Positions 1 to 64,000 of a DNA stretch of 64,000 bases are shown in pieces. A program made the translations under genes and the position numbers. Under the pieces are notes generated by a model, which was not told where the DNA came from, ran no database searches, and saw only the letters and a program-made list of their open reading frames with translations. This stretch comes from Blastococcus sp. Marseille-P5729. GTDB lineage: Bacteria > Actinomycetota > Actinomycetes > Mycobacteriales > Antricoccaceae. The stretch spans positions 62,001-126,000 of the forward strand of contig NZ_OMPO01000002.1 of assembly GCF_900292035.1 (NCBI RefSeq). Direction: 5' to 3'. Numbering within the stretch: the stretch's first letter is position 1; each line of letters opens with the position of its first letter.

Positions 1-1
1 C

Positions 2-1033
2 GTCCTGGCCATGCAGGACCCGGAGGCGATAGCCGCGGTCGGCCTACAGGTCGGCACCGCGATCCAGCCGATGCTCGCCTCACCCGGCGCGAGCGTGGAC
101 GACGCCGTGCACGCCTTGGGGCTGGCCTCCGTGGAGCACAAGCTGGACGGCGCCCGCATCCAGGTGCACCGCGACGGCGACCGCGTCTCGGTGTACACCC
201 GGTCGCTGGCCGACGTGACCGCGCGAGTGCCGGAGATCGTCGATATCGCCCTGGGCCTGGACTGCCGCCAGGCCGTGCTGGACGGCGAGACCCTGATGCT
301 GGACGAGGACGGCGCGCCGCGGCCGTTCCAGGAGACCATGAGCCGGTTCGGCGCCGACGCCGCCCGCGAGCAGGTGCTCGCCCCGCGGTTCTTCGACCTG
401 CTGCACCTCGACGGGCGGGACCTGCTCGACGAGCCGCTGCGGGTGCGCCGCGAGCTGCTGCTGCGGCTGGCGTCCGACCACGTGATCGAGGGGACCGTCA
501 CCGACGACCCCGAGATCGCGCGCACCGTACTCGAGCAGGCCCTGGCGCTCGGGCACGAGGGGGTGCTGCTCAAGGCCATCGACAGCCCTTACGCAGCAGG
601 GCGTCGCGGAAGATCGTGGCTGAAGGTCAAGCCCGTGCACACCTACGACCTCGTCGTCCTCGCCGCCGAGTGGGGCTCGGGCAGGCGGTCGGGGTGGCTG
701 TCGAACCTGCACCTCGGAGCCCGCGACCCACGCGGTCAGTACGGTGAGCCCGGCGGGTTCGTGATGGTCGGCAAGACCTTCAAGGGGCTCACGGACGAGC
801 TGCTGCGGTGGCAGACCGAGACCTTCCCGAAGTACGAGCAGCGCCGTACCCGCGGCGCTGTCTTCCTGCGCCCCGAGATCGTGGTCGAGATCGCGATCGA
901 CGGCGTGCAGGCATCGCCGCGCTATCCCGGCGGCGTCGCGCTGCGCTTCGCCCGCGTCAAGCGCTACCGGCCGGACAAGACGGCTGAGCAGGCCGACACG
1001 ATCGATGCGCTGCAGCGCCTGCTGCGCGGTTGA
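2..1033 (+). CDS. ATP-dependent DNA ligase, 5' end outside window
   Basis: This is the 3' part of an ATP-dependent DNA ligase, which seals nicks through a lysyl-AMP intermediate. The frame is open to the left edge, so the N-terminal DNA-binding domain (about 150-170 residues in actinobacterial ligases of this type) lies upstream; the first internal ATG is at position 11. The nucleotidyltransferase motif I EHKLDGARI is visible near position 130-155, with the adenylated lysine at about position 140. Motif IV is seen as GHEGVLLKAID and motif V as RSWLKVKP. An OB-fold-like C-terminus follows (EIVVEIAIDGVQ, ALRFARVKRYRPDK). It has no Ku or LigD primase or nuclease domain in the visible part, so a stand-alone LigB/LigC-type accessory ligase is likely. 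The next gene starts 30 bases downstream on the same strand but has its own promoter-like box. Confidence 0.9.
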   Translation, partial: VLAMQDPEAIAAVGLQVGTAIQPMLASPGASVDDAVHALGLASVEHKLDGARIQVHRDGDRVSVYTRSLADVTARVPEIVDIALGLDCRQAVLDGETLMLDEDGAPRPFQETMSRFGADAAREQVLAPRFFDLLHLDGRDLLDEPLRVRRELLLRLASDHVIEGTVTDDPEIARTVLEQALALGHEGVLLKAIDSPYAAGRRGRSWLKVKPVHTYDLVVLAAEWGSGRRSGWLSNLHLGARDPRGQYGEPGGFVMVGKTFKGLTDELLRWQTETFPKYEQRRTRGAVFLRPEIVVEIAIDGVQASPRYPGGVALRFARVKRYRPDKTAEQADTIDALQRLLRG

Positions 1034-1050
1034 GCTGTGACGCGCCGTCC

Positions 1051-1062
1051 TAGGCTGGTCGT
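1051..1062 (+). promoter_or_regulatory. -10 box for leaderless methyltransferase mRNA
   Basis: TAGGCT (1051-1056) is followed by six bases and then the ATG at 1063. No purine-rich Shine-Dalgarno stands in front of that ATG. The TANNNT-N6/7-start arrangement is what leaderless actinobacterial transcripts show. The inference rests on sequence alone. Confidence 0.5.
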
Positions 1063-1896
1063 ATGACTCTCACTCCCCCGAGCGGTCTCGGGCCGCTCGC
1101 CGGGGTGGCCCAGCGGCTGGTCGATCAGACCGAGGCATCGCGGGCATCGCGGCACTGGTGGGACATCGACGCCGACAGCTATCTGCAGGCCCATGCCGAG
1201 GACCTGGGCGAGGTTGACCTCCTGTGGTGTCCCGAAGGCCTGCGGGAGCGCGATGCCGGATTGCTGGGCGAACGGTCGAAGCTGGCCGGCAGGCGGGTGC
1301 TGGAGGTCGGTTGCGGGTCGGCGCCCGCGGCCAGATGGCTGGCATCGGTCGGCGCCGACCCGGTGGCGTTCGACCTGTCCGGCGGCATGCTGCGCCACGC
1401 GGTCCGAGCAAACGCCCGCACCGGGATCGACGTCCCGCTGGTGCAGGCCGACGCCACCGCACTTCCGTTCGCGGACGAGTCCTTCGAGCTGGCCATCTCG
1501 GCCTTCGGTGCGATCGCGTTCGTCGCGGACCCGGCGCTCGTCATGCGCGAGGTCTTCCGGGTGCTGCGCCCCGGCGGGCGGTTCGTCTGGTCCACCAACC
1601 ACCCGATTCGCTGGATCCTGCCCGATTCGCCTGATCCGGCCGACCTCACCGTCCGATCGTCGTACTTCGACCCGAGCGCCTACGTCGAGATCGACGATGC
1701 CGGCCGGGCGGCGTACGTCGAGACGCACCGCACGATGAGCCAGCGGGTGCGCGACATCCTCGGCGCGGGCTTCGTGCTGGAGGACCTGATCGAGCCGGAG
1801 TGGACGCCGGGGCGCCAGGTGGTGTGGGGCCAGTGGTCGCCTGAGCGGGGTGCGCTGGTGCCCGGGACCGTGATCTTCAACTGCCGAAAGCCGTGA
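1063..1896 (+). CDS. class I SAM-dependent methyltransferase
   Basis: A 277-residue Rossmann-fold methyltransferase of the UbiE/Methyltransf_11 type. The SAM-binding motif I is seen at residues 79-86 (VLEVGCGS). The acidic residue ending strand 2 follows in VAFDLSGGML, motif II-like DATALPF comes next, and the post-motif is VLRPGGRFVWSTNHP. The acceptor cannot be told from sequence; small-molecule or lipid substrates are usual for this family. The ATG at 1063 is chosen because a -10-like box lies six bases before it. The gene converges on etfA, and a 14-bp perfect hairpin lies between them. Confidence 0.85.
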   Translation: MTLTPPSGLGPLAGVAQRLVDQTEASRASRHWWDIDADSYLQAHAEDLGEVDLLWCPEGLRERDAGLLGERSKLAGRRVLEVGCGSAPAARWLASVGADPVAFDLSGGMLRHAVRANARTGIDVPLVQADATALPFADESFELAISAFGAIAFVADPALVMREVFRVLRPGGRFVWSTNHPIRWILPDSPDPADLTVRSSYFDPSAYVEIDDAGRAAYVETHRTMSQRVRDILGAGFVLEDLIEPEWTPGRQVVWGQWSPERGALVPGTVIFNCRKP

Positions 1897-1928
1897 CGGC
1901 GGCCATCCGCATCGGGATGGCCGCCGTC
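1895..1928. terminator. bidirectional hairpin between methyltransferase gene and etfA
   Basis: A perfect 14-bp stem (GACGGCGGCCATCC and its complement) with a six-base loop spans 1895-1928, between two convergent genes. There is no long T tract, as is common for actinobacterial terminators, so it probably serves both strands. Confidence 0.7.
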
Positions 1929-1947
1929 AGGCGGTGGTGCTGCCGGG

Positions 1948-2904
1948 CTAGCGGCGCTTGTTGACTTCCTCGGTCGCCTGCGGGACGACATTGAAGAGGT
2001 CGCCCACGACGCCGAAGTCGGCGAGCTCGAAGATCGGCGCCTCGGGGTCCTTGTTCACGGCGACGATCGTCTTGGCCGTCTGCATGCCGGCGCGGTGCTG
2101 GATGGCGCCGGAGATGCCGCACGCCACGTACAACTGCGGCGAGACGGTCTTGCCGGTCTGCCCGACCTGGAACTGATGCGGGTAGAAGCCCGAGTCGACC
2201 GCTGCACGCGAGGCACCGACGGCACCCTTCATCGAGTCGGCGAAGGCCTCGATGACCTTGAAGTTCTCCTCCGAGGCGACACCACGACCGCCGGAGACGA
2301 CGATGTTGGCCTCGGTGAGCTCCGGGCGCGAGCCGGTCGATTCCTCAATGCGGTCCAGGATCGCCGACTGGCGGGCGGCGTCCGACAGCTGCACCTGGAC
2401 ATCCTCACGAGCACCGGCGCCGGCCTGGGGCTGGGCGGAGATCGAGTTCGGGCGCACCGTGATGATCGCGACCGGGGTCTTGACCTTCGACTTCACGGTC
2501 ATGGAGCCGGCGAAGATCGACTGGGTGGCGGTGCCGTCCCCGTCGATGTCGACCGCGTCGGTGAGCAGGCCGTTGCCGGTCTTCAGCGCGAGTCGGCCGG
2601 CGACCTCCTTGCCCTCCTGGCTCGAGGCCAGCAGGACCGCAGCCGGCGACTTCTCGTTCACCAGCTGGGCGAGCACCTCGGCCTTCGGTGCGACCGAGAA
2701 GCCGTCGACCTCCTCGCCCTCGGCGACGTAGATCTTCTCCGCGCCGGCCTCGCTCAGCGCGCCCGAGAGCGCGTCAGCGCTACCTGCTGCCCCGATGACG
2801 ACGGCCGCGGGCTCGCCGATGGCGCGCGCCGCGGTGAGCATCTCGGCGGTGGTCTTCTTCAGCTCGCCGTCCGCTGCCTCGACAAGAACAAGTACTTCAG
2901 CCAT
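1948..2904 (-). CDS. etfA: electron transfer flavoprotein alpha subunit
   Basis: This is the 318-residue alpha subunit of electron transfer flavoprotein (FixB family). With EtfB it carries electrons from acyl-CoA dehydrogenases to the quinone pool via ETF:quinone oxidoreductase. The C-terminal FAD domain is clear: VVSGGRGV, then [11 protein letters not shown], and the family signature [17 protein letters not shown] followed by [20 protein letters not shown]. The length is normal. It lies 22 bases after etfB on the minus strand with a purine-rich site (GGAAAG) before its ATG, so the two form an operon. The window is rich in acyl-CoA metabolism further on, which fits the role. Confidence 0.97.
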
Positions 2905-2926
2905 GGTGGTCTCTTCCTTTCCTTGC

Positions 2927-3706
2927 CTAGACGAGCTTCTGGCTGGCGAGGTACTCGACGAGCTTCACGCCGCCGTCGCCCTCGTCGGTGATCTTCTCGC
3001 CGGCCTGGCGCGGCGGGCGCGGCGCGGCCTCGAGCACCTCGGAGGTGGCGTTCTCGAGCCCGACCTCGGATCCGTCGATGTCCAGGTCGCCCAGCGACCA
3101 CTCGTCGATCGGCTTCTTCTTCGCCGCCATGATGCCCTTGAAGGACGGGTAGCGCGGCTCGTTGATCGTGTCCCACACCGAGATGATCGCGGGCATCTGC
3201 CCCTGGACGACCTCGAAGCCGCCGTCGATCTGCCGCTCGATCGTGACGACGTCGTCCTCGATGCCGATGCTGCGGGCACCGGTCAGCTGGGTGGCCCCGG
3301 TCAGCTCCGAGAGCATCGCCGGGATGACCGACACGCGGCCATCGGTGGACTCGGCGCCGGTGAGCACCAGATCCCACTCGAGCTTGCCGAGAGCGCTGGC
3401 CAGCACCTTCGCGGTGCCGACGGCACACGAGCCGGCGATCGCGTCATCGGTGACGAGCACGCCCTGGTCGGCGCCCATCTGCAGCGCCTTGCGCACCGTG
3501 TCGGTGGCGGAGGACGGCCCTACCGAGAGCACGGTGACCTCGCCGTCGAAAGCCTCCTTCATCTTGAGGGCTTCCTCGATGGCGTACTCATCCATCTCGT
3601 TGAGCACGAGGTCCGCGTTCTCACGGTCCACGGTCTTGTCACTATCAGTAAGCGTGCGGGGGTTGCCCGAGTCGGGCACCTGCTTCGCGAGTACGACGAT
3701 CTTCAT
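2927..3706 (-). CDS. etfB: electron transfer flavoprotein beta subunit
   Basis: This is the 259-residue EtfB (FixA family), the AMP-binding partner of EtfA. Family signatures are KIVVLAKQVPDSGNPRT at the N-terminus, LVLTGAESTDGRVSVIPAMLSE in the middle, and AIISVWDTINEPRYPSFKGIMAAKKKPI. An upstream in-frame extension exists, but the ATG at 3706 starts the conserved sequence and has a strong AGGAGG about ten bases before it, so it is preferred. A TACGCT box at 3742-3747 could be the -10 of the operon, giving a leader of about 30 bases. Confidence 0.97.
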   Translation of the reverse strand: MKIVVLAKQVPDSGNPRTLTDSDKTVDRENADLVLNEMDEYAIEEALKMKEAFDGEVTVLSVGPSSATDTVRKALQMGADQGVLVTDDAIAGSCAVGTAKVLASALGKLEWDLVLTGAESTDGRVSVIPAMLSELTGATQLTGARSIGIEDDVVTIERQIDGGFEVVQGQMPAIISVWDTINEPRYPSFKGIMAAKKKPIDEWSLGDLDIDGSEVGLENATSEVLEAAPRPPRQAGEKITDEGDGGVKLVEYLASQKLV

Positions 3707-3856
3707 CGTCAGCCGAACCTCCTGTGGGCGGGAACCGCACCAGCGTACGCCGGGTGTGGGTGATGCACATGGCACTCAGGCCAGTCTTACGAAAATATCG
3801 CGACCTCTGCTTAGGCGCGATAGGCACCCCGCCCTCGGTCGTGTGACATTGGCGGG

Positions 3857-5500
3857 GTGCGTTCTCCACCAGGATACGTTGCCGACCCCTGGCACGATGG
3901 CGTTGTGGACGACTCCCTCACCCTTCTCGCCGTCACCGACGTCCATGGCGCGCTCACCGACTGGGACTACGTCCACGACCGGCCGACCGACGAGGGCGGT
4001 CTGGCCCGCGTCGCCACGGTGGTGCGCGAGATCCGCGCCGTCACGCCATCGACGGTGCTCCTCGACTGCGGCGACAGCATTCAGGGCAACCCGCTCACCG
4101 CTCTGTACGCGAGCGAACCGGACGGCGTGCACCCGGTCGCCGACGTGCTGAATCACCTCGGGGTCGACGCCGCCGCGCTTGGCAACCATGACCTGGACTA
4201 CGGGCTGGAGCGACTCTCGGCATACGCCGCGGACTGCGACTTTCCCGTTCTCGCGGCGAACCTGTCCCCCATTCCCGGGGTCGCCTCTCGGGTCATCCTC
4301 GACCGGACGCTGCCCCGGCTAGGACCGCTGCGGCTTGGCGTCGTCGGGCTGAGCACGCCTGGTGTCATCCTCTGGAATGCCACGCACCTCGCCGGCCGGG
4401 TGAGCACGAGGGGCATCGTCGAGGTGGCTGCCGAGCAGGTCCGGCTGGTGCGCCAAGAGGGCGCCGACCTGGTCGTCGTGCTGTCGCACTCCGGAATGGG
4501 CCCAGGATCGTCGTACGGCGACTCGCTGCCGTGGCCGGAGAACGACACGCGGCGATTGATCCGCGAGGTGCCGGGGATCGACGCGGTCGTGCTGGGCCAC
4601 GCGCACGAAGAGCTGTCTGGGCACGAAAGATGCGTGAGCACCGGCCAGCTCGTGCCGTACGTCGAGCCCTCGTGCATGGGGCTGCGTCTGGGCCGCATCG
4701 ACCTTCGGCTGCGGCGGGCCGGCGACGGGATCACCGTCGTTGACAGCGTGGCGCGCACTCTGCCGACGCAGGGCACACCGGATTCGTCCGTGACCTCGCT
4801 CGTGTCCAAGGCGCACGGGCAGACTCGCGCCCGGCTGGCCAAGGAGATCGGTGTGGCCGCCGCCCCGGTACCTGCGAGTCCGGTGGCCGCCGGGCCGTCA
4901 CCGATGGCCGACCTGCTCAACCACGTGCAGGCGGAGTGGGCCACCGACCGGCTGGCTGGTACGCCGTACGCCGAGCTTCCGGTCATCTCGGCCGCCGCCC
5001 TGCACAGCGACCGGGAAGGCCTCCGCACAGGGCCAGTCCGGGTACGCGATCTGCACCGCATCGCACCGTTCGAGAACCGGCTGCACGCCCTGGAGCTCAC
5101 TGCCCGCGACGTGCTCGGCTACCTGGAGCACAACGCCCGCTACTTCGGTCCCGAGCGGATCGCGGATTTCAACCACGAGGCGCTGGGCGCAGCCACGGCG
5201 CGGGTCAGCTACTCGGTCGACCCGGGCGCGCCCGTGGGATCCCGCGTGAGCAACCTGCGCATCGACGGCCAGGCCCCCGCGCCCGAGCAACGCCTGGTCC
5301 TCGTGGTCAGCAGTTACCGGGCTTCCGGTGGCGGCGGATTTCCCGCTACCGCTGGGAACCAGCCCATCGTGAAGAGTGACGAGCAGCTGCGCGAGCTGCT
5401 CGCCGCGTGGATCGGTCGGCATACGCCGTTGTCGCCGGCGGCGATCAACCGGTCGGCATGGGAGATCCTCCCGCACCGCCGTCGGGCTCCCCGCCCGTGA
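3857..5500 (+). CDS. metallophosphoesterase / 5'-nucleotidase family
   Basis: A bipartite phosphoesterase of the UshA/CpdB family, which hydrolyses nucleotides or cyclic nucleotides. The N-terminal calcineurin-like metal site is visible as VTDVHGAL (D-x-H), LDCGDSIQGNP (GD), LGNHDLDYG (GNHD), VVLSHSG and VVLGHAHEE. The C-terminal 5'-nucleotidase domain follows from about residue 330 (PMADLLNHVQ, RVRDLHRIAPFENRL, YRASGGGGFP). Family members are usually exported, but no signal peptide or anchor is seen, so a cytoplasmic role is likely unless the start lies elsewhere. The start is uncertain: GTG at 3857 is the longest, and GTG at 3905 is equally possible. The start gives 547 residues, normal for the family. 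Confidence 0.85.
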   Translation: MRSPPGYVADPWHDGVVDDSLTLLAVTDVHGALTDWDYVHDRPTDEGGLARVATVVREIRAVTPSTVLLDCGDSIQGNPLTALYASEPDGVHPVADVLNHLGVDAAALGNHDLDYGLERLSAYAADCDFPVLAANLSPIPGVASRVILDRTLPRLGPLRLGVVGLSTPGVILWNATHLAGRVSTRGIVEVAAEQVRLVRQEGADLVVVLSHSGMGPGSSYGDSLPWPENDTRRLIREVPGIDAVVLGHAHEELSGHERCVSTGQLVPYVEPSCMGLRLGRIDLRLRRAGDGITVVDSVARTLPTQGTPDSSVTSLVSKAHGQTRARLAKEIGVAAAPVPASPVAAGPSPMADLLNHVQAEWATDRLAGTPYAELPVISAAALHSDREGLRTGPVRVRDLHRIAPFENRLHALELTARDVLGYLEHNARYFGPERIADFNHEALGAATARVSYSVDPGAPVGSRVSNLRIDGQAPAPEQRLVLVVSSYRASGGGGFPATAGNQPIVKSDEQLRELLAAWIGRHTPLSPAAINRSAWEILPHRRRAPRP

Positions 5501-5546
5501 GAGACTCGCCGCGATCGTCACTCGGCTCCCGCGGATGGAGAGACGC

Positions 5547-7204
<1,658 letters not shown>

Positions 7205-7263
7205 TCAGGTTCTCGGGGCCGTGACGACTGTACGGCCGCCGTCCAGAATAAGGGAAAGGCGTC

Positions 7264-7767
7264 TCACGAATCGGGCGACGTTGGCCACCGGCCGATCGCA
7301 TGCATCAGCCTCCACCGCTCCAGGTTGACGCGGGCATCCACCAGCGCGTCGTGCGCCCCGGAAGGCGCCGCGGGCAACGTGGGCGAACCAAGATCGATCC
7401 ACCGCTGCTTGAGCTCCCGAGTGAAGCGCGGGATTTCCCGCGGCAGATCGGTCATCGACCCCCAGAGCTGGCACAGCGCCACGTGGTCGTAGGCCGCCAC
7501 CCACGCCCATAGCTCGATGGGCTCGCCGGGCTCCATCAGGAAGCCGAGCACCTCGTCGCGGATCTGCGACCGGCTGCGCCAGCGACGGTCGGACGGCGAC
7601 GGCAGCTTGTCCAGGACATTCGCTCGCACCCACGGCCCGGCCTTCGACGGGTCGTGCTCGCTGTTGATGGCGTAGTACTCCCGACCCGTCTCGTCGACGA
7701 GACCGATGGATACCAGGTCGATGGTGATGCCGTCCTCGATGAACTCCGTGTCGTAGAAGTAGCGCAC
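7264..7767 (-). CDS. 3'-5' exoribonuclease AS (DEDDh fold)
   Basis: A 167-residue RNase AS-type exonuclease that trims 3' ends (adenylate preferred in the mycobacterial enzyme) with two metal ions. The acidic site is visible: D and E in FYDTEFIEDG at residues 6-8, AAYDHVALCQ in the middle, and HDALVDARVNL at about 139-149 carrying the H and final D of DEDDh. The start is GTG at 7767, which begins exactly where the family begins (RYFYDTEF). A much longer in-frame extension to 8148 overlaps the acyltransferase gene and is low-complexity, so it was discarded. Confidence 0.93.
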   Translation of the reverse strand: MRYFYDTEFIEDGITIDLVSIGLVDETGREYYAINSEHDPSKAGPWVRANVLDKLPSPSDRRWRSRSQIRDEVLGFLMEPGEPIELWAWVAAYDHVALCQLWGSMTDLPREIPRFTRELKQRWIDLGSPTLPAAPSGAHDALVDARVNLERWRLMHAIGRWPTSPDS

Positions 7768-7900
7768 TACCCAGCCGTTCCCTTTCGTCGAGCGAGCCGG
7801 AGGTCCGGCCGGCGCCGCATCCCTGAGCGTACGGGGCGCCGACCGGCGCGGTGGCGCGAAGCGATCGACCGCGCCAGGGCGTGGGACCGACGACTGGCGG

Positions 7901-8668
7901 CTACGGCTTCTCGACGTCCTCCAGGCTGCGCTGCGGGGCCTTGGACGCGGCGCTGAGCTCGCGCACCACCTCATCCGCGCTCTTGCCCGTCTTGTCCATG
8001 CCGGTCTTGACCTTGGCCGCGTAGAGGTCGACGTACTCCTGCCCGGACAGTCGCTTGAGCGCGAGCATGATCTGGTCGGTGATCTGCCGCTCGACGGTGG
8101 TGTTGCCCGAGCTGCCCTCGAACCCCGAGAAGTCCAGCGGGGCGCCAAAATGCACCTCGACGCGACCCCGCCTCCACATCTTCGACCCGGGCGGGTTCAC
8201 GACGTCCGTGCCGACCATCGCGACCGGGATGACCGGGACGCCGGACTCGATCGCCATTCGGGCCACACCGGTCTTGCCGCGGTACAACCGGCCGTCCGGC
8301 GAGCGAGTGCCCTCGGGATAGATGCCGACCAGGTGCCCCTCGGCCAGCAGCCGCTTGCAGGTCTCCAGCGCCGCGCGCGCCGCCGAGCCGCTGGAGCGGT
8401 CGATCGGGACCTGGCCCGCCGACGTGAAGAAGAACTTCATCGCCCGGCCCTTCAGCCCTGGGGTGGTGAAGTACTCCTGCTTCGCCGGAAAGGTGACGCG
8501 GCGCCTGATCATCAGCGGCATATAGAACGAGTCGGCGACGGCGAGGTGGTTGGAGGCGATCAGCGCGCCTCCGCGCCTGGGGATGTGCTCGGCGCCAGTC
8601 ACCTTCGGCCGCCCAAACAGACGTAGCAGCGGGCCCATCACGACGAACTTCATCAGCCAGTAGAACAC
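7901..8668 (-). CDS. 1-acyl-glycerol-3-phosphate acyltransferase family (PlsC-like)
   Basis: A 255-residue membrane-associated acyltransferase of phospholipid synthesis. The catalytic HX4D motif is in SNHLAVADSF. The acceptor-binding motifs are FTSAGQVPIDR and VGIYPEGTRSPDGRLYRGKTG, and VPVIPVAMVG follows. An N-terminal hydrophobic stretch (FYWLMKFVVMGPLLRLF) would sit on the membrane. Start is GTG at 8668 with GGAGG upstream. The gene occupies the position of the Rv2182c-like acyltransferase in the conserved segment. It is divergent from the hydrolase gene at 8785. Confidence 0.93.
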   Translation of the reverse strand: MFYWLMKFVVMGPLLRLFGRPKVTGAEHIPRRGGALIASNHLAVADSFYMPLMIRRRVTFPAKQEYFTTPGLKGRAMKFFFTSAGQVPIDRSSGSAARAALETCKRLLAEGHLVGIYPEGTRSPDGRLYRGKTGVARMAIESGVPVIPVAMVGTDVVNPPGSKMWRRGRVEVHFGAPLDFSGFEGSSGNTTVERQITDQIMLALKRLSGQEYVDLYAAKVKTGMDKTGKSADEVVRELSAASKAPQRSLEDVEKP

Positions 8669-8784
8669 CGCTTGCCGCCTCCGGTTCTGCCACGCGCCAC
8701 CAACGAGACGACTCTAGGGCATCATGGGCAAGACAGGCCCGCGCGACGGGCCGCGCACGTCCGCGAGATCCAATGTGGAGAACC

Positions 8785-9573
8785 ATGCCCCTCATGCCCG
8801 GTGCCGAGCCGTTCGAGAAGCTCGTCGACTCCCCGGCCGGACGCCGCGTGGGCGTTCTGCTCTCGCACGGCTTCAGCGGCACCCCCGCCTCGATGCGTCC
8901 GTGGGCGGACGCGCTCGTCGAGGCCGGCCATTCAGTGCTCGTGCCGCGCCTCCCGGGCCACGGGACACGCTGGCAGGACATGAATCTCACCCGCTGGCAG
9001 GACTGGTACGCCGAGCTGGAGCGCGCCCTGCGACGGCTGCTCGACCACTGCGACCAGGTGGTCCTCGGCGGAATGTCCATGGGCGGCACGCTCGCCATCC
9101 GGCTCACCGAGCAGTACGGTCCGCACGGCCCCGCCCCGCTCGGCGACCGGCTGGTCGGCACGATGCTGATCAACCCGTCCCTGGCCACCGAGCGCAAGGA
9201 CGCCGTTCTGCTTCCCCTCGCGCAGCGGTTCATCGGCTCGTTCCCGGGGATCGCCGGCGACATCGCCAAGCCCGGCATCGAGGAGATCGCCTACGACCGG
9301 CTGCCCCTGAAGGCCGCCTTCTCGCTCCGGGAGCTATGGGCTCTGGCGCGAAACGACCTCGGCCGGTTCACCAGCCCGCTGCTGCTGTTCCAATCGGCCA
9401 CCGATCATGTCGTGGAAGCGGTGTCCTCCCGCATCCTGCTGGGCGGTGTCGGCAGTGACGACGTCAGCCATCACCTGCTGACCCGGTCCTTCCACGTCGC
9501 CACCCTGGACTACGACGCGCCCTACATATTCCAGACCTCGGTCCGCTGGATCGAGCAACGCACGCGCGGGTGA
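8785..9573 (+). CDS. alpha/beta hydrolase, carboxylesterase or monoacylglycerol lipase type
   Basis: A 262-residue alpha/beta hydrolase resembling Est30/monoglyceride lipases. The oxyanion region is GVLLSHGFSGTP, the nucleophile elbow is LGGMSMGG (Ser), the acid is probably the Asp in LFQSATDHVV and the base the His in LLTRSFHVATLDYD. The ATG at 8785 is preferred because TGGAGA precedes it by four bases; ATG at 8773 is in frame but has no such site. Divergent from the acyltransferase and four bases before the next gene. A lipid-ester substrate is likely from family and context. Confidence 0.88.
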   Translation: MPLMPGAEPFEKLVDSPAGRRVGVLLSHGFSGTPASMRPWADALVEAGHSVLVPRLPGHGTRWQDMNLTRWQDWYAELERALRRLLDHCDQVVLGGMSMGGTLAIRLTEQYGPHGPAPLGDRLVGTMLINPSLATERKDAVLLPLAQRFIGSFPGIAGDIAKPGIEEIAYDRLPLKAAFSLRELWALARNDLGRFTSPLLLFQSATDHVVEAVSSRILLGGVGSDDVSHHLLTRSFHVATLDYDAPYIFQTSVRWIEQRTRG

Positions 9574-9576
9574 GCA

Positions 9577-10281
9577 ATGAGCACCCCGTTCGCACCGGAG
9601 CCAGTACCTGAGCGTGACAACGGGCTCATCGCCGATGCCTATCGCCGGCTGCGCACGGTGGAGCGGCGCGAGTGCGACACCCTGCTCGAGGCGATGGCCC
9701 GGGCGGAGGTCGCCTGCTACACGGCGCTGCCGGAGAACGGCGACTACGCGAAGCGGGAGATATTCGTCGACGCCGGCAAGCAGGCGCTCGCGAGCGCGAT
9801 CGCCGATGCCACCCACGCCCGTTTCGTCAGCCGACGAGTCCACCTCGATGCCGACGAGGTCGACAGCCGGTTCGCCGAGCTCGTCGGATCCCTCGACGCC
9901 ACCCCGCCCGCGCCTCCGACGGACGCACCGACCCCGTCGGAGCCGCCTGCGGGTCGGCCGACCGGAGCGGGGCCCGACGAGACCGCGCACCCGTGGCGCG
10001 GCGCCGGCTCGGACTGGCTCGACGTCCACGATGCGGACGACGACGAGCACTACGAGCCCCCGCCGCCCAGCCCGCTCCCCCAGCCATCACGCAAGGTCAT
10101 CGCCGGCATCCTGCTCATGATCGCCGGCGCCGTCGCGGTGTTCGCACCGTCGTCCATACCGATCCCCGGCACGGCCGCGCTCGTCGCGGGCGTGCTGCTG
10201 CTCGGAGCGGGCACCGTCGTGCTCGTGCTGCAGCTGCGCGACCAGCCCGACGACCCGTTCGACGACGGCGCGCGGGTCTAG
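9577..10281 (+). CDS. two-helix membrane protein with acidic proline-rich linker
   Basis: A 234-residue protein of unknown function. Residues 1-100 are soluble and helical (RLRTVERRECDTLLEAMARAE). Residues 105-160 form a proline, threonine and aspartate-rich linker. Two membrane helices follow at about 168-190 and 194-214 (VIAGILLMIAGAVAVFAPSS, GTAALVAGVLLLGAGTVVLVL), with a short acidic tail. It starts four bases after the hydrolase gene, so the two are probably cotranscribed. The last four bases overlap a 57-residue gene on the other strand. No catalytic motif is seen. Confidence 0.75.
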   Translation: MSTPFAPEPVPERDNGLIADAYRRLRTVERRECDTLLEAMARAEVACYTALPENGDYAKREIFVDAGKQALASAIADATHARFVSRRVHLDADEVDSRFAELVGSLDATPPAPPTDAPTPSEPPAGRPTGAGPDETAHPWRGAGSDWLDVHDADDDEHYEPPPPSPLPQPSRKVIAGILLMIAGAVAVFAPSSIPIPGTAALVAGVLLLGAGTVVLVLQLRDQPDDPFDDGARV

Positions 10282-10451
10282 GTGATCTCGATCTGCCGCA
10301 CGAAGGGCTCGTCGTCGGCCGGGCGTTCCGTGCCCAGGTAATCCCTGATCGTCTGCAGCAAGCCGTCCGCGCCACCCGAGCGCTCGGCGAGCACGCCGGC
10401 CAACGCGTGAAGCTCCTCGGCCAGGGATCCCACCACGGGCTGCTCGCTCAT
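10278..10451 (-). CDS. 57-residue conserved-position small protein
   Basis: A small open frame (begins MSEQPVVGSLAEELHALAGV, ends FVRQIEIT). Its ATG overlaps the TGA of the upstream ArsA-like gene in an ATGA junction, and that gene in turn overlaps the SRPBCC gene the same way, so all three are probably translated by coupling. The product is acidic and soluble, with helical segments and no cysteine or membrane helix. Its function is unknown. The coupling and clean codon use are the reasons for calling it real. Confidence 0.65.
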   Translation of the reverse strand: MSEQPVVGSLAEELHALAGVLAERSGGADGLLQTIRDYLGTERPADDEPFVRQIEIT

Positions 10452-11260
10452 CGCCACCTCTGCTCGTCGATCTGGAACCGGACCACCAGGGCCCCGGCGT
10501 CCGTGCTGGCGCCGGTCACCCTACAACGCTTCAGGGCAGCGGGAAGCTCGACGGGGATCGTCACCCCATCAGTGCTGACCAGGAGCCGGCCCTCGGCGCT
10601 GGCCAGCCGCAGCAGGTCCTTGCGCAATCCCTCGACGGGGATTCGCAGCTCGAAGCCGCCATCGATCTCGGCGAGCATCGGTGTGCGGGCGGCGGTCGGG
10701 ATGCTCGTCGCTGCCGGCGGCACCAGCGTCATCCCCGCCAGCGAGAGCACCCTGGCGGCGGCCAGGCCGGCTTCTGAACGATCGGTCATCGCCAGCCACC
10801 TGCGGGGGTCGCGCAGCGCAGCCAGGAGCTCGCGCGCCAGGCTCAGGATGCTCGCCGTCTGGGTCAGGCCCGCTGCTCGCCCGGCCCCGGGCAGCAGACG
10901 CCCAAGCACGTCCAGCGGGACGCCGGCCACCCGGTCCTCGGCATAGGCGAGGCCGACCAGCAGGCTCGCCAGCCGCGCGGCGTTCCCCGGATCGGTGCTC
11001 AGGCTCAGCCGCTCACCGGCCGTCCCGAGCTCTATGACGACAGCCATCTCTGGAACCAGCGGCAGCGCGAGCGCCTCGTCGAGCCCGAGCCGGCGTACGC
11101 CGGTGGCAGCCGAGAGCGCATCGAGCATCGGGGTGAGCCGGCTCCAGTGGGCGGTGAGCAGCGCGGGTGTCTCGTGCGGCCACCGAAGCGTCCGGCCCGC
11201 GCCATGCTGATCGGCGAAGGCCTCGGGGTTGGCGCTGACCAGAAGCAGCGACGGGCTCAT
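10448..11260 (-). CDS. ArsA-related protein without P-loop
   Basis: A 270-residue protein at the place where mycobacteria keep an ArsA-family ATPase (Rv2184c position). The C-terminus (about residues 195-268: GGFELRIPVEGL, LLVSTDGVTIPVELPAALKRC, ALVVRFQID) resembles the ArsA C-terminal HSP20-like beta domain. The N-terminal part has no GKGGVGKT or other Walker A sequence and no clear Walker B, so ATPase activity is not expected. It may be a degenerated or regulatory paralogue. It is coupled by ATGA overlaps to the SRPBCC gene upstream and the 57-residue gene downstream. Confidence 0.7.
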   Translation of the reverse strand: MSPSLLLVSANPEAFADQHGAGRTLRWPHETPALLTAHWSRLTPMLDALSAATGVRRLGLDEALALPLVPEMAVVIELGTAGERLSLSTDPGNAARLASLLVGLAYAEDRVAGVPLDVLGRLLPGAGRAAGLTQTASILSLARELLAALRDPRRWLAMTDRSEAGLAAARVLSLAGMTLVPPAATSIPTAARTPMLAEIDGGFELRIPVEGLRKDLLRLASAEGRLLVSTDGVTIPVELPAALKRCRVTGASTDAGALVVRFQIDEQRWR

Positions 11261-11703
11261 CGAGCCTGTGACTCGACGCGCCTCTTGAGCTCCTTCAAGG
11301 CCGTGTCCATGATGACCTTCTCGGCCTTGCGCTTCATCATTCCCATCATCGGGATGGCGAGGTCGACCGTGAGCGTGTAGGTGACCTTCGTGGTTCCGTC
11401 GCCGAGATCCTGCAGTGCGTAGGTGCCCTCCTGCGACTTCTGCATCGAGCCCTTCACCAGCTGCCAGCTCACCGCGCTCGGGTAGTCATCCCAGTCGTAC
11501 TGCAGGGTGTACTCGTCCTTGATGACGCCTGCGTCGAGACGGAAATCGACCGTCTGCGCCCAGCCGTTCTCGTCTGCCGTGGCGACCTCCGCAGACTTGA
11601 CGGATGCCGCCCACTGCGGGTACGCCGGAAAGTCACCGATCACCTCCATGATCTGCTCCGGTGCCGCGTCGATCACGATCGACTGGGTCGACTGCTCAGC
11701 CAT
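11257..11703 (-). CDS. SRPBCC/polyketide cyclase-like lipid-binding protein
   Basis: A 148-residue START/SRPBCC-fold protein (coenzyme Q-binding/polyketide cyclase family), expected to bind a hydrophobic ligand in a helix-grip cavity. The beta-rich sequence is typical: IDAAPEQIMEVIGDFPAYPQW at the N-terminus, YDWDDYPSAVSWQLVKGS in the middle, and a long C-terminal helix (KRKAEKVIMDTALKELKRRV). The ATG at 11703 has GAGGAG eight bases before it. First gene of a coupled trio with the ArsA-like and 57-residue genes; divergent from fadD15. Ligand unknown. Confidence 0.88.
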   Translation of the reverse strand: MAEQSTQSIVIDAAPEQIMEVIGDFPAYPQWAASVKSAEVATADENGWAQTVDFRLDAGVIKDEYTLQYDWDDYPSAVSWQLVKGSMQKSQEGTYALQDLGDGTTKVTYTLTVDLAIPMMGMMKRKAEKVIMDTALKELKRRVESQAR

Positions 11704-11892
11704 GCGGTGTCTCCTCGGGAGGGTTCGGAACGGGCGCCGCAGCGCCGCTCCCTCCAGCCTACTGGGTTCGTCCGCGGCCGCCGTCGTGGCGGATTGGCCG
11801 GTCGTGACCAGCGCGTAGGGTTTACTGTGGTGCGCACCACCTTTGCCGGCCTGCGGAGGTAGCAGGCCCATGACCGTCCAGTGGAGTTCCAC

Positions 11893-13698
11893 GTGCGTGA
11901 AGTCACCACCCCCGCCCTGTACGAGTGTCCCGAGCAGGCCAACGCGGCAGACGTCGTGTTCGAGCACGCTCAGGCGCATCCCCATGAGGCTGCCTTCGCG
12001 CGGCTGCGCGGCGTGGACACCTGGGAGGACATCTCGCACGAGCAGTTCGCCCGCGATGTCACGTCGTTGGCTCGGGGGCTGCTCGGCGCGGGCGTCCGGC
12101 CCGGCGACCGAGTCGCGCTGGTGTCGCGCACGCGGTACGAGTGGGGCGTCATCGACTTTGCCGTGCAGGCGATCCGGGCCGTTCTGGTTCCGGTGTACGA
12201 GACCTCCAGCGCCGAGCAGGTGGCGTGGATCGTCAGCGACTCCGGAGCCGGCAGGCTGTTCGTGGAGACGGCCGAGATGCGGACCGTGGTCGACGAGGTC
12301 CGCGGCGAGCTGGGCGGGCTCACCGACGTGTGGGTGATCGACCAGGGCGCCTTGCAGACCGTGGGGGATCTCGGTGCCGACATCCCGGAGGACGCCGTCC
12401 ACGAGGCCCGCGCCGCGACCCGCTCCGACGAGGTCGCCACGATCGTCTACACCAGCGGCAGCACCGGCCGGCCCAAGGGCTGCCGTCTGACCCACGCCAA
12501 CCTGATCTCCAACTCGCGCAACGCCCTGGCCTACGTCGGCGATTTCATCTACCCCGGGTCCGCGACCCTGCTGTTCCTGCCGCTGGCGCACGTGTTCGCC
12601 CGGATCATCCAGCTGGCCGCGTTCACCGGCCGGGCGAAGGTGGGTCATCAGGCGGACATCACCCAGCTGCTGCCCTCGCTCGCCTCCTTCCGGCCGCACT
12701 TCCTGCTGGCCGTCCCGCGGGTGTTCGAGAAGGTCTACAACTCCGCCGAGCAGAAGGCCCATCTCGGCGGCAAGGGCAAGATCTTCGACCTCGCCGCCCG
12801 CACCGCCATCTCGTGGTCCCGGGGCAAGTCAGCGGGCCGGATCCCGCTCGGAACGCGGGTCCTGCACAAGGTCACCGACAAGCTGGTGGGCTCGAAGCTG
12901 CGGGCCGCGCTCGGCGGCCGCTGCACGACCTGCATCTCCGGAGGTGCGCCCCTCGGCGAACGGCTGGGGCACTTCTTCCGGGGGGTCGGCGTCGAGGTGA
13001 TCGAGGGTTACGGGCTGACCGAGACCTCACCGGTGAGCGCTCTGAACTCCGAGAAGGCGAACAAGATCGGGACCGTCGGCCGGCCGTTGCCGGGCACGAC
13101 GATCAGGCTGGCCGAGGACGGCGAGATCTTCGTCAAGGGCCCGAACGTGTTCGACGGCTACTGGAACAACGACGCGGCGACCGCCGAGGCCGTCCAGGAC
13201 GGGTGGCTGGCCACCGGCGACCTCGGCACGCTCGATGACGACGGCTTCCTGACGATCACCGGCCGCAAGAAGGAGCTCATCGTCACCGCGGGGGGCAAGA
13301 ACGTCGCGCCGACGCTGCTGGAGGACCGGCTGCGCGCCCACCCCTTGGTCAGCCAGTGCATCGTGGTCGGCGACCAGCGACCGTTCATCGGCGCGCTGAT
13401 CACCCTCGATCAGGAGATGCTCCCCGGCTGGCTGAAGGAGCACGGTCTCGATCCCGAGCTGCCGTTCTCGGACGTCCTGACCAACGACGAGGTGCGAGCG
13501 GGTCTGCAGCGCGCGGTCGACTCCGCCAATCGCGCCGTCTCCCAGGCCGAGTCGATCCGCAAGTTCACCATCCTCCCGTGCGACTTGACCGTCGAGGGCG
13601 GGCAGCTGACCCCGTCATTGAAGCTCAAGCGCCCGGTCGTGGCCAAGGAGTTCGCCTCGGAGATCGCCGCTCTCTACGACGGGCCGAAGCCGGGATAG
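11893..13698 (+). CDS. fadD15: long-chain fatty acid-CoA ligase, FadD15 type
   Basis: A 601-residue AMP-forming acyl-CoA synthetase. It activates long-chain fatty acids with ATP and CoA. The AMP-binding motif is IVYTSGSTGRPKGC, then VPVYETSSAEQV upstream, SGGAPLGERLGHFFRGVGVEVIEGYGLTE, WLATGDLG, and the hinge GRKKELIVTAGGKNVAPTLLE. The C-terminal domain includes IRKFTILPCDLTVE. GTG at 11893 is preferred: it aligns with the family start (MRE...) and GGAG lies six bases before it; GTG at 11881 is also in frame. In the mycobacterial segment the same gene stands between the SRPBCC gene and pimB'. Confidence 0.95.
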   Translation: MREVTTPALYECPEQANAADVVFEHAQAHPHEAAFARLRGVDTWEDISHEQFARDVTSLARGLLGAGVRPGDRVALVSRTRYEWGVIDFAVQAIRAVLVPVYETSSAEQVAWIVSDSGAGRLFVETAEMRTVVDEVRGELGGLTDVWVIDQGALQTVGDLGADIPEDAVHEARAATRSDEVATIVYTSGSTGRPKGCRLTHANLISNSRNALAYVGDFIYPGSATLLFLPLAHVFARIIQLAAFTGRAKVGHQADITQLLPSLASFRPHFLLAVPRVFEKVYNSAEQKAHLGGKGKIFDLAARTAISWSRGKSAGRIPLGTRVLHKVTDKLVGSKLRAALGGRCTTCISGGAPLGERLGHFFRGVGVEVIEGYGLTETSPVSALNSEKANKIGTVGRPLPGTTIRLAEDGEIFVKGPNVFDGYWNNDAATAEAVQDGWLATGDLGTLDDDGFLTITGRKKELIVTAGGKNVAPTLLEDRLRAHPLVSQCIVVGDQRPFIGALITLDQEMLPGWLKEHGLDPELPFSDVLTNDEVRAGLQRAVDSANRAVSQAESIRKFTILPCDLTVEGGQLTPSLKLKRPVVAKEFASEIAALYDGPKPG

Positions 13699-13703
13699 CG
13701 CGC

Positions 13704-14765
13704 TCAGCCGTACAGCATCTCGACGAGGTGCTGGGCTTGACGCTGCCAGGTCCACTCGGCGCATACCCACTCCCGCCCAGCACGGCCCATCGCGGCGGCC
13801 TGGTCGGGGTCATCCAGCATTCGTGAGACGGCGCTCGCCACTGCGTCGGGTGAACCGGGGGCGCGCACCACCACGCCGGTCCGCCCATCGAGAACTGCCT
13901 CGGGGGCACCGCCGGAGGACCCCGCGATCACCGGCTTGGCGGTGGCCGCGGCCTCGAGATAGCCCATGCCCAGGCCCTCGACGTCCCAGCCGAGCCGGCG
14001 GGTCCGGGCCGGCATCGCGAACACATCGCAGGCTGCGTACGCCACCGGTAGGCCCTCGTGGCTGGTCGAGCCGGCGAGCACCACCTCCCGCTGCAGACCG
14101 AGACGGTCGATCCGTCGCGCGAGCGAGTCGGCGTACCGCCCTCCCCCGACGATCATCAGCCGGGCATCGGGATGCCGACGCAACACCTGGGGCATCGCCT
14201 CGATGAGCACGTCCTGGCCCTTGCGTGGCACCAGACGGGAGACGCAGCCGATCACCCGGGTGCCCTCCAGGCCGTGCTGCGCTCTGAACGCCGAGCCGTC
14301 AACCGCCGGATGGAAGCGATCGACGTCGACGCCCGGCGACAGCCGCCGCAGGGAGGTATGCGGCGCAAGCAGAGCGCGCAGCCGGTCGCCGGTGAACTCG
14401 GTTAGGTAGGTCATCACGTCGAGACCGCGGGAGATCCGGCGCAGCACCTGGCGGCTGCCCGGTGACATCGCCCAGCCCAGGTCGTGGCCGTGGGTGCAGC
14501 CCACCAGGCGCACCGCCCCGGCGCGCCGCAGAGCGGGGGCCATCAGGCCAAGCGGCGTCGCGGCCCCGAACCAGACGCGGTCGGCACCGAACCGGCGCAT
14601 CGTGTCGATGACCGCACGGGTGACCGCCGGGGTGGGCAGCAGCATCCCGGTCGGGTGTCGCACCGTCTCGAACGGGGCGGCCGAGTCGTACTCGGCCGCC
14701 CCGTTCGAGGTCGACGCGAACACCGCGACATCCTGCGCGGGCAGCTGATCGATGAGCGCGCGCAC
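13704..14765 (-). CDS. pimB: GT4 glycosyltransferase, PimB'-like (N-terminus lacks canonical start)
   Basis: GT-B fold glycosyltransferase of the family that adds the second mannose to phosphatidylinositol mannosides from GDP-mannose. Motifs: THGHDLGWAMSPG, VSRLVPRKGQDVLIEAMP, LAGSTSHEGLPVAYAACDVF and the nucleotide-sugar motif VEGLGMGYLEAAATAKPVIAGSSGGAPE. The given start is the only ATG/GTG/TTG available (GTG 14765), but conserved family sequence continues upstream in frame (KVLVVTNDYPPREGGIQTF, encoded to 14822) until an in-frame TGA inside the NlpC/P60 gene, with no canonical start codon. The true start is therefore unresolved. It lies right behind the NlpC/P60 gene. Lipid mannosylation fits the conserved neighbourhood. 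Confidence 0.85.
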   Translation of the reverse strand: MRALIDQLPAQDVAVFASTSNGAAEYDSAAPFETVRHPTGMLLPTPAVTRAVIDTMRRFGADRVWFGAATPLGLMAPALRRAGAVRLVGCTHGHDLGWAMSPGSRQVLRRISRGLDVMTYLTEFTGDRLRALLAPHTSLRRLSPGVDVDRFHPAVDGSAFRAQHGLEGTRVIGCVSRLVPRKGQDVLIEAMPQVLRRHPDARLMIVGGGRYADSLARRIDRLGLQREVVLAGSTSHEGLPVAYAACDVFAMPARTRRLGWDVEGLGMGYLEAAATAKPVIAGSSGGAPEAVLDGRTGVVVRAPGSPDAVASAVSRMLDDPDQAAAMGRAGREWVCAEWTWQRQAQHLVEMLYG

Positions 14766-14823
14766 GAACGTCTGGATTCCGCCCTCGCGTGGCGGGTAGT
14801 CGTTCGTGACGACGAGAACCTTG

Positions 14824-15942
14824 CTAGACGATTCGGACGCCCTTCTGCCACTTCATCGAGCCCAGCGACACGACCTTGACGACATCACCGGTGGTGGGCG
14901 CGTGCACGACCTGCCCATTGCCGATGTACATGCCGACGTGGCCGGGCATCCAGACGATGTCGCCGGGGGCCAGTGCCGACAGCGAGACCGTCGAGCCGGC
15001 GCTGGACTGCGCCGAGGACGAGTGCGGAAGCGAGACACCGACCTGCGCGTAGGCCCACATGGTCAGACCCGAGCAGTCGAAGGAGTTCGGGCCCGCGGCA
15101 GCCCAGACGTAGGGCGAGCCGAGCTTGCTCAGCGCCGCCTGGACCGCGCCCTGTGCGGTGGAGCTGCCGCCGCTGCCCGCGCTGACCTGCTGCGGCGCAC
15201 TGGGCGCCGGGGCACTGGAGGAGCTGCTGGAGGACGAGCTACTCGATGCCGAGCTGTTCGATGACGAACTGGTGGACGACGACTCGCTGACGTCCTCGGC
15301 CGCGCCCTCGTCGGCGTGACCGCCGGCCTGATCCAGCACGGCCTGCCGCTCGGCCTCGGTCAGCGAGGCGAGCTGCTGCTCCAGCACAGGCAGCTTGGCC
15401 TCGATCTCGGCTTTCTTGGCCGAGAGCTGCTGCTCGGTGGCGGCAGCTGCCTCGGCAGCCTTGGCCGCCTCGGCCTCGGCTGCGGCAGCCTGGGCCTGAC
15501 CGTCGGTGAGCGCCTGGATCGACTGGCCGTAGTGCTCGGAGATCACCGACAGCGTGCTGAGCTTGTCGATCGCGTCCTGCGGTCCGCCCGCGGACAGGAA
15601 GGTGGTGACGTCCACCATGGCCGGGCCCTTGTACAGGTTCGCACCGGCGTCGGCAACCTTCTGTTGCTCGTCGACGAGCGAGGCTCCGGCCTGGGTCGCG
15701 GCGGCGTGTGCCTCATCCTTGGCGGCGTTGAGCTCCTCGAGCTCGATCTTGGCATCGTTGTACTGCTCGGCGATGGTCGCGATGTCATGCTGGGCCTGCA
15801 CGATCTGCGCCTGCACGCTCGCCTTGTCGGCGGCGGGATCGGCGTGCGCGGTGGTCGGGCTCAGCACTAGTCCCAGGATGCACGACGTAGCGATTCCGGC
15901 GACCCCGAGCGAGCGGCGACCGCGAGTGGTGTTGACAGCCAC
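14824..15942 (-). CDS. secreted NlpC/P60 peptidoglycan endopeptidase
   Basis: A 372-residue exported cell wall hydrolase of the RipA/Rv2190c kind, expected to cut peptide stems of peptidoglycan. Residues 1-35 are a signal peptide (GVAGIATSCILGLVLSPTTAHA). Residues 40-195 are a helical coiled coil (AQHDIATIAEQYND, AAAEAEAAKAAEAAAATEQQ). A long serine tract at about 215-245 links to the NlpC/P60 domain (255-372). The catalytic Cys is in NSFDCSGLTMW, and the His residues are in MPGHVGMYIG and VVHAPTTGD. Start is GTG at 15942. A c-di-AMP riboswitch fills the leader, so the protein is probably controlled by turgor or osmotic signalling. Confidence 0.95.
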   Translation of the reverse strand: MAVNTTRGRRSLGVAGIATSCILGLVLSPTTAHADPAADKASVQAQIVQAQHDIATIAEQYNDAKIELEELNAAKDEAHAAATQAGASLVDEQQKVADAGANLYKGPAMVDVTTFLSAGGPQDAIDKLSTLSVISEHYGQSIQALTDGQAQAAAAEAEAAKAAEAAAATEQQLSAKKAEIEAKLPVLEQQLASLTEAERQAVLDQAGGHADEGAAEDVSESSSTSSSSNSSASSSSSSSSSSSAPAPSAPQQVSAGSGGSSTAQGAVQAALSKLGSPYVWAAAGPNSFDCSGLTMWAYAQVGVSLPHSSSAQSSAGSTVSLSALAPGDIVWMPGHVGMYIGNGQVVHAPTTGDVVKVVSLGSMKWQKGVRIV

Positions 15943-15966
15943 GAAGGCTTGGCTCCTCTTCCTCGT

Positions 15967-16088
15967 CTCCGCCTACCGAGTTAGCTGACGGATTCGGGCG
16001 GGGAAGGTCGCCCTACGGGACGCGTGGCCCCGATTCACCCCAGTGGAACTAACGTGGGTCCCCGGCACGCCTCGCGGCGTCTCGGCGG
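15967..16088 (-). promoter_or_regulatory. c-di-AMP riboswitch (ydaO-yuaA class)
   Basis: The leader of the NlpC/P60 gene, read on the minus strand from about 16080 to 15969, carries the ydaO consensus blocks in order: CGGGGACCCA, then TGGGGTGAATCGG, GTAGGGC, and CCGAATCCGTCAGCTAAC followed by TCGGTAGGCGG. This class binds cyclic di-AMP and in actinobacteria typically precedes cell wall hydrolase genes. The aptamer ends about 26 bases before the start codon. I saw no convincing separate terminator hairpin after it, so control by translation or Rho-dependent termination is possible. Confidence 0.9.
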
Positions 16089-16188
16089 CGGCATTCGGTG
16101 GGGGCGATCGCTCCCTGGCTCTCCGAAGGCCACGGCTAGGCTACAGGCGTTATCTGTTCGAGACAATCAACCTGCGCAGTTGCGAGGA

Positions 16189-16407
16189 TCACCCCACCCA
16201 GCGGGCGCGTCGCTGCTCACTTTCGGACGGATACAGGGGCACCATGCGCAGCGGCGGCACCAGCCCCTCGCCGGCGAGCGCGTCCAAGGCCAGCGCCTCG
16301 GCATCCTCCAGCTCGACCCCCATCGGGTCGGCCTCCAGCAGGACGGACATGACGCAGTCACCGCACGCCGACGGCTTGGCCTGGCACGAGTTGCAATCGA
16401 TCAACAT
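16189..16407 (-). CDS. 72-residue CxxC protein, actinobacterial family
   Basis: A small protein beginning MLIDCNSCQAKPSACGDCVM. It has two CxxC pairs (residues 5/8 and 15/18), which would suit a zinc or other metal site or a redox role. The remainder (LALDALAGEGLVPPLRMVP) is helical. The ATG at 16407 starts the cysteine motif; longer in-frame extensions run across the divergent exonuclease promoter and were discarded. I recall similar short proteins next to NlpC/P60 genes in other actinobacteria but know no function. It precedes the riboswitch-controlled hydrolase gene on the same strand. Confidence 0.75.
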   Translation of the reverse strand: MLIDCNSCQAKPSACGDCVMSVLLEADPMGVELEDAEALALDALAGEGLVPPLRMVPLYPSESEQRRARWVG

Positions 16408-16482
16408 GACCTGAACGCTAACGGCGCGTTCCGACAGTTTTCGGGCCGCAGCGGTTCGGCGAGGAATGTCGGCGCTCACCTT

Positions 16483-16495
16483 TACGCTGCGCGTC
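16483..16495 (+). promoter_or_regulatory. -10 box for leaderless DnaQ-UvrC mRNA
   Basis: TACGCT (16483-16488), then seven bases, then ATG at 16496. No Shine-Dalgarno precedes this ATG, whereas the upstream ATG at 16466 has GAGG only two bases away, too close to work well. This favours a leaderless transcript starting at 16496. Confidence 0.5.
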
Positions 16496-18265
16496 ATGCC
16501 CCACCCGTCACAGCAGCTCACGCTCGAGGACATCGGCCAGCCCCTTCACGAGACCACCTTCGTCGTCGTCGACCTGGAGACCACCGGCGGGGCCCCGGGT
16601 CGCGACGCGATCACCGAGATCGGTGCGGTCAAGGTGTGCGGCGGCGAGGTGCTGGGCGAGCTGGCGACGCTGGTCGACCCGCGGACCGCCATCGATCCGT
16701 ATGTGCAGGTGCTGACCGGCATCACCGACTCGATGGTCCGTGGTGCGCCGACCATCGAGGCGGTCCTGCCGACGTTCCTGGAGTTCGCCGGCCTGGGGCC
16801 CGGCACGGTGCTCGTGGCCCACAACGCGCGCTTCGACGTCGGCTTCCTTCGCGCGGCCGCGACCTCGATGGGCCTCAGCTGGCCGCGGCACCCGGTCCTC
16901 GACACCGTTCAGCTGGCGCGCAAGACCCTCGCGCGCGGCGAGGTGCCCAACCTCAAGCTCGAGACGCTCGCGATGCACCTGGGCTCACGCACCCGGCCCG
17001 TGCACCGTGCGCTCGATGACGCTCGCGCCACCACCGACGTGATGCACCACCTCCTCGAGCGCGTGGGCTCGCTCGGCGTGCACACCACCGAGGAGCTGCT
17101 CGCGCTCACCCGCGAGAGCACGCCTGCGCAGCGCGGCAAGCGCCACCTCGCCGAGGATCTTCCCACCGGCCCGGGCGTCTACATCTTCCGCGACGCGCGC
17201 GGCGAAGCGCTGTACGTCGGGAAGAGTGGGCAGATCAGGCGCCGAGTCCGCAGCTATTTCACCAGCAGCGAGCCCCGGGCGCGGATGCGCGAGATGGTCG
17301 CGCTGACCGAACGCGTGGAGGCGGTCGAATGCGCGCACGACCTCGAGGCGCAGGTGCGTGAGCTGCGGCTGATTCATGCGCTCCGGCCCCGTTACAACCG
17401 ACGCTCGAAGCACGGGCGCTCCGCGGTCTGGTTGAGAGTGACCGACGAGCGCTTCCCTCGCCTAAGCATCGTGAACCGGTGGCGCGCGGACGGCGGAGCG
17501 CACATCGGGCCGTTCAGCTCCCGTACGGCCGCAGGGCAGGCCGTCGACGCGATCCACGAGGTGCTGCCGATTCGGCGTTGCTCGGACCGGATCACCAGCC
17601 GCTCGGCGCCCAGCCCGTGCGCCCTGCTCGACCTTGGGCGGTGCGCGGCCCCGTGCACGGGCGGGATCGACGTCGACTCGTACTCGGCGCTGCTGGCGCC
17701 GATCACCGAGGCGGCGCTACGGGATCCACAGGGCCTGGTCACTCCGCTGCTGGCCCGCATCGACCAGCTCGCCGGATCGCGGCGTTACGAGGACGCCGCG
17801 GCAGCGCGCGACCGTACTCGGCACCTCGTGGCAGCGCTGATCCGTACCCAGCAGATCCACCGGCTGGCGCACATCGACCGGCTCGTGCTGGCCGCCCCGG
17901 CCGAGGGCGGATGCTGGCAGATCGCAGTGATCGCCCGCGGCCGACTGGTCGCCGCCGCGCTGGCCGATCGCGCCGCGAGCGTCCTGCCCATCGTGCGGGC
18001 GCTGCGCCCGGCCGAGCAGCACACCGACGATGATCCCGCCGAAGCCGTCGGGTTCGAGCACGAGGAAACCCAGCTGCTGTGGCGCTGGATGACCTCTGCC
18101 GGTGCCCGCATTGTGGAGCTCGATGGCGAGCTGTCGAGCCCGGCCGCCGGAGCGGCGCGGTGGCAACCGTGGCTACGGCGCGCCGCGCGGCAGGCTGGCA
18201 ATACCGTGGCCCGACGCGGTTACGATCGTCCCAGTACACCGCTCGACAACGAGGAGACACCGTGA
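16496..18265 (+). CDS. DnaQ-like 3'-5' exonuclease fused to UvrC-type GIY-YIG domain
   Basis: A 589-residue fusion as in mycobacterial Rv2191. The N-terminal DEDDh exonuclease (about residues 15-180) shows FVVVDLETTGG, LVAHNARFDVGFLRAA and HRALDDARATTDVMHHLL. A GIY-YIG nuclease domain follows at about 215-300 (PGVYIFRDARGEALYVGKSGQIRRRVRSYF). The rest resembles the UvrC middle region, with a cysteine cluster (RRCSDRIT, APSPCALLDLGRCAAPCTGG) and a UvrB-binding-like helix (RYEDAAAARDRTRHL). The UvrC RNase H-like 5' nuclease and HhH domains are missing, so it can make at most the 3'-side incision or process ends. A DNA repair role is inferred. ATG at 16466 is an alternative start. Confidence 0.92.
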   Translation: MPHPSQQLTLEDIGQPLHETTFVVVDLETTGGAPGRDAITEIGAVKVCGGEVLGELATLVDPRTAIDPYVQVLTGITDSMVRGAPTIEAVLPTFLEFAGLGPGTVLVAHNARFDVGFLRAAATSMGLSWPRHPVLDTVQLARKTLARGEVPNLKLETLAMHLGSRTRPVHRALDDARATTDVMHHLLERVGSLGVHTTEELLALTRESTPAQRGKRHLAEDLPTGPGVYIFRDARGEALYVGKSGQIRRRVRSYFTSSEPRARMREMVALTERVEAVECAHDLEAQVRELRLIHALRPRYNRRSKHGRSAVWLRVTDERFPRLSIVNRWRADGGAHIGPFSSRTAAGQAVDAIHEVLPIRRCSDRITSRSAPSPCALLDLGRCAAPCTGGIDVDSYSALLAPITEAALRDPQGLVTPLLARIDQLAGSRRYEDAAAARDRTRHLVAALIRTQQIHRLAHIDRLVLAAPAEGGCWQIAVIARGRLVAAALADRAASVLPIVRALRPAEQHTDDDPAEAVGFEHEETQLLWRWMTSAGARIVELDGELSSPAAGAARWQPWLRRAARQAGNTVARRGYDRPSTPLDNEETP

Positions 18266-18537
18266 TCACCGCGATCGTCATGATCACCGCCGCCACCGAC
18301 CAGATCCCGGAGACCGCGGCCCGGCTGGCCGACATCGACGGTGTAAGCGAGGTCTACTCGGTGGCCGGCAGCGTCGACCTCATCGCGATCGTGCGGGTGC
18401 GCGAGTTCGATGACATCGCGCGGGTGATCTCCGGGCGGATCAACAAGGCGGACGGCGTCATCGAGACCGACACCCACATCGCCTTCCAGGCCTTTTCCCA
18501 GCACGACCTCGAGTCGACCTTCAGCCTCGGCCTCTAG
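18262..18537 (+). CDS. stand-alone Lrp/AsnC ligand-binding (RAM) domain protein
   Basis: A 91-residue protein consisting only of the Lrp/AsnC effector-binding alpha-beta sandwich (AIVMITAATDQIPETAARLADIDGV, EVYSVAGSVDLIAIVRVREFDDIARVI). There is no helix-turn-helix, so it cannot bind DNA as an Lrp regulator does. It may sense a small molecule or join other Lrp proteins as a partner. The GTG start at 18262 overlaps the exonuclease stop (GTGA), with AGGAG six bases before it, so it is translationally coupled. It converges on trpD, where an amino acid effector would make sense, though that is inference. Confidence 0.85.
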   Translation: MITAIVMITAATDQIPETAARLADIDGVSEVYSVAGSVDLIAIVRVREFDDIARVISGRINKADGVIETDTHIAFQAFSQHDLESTFSLGL

Positions 18538-18545
18538 ACCGAGGC
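18524..18545. terminator. short GC hairpin between Lrp-like gene and trpD
   Basis: GCCTCGG and CCGAGGC pair over an eight-base loop across the stop codon of the Lrp-like gene, just before the end of convergent trpD. It is a weak candidate, with a stem of only 7 bp. Confidence 0.4.
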
Positions 18546-18551
18546 CCGCCG

Positions 18552-19604
18552 CTAGGCGTTGCTGACGGCGATCCAGCGATCGAGCGTCCCCGCGGCGGCG
18601 CCCGAATCGATCGATTCGGTGGCGCGCGCCAACGCCGACGCGATGGCCTCATCGAGCTCGGCCCCGGTTCGCGGCACGCCGTCGTGCGAGACGATCGCGC
18701 TCGCGGCGTTGAGCAGCACCGCCTGCCGGACCGGACCGGATTGCCCATTGAGCACATCGCGGACGACGGCGGCGTTGTGCGCCGGGTCGCCGCCACGCAG
18801 ATCCTCCGGCCGGGCAGGGCGCAGCGCGAAGCGCGCCGGGTCGAGCCGGTACTCGCTGACCTCCGAGCCATCGGCCGGGACCAGCCACACTCTCGAGGTC
18901 GTCGTCGTGGTGAGCTCGTCGAGCCCGTCGTCCCCGCGGAACACGAGCGCCGAGACGCCCCGCATCCGCATGACATCGGCCAGGATCGGCGCCATCCGCT
19001 CGTCCGCGCAGCCGACCGCCATCGCGTCCGGTCGGGCCGGGTTCGACAGCGGCCCGAGGAAGTTGAAGACCGTCGGGATGCCGAGCTCCTTGCGGGCCGG
19101 CGCAGCGTAGCGCATGCCCGAATGGAAGTTGGGGGCGAAGAAGAACCCGATGCCGACCTCGTTGATGCACCGCGCGACCCCGTCCCCGTCGAGGTCAAGA
19201 TTGATCCCCAGGGCTTCGATCACATCACCGGAGCCGCACTTCGAGCTGGCGGCTCGCGCGCCGTGCTTGGCCACCTTCACCCCGGCCGCGCTCGCGACGA
19301 TGGCGGCCATGGTCGAGATGTTGACCGTGTGCGCCTGGTCGCCGCCGGTACCGACGATGTCGACACAGCCCGACGGGGCACTGGCGTGGGCGGCGTTCGC
19401 CAGCATCGTGTCCACGAGACCGGCGACCGCCTCCGCGTTCTCGCCCGCAGCGCGCAGCGCGACGGCGAAACCGGCGGTCTGGGCGTTCGTGGCTGCGCCG
19501 GACATGATCTCGCCCATCACCCACGACGCTGCCTCGCGGGACAGCGCCCGCTCGCGCAGCAGCGAGCTCAGGACCGCCGGCCAGGTGTGCTCGGCCGCGC
19601 TCAT
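18552..19604 (-). CDS. trpD: anthranilate phosphoribosyltransferase
   Basis: TrpD, 350 residues, transfers phosphoribose from PRPP to anthranilate, the second committed step of tryptophan synthesis. The PRPP loop is DIVGTGGDQAHTVNIST. Further signatures are KVAKHGARAASSKCGSGD, FFFAPNFHSGMRYAAPARKELGIPTVFN and FLGPLSNPARP. The length is normal. The ATG overlaps the stop of the upstream pseudo-receiver gene (ATGA), so the two are coupled. The other trp genes are not in the window, as in mycobacteria, where trpD also stands alone near ctaE-qcrCAB. Confidence 0.97.
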   Translation of the reverse strand: MSAAEHTWPAVLSSLLRERALSREAASWVMGEIMSGAATNAQTAGFAVALRAAGENAEAVAGLVDTMLANAAHASAPSGCVDIVGTGGDQAHTVNISTMAAIVASAAGVKVAKHGARAASSKCGSGDVIEALGINLDLDGDGVARCINEVGIGFFFAPNFHSGMRYAAPARKELGIPTVFNFLGPLSNPARPDAMAVGCADERMAPILADVMRMRGVSALVFRGDDGLDELTTTTTSRVWLVPADGSEVSEYRLDPARFALRPARPEDLRGGDPAHNAAVVRDVLNGQSGPVRQAVLLNAASAIVSHDGVPRTGAELDEAIASALARATESIDSGAAAGTLDRWIAVSNA

Positions 19605-20038
19605 CGAAGCACGGGGACGCCGGCGTTGCGGTTGCGTAGCTGCTGGGCGACGACGTCGCCGGCGCTCAGCGGATCGACGGGATAGATCAAGGTGGCATCG
19701 GCCAGTGACCAGGTCGCGAGCCAGCGATCGGCCTCGCGCGCGACGACGACGAGCACGGCCGGGCAGTCATCGAGCTCATACTTCATCTGCCGGGACAGCC
19801 CCATGCCGCCGGTCGGCTGCGCCTCGCCGTCGAGGATCGCCAGGTCCACGCCGCCGCGGTCGACGTTCTCGATGACCTCGTCGTAGGTCGCGCACTCGAT
19901 CCACTCGATGCGCCCGACGTCGGCGGCCGGACGCCGTCCGATCGCGGTGCGGACCGCCTGGCGCCACTCGACCTTGGGGCTGTACAGCACGACGGCGTGC
20001 ACCTGGTCGCGGGCAGCGGAGTGGTCGGCGTGGGTCAT
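19601..20038 (-). CDS. receiver-like domain protein, probably not phosphorylatable
   Basis: A 145-residue single-domain protein with a CheY-like pattern (VHAVVLYSPKVEWRQAV; VDLAILDGEAQPTGGMGLSRQMK; CPAVLVVVAREADRWLATWSLADATLIYPVDP). The Asp in ILDGE sits where the phosphoacceptor would be, but the acidic pair after strand 1 is missing and the conserved Lys before the last Pro is not seen. It therefore looks like a pseudo-receiver. No output domain follows. The ATG at 20038 has GGAGAG upstream; a longer in-frame start reaches into the ctaG-like gene. Coupled to trpD by a four-base overlap. Confidence 0.75.
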   Translation of the reverse strand: MTHADHSAARDQVHAVVLYSPKVEWRQAVRTAIGRRPAADVGRIEWIECATYDEVIENVDRGGVDLAILDGEAQPTGGMGLSRQMKYELDDCPAVLVVVAREADRWLATWSLADATLIYPVDPLSAGDVVAQQLRNRNAGVPVLR

Positions 20039-20075
20039 GGCGCAGCTCTCTCCTAGATGAGGTGACCGGACCAGA

Positions 20076-21065
20076 TTACTCGCCTGGCCCGGGCGAGGAC
20101 GGGGCGGCATGCGCTGCCGCCCGGGCCCGCGCGGCCTCCTCGCGGTCCAGCCGCCGATCCTCCCGGGCGGCCTCGCGCTCGGAGGCCTTCATCCATTGGT
20201 AGAGCGCGGTGCCGAGCATCAGCAGCCCCACGAACTCGCCCGAGGCCCACAGCAGCCCCCCACCGAGGCGTTGATCGGCCACCGCATCCACCCACGACAG
20301 GTCGAGCTCGCCGTAGTAGCCGCCCGCCATCAGCGCGTTGTTCTGCATGATCGTCAGCCCGAGGAAGGCGTGAAAGGGCAGCGTGGCGGTAAGGATCAGC
20401 GCACGGAACGGGTAGCTGACCCGACCGGGTATGGGGTCCAGGCCCACCAGCGGCCAGAAGAATATGCAACCGGAGGCGAGGAAGTGGACGTGCATCAGCT
20501 GGTGGAGCCAGACATTGCGCACCGACCCCTCGTACCAGCCGGTGAAGTAGAGCAGCCACGGGCTGCCGACGAAGATGGCGAACCCTACGAGCGGATGCAT
20601 GTAGAAGCGCGCGATCTTCCAGTGCAGCACTTTGTTCAGCCGTTGCCGCCCGGCGGCCGGCAACGCCCGCAGGGCCAGGGTGACCGGTGCACCGAGCGCC
20701 AGGAAGATCGGTGTGACCATCACGAGCACCATGTGCTGCACCATGTGCACCGAGAACAATGTCTCGTCGTACGCGCCGATGCCGGACATGGTCACGAAGG
20801 TCAGGGTGCCCAGCCCGCCGACGAGAAAGGACAGTGTACGGCCCAGCGGCCACCGGACACCGCCGTGACGCAGCCGCTGCACGCCCCACAGATACAGCGC
20901 AGCCGCGATCACGACACCGGTCAGCAGCAGCGGGTCCAGCGCCGTCTCGGTGAAGATCGAGGCGAACGTGAATGGTGGGACGGTGCTCGGATCGACACCG
21001 ATGGCGAGGGGCTGGGGCACGCCATCGAGGGTAAGCCGAGATAACGAAGTTGCGAATCGCCGCAC
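20076..21065 (-). CDS. cytochrome c oxidase assembly protein, caa3_CtaG family
   Basis: A polytopic membrane protein (about nine helices; up to 329 residues) of the CtaG/caa3-type assembly family, linked to copper delivery for cytochrome oxidase. Typical features are the histidine-containing helices [24 protein letters not shown] and [23 protein letters not shown], with the ending [18 protein letters not shown] as a charged cytoplasmic tail. The start is uncertain: GTG 21065 or GTG 21020 (15 residues shorter). The gene is divergent from ctaE, and the 5' ends share a short promoter region, which fits an oxidase role. Confidence 0.88.
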
Positions 21066-21070
21066 CCCGG

Positions 21071-21108
21071 TTTACATGGAGCGAACGCTAGGGGACATAA
21101 TTACGCGC
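21071..21108 (+). promoter_or_regulatory. ctaE-qcrCAB promoter, leaderless start
   Basis: -10 CATAAT (21096-21101) lies seven bases before GTG 21109. A -35-like TTTACA is at 21071-21076, 19 bases upstream of it. There is no Shine-Dalgarno before the GTG. This is the best -10 match among the leaderless candidates in the window. Confidence 0.6.
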
Positions 21109-21726
21109 GTGACGACAGCAACCACTGCCTATAAGTCCGAGAAGGTCCATTCGCTCTCGCGACCGAACATGGTCAGCGTGGGCGTGATCGTGTGGCTTTC
21201 CAGCGAGCTGATGTTCTTCGCGGGTCTGTTCGCGATGTACTTCACCGCGAAGGCGATCCACGGGCAGGAGTCGTGGCCGCCGGAGGACGTGCACCTCAAC
21301 CACTGGTACGCGCTGACCTTCACCCTGATCCTGGTCGCTTCCTCCGTGACCTGCCAGTTCGGGGTGTTCGCCGCAGAGCGTGGTGATGTCTTCGGGCTGC
21401 GGCGGTGGTACACCCTCACCTTCCTCATGGGCCTGATCTTCACCCTCGGGCAGGCATTCGAGTTCGTGGTCCTGGTGCAGGACGGCACGACGATCGGATC
21501 GAGCTCCTATGCCTCGGTCTTCTACATGACCACCGGCTTTCACGGGTTGCACGTCATCGGTGGCCTGATCGCGTTCGTCATCATCCTGATCAGGTCCACC
21601 CTGGGCAGGTTCACCCCCGCCCAGGCCACCTCGGCGATCGTCGTGTCCTACTACTGGCACTTCGTCGACATCGTGTGGATCGGCCTGTTCACGGTGATCT
21701 ACATCATGACCTGGGGTGGGCACTAG
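21109..21726 (+). CDS. ctaE: cytochrome c oxidase subunit III
   Basis: CtaE, 205 residues with five membrane helices, part of the aa3 oxidase that forms a supercomplex with the bcc complex in actinobacteria. The sequence follows the family from [20 protein letters not shown] through [38 protein letters not shown] and [15 protein letters not shown] at 21109 is chosen from the homologues and the -10 box seven bases before it; in-frame sequence reaching back to 20950 overlaps the ctaG-like gene and is not conserved. First gene of ctaE-qcrC-qcrA-qcrB. Confidence 0.96.
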
Positions 21727-21786
21727 CCTCATGCCCCGATCCAGCACCCGCCCCGTAGACCACGACCGAGACAAGGTGAACCGAAC

Positions 21787-22608
21787 ATGACTGCCACCCC
21801 GCAGCCGTCCCAGGCCGCCTCGAAGGCCGCGAAGAAGCGTTCGGAGCGCAAGGGCCTGATCCGGCGCGCCGGCGCCCTCGCCGGCGCGCTGGCCGTTGTC
21901 GGCACCATGTACTCCATGGCGACTCCCGGTGTCGCAGAGGAAAGCGCCGCCGGTGACGCCGACGCGATCGCCATGGGCCAGGACATCTACGAGAAGTCCT
22001 GCATCACCTGCCACGGCGCCAACCTCGAAGGCGTGCCCGACCGCGGCCCGTCGCTGATCGGTGTCGGAGAGGCGGCCGTCTACTTCCAGGTATCGACCGG
22101 CCGTATGCCGATGGCCCAGCAGAACGCCCAGGCCCCGACCAAGCCGCCGGAGTTCACCCACGACCAGACGATGGCGCTCTCGGCGTACATCGGGCAGTAC
22201 GGCGGTCCGGAGATCCCCGAGGTCACCGATGAGGACCGCGCCGAGGCGAACCTGGCCGCGGGCGGCGAGATGTTCCGCCTCAACTGCTCCTCCTGCCACA
22301 GCTTCACCGGCCAGGGCGGCGCGCTGTCCTCGGGCAAGCACGCACCGAGCCTGATGGGCTCCACTCCCACCGAGATCTACTCGGCGATGCTCACCGGCCC
22401 GCAGAACATGCCGGTCTTCGGCCCGAACCAGCTGACCGATGAGGAGAAGAAGGACATCATCGCCTACGTCGAGATGCTCAAGGCCGGGAACAACCCCGGC
22501 GGTGCCCCGATCGGGCGCACTGGCCCGGTCCCCGAGAGCCTGGTCATCTGGCTCGGCGGGCTGAGCGTGCTTCTCATCGGAACGATCTGGATTGCGGGTA
22601 AGTCATGA
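21787..22608 (+). CDS. qcrC: dihaem cytochrome c subunit of bcc complex
   Basis: QcrC, 273 residues. It carries two c-type haems and passes electrons from the Rieske protein directly to cytochrome aa3, so no soluble cytochrome c is needed. Two haem motifs are visible: CITCH at about residue 73 and CSSCH at about 171, each in its own cytochrome c domain. An N-terminal membrane segment (GALAGALAVVGTMYS, residues 26-45) and a C-terminal one (LVIWLGGLSVLLIGTIWIAG) anchor it with the haem domains outside. Its stop overlaps the qcrA start (ATGA). Confidence 0.97.
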   Translation: MTATPQPSQAASKAAKKRSERKGLIRRAGALAGALAVVGTMYSMATPGVAEESAAGDADAIAMGQDIYEKSCITCHGANLEGVPDRGPSLIGVGEAAVYFQVSTGRMPMAQQNAQAPTKPPEFTHDQTMALSAYIGQYGGPEIPEVTDEDRAEANLAAGGEMFRLNCSSCHSFTGQGGALSSGKHAPSLMGSTPTEIYSAMLTGPQNMPVFGPNQLTDEEKKDIIAYVEMLKAGNNPGGAPIGRTGPVPESLVIWLGGLSVLLIGTIWIAGKS

Positions 22609-23792
22609 GCGGGTTCAACCAGCCCCCGGCCGACGAGCCGGAGGAAGTCATCGCCGATCCGGTCGACGAGCGCCCGACCGATCGCTTGGCGCGTCAGCAC
22701 GCCGCCGGTCAGCGCACCGTCAGCGTGACCGAAGAGGAGCTCTCCGAGCTCAGCGACGCGGAGCTGGTCGAGCTCGGCGGAAAGATGGACGGCGTCACGG
22801 TCCTGAGCCAGGAGTACCCCTACGCCGCCGGGTCGCGCGCCGAGAAGCGCGCCGAGCGCCGCGTGGCGCTGTGCTTCGGACTGGCCGCGCTGTTCGGGTT
22901 GCTGTTCGTGGCCGCGTTCCTGTTCTGGCCGTGGCGGGTCAACGACGCCGCTCCGACCGAGTGGAGCTGGGCTCAGCTGTACACGCCGATCCTGGGCCTG
23001 ACCCTCGGGCTCGCGCTGACGTTGATGGGCGCCGGCCTGGTCATCTGGGCCAAGAAGCTGATGCCGCACGAGGTGTCGATCCAGGACCGCCACGAGGGGG
23101 CCTCGCCGGAGATCGAGCGTCGCGCGACCGCGGCCACCCTGACCTCGGGGGCCGAGGGTCTGGGCCTGAACCGCCGCAAGATGATCCGCGGCTCGCTGCT
23201 CGGTGCCGGCGGAATCCTCGGGCTGGCGACGATCATCCCGCTCGGCGGCCTGATCAACAATCCGTACCGCGACGACGCGCTGTTCCACACCGCGTGGAAG
23301 AAGGGCACTCGACTGCTGCGCGCCAACGGCACGCCGATCCGACCCGGTGACATGGCGCCCGGTTCGCTGGAGACGGTCTACCCGTACACCGAAGGCAAGG
23401 CGCACCAGGCCGACACGCCCACCATGCTGATTCGCATGCACCACGATCAGGCGCAGCAGTTCAAGGCTCGCCCGATGAACGAGCTTGAGGAATGGGGTGG
23501 CCCGGCTCGCTGGAACGAGTACGTCGCCTACTCCAAGATCTGCTCGCACCTCGGCTGCCCGGTCTCGCTGTACGAGCGGGAGACCGGCCGCATCCTGTGC
23601 CCGTGCCATCAGAGCCAGTTCCAGATCGTCGAGGACGCCAAGCCCGTCTTCGGCCCTGCAACCCGCTCGCTGCCGGCACTGCCGATCGAGGTGGATGACG
23701 AGGGCTACTTCGTCGCCAAGAGCGACTACCGTGAGCCGGTCGGACCGGCCTTCTGGGACCGTCAGAGAGGGGTGACCAAGAATGCCGAGTAG
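22605..23792 (+). CDS. qcrA: Rieske iron-sulfur subunit of bcc complex
   Basis: QcrA, 395 residues, the menaquinol-oxidising Rieske subunit. Three membrane helices are seen at about residues 90-110, 126-146 and 198-222 ([60 protein letters not shown]). That is the actinobacterial three-helix form. The 2Fe-2S ligands are in [10 protein letters not shown] and CPCHQSQF near residues 312-335. Translation is coupled to qcrC, and its last 11 bases overlap qcrB. Confidence 0.97.
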
Positions 23793-25401
23793 CACCACCG
23801 TGCAGGGCTCGGCCCGCCGTCCCGCCAGCAAGGCTGGCGCGGTCGCGAGCGAGGTCGACAACCGGTTCACCATGGCTGCGCCCACGCGCCGCATGCTGAA
23901 CAAGGTCTTCCCCGACCACTGGTCGTTCATGCTTGGTGAGATCGCGATGTACGCGTTCATCATGCTGCTGCTGACCGGCACCTATCTCGCGCTGTTCTTT
24001 GACGCCTCCATGAAGGAGGTTGTCTACAACGGCTCCTACGTTCCGCTGCAGGGCGTGCCGATGTCGGCGGCCTATGAATCGACGCTCAACCTCAGCTTCG
24101 ACGTCCGTGGCGGCCTGATCATCCGCCAGATGCACCACTGGGCGGCGCTGCTGTTCATGGCCGCGATGCTGGTGCACATGCTGCGGGTGTTCTTCACCGG
24201 TGCCTTCCGCAAGCCGCGTGAGACCAACTGGCTGATCGGCATCGTGTTGATCTTCCTGGGCATCGCCGAGGGTTTCATGGGCTACTCGCTGCCGGATGAC
24301 CTGCTGTCGGGCACCGGCCTGCGCATCACCTCCGGCGTCATGCTGTCGATCCCCTTCCTGGGCACCTTCATCCACTACGCGCTGTTCGGTGGTGAGTTCC
24401 CAGGCACGCTGATCATCGGCCGGTTCTACATCCTGCACGTGCTGCTGATCCCGGGCATCATGCTCGCCCTCATCGGCGCGCACCTGCTGCTGGTGTTCAA
24501 GCAGAAGCACACGCAGTGGCCCGGCCCGCGGGCGACCGAAGACAACGTCGTCGGGCACCGCTTCTACCCGATCTTCGCGGCCAAGGGCGCGGCGCTGTCG
24601 ATGCTCACCTTCGGCGTGATCACGTTGCTCGGTGGCCTGGTGCAGATCAACGCGGTCTGGCTGCTGGGTCCGTACGACCCGTCCCAGGTCTCCTCGGGCT
24701 CGCAGCCCGACTGGTACATGTTCTGGTCGGAGGGCATGGCGCGGCTGTTCCCACCCTGGGAGATACGCGTCTTCGGCATCACGATCCCCGAGATCTTCCT
24801 GGCGATCGCGGCACTTGGGCCGATCATCGTGGGATTTGCGCTCTATCCGATGATCGAGCGCAAGCTGACCGGGGACAACGCGCACCACAACCTGCTCCAG
24901 CGTCCCCGCGACGTCCCGGTGCGCACCGCGCTCGGCGCGATGGCGATCACCTTCTACCTGGTGCTGTCGGCCTCCGGCGCGAACGACATCATCGCGGAGA
25001 AGTTCGACATCTCGCTGAATGCGATGACGTGGGGCGGGCGCATTGCGCTGGTGATTCTGCCGCCGATCGCGTACTGGGTCACCTACCGCATCTGTCTGGG
25101 TCTGCAGCGGCATGACCGGGAGGTTCTTGATCACGGCATTGAGACCGGCATCCTGGTCCGCTCGCCCAACGGCGGCTACTTCGAGCGGCATCAGCCACTC
25201 GGGCCGGTCGACGAGCACGGCCACTCCCACCTCACCTACGGTGGTGCGCCGGTGCCGAAGAAGATGAACAAGGTCGGCGGCGCCGGCCGCGCGATCCGCG
25301 GGTTCTTCTTCCCGATCGAGACCCCGCCCACTCCGCCGACGCCCGAAGGCCTCGCAAAGCGCGGTATCGAGCAGCGCGATGAGGTCGGCGCCCAGCAGTA
25401 G
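23782..25401 (+). CDS. qcrB: cytochrome b subunit of bcc complex
   Basis: QcrB, 539 residues, the cytochrome b subunit with quinol oxidation and reduction sites. Haem-ligand histidines are in [23 protein letters not shown] and in [11 protein letters not shown] with [20 protein letters not shown]. The Qo-site region is WTEGM-like ([17 protein letters not shown]). A hydrophilic C-terminal tail of about 110 residues ([14 protein letters not shown] onward) is typical of actinobacteria. Last gene of the ctaE-qcrCAB operon. Its end overlaps the promoter region of the FrnE-like gene. Confidence 0.97.
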
Positions 25402-25407
25402 CTGGAT

Positions 25408-25444
25408 TGCACAGCACGACGCAGGCAGCGGTACCCTGGTCGGC
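25408..25444 (+). promoter_or_regulatory. promoter of FrnE-like gene, leaderless start
   Basis: -10 TACCCT (25432-25437) is seven bases before GTG 25445. TTGCAC (25408-25413) is a -35 candidate 18 bases upstream. There is no Shine-Dalgarno. Confidence 0.5.
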
Positions 25445-26293
25445 GTGACGAGCACTGCCCAGAACCCCAGCACGACCAATCCGACGCGCGAGCATGCGCA
25501 CGATGACACCGGCGGCTGTGGCTGCGGCGCCGGAGGCTGCGGAGGCGTCTGCGGCCCCTCCCCTGCCTCAGTCGATCAGCAGGTGGCGCCGTCGGAGCCG
25601 GTCGATGTCCACGTGTACGCCGACATCGTGTGCCCCTGGTGCTACATCGGCAAGCGCCGCCTCGATACGGCTGTGCGGGCCTTCGCGGAGCGTGGCGGGC
25701 AGGTCCGGGTCCGGTACATGCCCTTCCAACTCGATCCCGACGCCCCGCTCGAGGCGTGCGAGCTGATGCCGACGCTGGTGGAAAAGTTCGGCGGTGAGCA
25801 GCAGGCCACCCAGACCACCTCGCACATCGCCGAGATCGCCGCGACCGAGGGAATCGAGATCGACTTCGACGGCGCGCTCGCGGCGAACACCCTCGCGGCG
25901 CACCGCCTGCTGCGTCTCGCCGGCGACCATGACCTCCGTGTGCAGGCCGAGCTCATGGACCGGCTGATGGCCGCCCACTTCGTCGACGGGCTCGACGTCG
26001 GCGCTGACGAGGTGCTCCAGCGGCTGTGCGACGAGCTCGGCCTGAAGGTGGACGTCGAGGAGTATCTCTCCTCCGAAGACGGCATCGCCGCCGTCACTGA
26101 GCAGCAGGACGCCGCGCGCGCGGCCGGCATCACCTCGGTGCCTACCTACGTGTTCGCCGCCCGTTGGGGCATCTCGGGCGCCCAGGAGGTCTCCACGCTG
26201 CTCATGGTGCTGCAGCAGGTCGCCGCGCAGGCCGACGCCCAGCCCGGCGCTGGCGGCGGCGGGTGCTGCGGCGGCGGCTGCTGCGGCGGCTGA
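25445..26293 (+). CDS. FrnE/DsbA-like thiol oxidoreductase with Cys-Gly-rich tails
   Basis: A 282-residue thioredoxin-fold protein of the DsbA/FrnE family (2-hydroxychromene-2-carboxylate isomerase clan). The core (about residues 52-258) has YADIVCPWCYIGKRRLD with the active-site CPWC, FQLDPDAP, ANTLAAHRLLRLA, and the cis-Pro region ITSVPTYVFAARWGISGAQ. Unusually, both ends are cysteine and glycine rich: GGCGCGAGGCGGVCG near residue 30, and a C-terminal end with two CCGG units. These look like metal-binding tails. There is no signal peptide, so it should be cytoplasmic. The start GTG 25445 has a -10 box seven bases before it. Confidence 0.88.
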   Translation: MTSTAQNPSTTNPTREHAHDDTGGCGCGAGGCGGVCGPSPASVDQQVAPSEPVDVHVYADIVCPWCYIGKRRLDTAVRAFAERGGQVRVRYMPFQLDPDAPLEACELMPTLVEKFGGEQQATQTTSHIAEIAATEGIEIDFDGALAANTLAAHRLLRLAGDHDLRVQAELMDRLMAAHFVDGLDVGADEVLQRLCDELGLKVDVEEYLSSEDGIAAVTEQQDAARAAGITSVPTYVFAARWGISGAQEVSTLLMVLQQVAAQADAQPGAGGGGCCGGGCCGG

Positions 26294-26303
26294 TCACTCC
26301 CGG

Positions 26304-27083
26304 CTACTTGCCGGTGAACTGCGCCTTGCCGGGGCCGTTCTCGATGAACGACTTCATCCCGATCTTCTGGTCCTCGGTCGCGAACAGCGCGGCGAAGAGG
26401 TTGCTCTCCAGCTTCAGGCCGGTAGCCAGGTCCCCGTTGAGGCCGCCGTCCACGGCTGCCTTGACCGCACGCAGTGCGAGCGAGGCAGAGTTGCGGAACT
26501 GCCCGGCCCACTTCTGGGCGGCGGCGTACACCTCACCGGCGGGCACGACCTGGTCGACCATGCCGATCCGCAGCGCCTCGTCGGCGGCGACGAAACGACC
26601 CGTGTAGTTGATGTCCTTCGCCTTGGCCGGCCCTACCAGACGCGCGAGGCGCTGGGTGCCGCCGCCGCCGGGAATGATGCCCAGCAGGATCTCCGGCTGG
26701 CCGACGTTGGCATCGTCGGCGCAGATCCGGATGTCGCAGCACATCGCCAGCTCCATGCCGCCGCCGAGCGCGTACCCGGTGATGGCCGCGACGGTCGGCT
26801 TGGGGATCTCCGCCACCGCGGTGAAACAGGCCTGCAGCTCGTGCGCGCGGACCGCCATCTCCTGGTAGGTCATCGCCTCCATCTCCTTGATGTCGGCGCC
26901 CGCGGCGAACACCTTCTCACCGCCGTACACGATGACGGCCTTGACCTCGTCGTTGGCTGAGGCCTCGCGTGCGCAGTCGCGGATCTCCTCCTGCACCTGC
27001 TTGTTCAGCGCGTTCATCTTCGGACGGTCCAGGCGGATGGTCCCGACGCCGTCCTCGATCTCGAGCTTGACGAACTCACCCAT
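26304..27083 (-). CDS. enoyl-CoA hydratase
   Basis: A 259-residue crotonase-fold hydratase, probably hydrating short to medium trans-2-enoyl-CoA in beta-oxidation. The oxyanion-hole sequence FAAGADIKEME and the block GGGMELAMCCDIRICADDANVGQPEILLGIIPGGGGTQRL (split across helices) carry both expected catalytic glutamates. The ATG at 27083 is preferred to 27089, since GGAAG stands six bases before it. Close to canonical EchA8-type length. Neighbours are a DsbA-like protein and an ABC ATPase, so the context says little. Confidence 0.93.
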   Translation of the reverse strand: MGEFVKLEIEDGVGTIRLDRPKMNALNKQVQEEIRDCAREASANDEVKAVIVYGGEKVFAAGADIKEMEAMTYQEMAVRAHELQACFTAVAEIPKPTVAAITGYALGGGMELAMCCDIRICADDANVGQPEILLGIIPGGGGTQRLARLVGPAKAKDINYTGRFVAADEALRIGMVDQVVPAGEVYAAAQKWAGQFRNSASLALRAVKAAVDGGLNGDLATGLKLESNLFAALFATEDQKIGMKSFIENGPGKAQFTGK

Positions 27084-27158
27084 GAGCATCTTCCTTTCGT
27101 GTACGGCGTACCTCGTATGCGATACGCCTGTTGCCGGTGGTGCGTGAGCTGACTGCGA

Positions 27159-27980
27159 TCAGCCGATCGAGGCGAAATAGCGCCCCCGCCGCTGCGTGAG
27201 ATAGACCCGGACGCCGAAGGTGTCCTCGATCGCCTGCTCGCTCATCTCCTGCTCCAACAAGCCCTGGCGGACCGCCTGGCCGTCACGCAGCATCAGCAGG
27301 TGAGTGAAGCCGCGGGGTATCTCCTCGACGTGGTGGGTGACCATGACCATCGCGGGTGCGTAGGGATCGGCAGCGAACTCGGTGAGTCGCGCGAGCAGGT
27401 CCTCGCGGCCGGCCAGGTCGAGGCCGGCGGCCGGCTCGTCCAGCAGCAGCAGCTCGGGGTCGGTCATCAGCGCGCGGCAGATCTGGGCGCGCTTGCGCTC
27501 ACCCTCGCTGAGCGTGCCGAACTCGCGGTCGGCCAGACGGGCGATGCCCCACTGCTCCAGGAGCTCCATCGCGCGCTCAGTGTCCATGCCGTCGTACTGC
27601 TCGCGCCACCGGCCGATCACCGAGTAGCCGGCCGATTGCACGATGTCGACAACCTTCTCCGTCGGCGGGACCCGGCCGGTCAGCGCGGCCGAGGCGAGCC
27701 CGATCCGCGGGCGCAGCTCGAATACGTCGACGCGGCCGATCTGCTCGCCGAGGATCTGCACCCTGCCGTCAGTCGGGTGCATCTGGGCCGCAGCGAGCTG
27801 CAGGAGAGTGGTCTTGCCGGCGCCGTTCGGGCCGAGCACCACCCACCGCTCGTCGAGCTCAACCTGCCATGAGAGGTCCTCGAGCAGGGTCGTCCGACCG
27901 CGGCGCACCGTCACGTCGTGCATGTCGATGACGAGGTCGGGGTTCGGCTCGTAGTCGTCCAGGGGGCCTGGTGTATGCAC
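27159..27980 (-). CDS. ABC-type ATPase without adjacent permease
   Basis: A 273-residue single ABC ATPase domain. Walker A is LGPNGAGKTTLLQ, the signature is TLSEGERKRAQ, Walker B is LLLLDEPAAGLDL and the switch His is in MVTHHVEEIP. It resembles YlmA/ModF-like ATPases, which often lack an adjacent permease. No membrane partner gene is next to it, so the transported substrate, if any, is unknown. The start is GTG 27980; a TAGGGT box lies about 11 bases upstream. A far longer open frame on this strand is only antisense to glgX. Confidence 0.88.
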   Translation of the reverse strand: MHTPGPLDDYEPNPDLVIDMHDVTVRRGRTTLLEDLSWQVELDERWVVLGPNGAGKTTLLQLAAAQMHPTDGRVQILGEQIGRVDVFELRPRIGLASAALTGRVPPTEKVVDIVQSAGYSVIGRWREQYDGMDTERAMELLEQWGIARLADREFGTLSEGERKRAQICRALMTDPELLLLDEPAAGLDLAGREDLLARLTEFAADPYAPAMVMVTHHVEEIPRGFTHLLMLRDGQAVRQGLLEQEMSEQAIEDTFGVRVYLTQRRGRYFASIG

Positions 27981-28012
27981 GAGTCCATCAAACCCTAGAG
28001 CCGCGTACCCGG

Positions 28013-28025
28013 TACGGTCGGGTCC
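28013..28025 (+). promoter_or_regulatory. -10 box for leaderless glgX mRNA
   Basis: TACGGT (28013-28018), seven bases, then GTG 28026, with no Shine-Dalgarno. Same layout as at 16496, 21109 and 25445. Confidence 0.5.
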
Positions 28026-30095
28026 GTGTGTGCGACAACGCCCGACGCCGTCGGGGCGACCACCGACGGACGTGAGACCGTCTTCCGGGTCCACAGCCGC
28101 GCCGCCCGCCGGATCGAGCTCTGCCTGATCGAGGCGACTCCGGAGCGCACGAGTATCGACCAGCGGTGTGTCGAGATGCAGTGCGTCGGTGGCGGCATCT
28201 GGGAGGCCCGCGCGGCGGTCGGGCCGGGAACGACCTATGGGTATCGTGTGCACGGCGAGCACGATCCCGCTCGGGGCAGGTACGCCAACCCCGCCAAGCT
28301 CATGGCCGACCCGTACGCTCAAGCGCTGGTCGATGCGCCCGGGACCTCGGCTGAGGATCTCGAGCTGCTGCGGATGTGCACCCCGGACGGGGCGCCCGAC
28401 CCCCGTGACTCCATCGCGGTCGCACCGTGGTCGGTGGTGTGCGCCGACCGCGCTCCGGTCCCCAGTACCCGCCCCCGGCTGCCGGCGGGCGGCCGCATCA
28501 TCTATGAGGCGCACCTCGGGCAGCTGACTGCGACGCTGCCCGACGTACCCGAGCGCTACCGGGGCACCTTCGCGGCGCTGCGCTCGCGGATGCTGATCGA
28601 GCATTTGGCCAGCATGGGCGTGAGCACCCTGGAGCTGCTCCCGGTCGCGCACTGGGCCAGCGAGATCAAGGTGCGCCAGCGCGGCCAGCGCAACGTCTGG
28701 GGGTACAACCCCCTCGGCTTCTTCTCCCCCATGCCGCACTACTGCGTCGCCAGCGACATCGACGCGCGGTGGGACGAGATCGCCGGCGCCGTCGCCACCC
28801 TGCACGCCGCGGGCATCGAGGTCGTGCTCGACGTCGTCTTCAACCACACCTGCGAGGGTGCCGCGAACGACCCCGCCTACCACCTGCGCGGCATCGACAA
28901 TCTGGCCTACTACCTCACCGACCCAGATGACCCAGGTCGGTATGTCGACGTCACCGGGTGCGGCAACAGCCTCAACGCGGCGAGCGAGCCGGTGCAGGAC
29001 CTCGTCGTCGCGGCGCTGCGGCATTGGGTGCAACGTACCGACGTCGACGGATTCCGGTTCGACCTGGCGACCACCCTCGGCCGCGAGCCACACTTCTCGG
29101 CCCACCACCCGCTGCTGCGGCGGATCGGCGACGACGCGCTGCTGGGCGATCGCCTGCTGATCGCCGAACCGTGGGACGCCGGCCCGAATGGATACCAGCT
29201 CGGCGGTTTCACCACGCCGACCCGGGGTGAGCCGTGGGCGGAGTGGAACGACCGGTTCCGGTCCACGGTGCGCGACTTCTGGCGCCCGGGCCACGGCTCC
29301 CGCGCGGACCTGGCCACCGTGCTCGCCGGCAGTCACTCCGTGTGGGGTGCGCGGCGGGCAGGCAGCTCGATCGGTTACGTGACCGCCCACGACGGGTTCA
29401 CGCTGCACGACCTGGTCAGCTACGACACCAAGCACAACCACAGCAACGGGGAGAGCAATCGGGACGGCAGCGCGGACAACCAGTCCTGGAACGGCGGCGT
29501 CGAGGGTGAGACCGACGACGCCCGGGTGCGGGAGCTGCGGCTGCGGCGGCAGGGCTCGATCCTCGGGTGCCTGATGCTGCAGATCGGGACACCGATGATC
29601 ACCGCCGGCGACGAGCGGGACCGTACCCAGCGCGGCAACAACAACCCCTATTGCCTCGACCGGCCGCACCTTGCCGTCTCGTGGGAGCCCACTCCCGAGG
29701 CCGACCACCTCACCGCGCTCATGCAGGCCTTCGCGTCTACTCGCCGTGAGCACGCGCCGCTGTTCGACGGCAGGTGGCTGGTCGCTCCGGGGGAACGCGG
29801 CGGCCACGTCGTCGAGTGGTTGGACCGACAGGCCCTCGCGCTCACCGAGAAGCACTGGCACGACCACGACAAGGTCCTCCAGGTGCACTACCCTGCCTCG
29901 AGCGGACGCGGGCCGTTGCTGATCCTGCTCAACGGCAATCACGAGCGCGCCATGGTCCGGCTGCCCTCCGGCGGACAGGACGGCGGCTGGCGGATCGGCA
30001 TCGACACCGCCGACCCGAGCCGGGTCGGCGTCAGCGTGCCCGACGATGAGCCGCTGCTGCTGAACTCCTTCAGCCTGATGGTGCTCGCCGACTAG
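28026..30095 (+). CDS. glgX: glycogen debranching enzyme (isoamylase type)
   Basis: GlgX, 689 residues, hydrolyses alpha-1,6 branches of glycogen or the GlgE alpha-glucan. An N-terminal CBM48-like domain (FRVHSRAARRIELCLIE, YGYRVHGEHDPARG) precedes a GH13 barrel. The nucleophile Asp is in VDGFRFDLATTL, the acid Glu in LLIAEPWDAG and the transition-state Asp in TAHDGFTLHDLVSYD. Typical GlgX features are AEIKVRQRGQRNVWGYN-like and RGNNNPYCLDRP segments. It leads a same-strand run of glucan genes, with 25 bases to the pseudokinase gene. Confidence 0.95.
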   Translation: MCATTPDAVGATTDGRETVFRVHSRAARRIELCLIEATPERTSIDQRCVEMQCVGGGIWEARAAVGPGTTYGYRVHGEHDPARGRYANPAKLMADPYAQALVDAPGTSAEDLELLRMCTPDGAPDPRDSIAVAPWSVVCADRAPVPSTRPRLPAGGRIIYEAHLGQLTATLPDVPERYRGTFAALRSRMLIEHLASMGVSTLELLPVAHWASEIKVRQRGQRNVWGYNPLGFFSPMPHYCVASDIDARWDEIAGAVATLHAAGIEVVLDVVFNHTCEGAANDPAYHLRGIDNLAYYLTDPDDPGRYVDVTGCGNSLNAASEPVQDLVVAALRHWVQRTDVDGFRFDLATTLGREPHFSAHHPLLRRIGDDALLGDRLLIAEPWDAGPNGYQLGGFTTPTRGEPWAEWNDRFRSTVRDFWRPGHGSRADLATVLAGSHSVWGARRAGSSIGYVTAHDGFTLHDLVSYDTKHNHSNGESNRDGSADNQSWNGGVEGETDDARVRELRLRRQGSILGCLMLQIGTPMITAGDERDRTQRGNNNPYCLDRPHLAVSWEPTPEADHLTALMQAFASTRREHAPLFDGRWLVAPGERGGHVVEWLDRQALALTEKHWHDHDKVLQVHYPASSGRGPLLILLNGNHERAMVRLPSGGQDGGWRIGIDTADPSRVGVSVPDDEPLLLNSFSLMVLAD

Positions 30096-30120
30096 AGTCG
30101 AGGCAACAGGAGGAGCCCAC

Positions 30121-30960
30121 ATGCATCCCGCCCCACTACCGGACACTGCCGGCCCGCCCGGGACGATCGCCGACTTCACGGTGCTGGGCCCGCTGGGCCG
30201 CAGCGGATCCTTCGTGCTGGCGACACCGCCTGCGCGCCTGGTGGACGCCGGCCCGCAGGTCGTGCTGAAGGTGTACCCGGCGGACGCCGCCACCGACGAG
30301 CACCACGCCTTCGACCGGGTGGCGGCCGCATTGCGGGCAATCGCCGCGGTGCGCTCCAGCTTCCTGGTCCGGCTGCTGGAGGTCGGTCGCAACGACGGGC
30401 TGATCTACTACGCCATGGAACATCTGCCCGGGGGTAGTCTGGCCGCACCCGCGAGCCAGTTGACCTTCGCCGAGGTGCTGCGCGCAGTGTCCTGCGCGGC
30501 GCGCGGTGCGCACGACCTGCACGAGCAGGGCATCGCGCACCGCAACATCCACCCGGCAGGGGTGATCCTGCACGCGGAGGGCGCCCGCCTGTCCGACCCC
30601 GGTCTGGCGACATACCTCAACCCGGGAATGACGCTGACCGGGCGGCTGGGTACGCCGCACGTTGCGTTCATGTCCCCCGAGCTGCTGCGCGGTCAGGAGC
30701 CGACCCGGGCCAGCGACCTGTACTCGCTCGGCGCGACTTTGCACTACGCGGCGTCCGGGCAGACCCTGCACCCGCACGTCGACGCCACCGATCCGAGCGC
30801 GGGGCTCTCCTCGATCATGTCGAGCGCACCTACGATAGACCCCGGCCTTCCGGCGCCGATCGCCCAGATCGTGCAGCAGTGCATCGATCCGGCGCATCAG
30901 GACCGCCCCAAGACCGCCGGCGATCTGGCTGATCGCCTCGATGCACTCTGGAAGCGATGA
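30121..30960 (+). CDS. protein kinase-like protein with degenerate catalytic loop (pseudokinase)
   Basis: A 279-residue protein with an eukaryotic-like Ser/Thr kinase fold and no membrane segment. The ATP-site Lys is kept (QVVLKVYP), as is the P+1 element (FMSPELLRGQEPTRASDLYSLGATLHY). The catalytic loop reads HRNIHPAGV instead of HRDxKPxN, losing the catalytic Asp, the Lys and the Asn; the DFG motif reads SDPGL. The P-loop is also poor in glycine. Phosphotransfer is therefore unlikely, and a scaffold or sensor role is inferred. The ATG has AGGAGG nine bases before it. It is followed one base later by the FHA gene, a classic kinase-signalling partner. Confidence 0.85.
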   Translation: MHPAPLPDTAGPPGTIADFTVLGPLGRSGSFVLATPPARLVDAGPQVVLKVYPADAATDEHHAFDRVAAALRAIAAVRSSFLVRLLEVGRNDGLIYYAMEHLPGGSLAAPASQLTFAEVLRAVSCAARGAHDLHEQGIAHRNIHPAGVILHAEGARLSDPGLATYLNPGMTLTGRLGTPHVAFMSPELLRGQEPTRASDLYSLGATLHYAASGQTLHPHVDATDPSAGLSSIMSSAPTIDPGLPAPIAQIVQQCIDPAHQDRPKTAGDLADRLDALWKR

Positions 30961-30961
30961 G

Positions 30962-32281
30962 ATGACGCTGCGATACGAAGTGACGCCCGGCGAGGGAATG
31001 GTCGCCCGGTACGGCGACAGCATCGTGTGGGTGGGCGCCCCAGTGGCGTCCGAGGCGTGGGAGGCGCTCGGCGCGGTCCTCGAGCTCGGCCCGGGCGAGG
31101 ATCCCGACGGCGCGGACACCGCGAGCCGGCTGGCGTCCCTGCAACGCGTCCTCGACGAGCATCCCCGCACCGTGTTCGCTGCACTCGTGGTGGACGGCGA
31201 CCAGGCGCAGGGCATCCTCCGTGGCCCGGTCACCGTGCGGAATGCGACCGACATCGCCCCGGCGACCGGGCATGACCAGTTCGGGGTCACGGTGCCCTTC
31301 CCGATGTCCGAGGCGGTGTTCGTCGGCTTTCACCAACCCGGCAGCAACCCGCCCGCCAGCGCAGGGCTGCTCGACCTCGATGCGGGCGTCGTCCCGGGCG
31401 CGGGAGCCTGGGTGCACCCGGTCCCCTCGGGGCGCCGGCATGCCGACGGCGAGCACGCATCATCCGCAGCCCAGCCGCTGCCCCCCGCGACCGGAACCGA
31501 CCAGCAGCCGCCGGAGCCACCCGAGTCGGCCGGCTCGTCCGGCTCGTCCGGCTCGCCCACCGGCTGGCCGGAGCCGGGTCTCGGCGCCGCACCGCCGCCT
31601 GGCGTCACCGTCTCGAGCCCAGGATTCGCCGACGCCGCGGTCGACGCTCCACCCACCGAGCAACGGCCGGCGCCGCCGGCTACCGGCGAGCACCAGGCGC
31701 AGCCCCAGGACCTCCCGCCGGTCGACTCCTCGGGCACCTGGGCGACACCCGCCGCCGGGGCGGCCGCGCCAACGGCGCCCGCACCCACCGCCGGCGGCGC
31801 CGCTGCGTTCACGCCGGCCGCCGACCACCAACGCACCGATCTGCGTGATGTCTCCGCTCCGGTGAAGGCCGACCCGCTTCCCCCGATCGGCGGACCGGAC
31901 ATCCCGGACCGGTCGTCGACGACCACGCCCAGCAGCGGAATCATCGTGTTCGACGACGGCAGCACCTTCTCCCTCGATCGTGACTACGTGATCGGTCGGC
32001 GTCCGGAGAAGGACGCCCGGGTGCAGTCCGGCGCCGCGGAGGCGCTCACCGTCGTCGATCCGGACTCGGTGCTGTCAAGCGCACACGCCCTGGTCTCACG
32101 CCGCGGGGAGCAGGTCCTGCTGCGTGATCTCGGATCGCTCAACGGAACACACGTCGCGCCTCCCGGAGCAGGCGACTGGACCAAGCTCGACCAGCATCAG
32201 GAGGTCGCGATCGTGCCCGGGACCCGTCTGCTGTTCGGCTGGACGATCGCCACCTTCGCCGGACCCGACGCCAACGACTGA
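30962..32281 (+). CDS. FHA-domain protein with long proline-rich linker
   Basis: A 439-residue protein. Residues 1-140 form an alpha/beta region of unknown fold (YEVTPGEGMVARYGDSIVWVG, VFAALVVDGDQAQGILRGPV). Residues 145-310 are a disordered proline, alanine and serine-rich linker. A C-terminal FHA domain (about 325-435) shows YVIGRRPEKD, SSAHALVSRRGEQVLLRDLGS and NGTHVAPPG, the phosphothreonine-binding layout (GRR, S..H, NGT). It starts one base after the pseudokinase stop, so the pair is coexpressed. It likely reads a phosphoprotein made by another kinase. Confidence 0.88.
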   Translation: MTLRYEVTPGEGMVARYGDSIVWVGAPVASEAWEALGAVLELGPGEDPDGADTASRLASLQRVLDEHPRTVFAALVVDGDQAQGILRGPVTVRNATDIAPATGHDQFGVTVPFPMSEAVFVGFHQPGSNPPASAGLLDLDAGVVPGAGAWVHPVPSGRRHADGEHASSAAQPLPPATGTDQQPPEPPESAGSSGSSGSPTGWPEPGLGAAPPPGVTVSSPGFADAAVDAPPTEQRPAPPATGEHQAQPQDLPPVDSSGTWATPAAGAAAPTAPAPTAGGAAAFTPAADHQRTDLRDVSAPVKADPLPPIGGPDIPDRSSTTTPSSGIIVFDDGSTFSLDRDYVIGRRPEKDARVQSGAAEALTVVDPDSVLSSAHALVSRRGEQVLLRDLGSLNGTHVAPPGAGDWTKLDQHQEVAIVPGTRLLFGWTIATFAGPDAND

Positions 32282-32341
32282 ACCCGTCGCCCGGTCGACC
32301 CTCGCCGGCTACCGGTGCCCCCGACTTGCAAGGATGAGCAC

Positions 32342-34336
32342 ATGGACGCTGCACGGATCGAGAAGGCGCTCTCCGCGGACCGGATCGGCATCACCGACAT
32401 CTCCCCCGTCGTCGACGACGGCCGCTTCCCCGCCAGGTGCATCGACGGCCAGGTGGTGACCTTCTGGGCCACTGTCTTCCGCGAGGGACACGACGCCGTC
32501 GGCGCTACCGCGGTGCTGAGCAAGGACGGGCAGGACGTCGCCAGCGCCCGCATGCGGCCCGTCGGGATCGGCACCGACCGCTGGAGCACCGACCTGTCGA
32601 TCGACGGCGAAGGTGAGTGGGAGTTCCGGATCGAGGCGTGGGGCGATCCGTGGGCCACGGTCCACCACGCGATCACCGCCAAGCGCGAGGCCGGCCAGGG
32701 TGCCGACGAGCTCGCCAACGACCTGGCGCTCTGCGCGACCATCCTCGAGCGCGCTGCTGCTGACCTCGAGGGCACGCAGGCCGCTGTGCTCCGGGACGCC
32801 GCGCTGCGGGTGGCCGATGCCTCGCTTCCGATCGACGACCGGCTGGCCGCTGTGCTCGGTGAGCGCGTCGGGACCCTGATGCACGAGAGCCCGCTGCGCG
32901 AGCTGGTCACCGCCAGCCCGCGCTACCGGATCTGGGCGGACCGCGCCCGGGCCGCGGTCGGTGCCTGGTACGAGCTGTTTCCGCGGTCCACCGGCGGCTG
33001 GGACGAGCACGGCCGGCCCGTCCACGGAACCTTCACCACCGCGGCGGCTGCCCTCGACCGCGTTGCTGCGATGGGCTTCGACGTGGTCTACCTGCCGCCG
33101 ATCCATCCCGTGGGCGAGATCAACCGCAAGGGCCCGAACAACACCTTGACTCCCGGGCCGGACGACTGCGGCTCACCGTGGGCGGTGGGCTCGAAGGACG
33201 GCGGGCACGACGCCGTCCACCCCGATCTGGGCACCATCGACGACTTCGACGCCTTCGTGGACCGGGCCGGCGAGCTGGGCCTGGAGATAGCGCTCGATCT
33301 GGCGTTGCAGTGCGCCCCGGACCACCCATGGGTGGCCGAGCATCCCGAGTGGTTCACGACCCTGGCCGACGGCACGATCGCGTACGCCGAGAACCCGCCG
33401 AAGAAGTATCAGGACATCTACCCGCTGAACTTCGACAACGACCCTGTGGGGCTCTACAAGGAGGTCTACCGGGTCGTACGCTTCTGGGTCGAGCACGGCG
33501 TCCACGTCTTCCGAGTGGACAATCCGCATACCAAGCCGATCAACTTCTGGAACTGGCTGATCTGGGAGATCAAGCGCGACTACCCCGACGTCGTGTTTCT
33601 CGCCGAGGCCTTCACCCGCCCAGCGATGATGAAGGGCCTGGGAATGCGCGGGTTCTCGCAGTCCTATACCTACTTCACCTGGCGGACCGAGAAGTGGGAG
33701 CTGGAGGAGTTCGGCCGTGATCTGGTCGACTCCGCTGCCTACCTGAACCCGAACATGTTCGTAAATACTCCCGACATCCTGCACGCCACGCTGCAGTACG
33801 GCGGACCCGACATGTTCAAGATCCGGGCGGTGCTCGCCTCGATGATGTCGGGATCGTGGGGTGTCTACAGCGGATATGAGCTCTTCGAGCACGTGGCGGT
33901 GAAGGCCGGCAGCGAGGAGTACCTCGACAGCGAGAAGTACCAGCTCCGTCCTCGTGACTGGCAGCGAGCCCGCGACGAGGGGCGCAGCCTGGAGCCTTTC
34001 CTCACCCAGCTCAACGAGATCCGGCGAGCGCATCCGGCGGTGTCCTCCAGCATCGCGAACCTGCAGTTCCACCACAGCGACAACGACGCGATCATCGTCT
34101 TCTCGCGACGCGACGCACGCACCGGTGACACCGTGCTCGTCGCGTGCTCGCTCGACTCGCACCACACCCAGCAGACGACCGTCCGGCTGAACATGCCGGC
34201 GCTCGGGCTGGGCTGGAACGACCGGTTCACCGTCATCGACGAGCTGACCGGCGCCGAGTACGAGTGGGGCGAGGCGAACTTCGTCGAGCTCGGACCGGCG
34301 GGCGAGCCGGCGCACATCTTCCAGGTTCGCCAGTAG
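32342..34336 (+). CDS. glgE: alpha-1,4-glucan:maltose-1-phosphate maltosyltransferase
   Basis: GlgE, 664 residues, extends alpha-glucan with maltose from maltose 1-phosphate. GH13_3 features: VVYLPPIHPVGEINRKGPNN, the family insert YAENPPKKYQDIYPLNF, nucleophile Asp in VFRVDNPHTKP, acid Glu in VVFLAEAFTRPAMM, and NTPDILHATLQYGG. An N-terminal domain (residues 1-200, FFREGHD-like region through LPIDDRL) forms the dimer interface in homologues. ATG at 32342 has AAGGA 7-9 bases before it. The stop overlaps the maltokinase start by one base (TAGTG). Confidence 0.96.
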   Translation: MDAARIEKALSADRIGITDISPVVDDGRFPARCIDGQVVTFWATVFREGHDAVGATAVLSKDGQDVASARMRPVGIGTDRWSTDLSIDGEGEWEFRIEAWGDPWATVHHAITAKREAGQGADELANDLALCATILERAAADLEGTQAAVLRDAALRVADASLPIDDRLAAVLGERVGTLMHESPLRELVTASPRYRIWADRARAAVGAWYELFPRSTGGWDEHGRPVHGTFTTAAAALDRVAAMGFDVVYLPPIHPVGEINRKGPNNTLTPGPDDCGSPWAVGSKDGGHDAVHPDLGTIDDFDAFVDRAGELGLEIALDLALQCAPDHPWVAEHPEWFTTLADGTIAYAENPPKKYQDIYPLNFDNDPVGLYKEVYRVVRFWVEHGVHVFRVDNPHTKPINFWNWLIWEIKRDYPDVVFLAEAFTRPAMMKGLGMRGFSQSYTYFTWRTEKWELEEFGRDLVDSAAYLNPNMFVNTPDILHATLQYGGPDMFKIRAVLASMMSGSWGVYSGYELFEHVAVKAGSEEYLDSEKYQLRPRDWQRARDEGRSLEPFLTQLNEIRRAHPAVSSSIANLQFHHSDNDAIIVFSRRDARTGDTVLVACSLDSHHTQQTTVRLNMPALGLGWNDRFTVIDELTGAEYEWGEANFVELGPAGEPAHIFQVRQ

Positions 34337-35601
34337 TGCGCACCCCGCCCGGCGATCACCTCGCGCGCTGGCTGCTTCGCCAGCGCTGGTACGCCGGGCG
34401 GGACAAGGCTGTCCCGCACACCGCGCTCTCGATGGTCGGCGCACCGTACGAGCACGACGGTCTCAGCGTCGCGCTGGCCGTCGTGACGGCCGGTGACGGG
34501 CCGGCCACCGAGCGCTACTTCGTGCCGATCGCCCATGCTGCTGGACACGGCCTGGCCTCGGATCCCATCTATACCGGGGATGCGGAATGGTTCGACGCTT
34601 TCGCCCATCCCGCGTCGGCACGGGTCGCGATCGAGCTCCTCGGACGCTCGACGTCCGCCGTGCAGGCGACCTGGCTCGATGAGGCGCCACTCGACCTGAC
34701 CGGGTTGACGGCCGCCGCGGGTGAGCAGTCGAACTCTTCGTTGCTGACCGGGCAGCACGTCATCAAGGTGCTGCGGAGGATGCAACCCGGCCCGAATCCA
34801 GAGGTGGAGGTCGGCCAGGCGCTGCGCTCGTCGACCAGCGTGGCGACTCTCTGCGGGTTCTCACAACTGGCCGACGGGCCGACCGACGTACTCGTCGTGC
34901 ACCGGCGCATCGCGGGAGCCGACGGTTTCACCCTCGCTGTCGCGGACGCCGACCGGCAGGCGGTCGGAGAGGTCGAGCAGCACTTTCCCGGGGCGGCGTA
35001 CGAGCTGGGGATCACGCTGGGCGCGGTGCACTCCGACCTGGTGACCGCCTTCGGCGAGGAGAGCAGCGCATCCTACGGGCCGGAGCTCTCCAGGCGGCTG
35101 CTGCGCCGGCTCGACGCGCTCGCGGACCTCGACGTCCTCCAGCCCTACCTGTCCTCCGCAGCCGCCATCTTCGGGGATCTGGCCCGGGTACAAAGACCGC
35201 TGACGGTGCATCGAGTGCATGGGGATCTGCACCTGGGGCAGAGCCTGTTCACCGACGACGGCTGGCGGCTGATCGACTTCGAGGGCGAGCCGCGCCGTCC
35301 CCTCGAGGAGCGGCGCGCGCCCGAGAGTCCGTTGCGGGATCTCGCCGGCATGCTGCGATCGTTCGGCTACGCCGCGCGCTGGAGCCGCCGCCCAGGCGGA
35401 TCGGGCGGGTGGGAGCACGCCGCGCGGAGGATGCTTCTGGAAGGCTATCGGCTGCAGCGGCCGGACGCCGTCGACGAGCAGGTCCTCGAGGCGCTTGAGC
35501 TCGACAAGGCGCTCTACGAGGTCGGGTATGAGAACGCCTACCGCCCGGACCGGGTACGCATCCCGCTCAGTGCCGTGGCGGCGCTGGCCGGCCGCGGGTG
35601 A
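34336..35601 (+). CDS. mak: maltokinase (Pep2/Mak)
   Basis: A 421-residue ATP-dependent maltokinase that makes maltose 1-phosphate for GlgE. It has an aminoglycoside phosphotransferase-like fold. The N-terminal cap is WLLRQRWYAGRDK. The catalytic loop is VHRVHGDLHLGQSLF and the metal Asp is in WRLIDFEGEP. Further family sequence is RPLEERRAPESPLRDLAGMLRSFGYAA. The start GTG 34336 overlaps the glgE stop. In many actinobacteria treS lies between glgE and this gene or is fused to it; here it does not, so maltose must come from TreS or another enzyme encoded elsewhere. Confidence 0.94.
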   Translation: MRTPPGDHLARWLLRQRWYAGRDKAVPHTALSMVGAPYEHDGLSVALAVVTAGDGPATERYFVPIAHAAGHGLASDPIYTGDAEWFDAFAHPASARVAIELLGRSTSAVQATWLDEAPLDLTGLTAAAGEQSNSSLLTGQHVIKVLRRMQPGPNPEVEVGQALRSSTSVATLCGFSQLADGPTDVLVVHRRIAGADGFTLAVADADRQAVGEVEQHFPGAAYELGITLGAVHSDLVTAFGEESSASYGPELSRRLLRRLDALADLDVLQPYLSSAAAIFGDLARVQRPLTVHRVHGDLHLGQSLFTDDGWRLIDFEGEPRRPLEERRAPESPLRDLAGMLRSFGYAARWSRRPGGSGGWEHAARRMLLEGYRLQRPDAVDEQVLEALELDKALYEVGYENAYRPDRVRIPLSAVAALAGRG

Positions 35602-35637
35602 GGCAATAGGCTCGGAGTACCGGACAAAGGAGAGAAG

Positions 35638-37818
35638 ATGACGTACGCGACCCCGGCTCCCACCGTCGACGCCGAGGACGTGTCGCGGCTCCTCGCGCGC
35701 AGCCACCACTCGCCGCACTCCTTCCTCGGCGCGCACCCGTTCGACGACGATCACACGATCGTGCGCGTCTACCGGCCCGGCGCCGGCACGGTCGAGGCGG
35801 TGATCGGCGACGACCGGATCGGGATGACCCGGCTCGTCGACGAGGGCGTGTTCGCCGTCGTCGTCCGCGGCCCGGTGCCCGACTACCGGCTCGCGGTTCA
35901 CTACGGAGAGCGCGAGCTGCTCGTGGACGATCCCTACCGGTGGTTGCCCACCCTCGGCGAGCTCGACTGTCACCTGATCAGCGAGGGTCGCCACGAGCAG
36001 CTGTGGGAGGTGCTCGGCGCACACGTGCGCCGGTACGAGACCGCCTCCGGCGAGGTCGAGGGCGTGTCGTTCGCGGTGTGGGCGCCGAACGCCCGCGGCG
36101 TCGCGGTCGAGGGCGACTTCGACTACTGGGGCGGGCGACAGTACCCCATGCGCTCTTTGGGCAGCACCGGCGTGTGGGAGCTGTTCATCCCCGGGCTCGC
36201 AGCGGGCGCGCTCTACAAGTTCGTCGTGACCGGGGCCTCGGGCGAGGTGCTGGAGAAGGCCGACCCGCTCGCGTTCGCCACGGAGGTTCCGCCGTCCTGG
36301 GCGGCAAAGGTCGTCGAGTCCACCCATGAGTGGGGTGACGAGCAGTGGCTGAAGCGCCGCGCCGAGACCGCCTGGCACGCCGCACCGGTGAGCGTCTACG
36401 AGATGCACCTGGGCTCCTGGCGCAAGGGGCTGGGCTACCGCGAGCTGGCCGACGAGCTGATCGAGTACCTTGACGGTACCGGCTTCACACACGTGGAGAT
36501 GATGCCGGTCGCCGAGCACCCCTTCGGCGGCAGCTGGGGCTACCAGGTGAGCTCCTACTACGCGCCGTCCGCCCGCTTCGGCTCCCCCGACGACCTGAAG
36601 TACCTGATCGACCGGCTGCACCAGGCCGGCTACGGCGTGCTGATCGACTGGGTGCCGGCGCACTTCCCGAAGGATGGCTGGGCGCTGGCCCGCTTCGACG
36701 GCACTCCCCTCTATGAGCACGCCGACCCGACCCGCGGTGAGCACCCGGACTGGGGCACCTTTGTCTTCGACTTCGGTCGCCGCGAGGTGCGCAACTTCCT
36801 GGTCGCGAACGCGCTGTTCTGGGCCGAGGAGTACCACGTCGACGGGCTGCGCGTGGACGCCGTGGCCTCCATGCTGTACCTCGACTACTCGCGCCCCGAC
36901 GGCCAGTGGCGGCCCAACCAGTACGGCGGCCGGGAGAACCTCGACGCCGTCGCCTTCCTGCAGGAGTTCAACGCCACCATCTACAAGCGCGCCCCCGGCA
37001 TCATCACGGTTGCCGAGGAGTCGACCGCGTGGCCGGGGGTCACCCGCCCCGTGCACCTCGGCGGGCTCGGGTTCGGGTTCAAGTGGAACATGGGCTGGAT
37101 GAACGACACGCTGCGGTACATCGAGAAGGATCCGGTGCATCGCGAGTACCACCACAACGAGCTGACCTTCTCGTTGGTGTACGCCTACAGCGAGAATTAC
37201 ATCCTGCCGATCAGTCATGACGAGGTCGTGCACGGCAAGGGCTCGCTGCTGGCCAAGATGCCCGGTGACCGCTGGCAGCAACTGGCAAACCTGCGCGCCT
37301 ATCTCGCGTACATGTGGGCCCACCCGGGTAAGAACCTGCTGTTCATGGGCTGCGAGTTCGGCCAGGACGCCGAGTGGGCGGAGGGCCGGAGCCTGGACTG
37401 GTGGCTGCTGGAGGACCCGCGGCACGCCGGCGTCCTGCTGCTGGTGAGCGATCTGAACCGCGTCTACCGCCAGAGCCCCGCTCTCTGGGAGCGAGACAAC
37501 GACCCGGCGGGATTCGGCTGGATCGATGCCAACGACTCCGGGAACAACGTGCTGTCGTTCCTGCGCTTCGACGGCTCAGAGCGACCGCTGGCCTGCGTGG
37601 TGAACTTCGCGGGCACGCCGCACCACGACTACCGGATCGGTCTGCCGCACGCCGGTTTGTGGCGCGAGGTGCTCAACACCGACGCGGAGCGGTACGGCGG
37701 GTCGGGCGTGGGCAACCTCGGCGCGATCGACGCGGTGGAGGAACCGTGGCACGGGCGACCCGCGTCAGCCTCGATAGCCATCCCGCCCCTGGGCGCGGTG
37801 TGGTTCGAGCCTGCGTGA
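35638..37818 (+). CDS. glgB: 1,4-alpha-glucan branching enzyme
   Basis: GlgB, 726 residues, introduces alpha-1,6 branches in glycogen or GlgE-made glucan. An N-terminal domain and a CBM48 ([21 protein letters not shown]) precede the GH13_9 barrel. Catalytic residues are in [17 protein letters not shown] (Asp), [17 protein letters not shown] (Glu) and [14 protein letters not shown] (Asp). The C-terminal beta domain ends with [11 protein letters not shown]. Full length. The ATG has AAGGAGAG seven bases before it and lies 36 bases after maltokinase, the last gene of the glucan run. Confidence 0.97.
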
Positions 37819-37919
37819 TCGCTCACGGTCCGGTGTCCACGCCGCCGGCTTGGCGCCGCTGGCCAGGCCCGCCGCATACAGTTGGGGGCACCGTCTCTCG
37901 AGCACATGAGGTTTTCGAC

Positions 37920-39314
37920 GTGAAGCCACGACTTCGACACCGCGCTGGTGGACTGTTGGCCTTGCTGCTGGCCGTCCTCGTCATCGCGGGCTGCACTCGA
38001 ACCGTTTCCGGCGTCGCGACGCTCGCGGAGGGCGGCGTGAAGAAGGACGCTCCGCCGTCCGACCTGAAGATTGAGAACGGCGACGGCAGCGAGATCGACC
38101 AGCTCGTCGCCAACTCGATGGACGACGTCATGACCTATTGGGAAGACGTCTTCGAGGAGTCCTTCGACAAGGAGATGGAGCCGCTGCAGGGCGGGTTGTG
38201 GGCGTACGAGCCCGGGCACGACGGGGCCCTCCCGTGCGTGCCTGCCAACCAGGTGGAGATCGTCGAGAACAACGCCTTTTACTGCCCCACTGAGGACGCG
38301 ATCGCCTATGACCGCGCGTTCATCGGTCAACTGGCCGACGAGTTCGGCGAGTTCATCGTGCCGCTGGTGTTCGCGCACGAGTTCGGTCACGCCATCCAGG
38401 ACCGCGTGGGCGATCCCGGCTCGAAGACGATCTCGTGGGAGGGGCAGGCCGACTGCTACGCGGGGGTGTTCACCAAGGAGGCCACTGAGGGCACCGCGCA
38501 CTTCCAGGCCACCCGCGAGGACCTCGACAGCGTGCTCACCGGCTACCTGATGCTGCGTTCCCAGCCGGGCGGCTCCCCCGACGACCCCAACGCGCACGGC
38601 TCGGCGTTCGATCGCGTGGCCGCCTTCCAGGAAGGCTTCAACGACGGCCCCGGCCACTGCTACACGGCCTTCGACGACGACCGCGTCTACACGCAGATTC
38701 CGTACCTGACCGCCAACGACAAGGCGAACGAGGGCAACCTGCCCTACGACCAGACCCTGCAGACGATCCCGACCGAGATGAACACGGTCGCCGAGACGGT
38801 CGTCGACGGCTCGTGGGAGCAGGTCGACGCCTCGGGCTTCGAGGGCAGCTCAGCCAAGTGCGACGGCGATCCGCAGGACGAGCTGGTGTTCTACTGCGCC
38901 GACGACCAGACGGTGTACTACGCCGAGAAGGACCTGATCTCAAAGGCTTACGACAAGTTCGGCGACTTCGCCGCGATGACGCTGATCGCCATGGGATACG
39001 CCGATGCGATGCTGGACGCCGAGGGCGCCAAGACCGACGGCAAGGAGGCCTTCGAGGCCCAGTTATGCCTGGTTGGGGCTTATGCCGGTGGAGCCTTCGA
39101 GGCGAGCGCCACCGGGGAGCAGTCTCCCCTCGGCGGACTGCAGCTGTCGGCCGGCGACCTCGACGAAGCCGTCATGGTGCTCATCGCGCTCGGCGAGGAC
39201 GACGAGATCCTGGCGACCCACGGACTGGACGCCTTCGACCGCATCGACCTGTTTCGGGAGGCCTTCGAGGCCGGCCGCGACGATCCCCTGGGCGCCGCCC
39301 AGAGCTGCCTCTAG
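37920..39314 (+). CDS. lipoprotein neutral zinc metallopeptidase (YpfJ-like)
   Basis: A 464-residue putative neutral zinc metallopeptidase. The N-terminus is a lipoprotein signal (LLALLLAVLVIAGC; Cys at about residue 25), so it is anchored outside the membrane. The zinc motif HEFGH is in VFAHEFGHAIQDRVG at about residue 155, and the third ligand is probably in WEGQADCYAG. The second half (about 280-464) contains acidic, cysteine-poor repeats of unknown role. The start GTG 37920 is chosen from the signal peptide and the GAGG nine bases before it. The gene converges on the thioredoxin-like gene. Confidence 0.88.
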   Translation: MKPRLRHRAGGLLALLLAVLVIAGCTRTVSGVATLAEGGVKKDAPPSDLKIENGDGSEIDQLVANSMDDVMTYWEDVFEESFDKEMEPLQGGLWAYEPGHDGALPCVPANQVEIVENNAFYCPTEDAIAYDRAFIGQLADEFGEFIVPLVFAHEFGHAIQDRVGDPGSKTISWEGQADCYAGVFTKEATEGTAHFQATREDLDSVLTGYLMLRSQPGGSPDDPNAHGSAFDRVAAFQEGFNDGPGHCYTAFDDDRVYTQIPYLTANDKANEGNLPYDQTLQTIPTEMNTVAETVVDGSWEQVDASGFEGSSAKCDGDPQDELVFYCADDQTVYYAEKDLISKAYDKFGDFAAMTLIAMGYADAMLDAEGAKTDGKEAFEAQLCLVGAYAGGAFEASATGEQSPLGGLQLSAGDLDEAVMVLIALGEDDEILATHGLDAFDRIDLFREAFEAGRDDPLGAAQSCL

Positions 39315-39384
39315 CCGGCGACGAGCCCGCCGAGACCTGTCCGCCAGCCGGTCCCCGGCAAGGACGGTTGCGGCGCGCGAGAGC

Positions 39385-40416
39385 CTAGAACAGCGCAGAC
39401 GCGAGGTTGCGGCGTGCGGTGGCCACCGCGGGCTCGGCGTTGCCGACGATCGCGAACAGCTCGATGAGCCGCTGGCGAGCGGTCTCCTTCGCCTCCTTGT
39501 CCCCGTCCCGCACGATGCTCAGCAGCCGGCCGAAGGCATCCTCGTACTGCCCGGCGGCCACTTGCAGGTCGGCGGCCTTGCAGGCCAGCTCGACATCGCC
39601 GGGAGCGGCGTCGGCCTGCGCGACGACCTCGGAGGCGTCGTCCCCGCCCTCGGCGTTCAGGCGTTTCATGAGCTGGATCTGGGTGATGGCGTCCTTGGCC
39701 AGTGGGTGTGCGGGCTGATCGGCCAGCAGCGACCGGTACAGCTCCTCTGCACGGTCCAGCTCGCCTGCCGCCAGTGCTTCCTCGGCCTGCTCGACCCGCG
39801 GGTCCTCTGCCGGCCCAGCACCCTCGGGCAGCGTTCCGCCGGTCCCTTCGACGACGGCCTTGAGGAACTCACGCAGCCGGCCCTCGGGCTGCAGCCCGTC
39901 GAACTCGGCGATCATCTGGCCCTGAAAGACCGCGCGTACAGCAGGCACGCCCTGGATCCGCATCGCCTGCGCCACGCGCATCTGCGACTCGGCCTCGACC
40001 CGGCCGAGCAGCCAGCTACCCTCTCCCTCACCGGCCAGGCGGATGAAGGTCTCGCCGTACTGCTGGGACTGATCGGCGTTCGCCAGCCAGAACTCCAGGA
40101 TCACCGGCACCTGCATCGACTGCTCGAGCACCTGCTGCAGGTTGGCCTCGGTGACGTCGACCACGTACTGGCCCTGAGCGGACGGCGCGGGCGGCTGCTG
40201 CGTGCCAGGGGTCTCAGGCTGTCCCGGCGCGGGTGGCGTCTGCCCGGCATCGGGCACGGCTTGGTGCCCGGCGCCCCCGAGGGACGACTGCTGCCCGGCC
40301 TGGGCACGAGCGGCGTCCGCGCGGGCCTTCAGGCCGCTGAGATCGACGGCGCCGGACAACGCGGCCGACAACGCGGCCTGCTGTGCTTGCTGGGGGTTGG
40401 GGCGGGGCCTGGTCAC
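39385..40416 (-). CDS. thioredoxin-fold/TPR protein without CxxC (CnoX/YbbN-like)
   Basis: A 343-residue protein. Residues 1-80 are glutamine, proline and alanine-rich. A thioredoxin-fold domain follows (about 85-195: YVVDVTEANLQQVLEQS, VILEFWLANADQSQQY, GVPAVRAVFQGQMIAEFDG). The usual WCxxC is replaced by WLANAD, so it is not a disulfide reductase. The C-terminus holds tetratricopeptide-like helices (EEALAAGELDRAEELYRSLL, AADLQVAAGQYEDAFGRLL). This matches the YbbN/CnoX holdase family, which protects proteins under oxidative stress. Start is GTG 40416. Confidence 0.85.
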   Translation of the reverse strand: MTRPRPNPQQAQQAALSAALSGAVDLSGLKARADAARAQAGQQSSLGGAGHQAVPDAGQTPPAPGQPETPGTQQPPAPSAQGQYVVDVTEANLQQVLEQSMQVPVILEFWLANADQSQQYGETFIRLAGEGEGSWLLGRVEAESQMRVAQAMRIQGVPAVRAVFQGQMIAEFDGLQPEGRLREFLKAVVEGTGGTLPEGAGPAEDPRVEQAEEALAAGELDRAEELYRSLLADQPAHPLAKDAITQIQLMKRLNAEGGDDASEVVAQADAAPGDVELACKAADLQVAAGQYEDAFGRLLSIVRDGDKEAKETARQRLIELFAIVGNAEPAVATARRNLASALF

Positions 40417-40454
40417 GTGAGAGTGCTTCCCTTCTTCGTTGCTTGGAGGGCGCT

Positions 40455-41216
40455 TTACGGCGTGATCGTGGAGCGCATCAGTGTATCGAGCACGTCCCGG
40501 TCACCGTCGATGCTCCAGAGCACGTACGGCGTGCGTCCCCAGAGGCCGGTGGCGAGGTCGCTCGCCGGCGCGGTGACGGTGACCTCGACCGGCGCGGCGG
40601 CGTCGGTCTGTCCGGCATCATCGGTCGTGGAGTGCGTGTAGTCGACGACACCCGGTTCGGACGCCGGACGCACCACCCACTCGTCGCCGGTGTCCCCCGA
40701 GACGAACCGGATCGGCGCGGTGACTGCGACCGGATCCTTGCCCTGCATGCGCGGCAGCATCACCTCCAGCACCTCGGTGACCGCGTCGGCCGCCAGCGCC
40801 TCGTCGTACGCCGGGGCGCCGCCCGCGGTAAGCAGCAGGTCGATGCGGTGCATCTCGGTCTCGTGGGCCTTCCTGCGGAACCAGAACCCGGCCGTGCGCT
40901 CGCTCGAGAAGGTCCACGTCTCGGTGTCCGGCTCGGTCGCCCGCAGCGCATCGAGGAGCTGCCGCGCCTGGTCGGCGTACCACTCGGCCAGCTCGCCCTC
41001 CGGCTCCGGACGCGGGCCCTTCGGGCTGCCCCCGGCGACGATGCCGCGCGCCCAGCCGTGGACGCCGCCCAGGTGGGCGATCAGGTCGCGGACGCTCCAG
41101 CCGGGGCACGTGGGGACATCGGCCGTGGGATCGAGGCGAGCGGTCAGCTCTGCGATCTGGGAAGCGGAGCGGTCGAGCGCGGCCAGATAGTCGTCGTGCG
41201 ACAGGCGGGTCGTCAT
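40455..41216 (-). CDS. maleylpyruvate isomerase/mycothiol-dependent enzyme family (DinB fold)
   Basis: A 253-residue DinB-like four-helix protein of the mycothiol-dependent maleylpyruvate isomerase family. The N-terminal motif VPTCPGWSVRDLIAHLGGVHGWA holds the first metal His, and the pair in WFRRKAHETEMHRIDLLL gives the other two. The C-terminal SCP2-like part follows (about 160-253). The actual substrate is unknown, since most family members are uncharacterised. The use of mycothiol would fit an actinomycete. The ATG 41216 has a -10-like TAGGCT seven bases before it. Confidence 0.87.
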   Translation of the reverse strand: MTTRLSHDDYLAALDRSASQIAELTARLDPTADVPTCPGWSVRDLIAHLGGVHGWARGIVAGGSPKGPRPEPEGELAEWYADQARQLLDALRATEPDTETWTFSSERTAGFWFRRKAHETEMHRIDLLLTAGGAPAYDEALAADAVTEVLEVMLPRMQGKDPVAVTAPIRFVSGDTGDEWVVRPASEPGVVDYTHSTTDDAGQTDAAAPVEVTVTAPASDLATGLWGRTPYVLWSIDGDRDVLDTLMRSTITP

Positions 41217-41229
41217 GCGCTCCAGCCTA
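41217..41229 (-). promoter_or_regulatory. -10 box for leaderless mRNA of the DinB-fold gene
   Basis: On the minus strand TAGGCT (41229-41224) is seven bases before ATG 41216, with no Shine-Dalgarno. Confidence 0.5.
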
Positions 41230-41317
41230 GTTGGAGCCGGCCCACCGGGTACGGCCCCGGGCTACATGCGAGCGGTCGCCGATCGGCGAGGGCGCGCGCA
41301 TCGCCGCTACCAACGGG

Positions 41318-41351
41318 ATCGGGGCAAGGACCGTGTGGTCCTCGCCCCGAT
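41318..41351. terminator. terminator hairpin downstream of icmA
   Basis: ATCGGGGC-A-AGGACC pairs with GGTCCT-C-GCCCCGAT over a GTGT loop: a 15-bp stem with one mismatch, 17 bases beyond the icmA stop. Confidence 0.75.
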
Positions 41352-41367
41352 ACCGTTCGTTCGGCCG

Positions 41368-43080
41368 CTAGAAGCGGGCGGGCTCCCGGTAGATGCCCCA
41401 CTCGTCGCGCAGCGCGTTGCAGATCTCGCCGAGCGTCGCCTCCACGCGGCAGGCCTCGAGCATCGACGGGATCATGTTCTGCGAGCCGCGTGCGGCAGCC
41501 AGCATGTCGTCCAGGGCGGACCGGACCTTGGCCTCGTCCCGGCCGGACTTGCGGGTGTCGAGCACCCGGCGCTGCTCCAGCTCGACCTCGTGGCTGATCC
41601 GCAGGATCTCGAGCTCTTCCTCGTCGTCCACCCGCAGGCAGTTGACGCCGACGACCTTCTTGTCGCCCTTCTCCAGCGCTGCCTGGTAGATGAACGCGGC
41701 GTCGGCGATCTCGGACATGAAGTAGCCCTCTTCGATGCCGCGCAGCAGGCCCGAGGTGACCGGGCCGATCTCGTGCTGAGCGTCCTCGCCACCGCCGATG
41801 CGGATGATCTCGGCGAAGATCTTCTCGGCCTCGGCCTCGATCTTGTCAGTCAGCGCCTCGACGTACCACGATCCGCCGAGCGGATCGGCGACGTTGAGGA
41901 CGCCGGTCTCCTCCATGATCACCTGCTGGGTGCGCAGCGCGATCGCAGCGGCCCGCTCCGACGGGAGCGCGAGAACCTCGTCCAGGGCGTTGGTGTGCAG
42001 CGAGTTGGTCCCGCCGAGCACCGCCGACAGCGCCTCGATCGCGGTACGGACGATGTTGTTGTCCGGCTGCTGGGCGGTCAGCGACACACCTGCGGTCTGG
42101 GTGTGGAAGCGCAGCTGCTGGGCCTTCTCGGTCTTCGCGCCATAGGTGTCGCGCAGCCAACGTGCCCAGATGCGGCGGGCGGCGCGGAACTTGGCGATCT
42201 CCTCGAAGAAGTCCACGTGCGCGTCGAAGAAGAACGACAGGCCTGGGGCGAAGACGTCGACGTCCAGCCCGCGCGACTGCCCCAGCTCGACGTACGCGAA
42301 GCCGTCGGCGAGCGTGTAGGCGAGCTCCTGCGCGGCGGTCGACCCGGCCTCCCGGATGTGGTAGCCGGAGACCGACAAGGGCTTGTACGCCGGGATGTCC
42401 GAGGAGGTGTACTCCATCAGGTCGCCGATCAGGCGCAGGTGCGGCTCCGGGGCGAACAGCCACTCCTTCTGGGCGATGTATTCCTTGAAGATGTCGGTCT
42501 GCAGCGTGCCGTTGAGCTTGTGGATGTCGGCGCCCTGGCGCTCCGCGGCGACGATGTACATGCAGAAGATCGGGACGGCCGGGCCGGAGATCGTCATCGA
42601 GGTGGTGACGTCCTGCAGGTTGATGCCATCGAAGAGGATGTCCATGTCGGCGGCTGAGTCGATCGCCACGCCGCAGTGGCCGACCTCGCCGAGCGACAGC
42701 GGGTCGTCGGAGTCGCGGCCCATCAGGGTCGGCATGTCGAAGGCGACGGAGAGCCCGCCACCGCCGGCGCCGAGGATCATCTTGTAGCGCTCGTTGGTCT
42801 GCTGCGCGTTGCCGAAGCCGGCGAACTGGCGGATCGTCCACGGCCGCCCCCGGTAGCCGGTCGAGTGCAGGCCACGCGTGAACGGGAACTGCCCCGGGTA
42901 GCCGATCCGCTCGAAGTCCGGGACGGCGCTCTCGTCGGCCGGCCCATATACCGGGTCGACCTCGACGCCGGACAGCGTCGTGTAGTCGCGGTCGACGAAG
43001 CGGCCCTTGGCGATCGCGTCGTCGTATGCCTGCTGCCAGCGCTCGCGCGCCGGAGTCTTCTCGTTGGTCATCTCGCCCAC
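41368..43080 (-). CDS. icmA: acyl-CoA mutase large subunit, isobutyryl-CoA mutase type
   Basis: A 570-residue coenzyme B12-dependent mutase large subunit with substrate barrel only. It has no C-terminal B12 domain, so it needs a separate small subunit (IcmB type), which is not in the window. Two substrate-specificity positions point to isobutyryl-CoA/n-butyryl-CoA: Phe in TIRQFAGFGNAQQTN where methylmalonyl-CoA mutase has Tyr, and Gln in YIAQKEWLF where that enzyme has Arg. It also follows Streptomyces IcmA closely (VDPVYGP, GDLMEYTSSDIPAYKPLSVSGYHI). Start is GTG 43080 (ATG 43071 possible). A MarR gene lies upstream on the same strand, with a palindrome in between. Confidence 0.9.
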   Translation of the reverse strand: MGEMTNEKTPARERWQQAYDDAIAKGRFVDRDYTTLSGVEVDPVYGPADESAVPDFERIGYPGQFPFTRGLHSTGYRGRPWTIRQFAGFGNAQQTNERYKMILGAGGGGLSVAFDMPTLMGRDSDDPLSLGEVGHCGVAIDSAADMDILFDGINLQDVTTSMTISGPAVPIFCMYIVAAERQGADIHKLNGTLQTDIFKEYIAQKEWLFAPEPHLRLIGDLMEYTSSDIPAYKPLSVSGYHIREAGSTAAQELAYTLADGFAYVELGQSRGLDVDVFAPGLSFFFDAHVDFFEEIAKFRAARRIWARWLRDTYGAKTEKAQQLRFHTQTAGVSLTAQQPDNNIVRTAIEALSAVLGGTNSLHTNALDEVLALPSERAAAIALRTQQVIMEETGVLNVADPLGGSWYVEALTDKIEAEAEKIFAEIIRIGGGEDAQHEIGPVTSGLLRGIEEGYFMSEIADAAFIYQAALEKGDKKVVGVNCLRVDDEEELEILRISHEVELEQRRVLDTRKSGRDEAKVRSALDDMLAAARGSQNMIPSMLEACRVEATLGEICNALRDEWGIYREPARF

Positions 43081-43129
43081 CCATCCGCGGCATACGCCGC
43101 AGCCAAAGCCATTGCCGTGCCCTAAATAG

Positions 43130-43141
43130 TAGGACGTCCTA
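43130..43141. promoter_or_regulatory. 12-bp perfect palindrome upstream of icmA
   Basis: TAGGACGTCCTA lies 50-61 bases before the icmA start, in the gap between the MarR gene and icmA, next to AT-rich promoter-like sequence. MarR proteins bind short palindromes of this kind, so the adjacent MarR protein is the natural candidate. That link is inference. Confidence 0.55.
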
Positions 43142-43177
43142 GCAATTTTCGGAAGGGTGCTCGCGACGCGATGCGCG

Positions 43178-43687
43178 TCACTGCTCCACTTCGAAGTCGC
43201 CGGCGCTCCTGCGCAGGGTGCTCAACGCGGTGACCACCGACGTGATCTGCCCATCCTCCAGCGCCGCGAGCCCGAAGTCCATAGCCATCAGGTCGGCCGC
43301 CGCGGCCTCGACCACCTCACGGCCCCGATCGGTCAGCACCGCGAGCACACCCCGTCCGTCCTTCGGGTTGCGCTGCCGCTGCACCAGATCGGCGGCCGAG
43401 AGCCGCTCCACGATGTTGGTCACCGAGGTCGGATGCACCTGCAGCCGGTCGCCGATCACCTTCATCGGCAACGCACCGTTGCGCGAGAACCGCAGCAGCG
43501 CCAGTGCCTCGAAGCGCGCGAAGGTCAGCCCGTGCGGACGCAGCGCCTCGTCATAGGCGTTGATCAGCAGCTGCTGCACCCGCATGATCGAGGTCGCCAG
43601 CCGCATGTGCGTGGCATCGCCCCACGTGCGCTGCCAGTTCTCGGCAGCACGCTCGATCGGGTCGAAGGGCAACGGAGACTTGGTCAC
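43178..43687 (-). CDS. MarR family transcriptional regulator
   Basis: A 169-residue winged-helix regulator. The recognition region is LPMKVIGDRLQVHPTSVTNIVERLSAADLVQR, with the wing NPKDGRGVLAVLTDRGREVVE. N-terminal helices (IERAAENWQRTWGDATHM) form the dimer and ligand pocket. Its position upstream of icmA, and the perfect palindrome between them, suggest it controls that mutase gene, possibly in response to an acyl-CoA or fatty acid. The start GTG 43687 has TAGGGT six bases before it. Confidence 0.92.
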   Translation of the reverse strand: MTKSPLPFDPIERAAENWQRTWGDATHMRLATSIMRVQQLLINAYDEALRPHGLTFARFEALALLRFSRNGALPMKVIGDRLQVHPTSVTNIVERLSAADLVQRQRNPKDGRGVLAVLTDRGREVVEAAAADLMAMDFGLAALEDGQITSVVTALSTLRRSAGDFEVEQ

Positions 43688-43699
43688 CCCCAGACCCTA
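43688..43699 (-). promoter_or_regulatory. -10 box for leaderless MarR mRNA
   Basis: On the minus strand TAGGGT (43699-43694) lies six bases before GTG 43687, with no Shine-Dalgarno. Confidence 0.45.
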
Positions 43700-43898
43700 G
43701 CGACTACCACGCCGCTCGTGCCCGGCCGAGCCTCGGCATGACGCGAAGGTGCTGTTGGCTCCGCCTGAGGCGAGGTCACCGACCGGCTGCGGACAACCCG
43801 TAATTCCCACGTGTGTGCGCGGTGCGGGAACCCCGACCTGGACCGCTCTCTCCTAGTGCCATTCCGGCGTGTCCGGCCCCCTTGAACAGGAGATTCTC

Positions 43899-44363
43899 AT
43901 GACCACTTCGACGAACCGCCGTGCGCGACTCGCACGTCCGAGAGCGGTGCCGATGGCGGTGATCGCGCTCGCTGTCGCCGGTCTCGCCTGCGCTGTCGCC
44001 GCATTCGTCATCGTCGGCTTCGTGACCGACTACCTGGCCGAGTACCCGAGCAGCTACTCGGATTTCTCCAAAGACGCGATCCTGGTGCAGGCATTGATCA
44101 GCGCTGCGTTGATCTTCGGGACTGCCTACGTATTGTGGAACGTGCCAGGATGGGCGCGACGCACCATGGGCGTGCTCGCGGCGCTCACGGGTCTGTCGCT
44201 CGGGAAGATGTTCCTCGACGGTGCGCTCGTTCTGTTGTTCCAGCCGAATCCGATCATTCCGAGGTGGCCTCTCTGGTTGTCCGTGTCGTCACATGTGCTC
44301 GTCTTCGTCGCACTGTTCCTCGTGACCCGTGACGACTCGAAGGACTACTACGACCAGTTCTAG
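43899..44363 (+). CDS. four-helix membrane protein, unknown function
   Basis: A 154-residue polytopic protein with four predicted membrane segments, at about residues 16-42, 60-80, 88-108 and 124-145. A conserved-looking soluble loop (YLAEYPSSYSDFSKDA) follows helix 1. I do not recognise the family. The ATG at 43899 has AGGAG seven bases upstream. It overlaps the convergent PfkB gene by four bases. Confidence 0.72.
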   Translation: MTTSTNRRARLARPRAVPMAVIALAVAGLACAVAAFVIVGFVTDYLAEYPSSYSDFSKDAILVQALISAALIFGTAYVLWNVPGWARRTMGVLAALTGLSLGKMFLDGALVLLFQPNPIIPRWPLWLSVSSHVLVFVALFLVTRDDSKDYYDQF

Positions 44364-45328
44364 ACGGCCGCCGGCTGCGGGCCGTTCGCGGATCCGCTGA
44401 GCCACACATCGATCTCAGTCGATGTCGGCGCGGTCGCCGGGCCCTCCCGCGTCACCTTGATCGCCGCGCCGGCGTTCGCTCGGCGTGCGGCGGCGACCCA
44501 GGAGGCCCCGGCCAGTCGGGTCGCGACGAGCACTCCGGTGTGCGCATCACCGGCACCGTTGGTGTCGACCGGTTCCTGTGGATACCCCGGCAGCGACACC
44601 GCAGGGGAACCGTCGCGGACGGCGCACCCATTCGGTCCGTCGCGAACGATGACCACTGCGGAACGCGGCAGCACCCGCGCGACGGCATCCGCGGCGGCGA
44701 CCATGTCGTCGGCGTCGAACGAGGCAGCCCCCTGTGCCGCCACGATGTCGACCGCCTCGGCGAGGTTGGAGGTCCAGACCGTCGTGGCCGCGAGCGCGCG
44801 CTCCCTGACCTCGCGCGGCTGAGCGGCGAAATCGGACGCCGGATCGAGCACCACCTCGACGTCAGGCGGCAGCTGCTCGAGCCACTGCAGCATGGGCTCG
44901 ACCGTCGCGCCGGCGACCAGCGTGTAGCCGTCGACGCAGACGATGTCACCGGCGGCCGGGCGCGATCGGTCCAGGCTGTCGACGGTGATCGCGCGCTCCG
45001 CGCCACGAGTGGTGATGAAGGTTCGCTCGTCGGGTTCGATCAGGCAGATGCAGATCCCTGAGTCGACGTCCGGCTCGGGCGGGCTGCACAGGCCCACCCC
45101 GTCGGCCGCGAGCGCGGCCCGGATCAGGTCACCGTTCTCACCCGTGCCGTGCGATCCGGCGAGAACCGCCTCGGCGCCGTTGCGGGCAGCCGCGACCAGG
45201 GTGTTCGTGGCGCCGCCGGCGGAGCGCCGTCCTGTCGAGGCGTAGACGTTGCCGCCGCGCGGCGGCAGCGCCGGGACGTCGAGCACGTAGTCGACCAGTG
45301 CCTGGCCGGTGTGGATCACCCTGGGCAT
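44360..45328 (-). CDS. PfkB/ribokinase family carbohydrate kinase
   Basis: A 322-residue PfkB-fold sugar or nucleoside kinase. The N-terminal motif is GGATNTLVAAARNGAEAVLAG, and the ATP and anion-hole motif is PVDTNGAGDAHTGVLVATRLAG with the catalytic Asp. It also shows VVIVRDGPNGCAVRDG and TSNLAEAVDIVAAQGA. The sugar cannot be predicted. It lies 21 bases after meaB on the same strand, yet nothing links it to acyl-CoA metabolism. Confidence 0.9.
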   Translation of the reverse strand: MPRVIHTGQALVDYVLDVPALPPRGGNVYASTGRRSAGGATNTLVAAARNGAEAVLAGSHGTGENGDLIRAALAADGVGLCSPPEPDVDSGICICLIEPDERTFITTRGAERAITVDSLDRSRPAAGDIVCVDGYTLVAGATVEPMLQWLEQLPPDVEVVLDPASDFAAQPREVRERALAATTVWTSNLAEAVDIVAAQGAASFDADDMVAAADAVARVLPRSAVVIVRDGPNGCAVRDGSPAVSLPGYPQEPVDTNGAGDAHTGVLVATRLAGASWVAAARRANAGAAIKVTREGPATAPTSTEIDVWLSGSANGPQPAAV

Positions 45329-45349
45329 GGAGAATGCGTCGATCCGGGA

Positions 45350-46344
45350 CTAGTCGCCTAGCTGGTCGCCCAGCTCGGCGACGAGCGTGTCCGCGGCGAC
45401 ATAGGGGTCGGACTCGCCGGAGACCACCGACTCCGAGAGCGCCAGCACCGAGGCATGGCCCTCGACGTCGCCCATCCGCTCGCGCAGAGTCGCCATCGAC
45501 AGCGCCACGATCTCGCCCGCGGCGCGGGCCAGCCGCCGTTCGTGCAGCACGCCCTTCTCGTCCATCCACGCCCGGTGCGCATCGACCGCCTCGATGACAT
45601 CCTCGACGCCCTGCTCCTTCTCCGCGATCGTCTTCACGATCGAGGGCCGCCAGGCACCGGCGTCCGAGTGACGCCCGCCCAGCCCGAGCATGTTGCGCAG
45701 GTCGCGGACGACGGAGTCCGCGCCGTCGCGGTCGGCCTTGTTGACCACGAAGACGTCAGCGATCTCGAGGATCCCTGCCTTCGCCGCCTGAATGCCGTCG
45801 CCCATGCCGGGCGCCAGCAGCACCAGGGTCGTGTCGGCGGTGGAGGCGATCTCGACCTCGGCCTGACCCACGCCTACGGTCTCGATCAGGATGACATCGA
45901 AGCCGGTGCCGTCGAGCACCCGCAGCGCCTGCGGCGTCGCCCACGACAGGCCGCCGAGGTGTCCGCGCGTCGACATCGACCGGATGAACACCCCCGGGTC
46001 GGTGGCGTGATCCTGCATCCGGATGCGGTCGCCGAGCAGCGCGCCGCCGGAGAACGGCGAGCTCGGATCGATCGCGAGCACGCCGACCCGCTTGCCCCGC
46101 GCGCGGTAGGCGCGCACCAGCGCCGAGGTGGACGTGGATTTGCCGACGCCGGGTGATCCGGTCAAGCCGATGATCGTGGCCTGGCCGGTGTGCGGCGCAA
46201 GCACCTTGGCCACCTCGCGCAGTTTCGGCGAGGCGTCCTCGACCAGCGAGATCAGCCGAGCGACCGCGCGAGCCTGGCCGTCGCGAGCGCGTTCGACGAG
46301 TTCCTCGACACCCGCGCTCCGGCTCAGGCCACCACCGGCCGCCA

Positions 46345-46345
<1 letters not shown>
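45350..46345 (-). CDS. meaB: MeaB-type GTPase chaperone of B12-dependent acyl-CoA mutases
   Basis: A 331-residue G3E-family GTPase (MeaB/ArgK) that gates adenosylcobalamin loading and protects B12-dependent mutases. Walker A is GLTGSPGVGKSTSTSALV. The switch region is LIETVGVGQAEVEIASTADTTLVLLAPGMGD, and NKAD gives guanine specificity. The C-terminal dimer helices follow (SMATLRERMGD). The ATG 46345 overlaps the thiolase TAA by one base, so it is coupled. Mutases that could be clients are the icmA product (41368) and MeaA/Ecm (60848), both in the window. Confidence 0.93.
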
Positions 46346-47556
<1,211 letters not shown>

Positions 47557-47575
47557 GATGACTCCCTTGTGGCGA

Positions 47576-47598
47576 CGGTTATGGGCACCCTATAACCG
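47576..47598. promoter_or_regulatory. inverted repeat over the thiolase promoter
   Basis: CGGTTATGGG and CCCTATAACCG form an inverted repeat with a one-base offset, 20-42 bases before the thiolase start. On the minus strand it contains TATAGG/TAGGGT, plausible -10 sequences. A bound regulator here would block or guide RNA polymerase. The GTTAT/ATAAC half-sites resemble those at ccr. Confidence 0.45.
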
Positions 47599-47765
47599 CT
47601 CGCGGGTGGATCGGCAACTGGCCTCGTCGCCGATCGGGCCCCGCGGGCAGCGGGCCGGCAGGCCTGTGCCGGGTGCAGTGAACGGCGTCACCCCGGCCGC
47701 CATCCCGAACCCGATTCGGTCTTGCTACTTTCATGGTAGGAGCACCACGCCCACAAGGAGCCTGC

Positions 47766-48188
47766 ATGTTCACCGAGATCAACCACGTCGGAATCGCCGT
47801 CGCCGACCTCGACAAGGCCATCGAGTTCTATCGCGATGTCTACGGCATGCAGCTGGTGCACGAGGAGACCAACGAGGAGCAGGGAGTACGCGAGGCCATG
47901 ATGGCCGTCGGCGACTCCGGATCGTGCATCCAGCTTCTGGCGCCCCTCGACGAGTCCAGCACGATCGCCAAGTTCCTCGACAAGAACGGACCTGGCATGC
48001 AGCAGATGGCCTACACCGTCGACGACATCGACGCGACCAGCGCCACCCTGCGCGAGCGCGGCGTCCGGCTGCTCTACCCCGAGCCCAAGCGCGGTACCGC
48101 GAACTCCCGCATCAACTTCATCCACCCCAAGGACGCCGGAGGGGTGCTCGTCGAGCTCGTCGAGCCCGCCGCCGCCACCCACCACTGA
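47766..48188 (+). CDS. mce: methylmalonyl-CoA (ethylmalonyl-CoA) epimerase
   Basis: A 140-residue vicinal oxygen chelate epimerase. It interconverts (2S)- and (2R)-methylmalonyl-CoA, and in the ethylmalonyl-CoA pathway also ethylmalonyl-CoA for the mutase MeaA. Metal ligands are expected from His7 (NHVGIAV), the Gln in CIQLLAP, and the Glu in VLVELVEP. The region that is often HHxA reads QQMAYTVDD, and as far as I recall this is usual in actinobacterial members. ATG at 47766 has AAGGAG six bases before it. It sits between the divergent thiolase gene and ccr. Confidence 0.93.
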   Translation: MFTEINHVGIAVADLDKAIEFYRDVYGMQLVHEETNEEQGVREAMMAVGDSGSCIQLLAPLDESSTIAKFLDKNGPGMQQMAYTVDDIDATSATLRERGVRLLYPEPKRGTANSRINFIHPKDAGGVLVELVEPAAATHH

Positions 48189-48225
48189 CTGGTCGTGCCC
48201 GGAATCACAGCAACGTCCTGAGGTG

Positions 48226-48249
48226 AGTTACTGATCGGTAACTTATCCT
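48226..48249 (+). promoter_or_regulatory. ccr promoter with 18-bp palindromic operator
   Basis: AGTTACTGATCGGTAACT (48226-48243) is palindromic except for one mismatched base pair. The -10 candidate TATCCT (48244-48249) abuts it, so a bound protein would sit in the spacer/-35 zone. TetR-type CcrR in Methylobacterium acts at a palindrome upstream of ccr; an equivalent regulator is inferred but not encoded nearby. Confidence 0.6.
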
Positions 48250-48309
48250 CGGCAGCAGTTCTCACTCACGGCAGCATCGACCGTCGTGCCCAACCAGGAG
48301 TCACAACCC

Positions 48310-49647
48310 ATGACCATGAACCAGATCCTCGACGCGATCATGAGCGGCAAGAACGAGGACGTCGCGAAGATCGAGGTCCCCACGTCGTACGAGGCGATTG
48401 TCGTCCGCGAGGAGGACCAGAACATGTTTCAGGGCCTGGCGTCCTGGGACAAGGACCCCCGCAAGAGCCTGCATCTGCAGGACGTCGACACTCCTGAGCT
48501 CGGGCCCGGCGAGGCGCAGATCGCCGTCATGGCCTCCTCGGTCAACTACAACACCGTGTGGACCTCGATCTTCGAACCGGTGTCGACCTTCGGCTTCCTC
48601 AAGCGCTACGGACGTACCAGCGAGCTGGCCAAGCGGCACGATCTGCCCTACCACATCGTGGGTTCGGACCTCGCCGGCGTCGTGCTGCGCGTCGGCCCCG
48701 GGGTCACCAAGTGGAAGCCGGGCGACGAGGTCGTGGCGCACTGCCTGTCCGTCGAGCTCGAGGACCCGCAGGGGCACGATGACACCATGATGGATCCGCA
48801 GCAGCGGATCTGGGGCTTTGAGACCAACTTCGGCGGTCTGGCGCAGCTGGCGCTGGTGAAGTCCAACCAGCTGATGCCCAAGCCCGCGCACCTCAGCTGG
48901 GAGGAAGCCGCCTGCCCCGGCCTGGTCAACTCGACCGCCTACCGTCAGCTGGTCTCCAAGAACGGCGCGGCGATGAAGCAGGGCGACATCGTCCTCATCT
49001 GGGGAGCCTCGGGCGGCCTGGGCTCCTACGCCACCCAGATGGCCCTCAACGGCGGCGCCATCCCGGTGTGCGTGGTCTCCTCCCCCGACAAGGCGGACAT
49101 CTGCCGGTCGATGGGCGCCGAGCTGGTCATCGACCGCAAGGCCGAGGGCTACAAGTTCTGGAAGGACGAGCACACCCAGGACACCGGCGAGTGGAAGCGC
49201 TTCGGCTCGCGGATCCGCGAGCTCACCGGCGGTGAGGACGTCGACATCGTCTTCGAGCACCCGGGCCGGGAGACCTTCGGCGCGTCGGTCTATGTCACCA
49301 AGCGCGGCGGCACCATCACCACCTGCGCCTCGACGTCGGGCTACATGCACGAGTACGACAACCGCTACCTGTGGATGAACCTCAAGCGCATCGTGAGCTC
49401 GCACTTCGCCAACTACCGCGAGGCGTGGGAGGCCAACCGGCTGATCGACAAGGGCCTCATCCACCCGACGCTGTCCAAGGTGTACTCGCTCGCCGAGACC
49501 GGGCAGGCGGCTCTGGACGTGCACAAGAACCTGCACCAGGGCAAGGTCGGCGTGCTGTGCCTGGCCCCCGAGCCCGGCCTGGGCGTGAGCGACCCGGAGA
49601 AGCGCGCCAAGCACGAGGACAAGATCAACCGCTTCCGCGACCTGTAG
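48310..49647 (+). CDS. ccrA: crotonyl-CoA carboxylase/reductase
   Basis: Ccr, 445 residues, NADPH-dependent reductive carboxylation of crotonyl-CoA to (2S)-ethylmalonyl-CoA, the key enzyme of the ethylmalonyl-CoA pathway. It is a zinc-free MDR protein. The nucleotide motif is WGASGGLGSYATQ. CO2-pocket residues known from this family are present: Asn in SSVNYNTVW, Phe-Glu in WGFETNFGG, and His in SSHFANYREA, so it should carboxylate and not only reduce. ATG 48310 is preferred, with AGGAG about ten bases before it; ATG 48316 and a start at 48286 are alternatives. A palindrome lies at its promoter and a 19-bp terminator follows. Confidence 0.96.
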   Translation: MTMNQILDAIMSGKNEDVAKIEVPTSYEAIVVREEDQNMFQGLASWDKDPRKSLHLQDVDTPELGPGEAQIAVMASSVNYNTVWTSIFEPVSTFGFLKRYGRTSELAKRHDLPYHIVGSDLAGVVLRVGPGVTKWKPGDEVVAHCLSVELEDPQGHDDTMMDPQQRIWGFETNFGGLAQLALVKSNQLMPKPAHLSWEEAACPGLVNSTAYRQLVSKNGAAMKQGDIVLIWGASGGLGSYATQMALNGGAIPVCVVSSPDKADICRSMGAELVIDRKAEGYKFWKDEHTQDTGEWKRFGSRIRELTGGEDVDIVFEHPGRETFGASVYVTKRGGTITTCASTSGYMHEYDNRYLWMNLKRIVSSHFANYREAWEANRLIDKGLIHPTLSKVYSLAETGQAALDVHKNLHQGKVGVLCLAPEPGLGVSDPEKRAKHEDKINRFRDL

Positions 49648-49673
49648 CAACCCCCTTCGAGAAGGGCGCGACG

Positions 49674-49716
49674 AACGATGAGGCGAGGCCGGTCCACCCG
49701 GCCTCGCCTCATCGTT
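49674..49716. terminator. terminator after ccrA
   Basis: A perfect 19-bp stem (AACGATGAGGCGAGGCCGG and complement) with a five-base loop, 27 bases after the ccrA stop. Strong intrinsic hairpin without a T tract. Confidence 0.8.
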
Positions 49717-49784
49717 GGTTGACGTCTGAGGCCATAGAGTGGGGGCTGCGATCTCGTCCACCCCAGCATGCGATTGAGGCACTG

Positions 49785-51200
49785 ATGAACGCAGCGAACA
49801 ACAACGATCTCATCCCCATGGGCGCCCCTTCGATGGACTTTCCGATCGTCATGCGCGGCTATGAGCGCCACCAGGTCAACGAGGCCATCCGCAGCCTCGA
49901 GGACGACCTGCGCACGATCATGGCCGAGCGCGATCAAGCGCTGACCCAGGCCGCCGAGGAGCACGCGCGCGCCGAGAACCTCGGAGCCGAGATCGGGGAG
50001 CTCAAGACCCAGCTGCGCAACAGCGAGGCGCCCACCTTCGAGACCATGGGCGGGCGGATCGCCTCCATGCTGCGGCTGGCCGAGGAGGAGGCGGCGGAGA
50101 TCCGCCGCGCGGCCGAGGAGGACGCCCAGCAGACGCGCGAGCGCTCGGCTCAGGAGAAGGAGGACTCCGACCGCCAGATCGCCAGCGATCGAGCCGAGGC
50201 CGACCAGTACGTGGCCGACCGCCGCGGCGAGGCCGACGAGGTCCTCGCCACCGCGAAGGCCGAGGCGGCAGAGTACGTCGAGCAGCACCGCAAGCAGGCC
50301 GAGGAGCACCTCGCCGGTGCCCGCGCCGAGGCCGACGAGCTGACCGCGCAGTCCGCGGCCAGGCGCGCCGAGGCGGAGGAGGACTTCAAGATCACCCTCG
50401 ACGCCCGTCGCACCGCCGCCGCACAGGAAGAGGCCGAGCGGGACCGTACCTCGCGCGAGGACGCCGCCAACCGCATCCAGGCCTCACGAGACGAGGCGGA
50501 CGCGCTGCTGACGAAGGCCCACGCCGAGGCGTCCGCCGCGGTCGAGGAGGCCAACACCCGCTCGCGGACCATGATCGAGCGAGCCGAGGACGAGGTGAAC
50601 CGCCTCGAGCACGTGCGGGCTGCGCTCGCCCAGCAGATCGCCCAGGTCGGCCAGATCGTCTCGCAGGTGCCGGCCTTTCTCGCCAAAGCGCCTGAGGAGC
50701 TCGCGCGCGATCGAGATGTCGACGCGCCTCGCGCAGCCGAGCCGCGGCGCCCCGATCTCTTCGCCGAGGGCCGCGAGGCGACGACGGATGAGGCTGCGAC
50801 CGTGCGCGATGACGATGCGGCCCTGCCGGACGACGTGCAGCCGGAGGCGGTGGCGGCATCCGAGCCGCCGGCGCCAGAACAGAGCGCCGAGCCGATCGCG
50901 GACGCGGGCGCGTCCCAGGACGAGCCCGCCGAGCCCGCCGAGCCAGCCGAGGCCGCTGAACTCGCTGAGGTGGGCGAGCAGCCCACGGAGGACGCCACCC
51001 CGGGCGCCGACGTCCCGGAAGGTGACGCCCCGGACGGCGAGCTGCAGCAGGAGGTCGACGGTCACAGCGGGCCGCCGACCAGCGCGCGCAGCCCCCGTGT
51101 GCGGCTGGCGCGGCGCACGGGCGGCCGCTCGGATGACGAGTCGCCCTCCGATCGCACCGTCGAGGTCAGTGCGATCCGCCAACGCCGTCCGCGCCGTTAG
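49785..51200 (+). CDS. DivIVA-like long coiled-coil protein
   Basis: A 471-residue protein with a DivIVA-type N-terminus (residues 17-60: MDFPIVMRGYERHQVNEAIRSLEDDL) that in family members binds curved membrane. A continuous alanine, glutamate and arginine-rich coiled coil follows to about residue 300 (AEEEAAEIRRAAEED, RAEADELTAQSAARRAEAEED). An acidic proline-rich disordered tail ends in a basic segment (RVRLARRTGGR, IRQRRPRR). This layout recalls Scy/Wag31-like polarity proteins, but it is not Wag31 itself. A cytoskeletal or polar role is inferred. The start ATG 49785 has GAGG nine bases before it; ATG 49818 is an alternative. Confidence 0.8.
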   Translation: MNAANNNDLIPMGAPSMDFPIVMRGYERHQVNEAIRSLEDDLRTIMAERDQALTQAAEEHARAENLGAEIGELKTQLRNSEAPTFETMGGRIASMLRLAEEEAAEIRRAAEEDAQQTRERSAQEKEDSDRQIASDRAEADQYVADRRGEADEVLATAKAEAAEYVEQHRKQAEEHLAGARAEADELTAQSAARRAEAEEDFKITLDARRTAAAQEEAERDRTSREDAANRIQASRDEADALLTKAHAEASAAVEEANTRSRTMIERAEDEVNRLEHVRAALAQQIAQVGQIVSQVPAFLAKAPEELARDRDVDAPRAAEPRRPDLFAEGREATTDEAATVRDDDAALPDDVQPEAVAASEPPAPEQSAEPIADAGASQDEPAEPAEPAEAAELAEVGEQPTEDATPGADVPEGDAPDGELQQEVDGHSGPPTSARSPRVRLARRTGGRSDDESPSDRTVEVSAIRQRRPRR

Positions 51201-51973
51201 ACGACGTTCTGCCCCTCGCGGGTCAGTCGTAGATCGGCGACTACGGGCCAGTGGTCGCTGGGGATGACTCCGCCGGGCCGAGTGGTGTCGATCCAGGCAC
51301 GCTCGATGTCCCAGCGCTCGTTGACCAGCAGGTGGTCGATCCGCGCTCCGGCGCTGTCACCGCGGAAGGCGTGAAAGGTGCCGGACGCGTCGTCGCCTAG
51401 GACGCTGCGCAGCCCGCGCTCTAGCAGCACCCTCATCGGAAGCTCGTCGAGGGCGACGTTGAAGTCGCCACAGACGATCCAGGCCCGCGGATCGCTCTCG
51501 ACCAGCTCAGCGATCTGGCCTGCGGCGAGCTCGCGCGACCGGCTGCCGCGATGGTCGAAGTGGGTGTTCACGACCCCGATCGGATTCCCGCCGACCGATC
51601 CGAGCAGCACCGTGGCGACGCGCGGGATCCGAGCATCGACGCCAGTCGATCCAGGGACGTCGGGAGTCGGCGACAGCCACATCGTCCGCCATGCCTGGAC
51701 CCGTACTCGGTCGCTGATCACGAGCGGGCTCTGCTCTCCCCCGCGCTTGCCGTCCGCGCGTCCGACCCCGTACCACCCGGCCCACGGTGTCCGCGCCTCG
51801 AGGTACCGGCGCTGCACCGGAAGCACCTCCTGCAGACCGAGCACGTCGAATCGAAGCGAATCAATACACTCGAGCACGGCAGCTCGTCGATGACGCCAGG
51901 AATGCACCCCGTCGGCCGGGTTGTCGTACCGGATGTTGAAGGTGCCCGTGCGCAGGGCCGGTGACGCGTCCAT
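51197..51973 (-). CDS. endonuclease/exonuclease/phosphatase family protein
   Basis: A 258-residue EEP-fold phosphoesterase. Catalytic landmarks are FNIRYDNPADG (Asn), VLGLQEVLPVQ (Glu), GVVNTHFDHRG (His), IVCGDFNVAL (Asp, Asn) and the C-terminal PSDHWPVVADL (Asp, His). The substrate is unknown; the family covers DNA, sugar-phosphate and lipid phosphoesters. No signal peptide is seen. It overlaps the DivIVA-like gene end by four bases (convergent) and follows the small zinc protein gene by ten bases on the same strand. Confidence 0.88.
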   Translation of the reverse strand: MDASPALRTGTFNIRYDNPADGVHSWRHRRAAVLECIDSLRFDVLGLQEVLPVQRRYLEARTPWAGWYGVGRADGKRGGEQSPLVISDRVRVQAWRTMWLSPTPDVPGSTGVDARIPRVATVLLGSVGGNPIGVVNTHFDHRGSRSRELAAGQIAELVESDPRAWIVCGDFNVALDELPMRVLLERGLRSVLGDDASGTFHAFRGDSAGARIDHLLVNERWDIERAWIDTTRPGGVIPSDHWPVVADLRLTREGQNVV

Positions 51974-51982
51974 CGCCAGATC

Positions 51983-52303
51983 TCAGCGGCCGTAACGCGG
52001 CGCGTTCCGGGACCGCAGGACGCCGGGCCGCCGCCGATCGCGCGCCGACCAGCACGCAGCGTGCCAGTGGCGGCGATCCGCACCCTCGACGTCGTACTCG
52101 GACCAGACGACCACGTGCCCCTGGCCGCGGCGCACGATCTGGTCGCAGCCCGGGCATCGGTAGTCCTTGACCGCCGAGGCGCCGGTGATCGATATGACTC
52201 GCCAGGTCTCGCCGCGCCACTGCACCTGGCTCGCACCGCCGAGCAGCCCGCCCCGGCTCGTCGTGCGCTCGGCCGGCCGCTCTCGCCGGTTACGGCGCGG
52301 CAT
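51983..52303 (-). CDS. small putative zinc-binding protein
   Basis: A 106-residue basic protein with a CxxC...H...C arrangement (YRCPGCDQIVRRGQGHVVVW, then RRHWHAACW). That would suit a treble-clef-like zinc site. I remember similar short proteins from Streptomyces annotated without function. The ATG 52303 overlaps the end of the fatty acyl-AMP ligase gene by 14 bases, so the two are probably cotranscribed and translationally coupled. It could be an RNA or DNA binding protein, judging from its charge; that is inference. Confidence 0.7.
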   Translation of the reverse strand: MPRRNRRERPAERTTSRGGLLGGASQVQWRGETWRVISITGASAVKDYRCPGCDQIVRRGQGHVVVWSEYDVEGADRRHWHAACWSARDRRRPGVLRSRNAPRYGR

Positions 52304-53963
52304 GCTCGCCGCCGATCCGGCGCTGGATGCTCTCGCGCACCTTGACCCGCTGGATCTTCCCCGACGGCGTCTTCGGCAGGGCGCCCGGGGCGATGAGGAC
52401 GACGTAGGTGGGCCGAACCTCGAGATCGGCGTACGTCGCCACCCGGATCTCCTGCTCGATCCGGCCACGGTGCTGCTCGTCGTCGTAGTAGGTCGACTCC
52501 GCGACGACCGCCAGGACCTCACGTCCACCCACGAGCACCGGTACCGCCGCGCAGTTGCCTCGTCGTACTCCCTCAACCCGCTCCGCGGCCCGCTCGACGT
52601 CCGTTGGATAGATGTTGCGCCCACCGATGATGATCAGATCCTTGATCCGGCCGCAGACCACTACCTCTCCGTCGACCAGATAGCCCTCGTCGCCGGTGTC
52701 CAGCCATCCCTCGGCATCCTGCGAGCCGCGAAGGCCCTCGGCAGTGACATAGCCGGGGCTGACCGCGTCGCCCCGGATCATCAAGGTGCCGACGTGCCGC
52801 TCGGGCAGCACCTCGCCCTTCTCCCCACGCACCTCGACCTCGATGCCGCCCAGCGGCGCACCGAGAAGCGCGAACGCCGATCCCGCGCCCTCGACCGGCT
52901 TGGCAACCCGCTGGGCGCCGAGGACCCGCTCATCGACGGTGGCGATCACCAACCCACGGCCGACCGGCGCGACGGAGCCCGCGAGCGCCGCCTCGGCCAT
53001 GCCGTAGGCGCACAGCACCGCCGACGGGTCCAGGCCGTGCCGCTCCCCCGCCTCGCAGAACAGCTCGACGGTGCGCGGGTCGATCGGCTCGGCACCGTTG
53101 AGGGCGATCCGCAGGGTCGAGAGATCGAGCGGAGCCGCCTTGGACAGCGCCCGCGCCGCGATCCCGTACGCGAAGTTGGGCGCGGCGGTGATGCTCGCCC
53201 CGCGATCGCTGATCAGTCGCATCCAGGAAGCGGGACTGGCGACGAAGTCCGCAGGGGTCACCTTCACCAGCTTCAGACCGAAGACCATCGGGACGCAAAG
53301 GAACCCGACCATCCCCATGTCGTGGAAGACCGGGAGCCAGGAGAGCATGATGTCGTCGGCACGGATGTCGCTGACCTCGACCATCGCCCGCATGTTGCTG
53401 ATCAGGTTGCCGTGGGTGATCACGACGGCTTTGGGTGCCGCAGTCGAGCCGCTGGTCAGCTGCAGCAGCGCCGGGCTGCTCTCGTCGGCCACTGCCGGAT
53501 CGGGATCGATCAGTCGCTCGCCGGCCAGCAGCTCGTCGCTGGTCAGGATCGCTGCGGACGCGTCGCTGGCGGCGGGAGCGAAGTGCTCGACGACGTCGGC
53601 GTACGGCGGCCCGAGGACGAGCGCGTCCGCGTCGATCGTCTGCAGGATGCCGAAGGTGTCCGCGGCGTACGTCGTGAGGTTGGTGCGGGCCGTGGGCTGG
53701 TGCAGCATCGTGACGCTCGCACCGCGCAGCCAGCAGGCCTGTGTCGCGACCGCGACATGCCGTGGCGAGCCCATGAACAGCGCGACCGCATCACCCGCGC
53801 CGATTCCGCGGGCGGCCAGCGATGCAGCGGCGCGCCGCGCGTCGAGGTGGATCCGCGCCCAGTCCTCACGGAGGAACTCGCCGTCCGAGCCTCTCGTCTC
53901 GAGCCACCCGCGCGCGGGGTGCGCGCGGGCGGTCTCGCGGAGGACGCCCAGCAGCTCGCTCAT
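52290..53963 (-). CDS. fatty acyl-AMP ligase (FAAL-like)
   Basis: A 557-residue adenylate-forming enzyme. AMP-binding motif: LLQLTSGSTAAPKAVVITHGN. Features typical of FAALs are WLPVFHDMGMVGFL, ITAAPNFAYGIAARAL and ALNGAEPIDPRTVELF. Next come WLDTGDEGYL, GRIKDLIIIGGRNIYPTDVE and the C-terminal lysine in LPKTPSGKIQRVKV. FAALs make acyl-adenylates for polyketide synthases or carrier proteins instead of CoA esters, but no PKS or carrier is nearby. The ATG lies just after the stop of the dehydrogenase gene. Confidence 0.87.
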   Translation of the reverse strand: MSELLGVLRETARAHPARGWLETRGSDGEFLREDWARIHLDARRAAASLAARGIGAGDAVALFMGSPRHVAVATQACWLRGASVTMLHQPTARTNLTTYAADTFGILQTIDADALVLGPPYADVVEHFAPAASDASAAILTSDELLAGERLIDPDPAVADESSPALLQLTSGSTAAPKAVVITHGNLISNMRAMVEVSDIRADDIMLSWLPVFHDMGMVGFLCVPMVFGLKLVKVTPADFVASPASWMRLISDRGASITAAPNFAYGIAARALSKAAPLDLSTLRIALNGAEPIDPRTVELFCEAGERHGLDPSAVLCAYGMAEAALAGSVAPVGRGLVIATVDERVLGAQRVAKPVEGAGSAFALLGAPLGGIEVEVRGEKGEVLPERHVGTLMIRGDAVSPGYVTAEGLRGSQDAEGWLDTGDEGYLVDGEVVVCGRIKDLIIIGGRNIYPTDVERAAERVEGVRRGNCAAVPVLVGGREVLAVVAESTYYDDEQHRGRIEQEIRVATYADLEVRPTYVVLIAPGALPKTPSGKIQRVKVRESIQRRIGGEHAAP

Positions 53964-53966
53964 CGG

Positions 53967-55751
53967 CTACTTGCGGTAGTCCCGGAAGCCTTTGCCGGTC
54001 TTGCGGCCGAGGAAGCCCGCGGTGACGAGGTGCTCCAGCAGCGGCGCCGGGGCCATGCCCTGCTCGCGGAACTCGCGGAAGAGCGTCTGCTCGATCGCCA
54101 GCGAGACGTCGAGACCGACGGTGTCGAGCAGTTCGAACGGGCCCATGGGGTAGCCACAGCCGACCTTCATGGCCGCGTCGATGTCGTCGGCGGTGGCGTA
54201 GTTCGCCTCGTACATCTTGATCGCGTCGTTCAGGTACGGGAACAGCAGCGCGTTGACGATGAACCCGGCGCGGTCGCCGCACAGCACCGGGTGCTTGCCG
54301 ATGGCCTTGGTGAGTGCGACGGAGGTGTTGACCGTCTGCTCATCGGTCGCGACCGTGTGCACGATCTCGACCAGCTTCATGATCGGCGCCGGGTTGAAGA
54401 AGTGGATGCCGACGACATTCTCCGGCCGCTCGGTCTGGGTGGCCAGCTCGATGACCGGCAGGGACGACGTCGTCGTGGCCAGGATGGCGCCGTCCTTCAC
54501 GATCTCGTCGAGGTTGGAGAACAGCACCTGCTTGATGTGCAGGTCCTCGGCGATCGCCTCCACGACGATGTCGCAGTCGGCGAGGTCATCCAGGCTGGTG
54601 GTGCCGGTGACCAGTGACTGTGCCTGGTCGGCGTCCTCTTGGGCCAGCTTGCCGCGTCCGACGGCCTTCTCCAGCGACTTCTTGATCGCGGCCTTGACGC
54701 CATCGACCTTCGCGTCGCTGCGTGCGACGTAGGTCGTGGCGAACCCGGCCTTGACGAACACCTCGATGATGCCGGTGGCCATGGTGCCGGAGCCGACCAC
54801 ACCGATCTTCTTGCCGCTCAGGTCGATCGCCGGGGCGCCCGTGTCCTCGCCCTTCGGGGTGAGGCGGTCGGCCACGACGTTCGGCGAGCCGGGCTGTTCG
54901 TAGGTGTAGAAGCCCCGGCCGGACTTGCGGCCCAGCAGGCCCGCGGACATCATCTGCTTGATGATGGGTCGCGGGGCGTGCATGCGGTTGCGACCCTGGC
55001 GGTACATCGTGTCGAGGATCTCGTAGGCGGTGTCGAGACCGATCAGGTCCATCAGCGCCAGAGGGCCCATCGGCAGGCCGCAGCCGAAACGCATGGCGGC
55101 GTCGATGTCCTCGCGGGTGGCGTATCGGTCCTCGTACATGCCCACGGCGTGGTTGAGATAGCCGAACAGCAGCGCGTTGGCGATGAAGCCGGCCTTGTCG
55201 GCGACCGACACGGGCGTCTTGCCGATCTGCTCGCACAGCGCGCGGATGTCGGCGACCACGCTGTCGTCGGTGACAACAGTGTGGATGATCTCGACCAGCC
55301 GCATGATCGGCGCCGGGTTGAAGAAGTGCATGCCGACGACCATGTGCGGGCGCTTGGTCGACACGCTGATCTCGGTGACCGACAGCGACGACGTGTTGGT
55401 GGCGAGGATGGTCTCCGGAGGACAGATCTCATCGAGCTTGTTGAAGATCCCGAGCTTGATGTCCATCTGCTCGGGAACGGCCTCGATGACCAGTTCGCAG
55501 CGCTCGAAGGCCTGCCAGTCGGTGGTGAACTCGATGCGCCCGATCAGCGCGTCGGCGTCCGACTGGCCGAGCTTGCCGCGCGCGACGCCGCGCTCGACGG
55601 ACTGGGTGATGAAGCCCCGCCCGCGCTCGAGTCCCTCGTCGTCACGCTCGAAGGCGACGACCTCGATGCCCGAGCGGGCGAAAACCTCTGCGATGCCGGC
55701 ACCCATGGTGCCGAGGCCGACGACGCCGACGACGGAAAAATCGCGTGACAC
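53967..55751 (-). CDS. tandem-duplicated 3-hydroxyacyl-CoA dehydrogenase
   Basis: A 594-residue protein made of two full 3-hydroxybutyryl-CoA dehydrogenase units. Copy 1 (1-290) has GVVGLGTMGAGIAEVF and the catalytic MHFFNPAPIM; copy 2 (308-594) has GVVGSGTMATGIIEVF and IHFFNPAPIM. Both keep the His-Glu pair (HFFNPAP, LVEIIHT/LVEIVHT), the NAD loop and the C-terminal helical domain (GCGLPMGPLALMDLIGLD, GCGYPMGPFELLDTVGLD). Both copies look active, giving an intramolecular dimer. The function is L-3-hydroxyacyl-CoA oxidation or acetoacetyl-CoA reduction. Start is GTG 55751 with GGAG nine bases before it. Confidence 0.92.
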   Translation of the reverse strand: MSRDFSVVGVVGLGTMGAGIAEVFARSGIEVVAFERDDEGLERGRGFITQSVERGVARGKLGQSDADALIGRIEFTTDWQAFERCELVIEAVPEQMDIKLGIFNKLDEICPPETILATNTSSLSVTEISVSTKRPHMVVGMHFFNPAPIMRLVEIIHTVVTDDSVVADIRALCEQIGKTPVSVADKAGFIANALLFGYLNHAVGMYEDRYATREDIDAAMRFGCGLPMGPLALMDLIGLDTAYEILDTMYRQGRNRMHAPRPIIKQMMSAGLLGRKSGRGFYTYEQPGSPNVVADRLTPKGEDTGAPAIDLSGKKIGVVGSGTMATGIIEVFVKAGFATTYVARSDAKVDGVKAAIKKSLEKAVGRGKLAQEDADQAQSLVTGTTSLDDLADCDIVVEAIAEDLHIKQVLFSNLDEIVKDGAILATTTSSLPVIELATQTERPENVVGIHFFNPAPIMKLVEIVHTVATDEQTVNTSVALTKAIGKHPVLCGDRAGFIVNALLFPYLNDAIKMYEANYATADDIDAAMKVGCGYPMGPFELLDTVGLDVSLAIEQTLFREFREQGMAPAPLLEHLVTAGFLGRKTGKGFRDYRK

Positions 55752-55792
55752 TGCTACTCCAGTTGTGTTGTTGTCAGGTGGACGGGACAGGC

Positions 55793-57265
55793 TCAGGACG
55801 CTCCACCGCGGAATCTGCGGCGCATCATGTCGGCGATGAGACGTACGGCGTACGGTTTGCGCGCGAAGCTCGTGACGACGAGGGGAATCGGTACACGCAA
55901 CTTAGCAACTGACTGCGACCTGGCGAACTCACGGAGACCATCCTCACCGTGGATTCGCCCGAACCCGGATTCACCTACCCCACCGAAGGGCAGTGACGGG
56001 ATGCCGGCGAACGAGATCACCGAGTTGATCGCGACCATGCCGGTGCGCAGCCGAGCCGCGATCCGCTCCCCCGCGGAGCGCGAGAAGACGGCCGCGGCAA
56101 GACCGTACGGCGTCGCGTTGGCCTTGGTCACTGCCTCGTCCATCGAGGCGACCTTGTTGATGATCACGACCGGTCCGAAGGTCTCCTCCTGGATCGCGAC
56201 ACTGGTCTCGGGCACCTCCGCCAGCACCACCGGCCGCACGTACGGCGGGGCGATCGACTCGGGCCCGCCGAGCACCGCTCGGCCGCCATCTGCGATCGCC
56301 GCGTCGACATGCCGGCGGACGACGTCGAGCTGGCTGGGCATGGTCATCGGGCCGTACGCCGCGCCCCCGTCGTTGCCGGGCTGCAGATCGCGCATGATCT
56401 CAGCGGTGCGGTGCAGCACCTTGTCGTAGACCTTCTCGTGCGCGTAGACGCGCTCGGTGCCAACGCAGGTCTGGCCGGCATTCGAGCACGCGCCCCACGC
56501 GGCAGCCTGGGCGGCCGCCTCGATGTCGGCGTCCTCATCGATGATCAGGACGTCCTTGCCGCCGCATTCGACGAGTACGGGCGTCAAGGTCGCCGAGCAC
56601 GCCTGCATCACCTTCTTGCCGGTCGCGCTCGAACCGGTGAACGCGATCTTGTCGACACCCGCCTCGCACAGCGCCGCTCCGGTCTCCCCGAGCCCGGTGA
56701 CCACCTGTAGCACGGGCTGCTCGGGGACCACCTCGGCGAAGGTTCGCACCAGCCACTCACCGACGGCGGGCGTGAACTCGCTGGGCTTGAAGACCACCGC
56801 ATTGCTGGCGGCCAGCGCGTAGGTGATCGAGCCCATCGGCGTGAACACCGGATAGTTCCACGGCCCGATGACCCCCACGACGCCGTACGGCAGGTACTGG
56901 ATGGTCGCGGCGTGGTTCGCGCTCAGCAGACCGGGACTCACCGAACGCCGACCGAGCACCTTGGCGGCGTGCTTGGCCGCCCAGTCGATGTGATCGATCG
57001 CCAGGATCGTCTCGAGCATCGCGTCGTCGCGCGTCTTGCCGCCCTCCCGGTGGACCAGGTCGGCGAGCTCGTCGATCCGCCCGGCGATCAGCGAACGCCA
57101 GGCCAGCAACCGCTTCTTGCGTTCGGAGAAGCCGATCATCGCCCACCAGCGGCTGGCCTCGCGTGCCTCGGCAACCACTGCGCGTACGTCGGCGGCGCCG
57201 GCGATCGGGAAGGTCGCGACCACCTCGCCGGTCGCGGGATCGAGGCTGTCGAAGGTGTCGGCCAT
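55793..57265 (-). CDS. NAD(P)-dependent aldehyde dehydrogenase, succinate-semialdehyde type
   Basis: A 490-residue aldehyde dehydrogenase. The cofactor loop is FTGSSATGKKV, the general base Glu is in LVECGGKD, and the nucleophile Cys is in SNAGQTCVGTERV. It also has PYGVVGVIGPWNYPVF and FGGVGESGFGRIHGEDG. It resembles the family of succinic-semialdehyde and long-chain aldehyde dehydrogenases, so the substrate stays open. The ATG 57265 has AGGAGA eight bases before it; in-frame sequence up to 57319 was discarded. It lies 41 bases before the hydroxyacyl-CoA dehydrogenase gene, likely in one operon. Confidence 0.92.
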   Translation of the reverse strand: MADTFDSLDPATGEVVATFPIAGAADVRAVVAEAREASRWWAMIGFSERKKRLLAWRSLIAGRIDELADLVHREGGKTRDDAMLETILAIDHIDWAAKHAAKVLGRRSVSPGLLSANHAATIQYLPYGVVGVIGPWNYPVFTPMGSITYALAASNAVVFKPSEFTPAVGEWLVRTFAEVVPEQPVLQVVTGLGETGAALCEAGVDKIAFTGSSATGKKVMQACSATLTPVLVECGGKDVLIIDEDADIEAAAQAAAWGACSNAGQTCVGTERVYAHEKVYDKVLHRTAEIMRDLQPGNDGGAAYGPMTMPSQLDVVRRHVDAAIADGGRAVLGGPESIAPPYVRPVVLAEVPETSVAIQEETFGPVVIINKVASMDEAVTKANATPYGLAAAVFSRSAGERIAARLRTGMVAINSVISFAGIPSLPFGGVGESGFGRIHGEDGLREFARSQSVAKLRVPIPLVVTSFARKPYAVRLIADMMRRRFRGGAS

Positions 57266-57364
57266 GCGCTCTCCTGGGCTACTGGACGGTAACGAGGTGC
57301 TCGGTTCATTATGGCGCACCGTGTAGCCTCAGCGCCGTCCCAATCGTCGAGCCGGGAAGAGCCC

Positions 57365-58021
57365 ATGCGCCTTGTGATCGCCACCTGCGAGGTCGACTAC
57401 GCGGGCCGGCTGTCGGCCCACCTGCCCAAGGCCAAGCGCCTGCTGCTGGTGAAGAACGACGGCTCGGTGCTGGTGCACTCGGACGCCGGCTCGTACAAGC
57501 CGCTGAACTGGATGTCGCCGCCGTGCAAGCTCATCGAGCGGGACGGCGAGTGGGTGGTGAAGGCCAAGTCCGGCGACAGCCTGCACATCACCATCCACGA
57601 GGTGCACTCGGATAGCACCCATGACCTGGGGATCGATCCCGGGCTGACCAAGGACGGCGTCGAGGCGCACCTGCAGGAGCTGCTCGCGCTGCACCTGGAT
57701 GCACTCGGCCCCGGGCTGCGTCTGGTACGCCGCGAGTACCCCACGCCCATCGGGCCGGTCGACATCATGTGCAAGGAGGCCGCCGGGTCGGTGGCGATCG
57801 AGGTCAAGCGGGTCGTCGAGATCGCCGCGGTCGAGCAGCTCACCCGCTATCTGGAGCTGCTCAACCGCGACACCAAGATCGCGCCCGTGCGCGGCGTCCT
57901 CGCCGGCAATGTCATCAAGCCGCAGGCGCGGACGCTGGCCACCGATCGCGGCATCGAGTGCGTGGTGACCGACTACGACGAGCTCCGCGGCCTGGCCGAC
58001 CCCACGCAGCGACTGTTCTGA
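57365..58021 (+). CDS. nucS: mismatch-specific endonuclease NucS/EndoMS
   Basis: NucS, 218 residues, cuts both strands at mismatches. It replaces MutS-MutL mismatch repair in actinobacteria. The N-terminal dimerisation/DNA-binding domain is [26 protein letters not shown] and [18 protein letters not shown]. The C-terminal RecB-like nuclease domain carries the metal residues in GPVDIMCKE and [11 protein letters not shown] (D, E, K). It also ends with a C-terminal LF, a beta-clamp-like motif (PTQRLF). The ATG 57365 has GGAAGA upstream, and TAGCCT at 57324-57329 may be the -10. Confidence 0.96.
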
Positions 58022-58027
58022 CCGGTT

Positions 58028-58048
58028 CGCCGGCGCCCGGCGCCGGCG
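58028..58048. terminator. GC hairpin between nucS and the ECHDC3-like gene
   Basis: CGCCGGCG repeats in inverted form around a five-base centre (58028-58035 and 58041-58048), between two convergent genes. The stem is only 8 bp but fully GC. Confidence 0.5.
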
Positions 58049-58071
58049 CCGGAGAACAGCCGCGGTGGGCC

Positions 58072-58890
58072 CTAGCGCGGCCAGACCGGCTTGCGCTTCT
58101 CGACAAAGGCGTTCATGCCCTCGCGCGCGTGGTCGGTCTGGGAGGCGGAGGCCATGACCTCGATGGCATACATGTACGCCTCCCTCTCCGGCCGGTCGAT
58201 CTGGTTGTAGAGCGCCTGCTTGCCCAGGGCCTTCGCCATCCGGCTGCCATCGGAGAGCTTGGTGATCAGCTCGTCGAGCTTGGCGTCCAGCTGGTCATCG
58301 GGGACGGCGTAGTTGATCAGGCCCCATGCCTCAGCGGTCTTGGCATCGATCGGCTCGCCCGACAGCGCCAGCTCCATCAGGTGCTTGCGGCCGATGTTGC
58401 GGGCGACCGCCACGCTCGGGGTGTGGCAGAACCAGCCGCCCTTGCCGCCCGGCACCGCGAACGCCGCCGACTCGGCCGCCACTGCGAGATCGGCATTCGC
58501 GACCATCTGGCACCCGGCGGCGGTGGCCAGCGCGTGCACCTTGGCGATGACGATCTGCGGGATGGTGTGCATCCGCTGCATCATGTCGGTGCACAGCTGG
58601 AGCAGCGCGCGCATCGAGTGCAGGTCCCGTCCGATCATGTCGGCGAAGTCGTGGCCGGAGCTGAACACCGGTCCGTCGCCGGCGATCACGAGGATGCGTG
58701 CATCGGTGGTCGCGACGTGGTTGAGGGCGTCGAGGATCTCAGCCATGTGGTCCTCGGACAGTGAGTTGCGGCGCTTGGCGCGCATCATCGTCAGGGTGAT
58801 GACCTGGTCCTTGCGATCGAGCTTGATGTGCTCGTAGGTAGGCAGGTCCGCGGGGGCGGGGGTCTCGGTACGGTCGGCGATCTCAGTCAT
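58072..58890 (-). CDS. enoyl-CoA hydratase/isomerase-fold protein, ECHDC3-like
   Basis: A 272-residue crotonase-fold protein. It has the oxyanion-hole sequence PVFSSGHDFADMIG and LATAAGCQMVANADLAVAAESAAFAVPGGKGG (in parts), closest in style to ECHDC3. The position where hydratases have the second catalytic Glu reads GGWFCHTPS, so simple hydration is doubtful. The ATG 58890 has GGGGAG two bases before the last T and a TAGGGT box (58907-58912) above it. Convergent with nucS. Confidence 0.85.
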   Translation of the reverse strand: MTEIADRTETPAPADLPTYEHIKLDRKDQVITLTMMRAKRRNSLSEDHMAEILDALNHVATTDARILVIAGDGPVFSSGHDFADMIGRDLHSMRALLQLCTDMMQRMHTIPQIVIAKVHALATAAGCQMVANADLAVAAESAAFAVPGGKGGWFCHTPSVAVARNIGRKHLMELALSGEPIDAKTAEAWGLINYAVPDDQLDAKLDELITKLSDGSRMAKALGKQALYNQIDRPEREAYMYAIEVMASASQTDHAREGMNAFVEKRKPVWPR

Positions 58891-59069
58891 ACTCCCCAAT
58901 GTAGGCACCCTACTGATACCGGTGTCAGCTGGGCGCCGCGCCGGTCATCACTCGGCGAGAGAGCGTCGCTGCGCAGCCAGCCGCCGCGCCAGACCGGTCA
59001 CCGCCCCAGCTCGATGAAATAACGCCGCCCGTGCCGGACAGGTATCGCCGCCGTGTCGTGGCCGGGCTC

Positions 59070-60848
59070 TCAGTCGGCCAGCTCTGCCGACTCAAGCCAT
59101 TGCTCCTCGAGACCGGTCTTCTCCTCGTCGATCTCACGCAGCTGCGCGTTGAGCTCGCGCACCTTCTCGAAGTCGCTGGCGTGCTCGGCGAGCTGCTCGT
59201 GCAGCCGCTGCTGCCTGCCCGTCAGCTGCTCGATCTGCCGCTCGATCCGGGCCAGCGCCTTCCGGGCCTCACGCTGCTCGGCGGCCGACGGCCCGGACGC
59301 CAGAGCCGGCCGCTGGCTTGGCGTGGACGCGGGGGCTTCGGGCAGTGACGATGCCAAGCGGCGCAGATCCAGATACTGCGCCACTCCCCCCGGCAGGTGG
59401 CGCAGTACGCCGTCGCCGAGGACGGCGTATTGCTCGTCGCAGACCCGTTCGAGCAGGTACCGGTCGTGCGAGACGACCACGAGGGTGCCGGGCCAGCCGT
59501 CGAGCAGGTCCTCCAGCGCCGCGAGGGTGTCGACGTCCAGGTCGTTGGTCGGCTCGTCCAGGATCAGCAGGTTCGGCTCGTGCATCAGGGTGCGGACCAT
59601 CTGCAGCCGCCTGCGCTGCCCGCCGGACAGGTCGCGTACGAAGCGCTTGTGCATGGATGCCGGGAAGCCGAAGCGTTCCAACAGCTGACCGCCAGTGAGC
59701 TCCTTCTTGCCGACCCGGATCACGGTGGCGTGCTCGGACACCGCCTCGATCATCCGGTGGGCGGGGTCGAGCTCGGCGAGGTTTTGCGACAGGTGCCCGA
59801 CCCGAACGGTGGTACCGATCTCGCGGTGCCCGGAGTCGATGTCCTGCTCGCCGATCAGCGCCCGCAGCAGCGTCGACTTGCCCGCTCCGTTCGGACCGAG
59901 GATCCCGTATCGGCCACCGGGCGTGAGCCGCCAGGTGACCTGGTCCAGGATCGTGCGCTTGCCGAAGCGCACGCTGGCCTCCACCAGGTCGACCACGGTC
60001 TTGCCCATCCGCGAGGTCGCGGTCGCGACCAGCTCGATCTTGTCGCGCGGCGGCGGGACGTCAGCGATGAGGGCGTTGGCGGCCTCGATCCGGAAGCGCG
60101 GCTTCGAGGTGCGAGCCGGGGCGCCGCGGCGCAGCCAGGCCAGCTCCTTGCGCGCCAGATTGCGACGCCGTTCCTCGGTGGCATCGGCGATCCGCTGCCG
60201 CTCGGCGCGCGCGTAGACCCAGTCGGCGTACCCGCCGTCATACATCCGGATCTGGGCGTCCGCGACCTCCCAGGTGCGGGTACACACCGTGTCGAGGAAC
60301 CACCTGTCGTGCGTGACGACCAGCACGGAGCCCGAGAAGCCGGCGAGGTAGTCCGCGAGCCACTGCACCCCCTCGATGTCGAGGTGGTTGGTCGGCTCGT
60401 CGAGGATCAGCAGGTCGACGTCCGCGACGAGCGCGGCCGCGAGCCCGACTCGGCGGCGCTCGCCACCGGACAGGTCGCCGACCGAGCGGTCCAGTCCGAG
60501 CCGCAGCAGCCCCAACCCCTCGACGACGCGACGCGCCCGCGGATCGGCAGCCCACTCGTGCTCGGCGCCGGCGGTGCCGGGGACCACGAACTCACGGATC
60601 GTCGTGCTGTCGGCGAAGTCGTCACTCTGGCCGACATCGGCGACCTGCAGCCCAGAGCGGTACGAGACGCGCCCGGAATCCGGCGTACGTCGCCGGGAGA
60701 CGACCTCCAGCAGTGTCGACTTGCCGGCCCCGTTCAGACCGACGACGCCGATGCGGTCGCCGTCCTCGATGCCCGCGGAGACCTCCCGCAGCACCGGGGT
60801 GACGTCGAACTGGACGGTGACCTGGTCGAGATTGACCTGACCGGCCAC
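59070..60848 (-). CDS. ABC-F family ribosome-associated ATPase
   Basis: A 592-residue protein with two fused ABC ATPase domains and no membrane segments, hence an ABC-F factor acting on the ribosome. Domain 1: GLNGAGKSTLL, DLSGGERRRVGL, LLILDEPTNHLD. Domain 2: GPNGAGKSTLL, LSGGQRRRLQM, LLILDEPTNDLD. The interdomain linker (about 220-300: RQRIADATEERRRNLARKELAWLRRGAPARTSKPR) reaches the P/E site in relatives. A C-terminal coiled coil (RKALARIERQIEQLTGRQQRL) resembles Uup. The start GTG overlaps the meaA stop by one base (TAGTG). A link to the mutase gene is not obvious. Confidence 0.93.
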   Translation of the reverse strand: MAGQVNLDQVTVQFDVTPVLREVSAGIEDGDRIGVVGLNGAGKSTLLEVVSRRRTPDSGRVSYRSGLQVADVGQSDDFADSTTIREFVVPGTAGAEHEWAADPRARRVVEGLGLLRLGLDRSVGDLSGGERRRVGLAAALVADVDLLILDEPTNHLDIEGVQWLADYLAGFSGSVLVVTHDRWFLDTVCTRTWEVADAQIRMYDGGYADWVYARAERQRIADATEERRRNLARKELAWLRRGAPARTSKPRFRIEAANALIADVPPPRDKIELVATATSRMGKTVVDLVEASVRFGKRTILDQVTWRLTPGGRYGILGPNGAGKSTLLRALIGEQDIDSGHREIGTTVRVGHLSQNLAELDPAHRMIEAVSEHATVIRVGKKELTGGQLLERFGFPASMHKRFVRDLSGGQRRRLQMVRTLMHEPNLLILDEPTNDLDVDTLAALEDLLDGWPGTLVVVSHDRYLLERVCDEQYAVLGDGVLRHLPGGVAQYLDLRRLASSLPEAPASTPSQRPALASGPSAAEQREARKALARIERQIEQLTGRQQRLHEQLAEHASDFEKVRELNAQLREIDEEKTGLEEQWLESAELAD

Positions 60849-62854
60849 TACTTGCTCTCGGCGAGCAGCCCCGAGCCCTGCTCGACGACGTCGATGATGC
60901 TCGACATGATGTCGTTGAGCTCGTAGTCCTTCGGTGTGAAGACCTTGGCCACGCCCTGCTGAGTGAGTGCGCGGGCATCCTCATCGGGAATGATCCCGCC
61001 GACGATCACCGGCACGTCGTCCATGCCGTTCTCGCGCAGCCCGCGGACCACGGCCGGCACGACCTCCAGGTGCGAGCCGGACAACACCGACAGGCCCACG
61101 ACGTGCACATCCTCCTCGACGGCGGCCGCGACGATCTGCTCGGGAGTGAGGCGGATCCCCTGGTAGATCACCTCGAAACCGGCGTCTCGGGCCCGGACGG
61201 CGATCTGCTCGGCACCGTTGGAGTGACCGTCCAGGCCGGGCTTTCCGACGAGCATCTTCAGTCGCCGGCCCATGCGGTCGCTGAGCTCGGAGACGCGGGC
61301 GCGGACCCGCTGCAGGGCCTCCCCCGCTTCGCCGGACGCCGACGCGGCCGAGACGCCCGTGGGCGCGCGGAACTCGCCGAACTCCTCGCGGAGGGTCTGT
61401 GCCCACTCCCCCGTCGTCACGCCGGCGCGGGCGCACTCGAGGGTCGCCTCCATCAGGTTGGCCGTGGAGCGCGCGGCCTCGCGTAACCCGGCTAGCGCCT
61501 TCTCGACGCGCGGGTTGTCCCGCTCGGCGCGCCACCTGCGGACGGCGTCCACGGCCGCCTGCTCCACGCCCGGGTCGACGGTCATGATCGACTCCTGCGA
61601 CTCGTCAGTGAGCGGGCTGGGCTCGGTCGAGTCGAACTTGTTCATGCCGACGATGATGTCGTCGCCGGACTCGATGCGCGCCCGGCGGCTGGCCAGCGAG
61701 TCCACCAGGGCGCCCTTCATGAAGCCGGACTCGATCCCGGCGACCGCCCCGCCCATCTCCTCGATCTGCTGCATGAGCGCCTTGGCGCCCTCGATGATCG
61801 AGTCGACCTTGGCCTCGATGACCTTCGAGCCCTCGAAGATGTCCTCGTACTCGAGCAGGTCGGACTCGTAGGCCAGCACCTGCTGCATGCGCAGCGCCCA
61901 CTGCTGGTCCCAGGGCCGCGGCAGGCCGAGAGCCTCGTTCCACGCCGGCAGCTGGATGGCGCGAGCCCGGGCGTCCTTGGACAGCGTCACGCCGAGCATC
62001 TCGAGCACGATGCGCTGGACGTTGTTCTCCGGCTGCGCCTCGGTCAGGCCCAGCGAGTTCACCTGGACGCCGTACCGGAAGCGGCGCATCTTGGGATCCT
62101 CGACGCCGTACCGCTCGCGGGTGATCTCGTCCCACAGCTTGCCGAAGGCGCGCATCTTGCTCATCTCCTCGATGAACCGCACGCCGGCGTTGACGAAGAA
62201 CGAGATGCGCCCGACGACCTTCCCGAAGTCCTCCTCGGACACCTGACCGGAGTCACGGACGGCGTCCAGCACGGCGATCGCGGTGCTCATTGCGAAGGCG
62301 ACCTCCTGCACCGGCGTCGCACCGGCCTCCTGCAGGTGGTAGGAGCAGACGTTGATCGGGTTGAACTTGGGCATCGCGTGGACCGTATAGGCGACCATGT
62401 CGGTGATCAGCCGCATCGACGGAGCCGGCGGGAACACGTACGTGCCGCGGGAGAGGTACTCCTTGACGATGTCGTTCTGGGTGGTGCCGGCGAGCTTGCT
62501 GGTATCAGCGCCCTGCTCCTCGGCGACCACCTGGTAGAGCGCCAGCAGCCACATCGCGGTGGCGTTGATGGTCATGGAGGTGTTCATCTGCTCGAGCGGG
62601 ATCTCGTTGAACAGCGCCCGCATGTCACCCAGGTGGGAGATCGGCACGCCGACGCGGCCGACCTCGCCGCGGGCGAGCTGATCGTCCGGGTCGTAGCCGG
62701 TCTGGGTCGGGAGGTCGAAGGCGACCGACAGGCCGGTCTGGCCCTTGGCCAGGTTGCGGCGGTACAGCTCGTTGGACGCGCTGGCGGACGAGTGTCCGGC
62801 ATAGGTGCGCATCACCCAGGGGCGATCGCGCTCGTCGTTCGAGGGGTAGGGCAT
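60848..62854 (-). CDS. meaA: ethylmalonyl-CoA mutase (MeaA/Ecm)
   Basis: MeaA, 668 residues, an adenosylcobalamin-dependent mutase that turns (2R)-ethylmalonyl-CoA into methylsuccinyl-CoA in the ethylmalonyl-CoA pathway. The substrate barrel (1-510) starts MRTYAGHSSASASNELYRR and keeps Arg in YLSRGTYVFPPAP. A C-terminal B12 domain (about 535-665) has the base-off motif in KPGLDGHSNGAEQ (DxHxxG), then VVGLSVLSGSHLE and VIVGGIIPDED. Single-chain architecture and the close match to Streptomyces MeaA separate it from methylmalonyl-CoA mutase. GGAGGT stands before the ATG. Divergent from the MaoC gene. Confidence 0.95.
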   Translation of the reverse strand: MPYPSNDERDRPWVMRTYAGHSSASASNELYRRNLAKGQTGLSVAFDLPTQTGYDPDDQLARGEVGRVGVPISHLGDMRALFNEIPLEQMNTSMTINATAMWLLALYQVVAEEQGADTSKLAGTTQNDIVKEYLSRGTYVFPPAPSMRLITDMVAYTVHAMPKFNPINVCSYHLQEAGATPVQEVAFAMSTAIAVLDAVRDSGQVSEEDFGKVVGRISFFVNAGVRFIEEMSKMRAFGKLWDEITRERYGVEDPKMRRFRYGVQVNSLGLTEAQPENNVQRIVLEMLGVTLSKDARARAIQLPAWNEALGLPRPWDQQWALRMQQVLAYESDLLEYEDIFEGSKVIEAKVDSIIEGAKALMQQIEEMGGAVAGIESGFMKGALVDSLASRRARIESGDDIIVGMNKFDSTEPSPLTDESQESIMTVDPGVEQAAVDAVRRWRAERDNPRVEKALAGLREAARSTANLMEATLECARAGVTTGEWAQTLREEFGEFRAPTGVSAASASGEAGEALQRVRARVSELSDRMGRRLKMLVGKPGLDGHSNGAEQIAVRARDAGFEVIYQGIRLTPEQIVAAAVEEDVHVVGLSVLSGSHLEVVPAVVRGLRENGMDDVPVIVGGIIPDEDARALTQQGVAKVFTPKDYELNDIMSSIIDVVEQGSGLLAESK

Positions 62855-62939
62855 GGGGACCTCCAGAAGGGCGTTCTGATCAACTCTATAAAGGGCGACT
62901 TCCGAACCTCATTCGGCTATGGATAACCTCACAAGGGAA

Positions 62940-62958
62940 GCGCCCCGAACGGGGGCGC
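62940..62958 (+). promoter_or_regulatory. hairpin in the MaoC gene leader
   Basis: GCGCCCC pairs with GGGGCGC around a five-base loop, 28 bases before the MaoC start and upstream of its Shine-Dalgarno. It could stabilise the mRNA or modulate expression. Confidence 0.45.
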
Positions 62959-62986
62959 CGCCAGCCATCCAGGACAAGGAGTCACT

Positions 62987-63448
62987 ATGGCAGAGCTCAA
63001 GGTATTCAACGGCATCGACGACCTGAAGGCCAACGTCGGCAACACCTTCGGCCCGACCGACTGGTTCGAGGTCACCCAGGAGGCTGTCAACCTCTTCGCC
63101 GACGCGACCGGTGACCACCAGTGGATCCACGTCGACGTGGAGCGCGCCAAGGAAGGCCCGTTCAAGACGACGATCGCGCACGGCTTCATGACCCTGTCGT
63201 TGATCCCGATGTTCGGCTCGCAGCTCACCCAGGTGCAGGGCGTCAAGATGGGCGTCAACTACGGCTGCGACAAGGTGCGCTTCCCGCACCCGGTGCCGGT
63301 CGGCTCGAAGCTGCGCGCGTCGGCGACGCTCGCGGAGGTCACCGACATCGCGATGGGCAGCCGCGCGTCGTGGGACTGGACCATCGAGGCCGAGGGCGTC
63401 GACAAGCCCGTGTGCATCGCTCGGATGCTGTCGGTCGTCGTTCCGTAG
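62987..63448 (+). CDS. MaoC-like (R)-specific enoyl-CoA hydratase
   Basis: A 153-residue single hot-dog-fold hydratase resembling mycobacterial HtdZ. The hydratase 2 motif carrying the catalytic Asp and His is in FADATGDHQWIHVDVERA, followed by IAHGFMTLSLIPMF. It would make (R)-3-hydroxyacyl-CoA. It is too short for the double-domain mesaconyl-CoA hydratase, so a crotonyl-CoA or similar substrate is likelier. AAGGAG lies seven bases before the ATG. Divergent from meaA and followed by a 22-bp terminator. Confidence 0.9.
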   Translation: MAELKVFNGIDDLKANVGNTFGPTDWFEVTQEAVNLFADATGDHQWIHVDVERAKEGPFKTTIAHGFMTLSLIPMFGSQLTQVQGVKMGVNYGCDKVRFPHPVPVGSKLRASATLAEVTDIAMGSRASWDWTIEAEGVDKPVCIARMLSVVVP

Positions 63449-63528
63449 CGAGCGACCCCCACGGTCGTCGAGCCAGGAGGTCGCCCAGCGACCGACGACG
63501 TCGAGACGCCGCAAGCCGCGCGTTTCCG

Positions 63529-63576
63529 CAACGAAGAACCGCCCCGCCCGGATTCGGGCGGGGCGGTTCTTCGTTG
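63529..63576. terminator. bidirectional terminator between MaoC and mdh
   Basis: A perfect 22-bp stem (63529-63550 with 63555-63576) with a GATT loop, GC-rich at the top and AACGAAGAA at the base. It serves the convergent MaoC and mdh genes. Confidence 0.85.
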
Positions 63577-63634
63577 TGGGCGCGGATACCGTGGGCGCGC
63601 GGCGTCTCGACGTCGGCTGCGCAAGCGCATCCGC

Positions 63635-63734
63635 CTCGCTCGACGACCGTGGGTTCGGTCTCGCTCGACGACCGTGGGTTCGGTCTCGCTCGACGACCGT
63701 GGGTTCGGTCTCGCTCGACGACCTTGGGGTTCCG
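63635..63734. repeat. 25-bp tandem repeat, four copies
   Basis: The unit CTCGCTCGACGACCGTGGGT plus TCGGT repeats at 63635, 63660 and 63685 exactly, and at 63710 in a diverged form (ACCTTGGGG). Each unit contains the outer arm of the palindrome to its left. Confidence 0.9.
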
Positions 63735-63781
63735 CCCTCCGTGGGGGCGCGACGAGCGTGCCGGCCCGCCGGTCCTCGCCG

Positions 63782-64000
63782 TTACGGGATGAGGCCGAGT
63801 TTTGCCACGGCGTCGCGCTCCTCTTCGAGCTCCTTGACGGAGGCGTCGATCCTCTCGCGGGAGAAGCCGTCGATCTCCAGGCCCTGCACGATCTCGTACT
63901 CACCGTTCTTGCAGGTGACCGGGAAGGACGAGATCAGGCCCTCGGGGACGCCGTACGAGCCGTCGGAGGCGATCGCCATCGAGACCCAGTCGCCCTCGTC
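63782..64000 (-). CDS. mdh: malate dehydrogenase, C-terminal part
   Basis: The last 72 residues of malate dehydrogenase (NAD-dependent malate/oxaloacetate conversion in the TCA cycle); the 5' part lies beyond the right edge. The sequence [58 protein letters not shown] matches the C-terminus of the actinobacterial type. The frame is open to position 64000. Malate is an end product of the ethylmalonyl-CoA pathway after glyoxylate condensation, so its presence here is compatible, but mdh is a core gene anyway. Confidence 0.95.

Follow-up and report, generated by a model that had tools for sequence, protein, structure and literature searches.

The window, the 64,000-nucleotide stretch of the Blastococcus sp. 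Marseille-P5729 genome analysed here, contains a co-directional cluster of glgX, a pseudokinase gene, an FHA gene, glgE, mak and glgB, as identified from the list of open reading frames and from profile searches. The pseudokinase and FHA genes sit as a pair between glgX and glgE. The genes are as follows (window positions).

28026..30095, + strand: glgX, glycogen debranching enzyme (TIGR02100, 654.5 bits, over the cut-off)
30121..30960, + strand: pseudokinase, 279 aa (PF00069, E 1.2e-21; motifs fixed in five genomes; dN/dS)
30962..32281, + strand: FHA protein, 439 aa, with FHA-N domain, linker and FHA domain (PF00498, E 5.6e-8; FHA-N profile)
32342..34336, + strand: glgE, maltosyltransferase (PF11896, E 3.4e-49; PF21702, E 9.7e-34)
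34144..35601, + strand: mak, maltokinase, given as the open frame, the true start lying further in (PF18085, TIGR02457)
35638..37818, + strand: glgB, branching enzyme (TIGR01515 and NF003811, over the cut-off)

The stop of glgX and the start of the pseudokinase gene are separated by 25 bp, and a Shine-Dalgarno-like aggagg precedes the pseudokinase frame. The pseudokinase ends with TGA at 30958-30960 and the FHA gene begins with ATG at 30962, which bears out the one-base gap given in the preliminary description of this DNA. A scan for promoter and terminator consensus sequences returned no match above chance. Downstream of glgB, at 37374-39314, the window also encodes a PF04228 zinc metallopeptidase-like protein that is kept in the window's family; in another family a homologue is convergent with an FHA gene (L018, L019).

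The window's family was sampled with five genomes from three genera, and the pair lies within the glgE cluster in all five, as the preliminary description had proposed to check. By domain limits the two genes are 15-18 bp apart in each of them. In two of the genomes glgX is upstream of the pair, and in two glgP is located between the FHA gene and glgE; the gene order thus differs, and the pair stays with the cluster despite shuffling. The kinase-like proteins are 61–78% identical to that of the window. Pairwise dN/dS values for the pseudokinase (0.19–0.34) equal those for GlgE (0.21–0.35), and the pseudokinase is therefore under normal purifying selection, as strong as that on glgE.

Sequence features of the two proteins

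The Pkinase profile aligns to the kinase-like protein only from profile position 22 onwards (PF00069, E 1.2e-21). The motifs that characterize the protein are listed below.

30268..30270, + strand: retained beta3 Lys, K50 (VLK), invariant in the family alignment
30538-30564, + strand: HRNIHPAGV in place of the HRDxKPxN loop; HRNIHP (30538..30555) invariant in the five family members
30595..30603, + strand: DPG in place of DFG/DLG, invariant in the five family members
30631..30642, + strand: TLTG of the activation segment, a candidate phosphothreonine ligand of the FHA domain; T171 and T173 invariant in the alignment

The catalytic Asp, the loop Lys and the loop Asn are all absent from HRNIHPAGV, whereas the same loop reads HGD, HND or HRD in most other relatives outside the window's family. 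In the five family members the alphaC Glu is gone as well (AALRAI versus RELRAF), with a glycine loop shortened by two residues. Taking a pseudokinase to be a protein that has lost at least one of the beta3 Lys, the HRD Asp and the DFG Asp, the replacement of the HRD Asp by Asn in all five members places the protein among them. Translation and profiles thus agree with the preliminary description as to the lost Asp, Lys and Asn, the DPG and the retained ATP-site Lys. The SPE segment, which it also listed as retained, is present in the window's protein but is not a conserved feature, the relatives showing DPD, APA or SPE. Because HRNIHP, DPG, the beta3 Lys and TLTG are invariant across the five family genomes, the motif is due neither to chance nor to a sequencing error; together with the dN/dS values this also rules out local decay. 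A Leu at position +3 of T173 is likewise invariant in the alignment. Leu at +3 is a common preference of FHA domains.

The features of the FHA protein are the following.

30974..31420, + strand: FHA-N, N-terminal domain of about 150 aa (own profile)
31808..31852, + strand: linker motif F(T/V)P..D(H/Y)...DL(R/Q).V, conserved in the window's family
31937..32260, + strand: FHA domain with the GR, SxxH and NGT phosphothreonine-binding residues (alignment)

Assignment to the FHA domain rests on a PF00498 match at residues 342-426 (E 5.6e-8; 33.5 bits against a cut-off of 20.7) together with the Arg, Ser and Asn ligand residues. The preliminary description of an FHA reader with a linker of some 160 residues and an unassigned N-terminal region stands, except that the linker has 173 residues. 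That region, FHA-N, gave no match in Pfam or the PDB, and single-sequence AlphaFold models reached pLDDT values of 40 and 39, with no usable fold. Our profile matched FHA-N in 111 of the 397 genomes searched from the order, and matches extended across the class; judged by these searches, it is a new, class-wide domain family. Literature searches that combined FHA with glgX, or pseudokinase with FHA and bacterial glycogen, returned no description of the pair.

Genomic settings and phylogeny of related genes

We searched 397 genomes of the order and 395 of the class with the kinase profile and the FHA-N profile. Every genome of the window's family (5/5) and of a second family, f16 (41/41), has an FHA-N gene within 4 kb of glgE. 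No other FHA-N gene of the order or class lies within 12 kb of glgE, a distance measurable only where the two share a contig; in the class set this is so in 11/63, many pairs being on separate contigs. The second family arranges these genes as glgE, glgP, FHA gene and glgX, with no kinase alongside. The glg-linked FHA proteins of both families form one clade (support 100/99) and are without the zinc ribbon carried by most other FHA-N proteins. The FHA protein thus belongs to a group of orthologs that is linked to glgE in both families, and the single clade suggests that in the common ancestor the gene was probably already part of the glucan cluster. In the second family, the motif TAFW directly precedes the FHA domain in 25/25 proteins, and in 23/25 a Glu is found two residues before its Thr (E.TAFW).

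The order contains 38 kinases of the subfamily; for 35 of them an FHA-N gene is present on the same contig, in every case within 8.4 kb. Most are found beside a CPA2 antiporter, usually with an intact Asp. This setting comprises an oxidoreductase-like protein, which gave no match in Pfam or NCBIfam, a small transmembrane (TM) protein of 143 aa, an FHA-N/zinc ribbon/FHA protein, the CPA2 cation/proton antiporter and the kinase, the latter usually with HGD, HND or HRD and DLG; exceptions are HRS (L098, L100) and HAN (L101). The module is exemplified by L048:6368-13218, with homologous loci L042, L085-L097, L099, L101, L102 and L107, and often includes, besides the Ser/Thr kinase, a second kinase. 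To our knowledge, this signalling-transport module has not been described.

A different setting is found in two families, where a GH15 trehalase-like enzyme is followed by FHA-N and then by an Asp-less kinase with HRA or HRG (L103:745-4683, L104:8883-12863, L105:8440-12397). In a further family, f32, GH15 is followed by FHA-N without a kinase at three of the four loci examined (L141, L143, L145). All subfamily kinases located at glg or GH15 genes are Asp-less.

The five glg kinases form a clade (100/100) whose stem is about one change per site long, beside intact kinases of other families, and on the best tree the GH15-linked Asp-less kinases form a separate clade (100/100). Parsimony requires three changes of the Asp state, and a joint clade of both Asp-less groups is unrejected (AU p 0.33); judging from these trees, the two sugar-linked clades likely arose independently. 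Loss of the Asp is matched to the sugar context in both groups; a paired test of this match, on two pairs only, has no power. According to the preliminary description, an intact HRD in most relatives, or a location mostly away from glucan genes, would have spoken against its reading. Both are true of the wider subfamily, in which most members keep the Asp and are antiporter-linked, but neither is true of the glg-linked clade.

Described systems and a possible role of the pair

The preliminary statement that no described system has this layout was too strong, given the MviN–FhaA pair, the inhibition of GlgE by PknB and the suppression of a glgE defect by GarA (PMC12599244, PMC11898655, PMC11046441). 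In mycobacteria, the pseudokinase domain of MviN (MurJ), of the ActPs3 family, is read by FhaA after phosphorylation by PknB (PMC12599244, PMC11898655). This is likewise an actinobacterial pseudokinase with an FHA protein and may, by analogy, offer the working principle for the pair in the window. However, in MviN the pseudokinase forms part of a membrane flippase, is without the beta3 Lys (VALT) and serves peptidoglycan synthesis, whereas that of the window is a free soluble protein, a stand-alone ORF without a hydrophobic tail, keeps VLK and DPG and lies in a glucan operon. It was not assigned to ActPs3, whose members have lost all canonical motifs, have a deletion in the activation loop and often are membrane proteins, as it retains the Lys and DPG. 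ActPs2 shares with it an actinobacterial origin and the change of HRD to HRN, but has an Arg at the beta3 position, a DFG deletion, long insertions and often a C-terminal TM segment (PMC12599244). This assignment was rejected too: the window's protein keeps VLK and DPG, and its 279 aa align to the kinase fold and end at WKR without the features taken as criteria (a 32-aa insertion before alphaC, an activation-loop insertion of about 250 aa and a C-terminal TM). For ActPs1, GLW, CP1, DYD and DLHK the comparison covered only those motifs that the review quotes. As far as such motifs allow comparison, the pseudokinase appears to fall outside the described pseudokinase families.

GarA/OdhI is likewise an FHA protein; it controls metabolic enzymes and has no FHA-N domain. 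The FHA protein scored 17.3 bits against the NF041660 cut-off of 200 bits and is not GarA; the true GarA is encoded elsewhere in the genome (NF041660, 206 bits, with ETTRQFRP). GarA carries an ETTS switch (PMC5448819), which the TAFW of the second family may resemble. Overexpression of GarA rescued a temperature-sensitive glgE mutant, binding of GarA to GlgE was not found, and this older genetic link did not hold as a direct one (PMC11046441). Ser/Thr kinase signalling is known to act on the same enzyme: PknB phosphorylates and inhibits GlgE, and how this is controlled has been called unknown (PMC11046441, PMC4663749). In that case, however, phosphorylation is direct and a dedicated adaptor has not been described. 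Systems of this general kind are already known (MviN–FhaA, GarA), and the pair in the glucan cluster would be a further form.

The retained FHA residues, the invariant T171 and T173 and the TAFW of the second family lead us to propose a phospho-dependent adaptor. We infer from gene context, with a probability of roughly 0.48, that the pair is dedicated to the GlgE alpha-glucan pathway, with the pseudokinase as scaffold or ligand. A canonical Ser/Thr kinase of the PknA/PknB type, encoded elsewhere (eight further kinases of the genome score higher against Pkinase), would phosphorylate the pseudokinase and/or GlgE, the most likely site on the former being the invariant TLTG. The FHA domain would read this mark, and FHA-N would then hold or release one of the pathway's enzymes (GlgE, GlgX or GlgP), making glucan synthesis follow kinase signalling. 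The ligand would be the pseudokinase in trans in the window's family and perhaps the protein's own linker in cis in the second family, where, with no neighbouring kinase, the Thr of TAFW may act as an internal ligand like the ETTS of GarA. The suggestion in the preliminary description that the pair ties alpha-glucan synthesis to Ser/Thr kinase signalling gains from the fixed pair (5/5) and the glgE-linked FHA gene of the second family (41/41); it loses from the kinase relatives elsewhere, most of which keep the Asp beside antiporters. Also counting against the adaptor are the occurrence of FHA-N beside antiporters and other genes, as the domain is not specific to glucan enzymes, and the failure of GarA itself to bind GlgE (PMC11046441).

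The antiporter setting of most relatives could instead mean that the two genes form a separate phospho-signalling module, merely lodged in the glg operon and regulating the envelope or ion transport. We consider this unlikely, since the FHA proteins at glg group in a clade of their own without the usual zinc ribbon, linkage of their genes to glgE holds in 46/46 genomes from two families that differ in gene order, and GH15 trehalase-like enzymes are recurrent neighbours of other FHA-N genes. The invariant beta3 Lys and DPG Asp might point to retained catalysis, for instance an unusual phosphotransfer or AMPylation, or to ATP sensing through these residues. This is rather improbable for a protein that in 5/5 members has lost the catalytic Asp, loop Asn, loop Lys and alphaC Glu and has a shortened glycine loop. 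The glg FHA gene of the second family, which has no kinase next to it, would fit a kinase that is the decaying relic of an active FHA-linked enzyme, the FHA protein alone being of importance; purifying selection matching that on glgE, and a substituted motif that is itself invariant across three genera, make this very improbable.

Beyond the proposed glucan adaptor, a wider scheme is conceivable, and we put it forward tentatively. FHA-N proteins may be class-wide phosphothreonine adaptors, one branch of which was repeatedly recruited to trehalose/alpha-glucan enzymes (the GlgE cluster and GH15), with the partner kinase, where present, becoming a pseudokinase ligand or scaffold; this branch could then supply the regulatory link that is missing between Ser/Thr kinases and the GlgE pathway. 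GlgE catalyses the essential step of the actinobacterial route from trehalose to glucan and is a validated drug target in M. tuberculosis. A pair fixed in its cluster offers a direct genetic and biochemical handle on the control of GlgE phosphorylation, and FHA-N is a new domain family to place.

In addition to its glg-linked pair, one member of the window's family, G003, carries a second FHA-N/kinase pair (L107:8216-13731), which is antiporter-linked and has an intact HGD.
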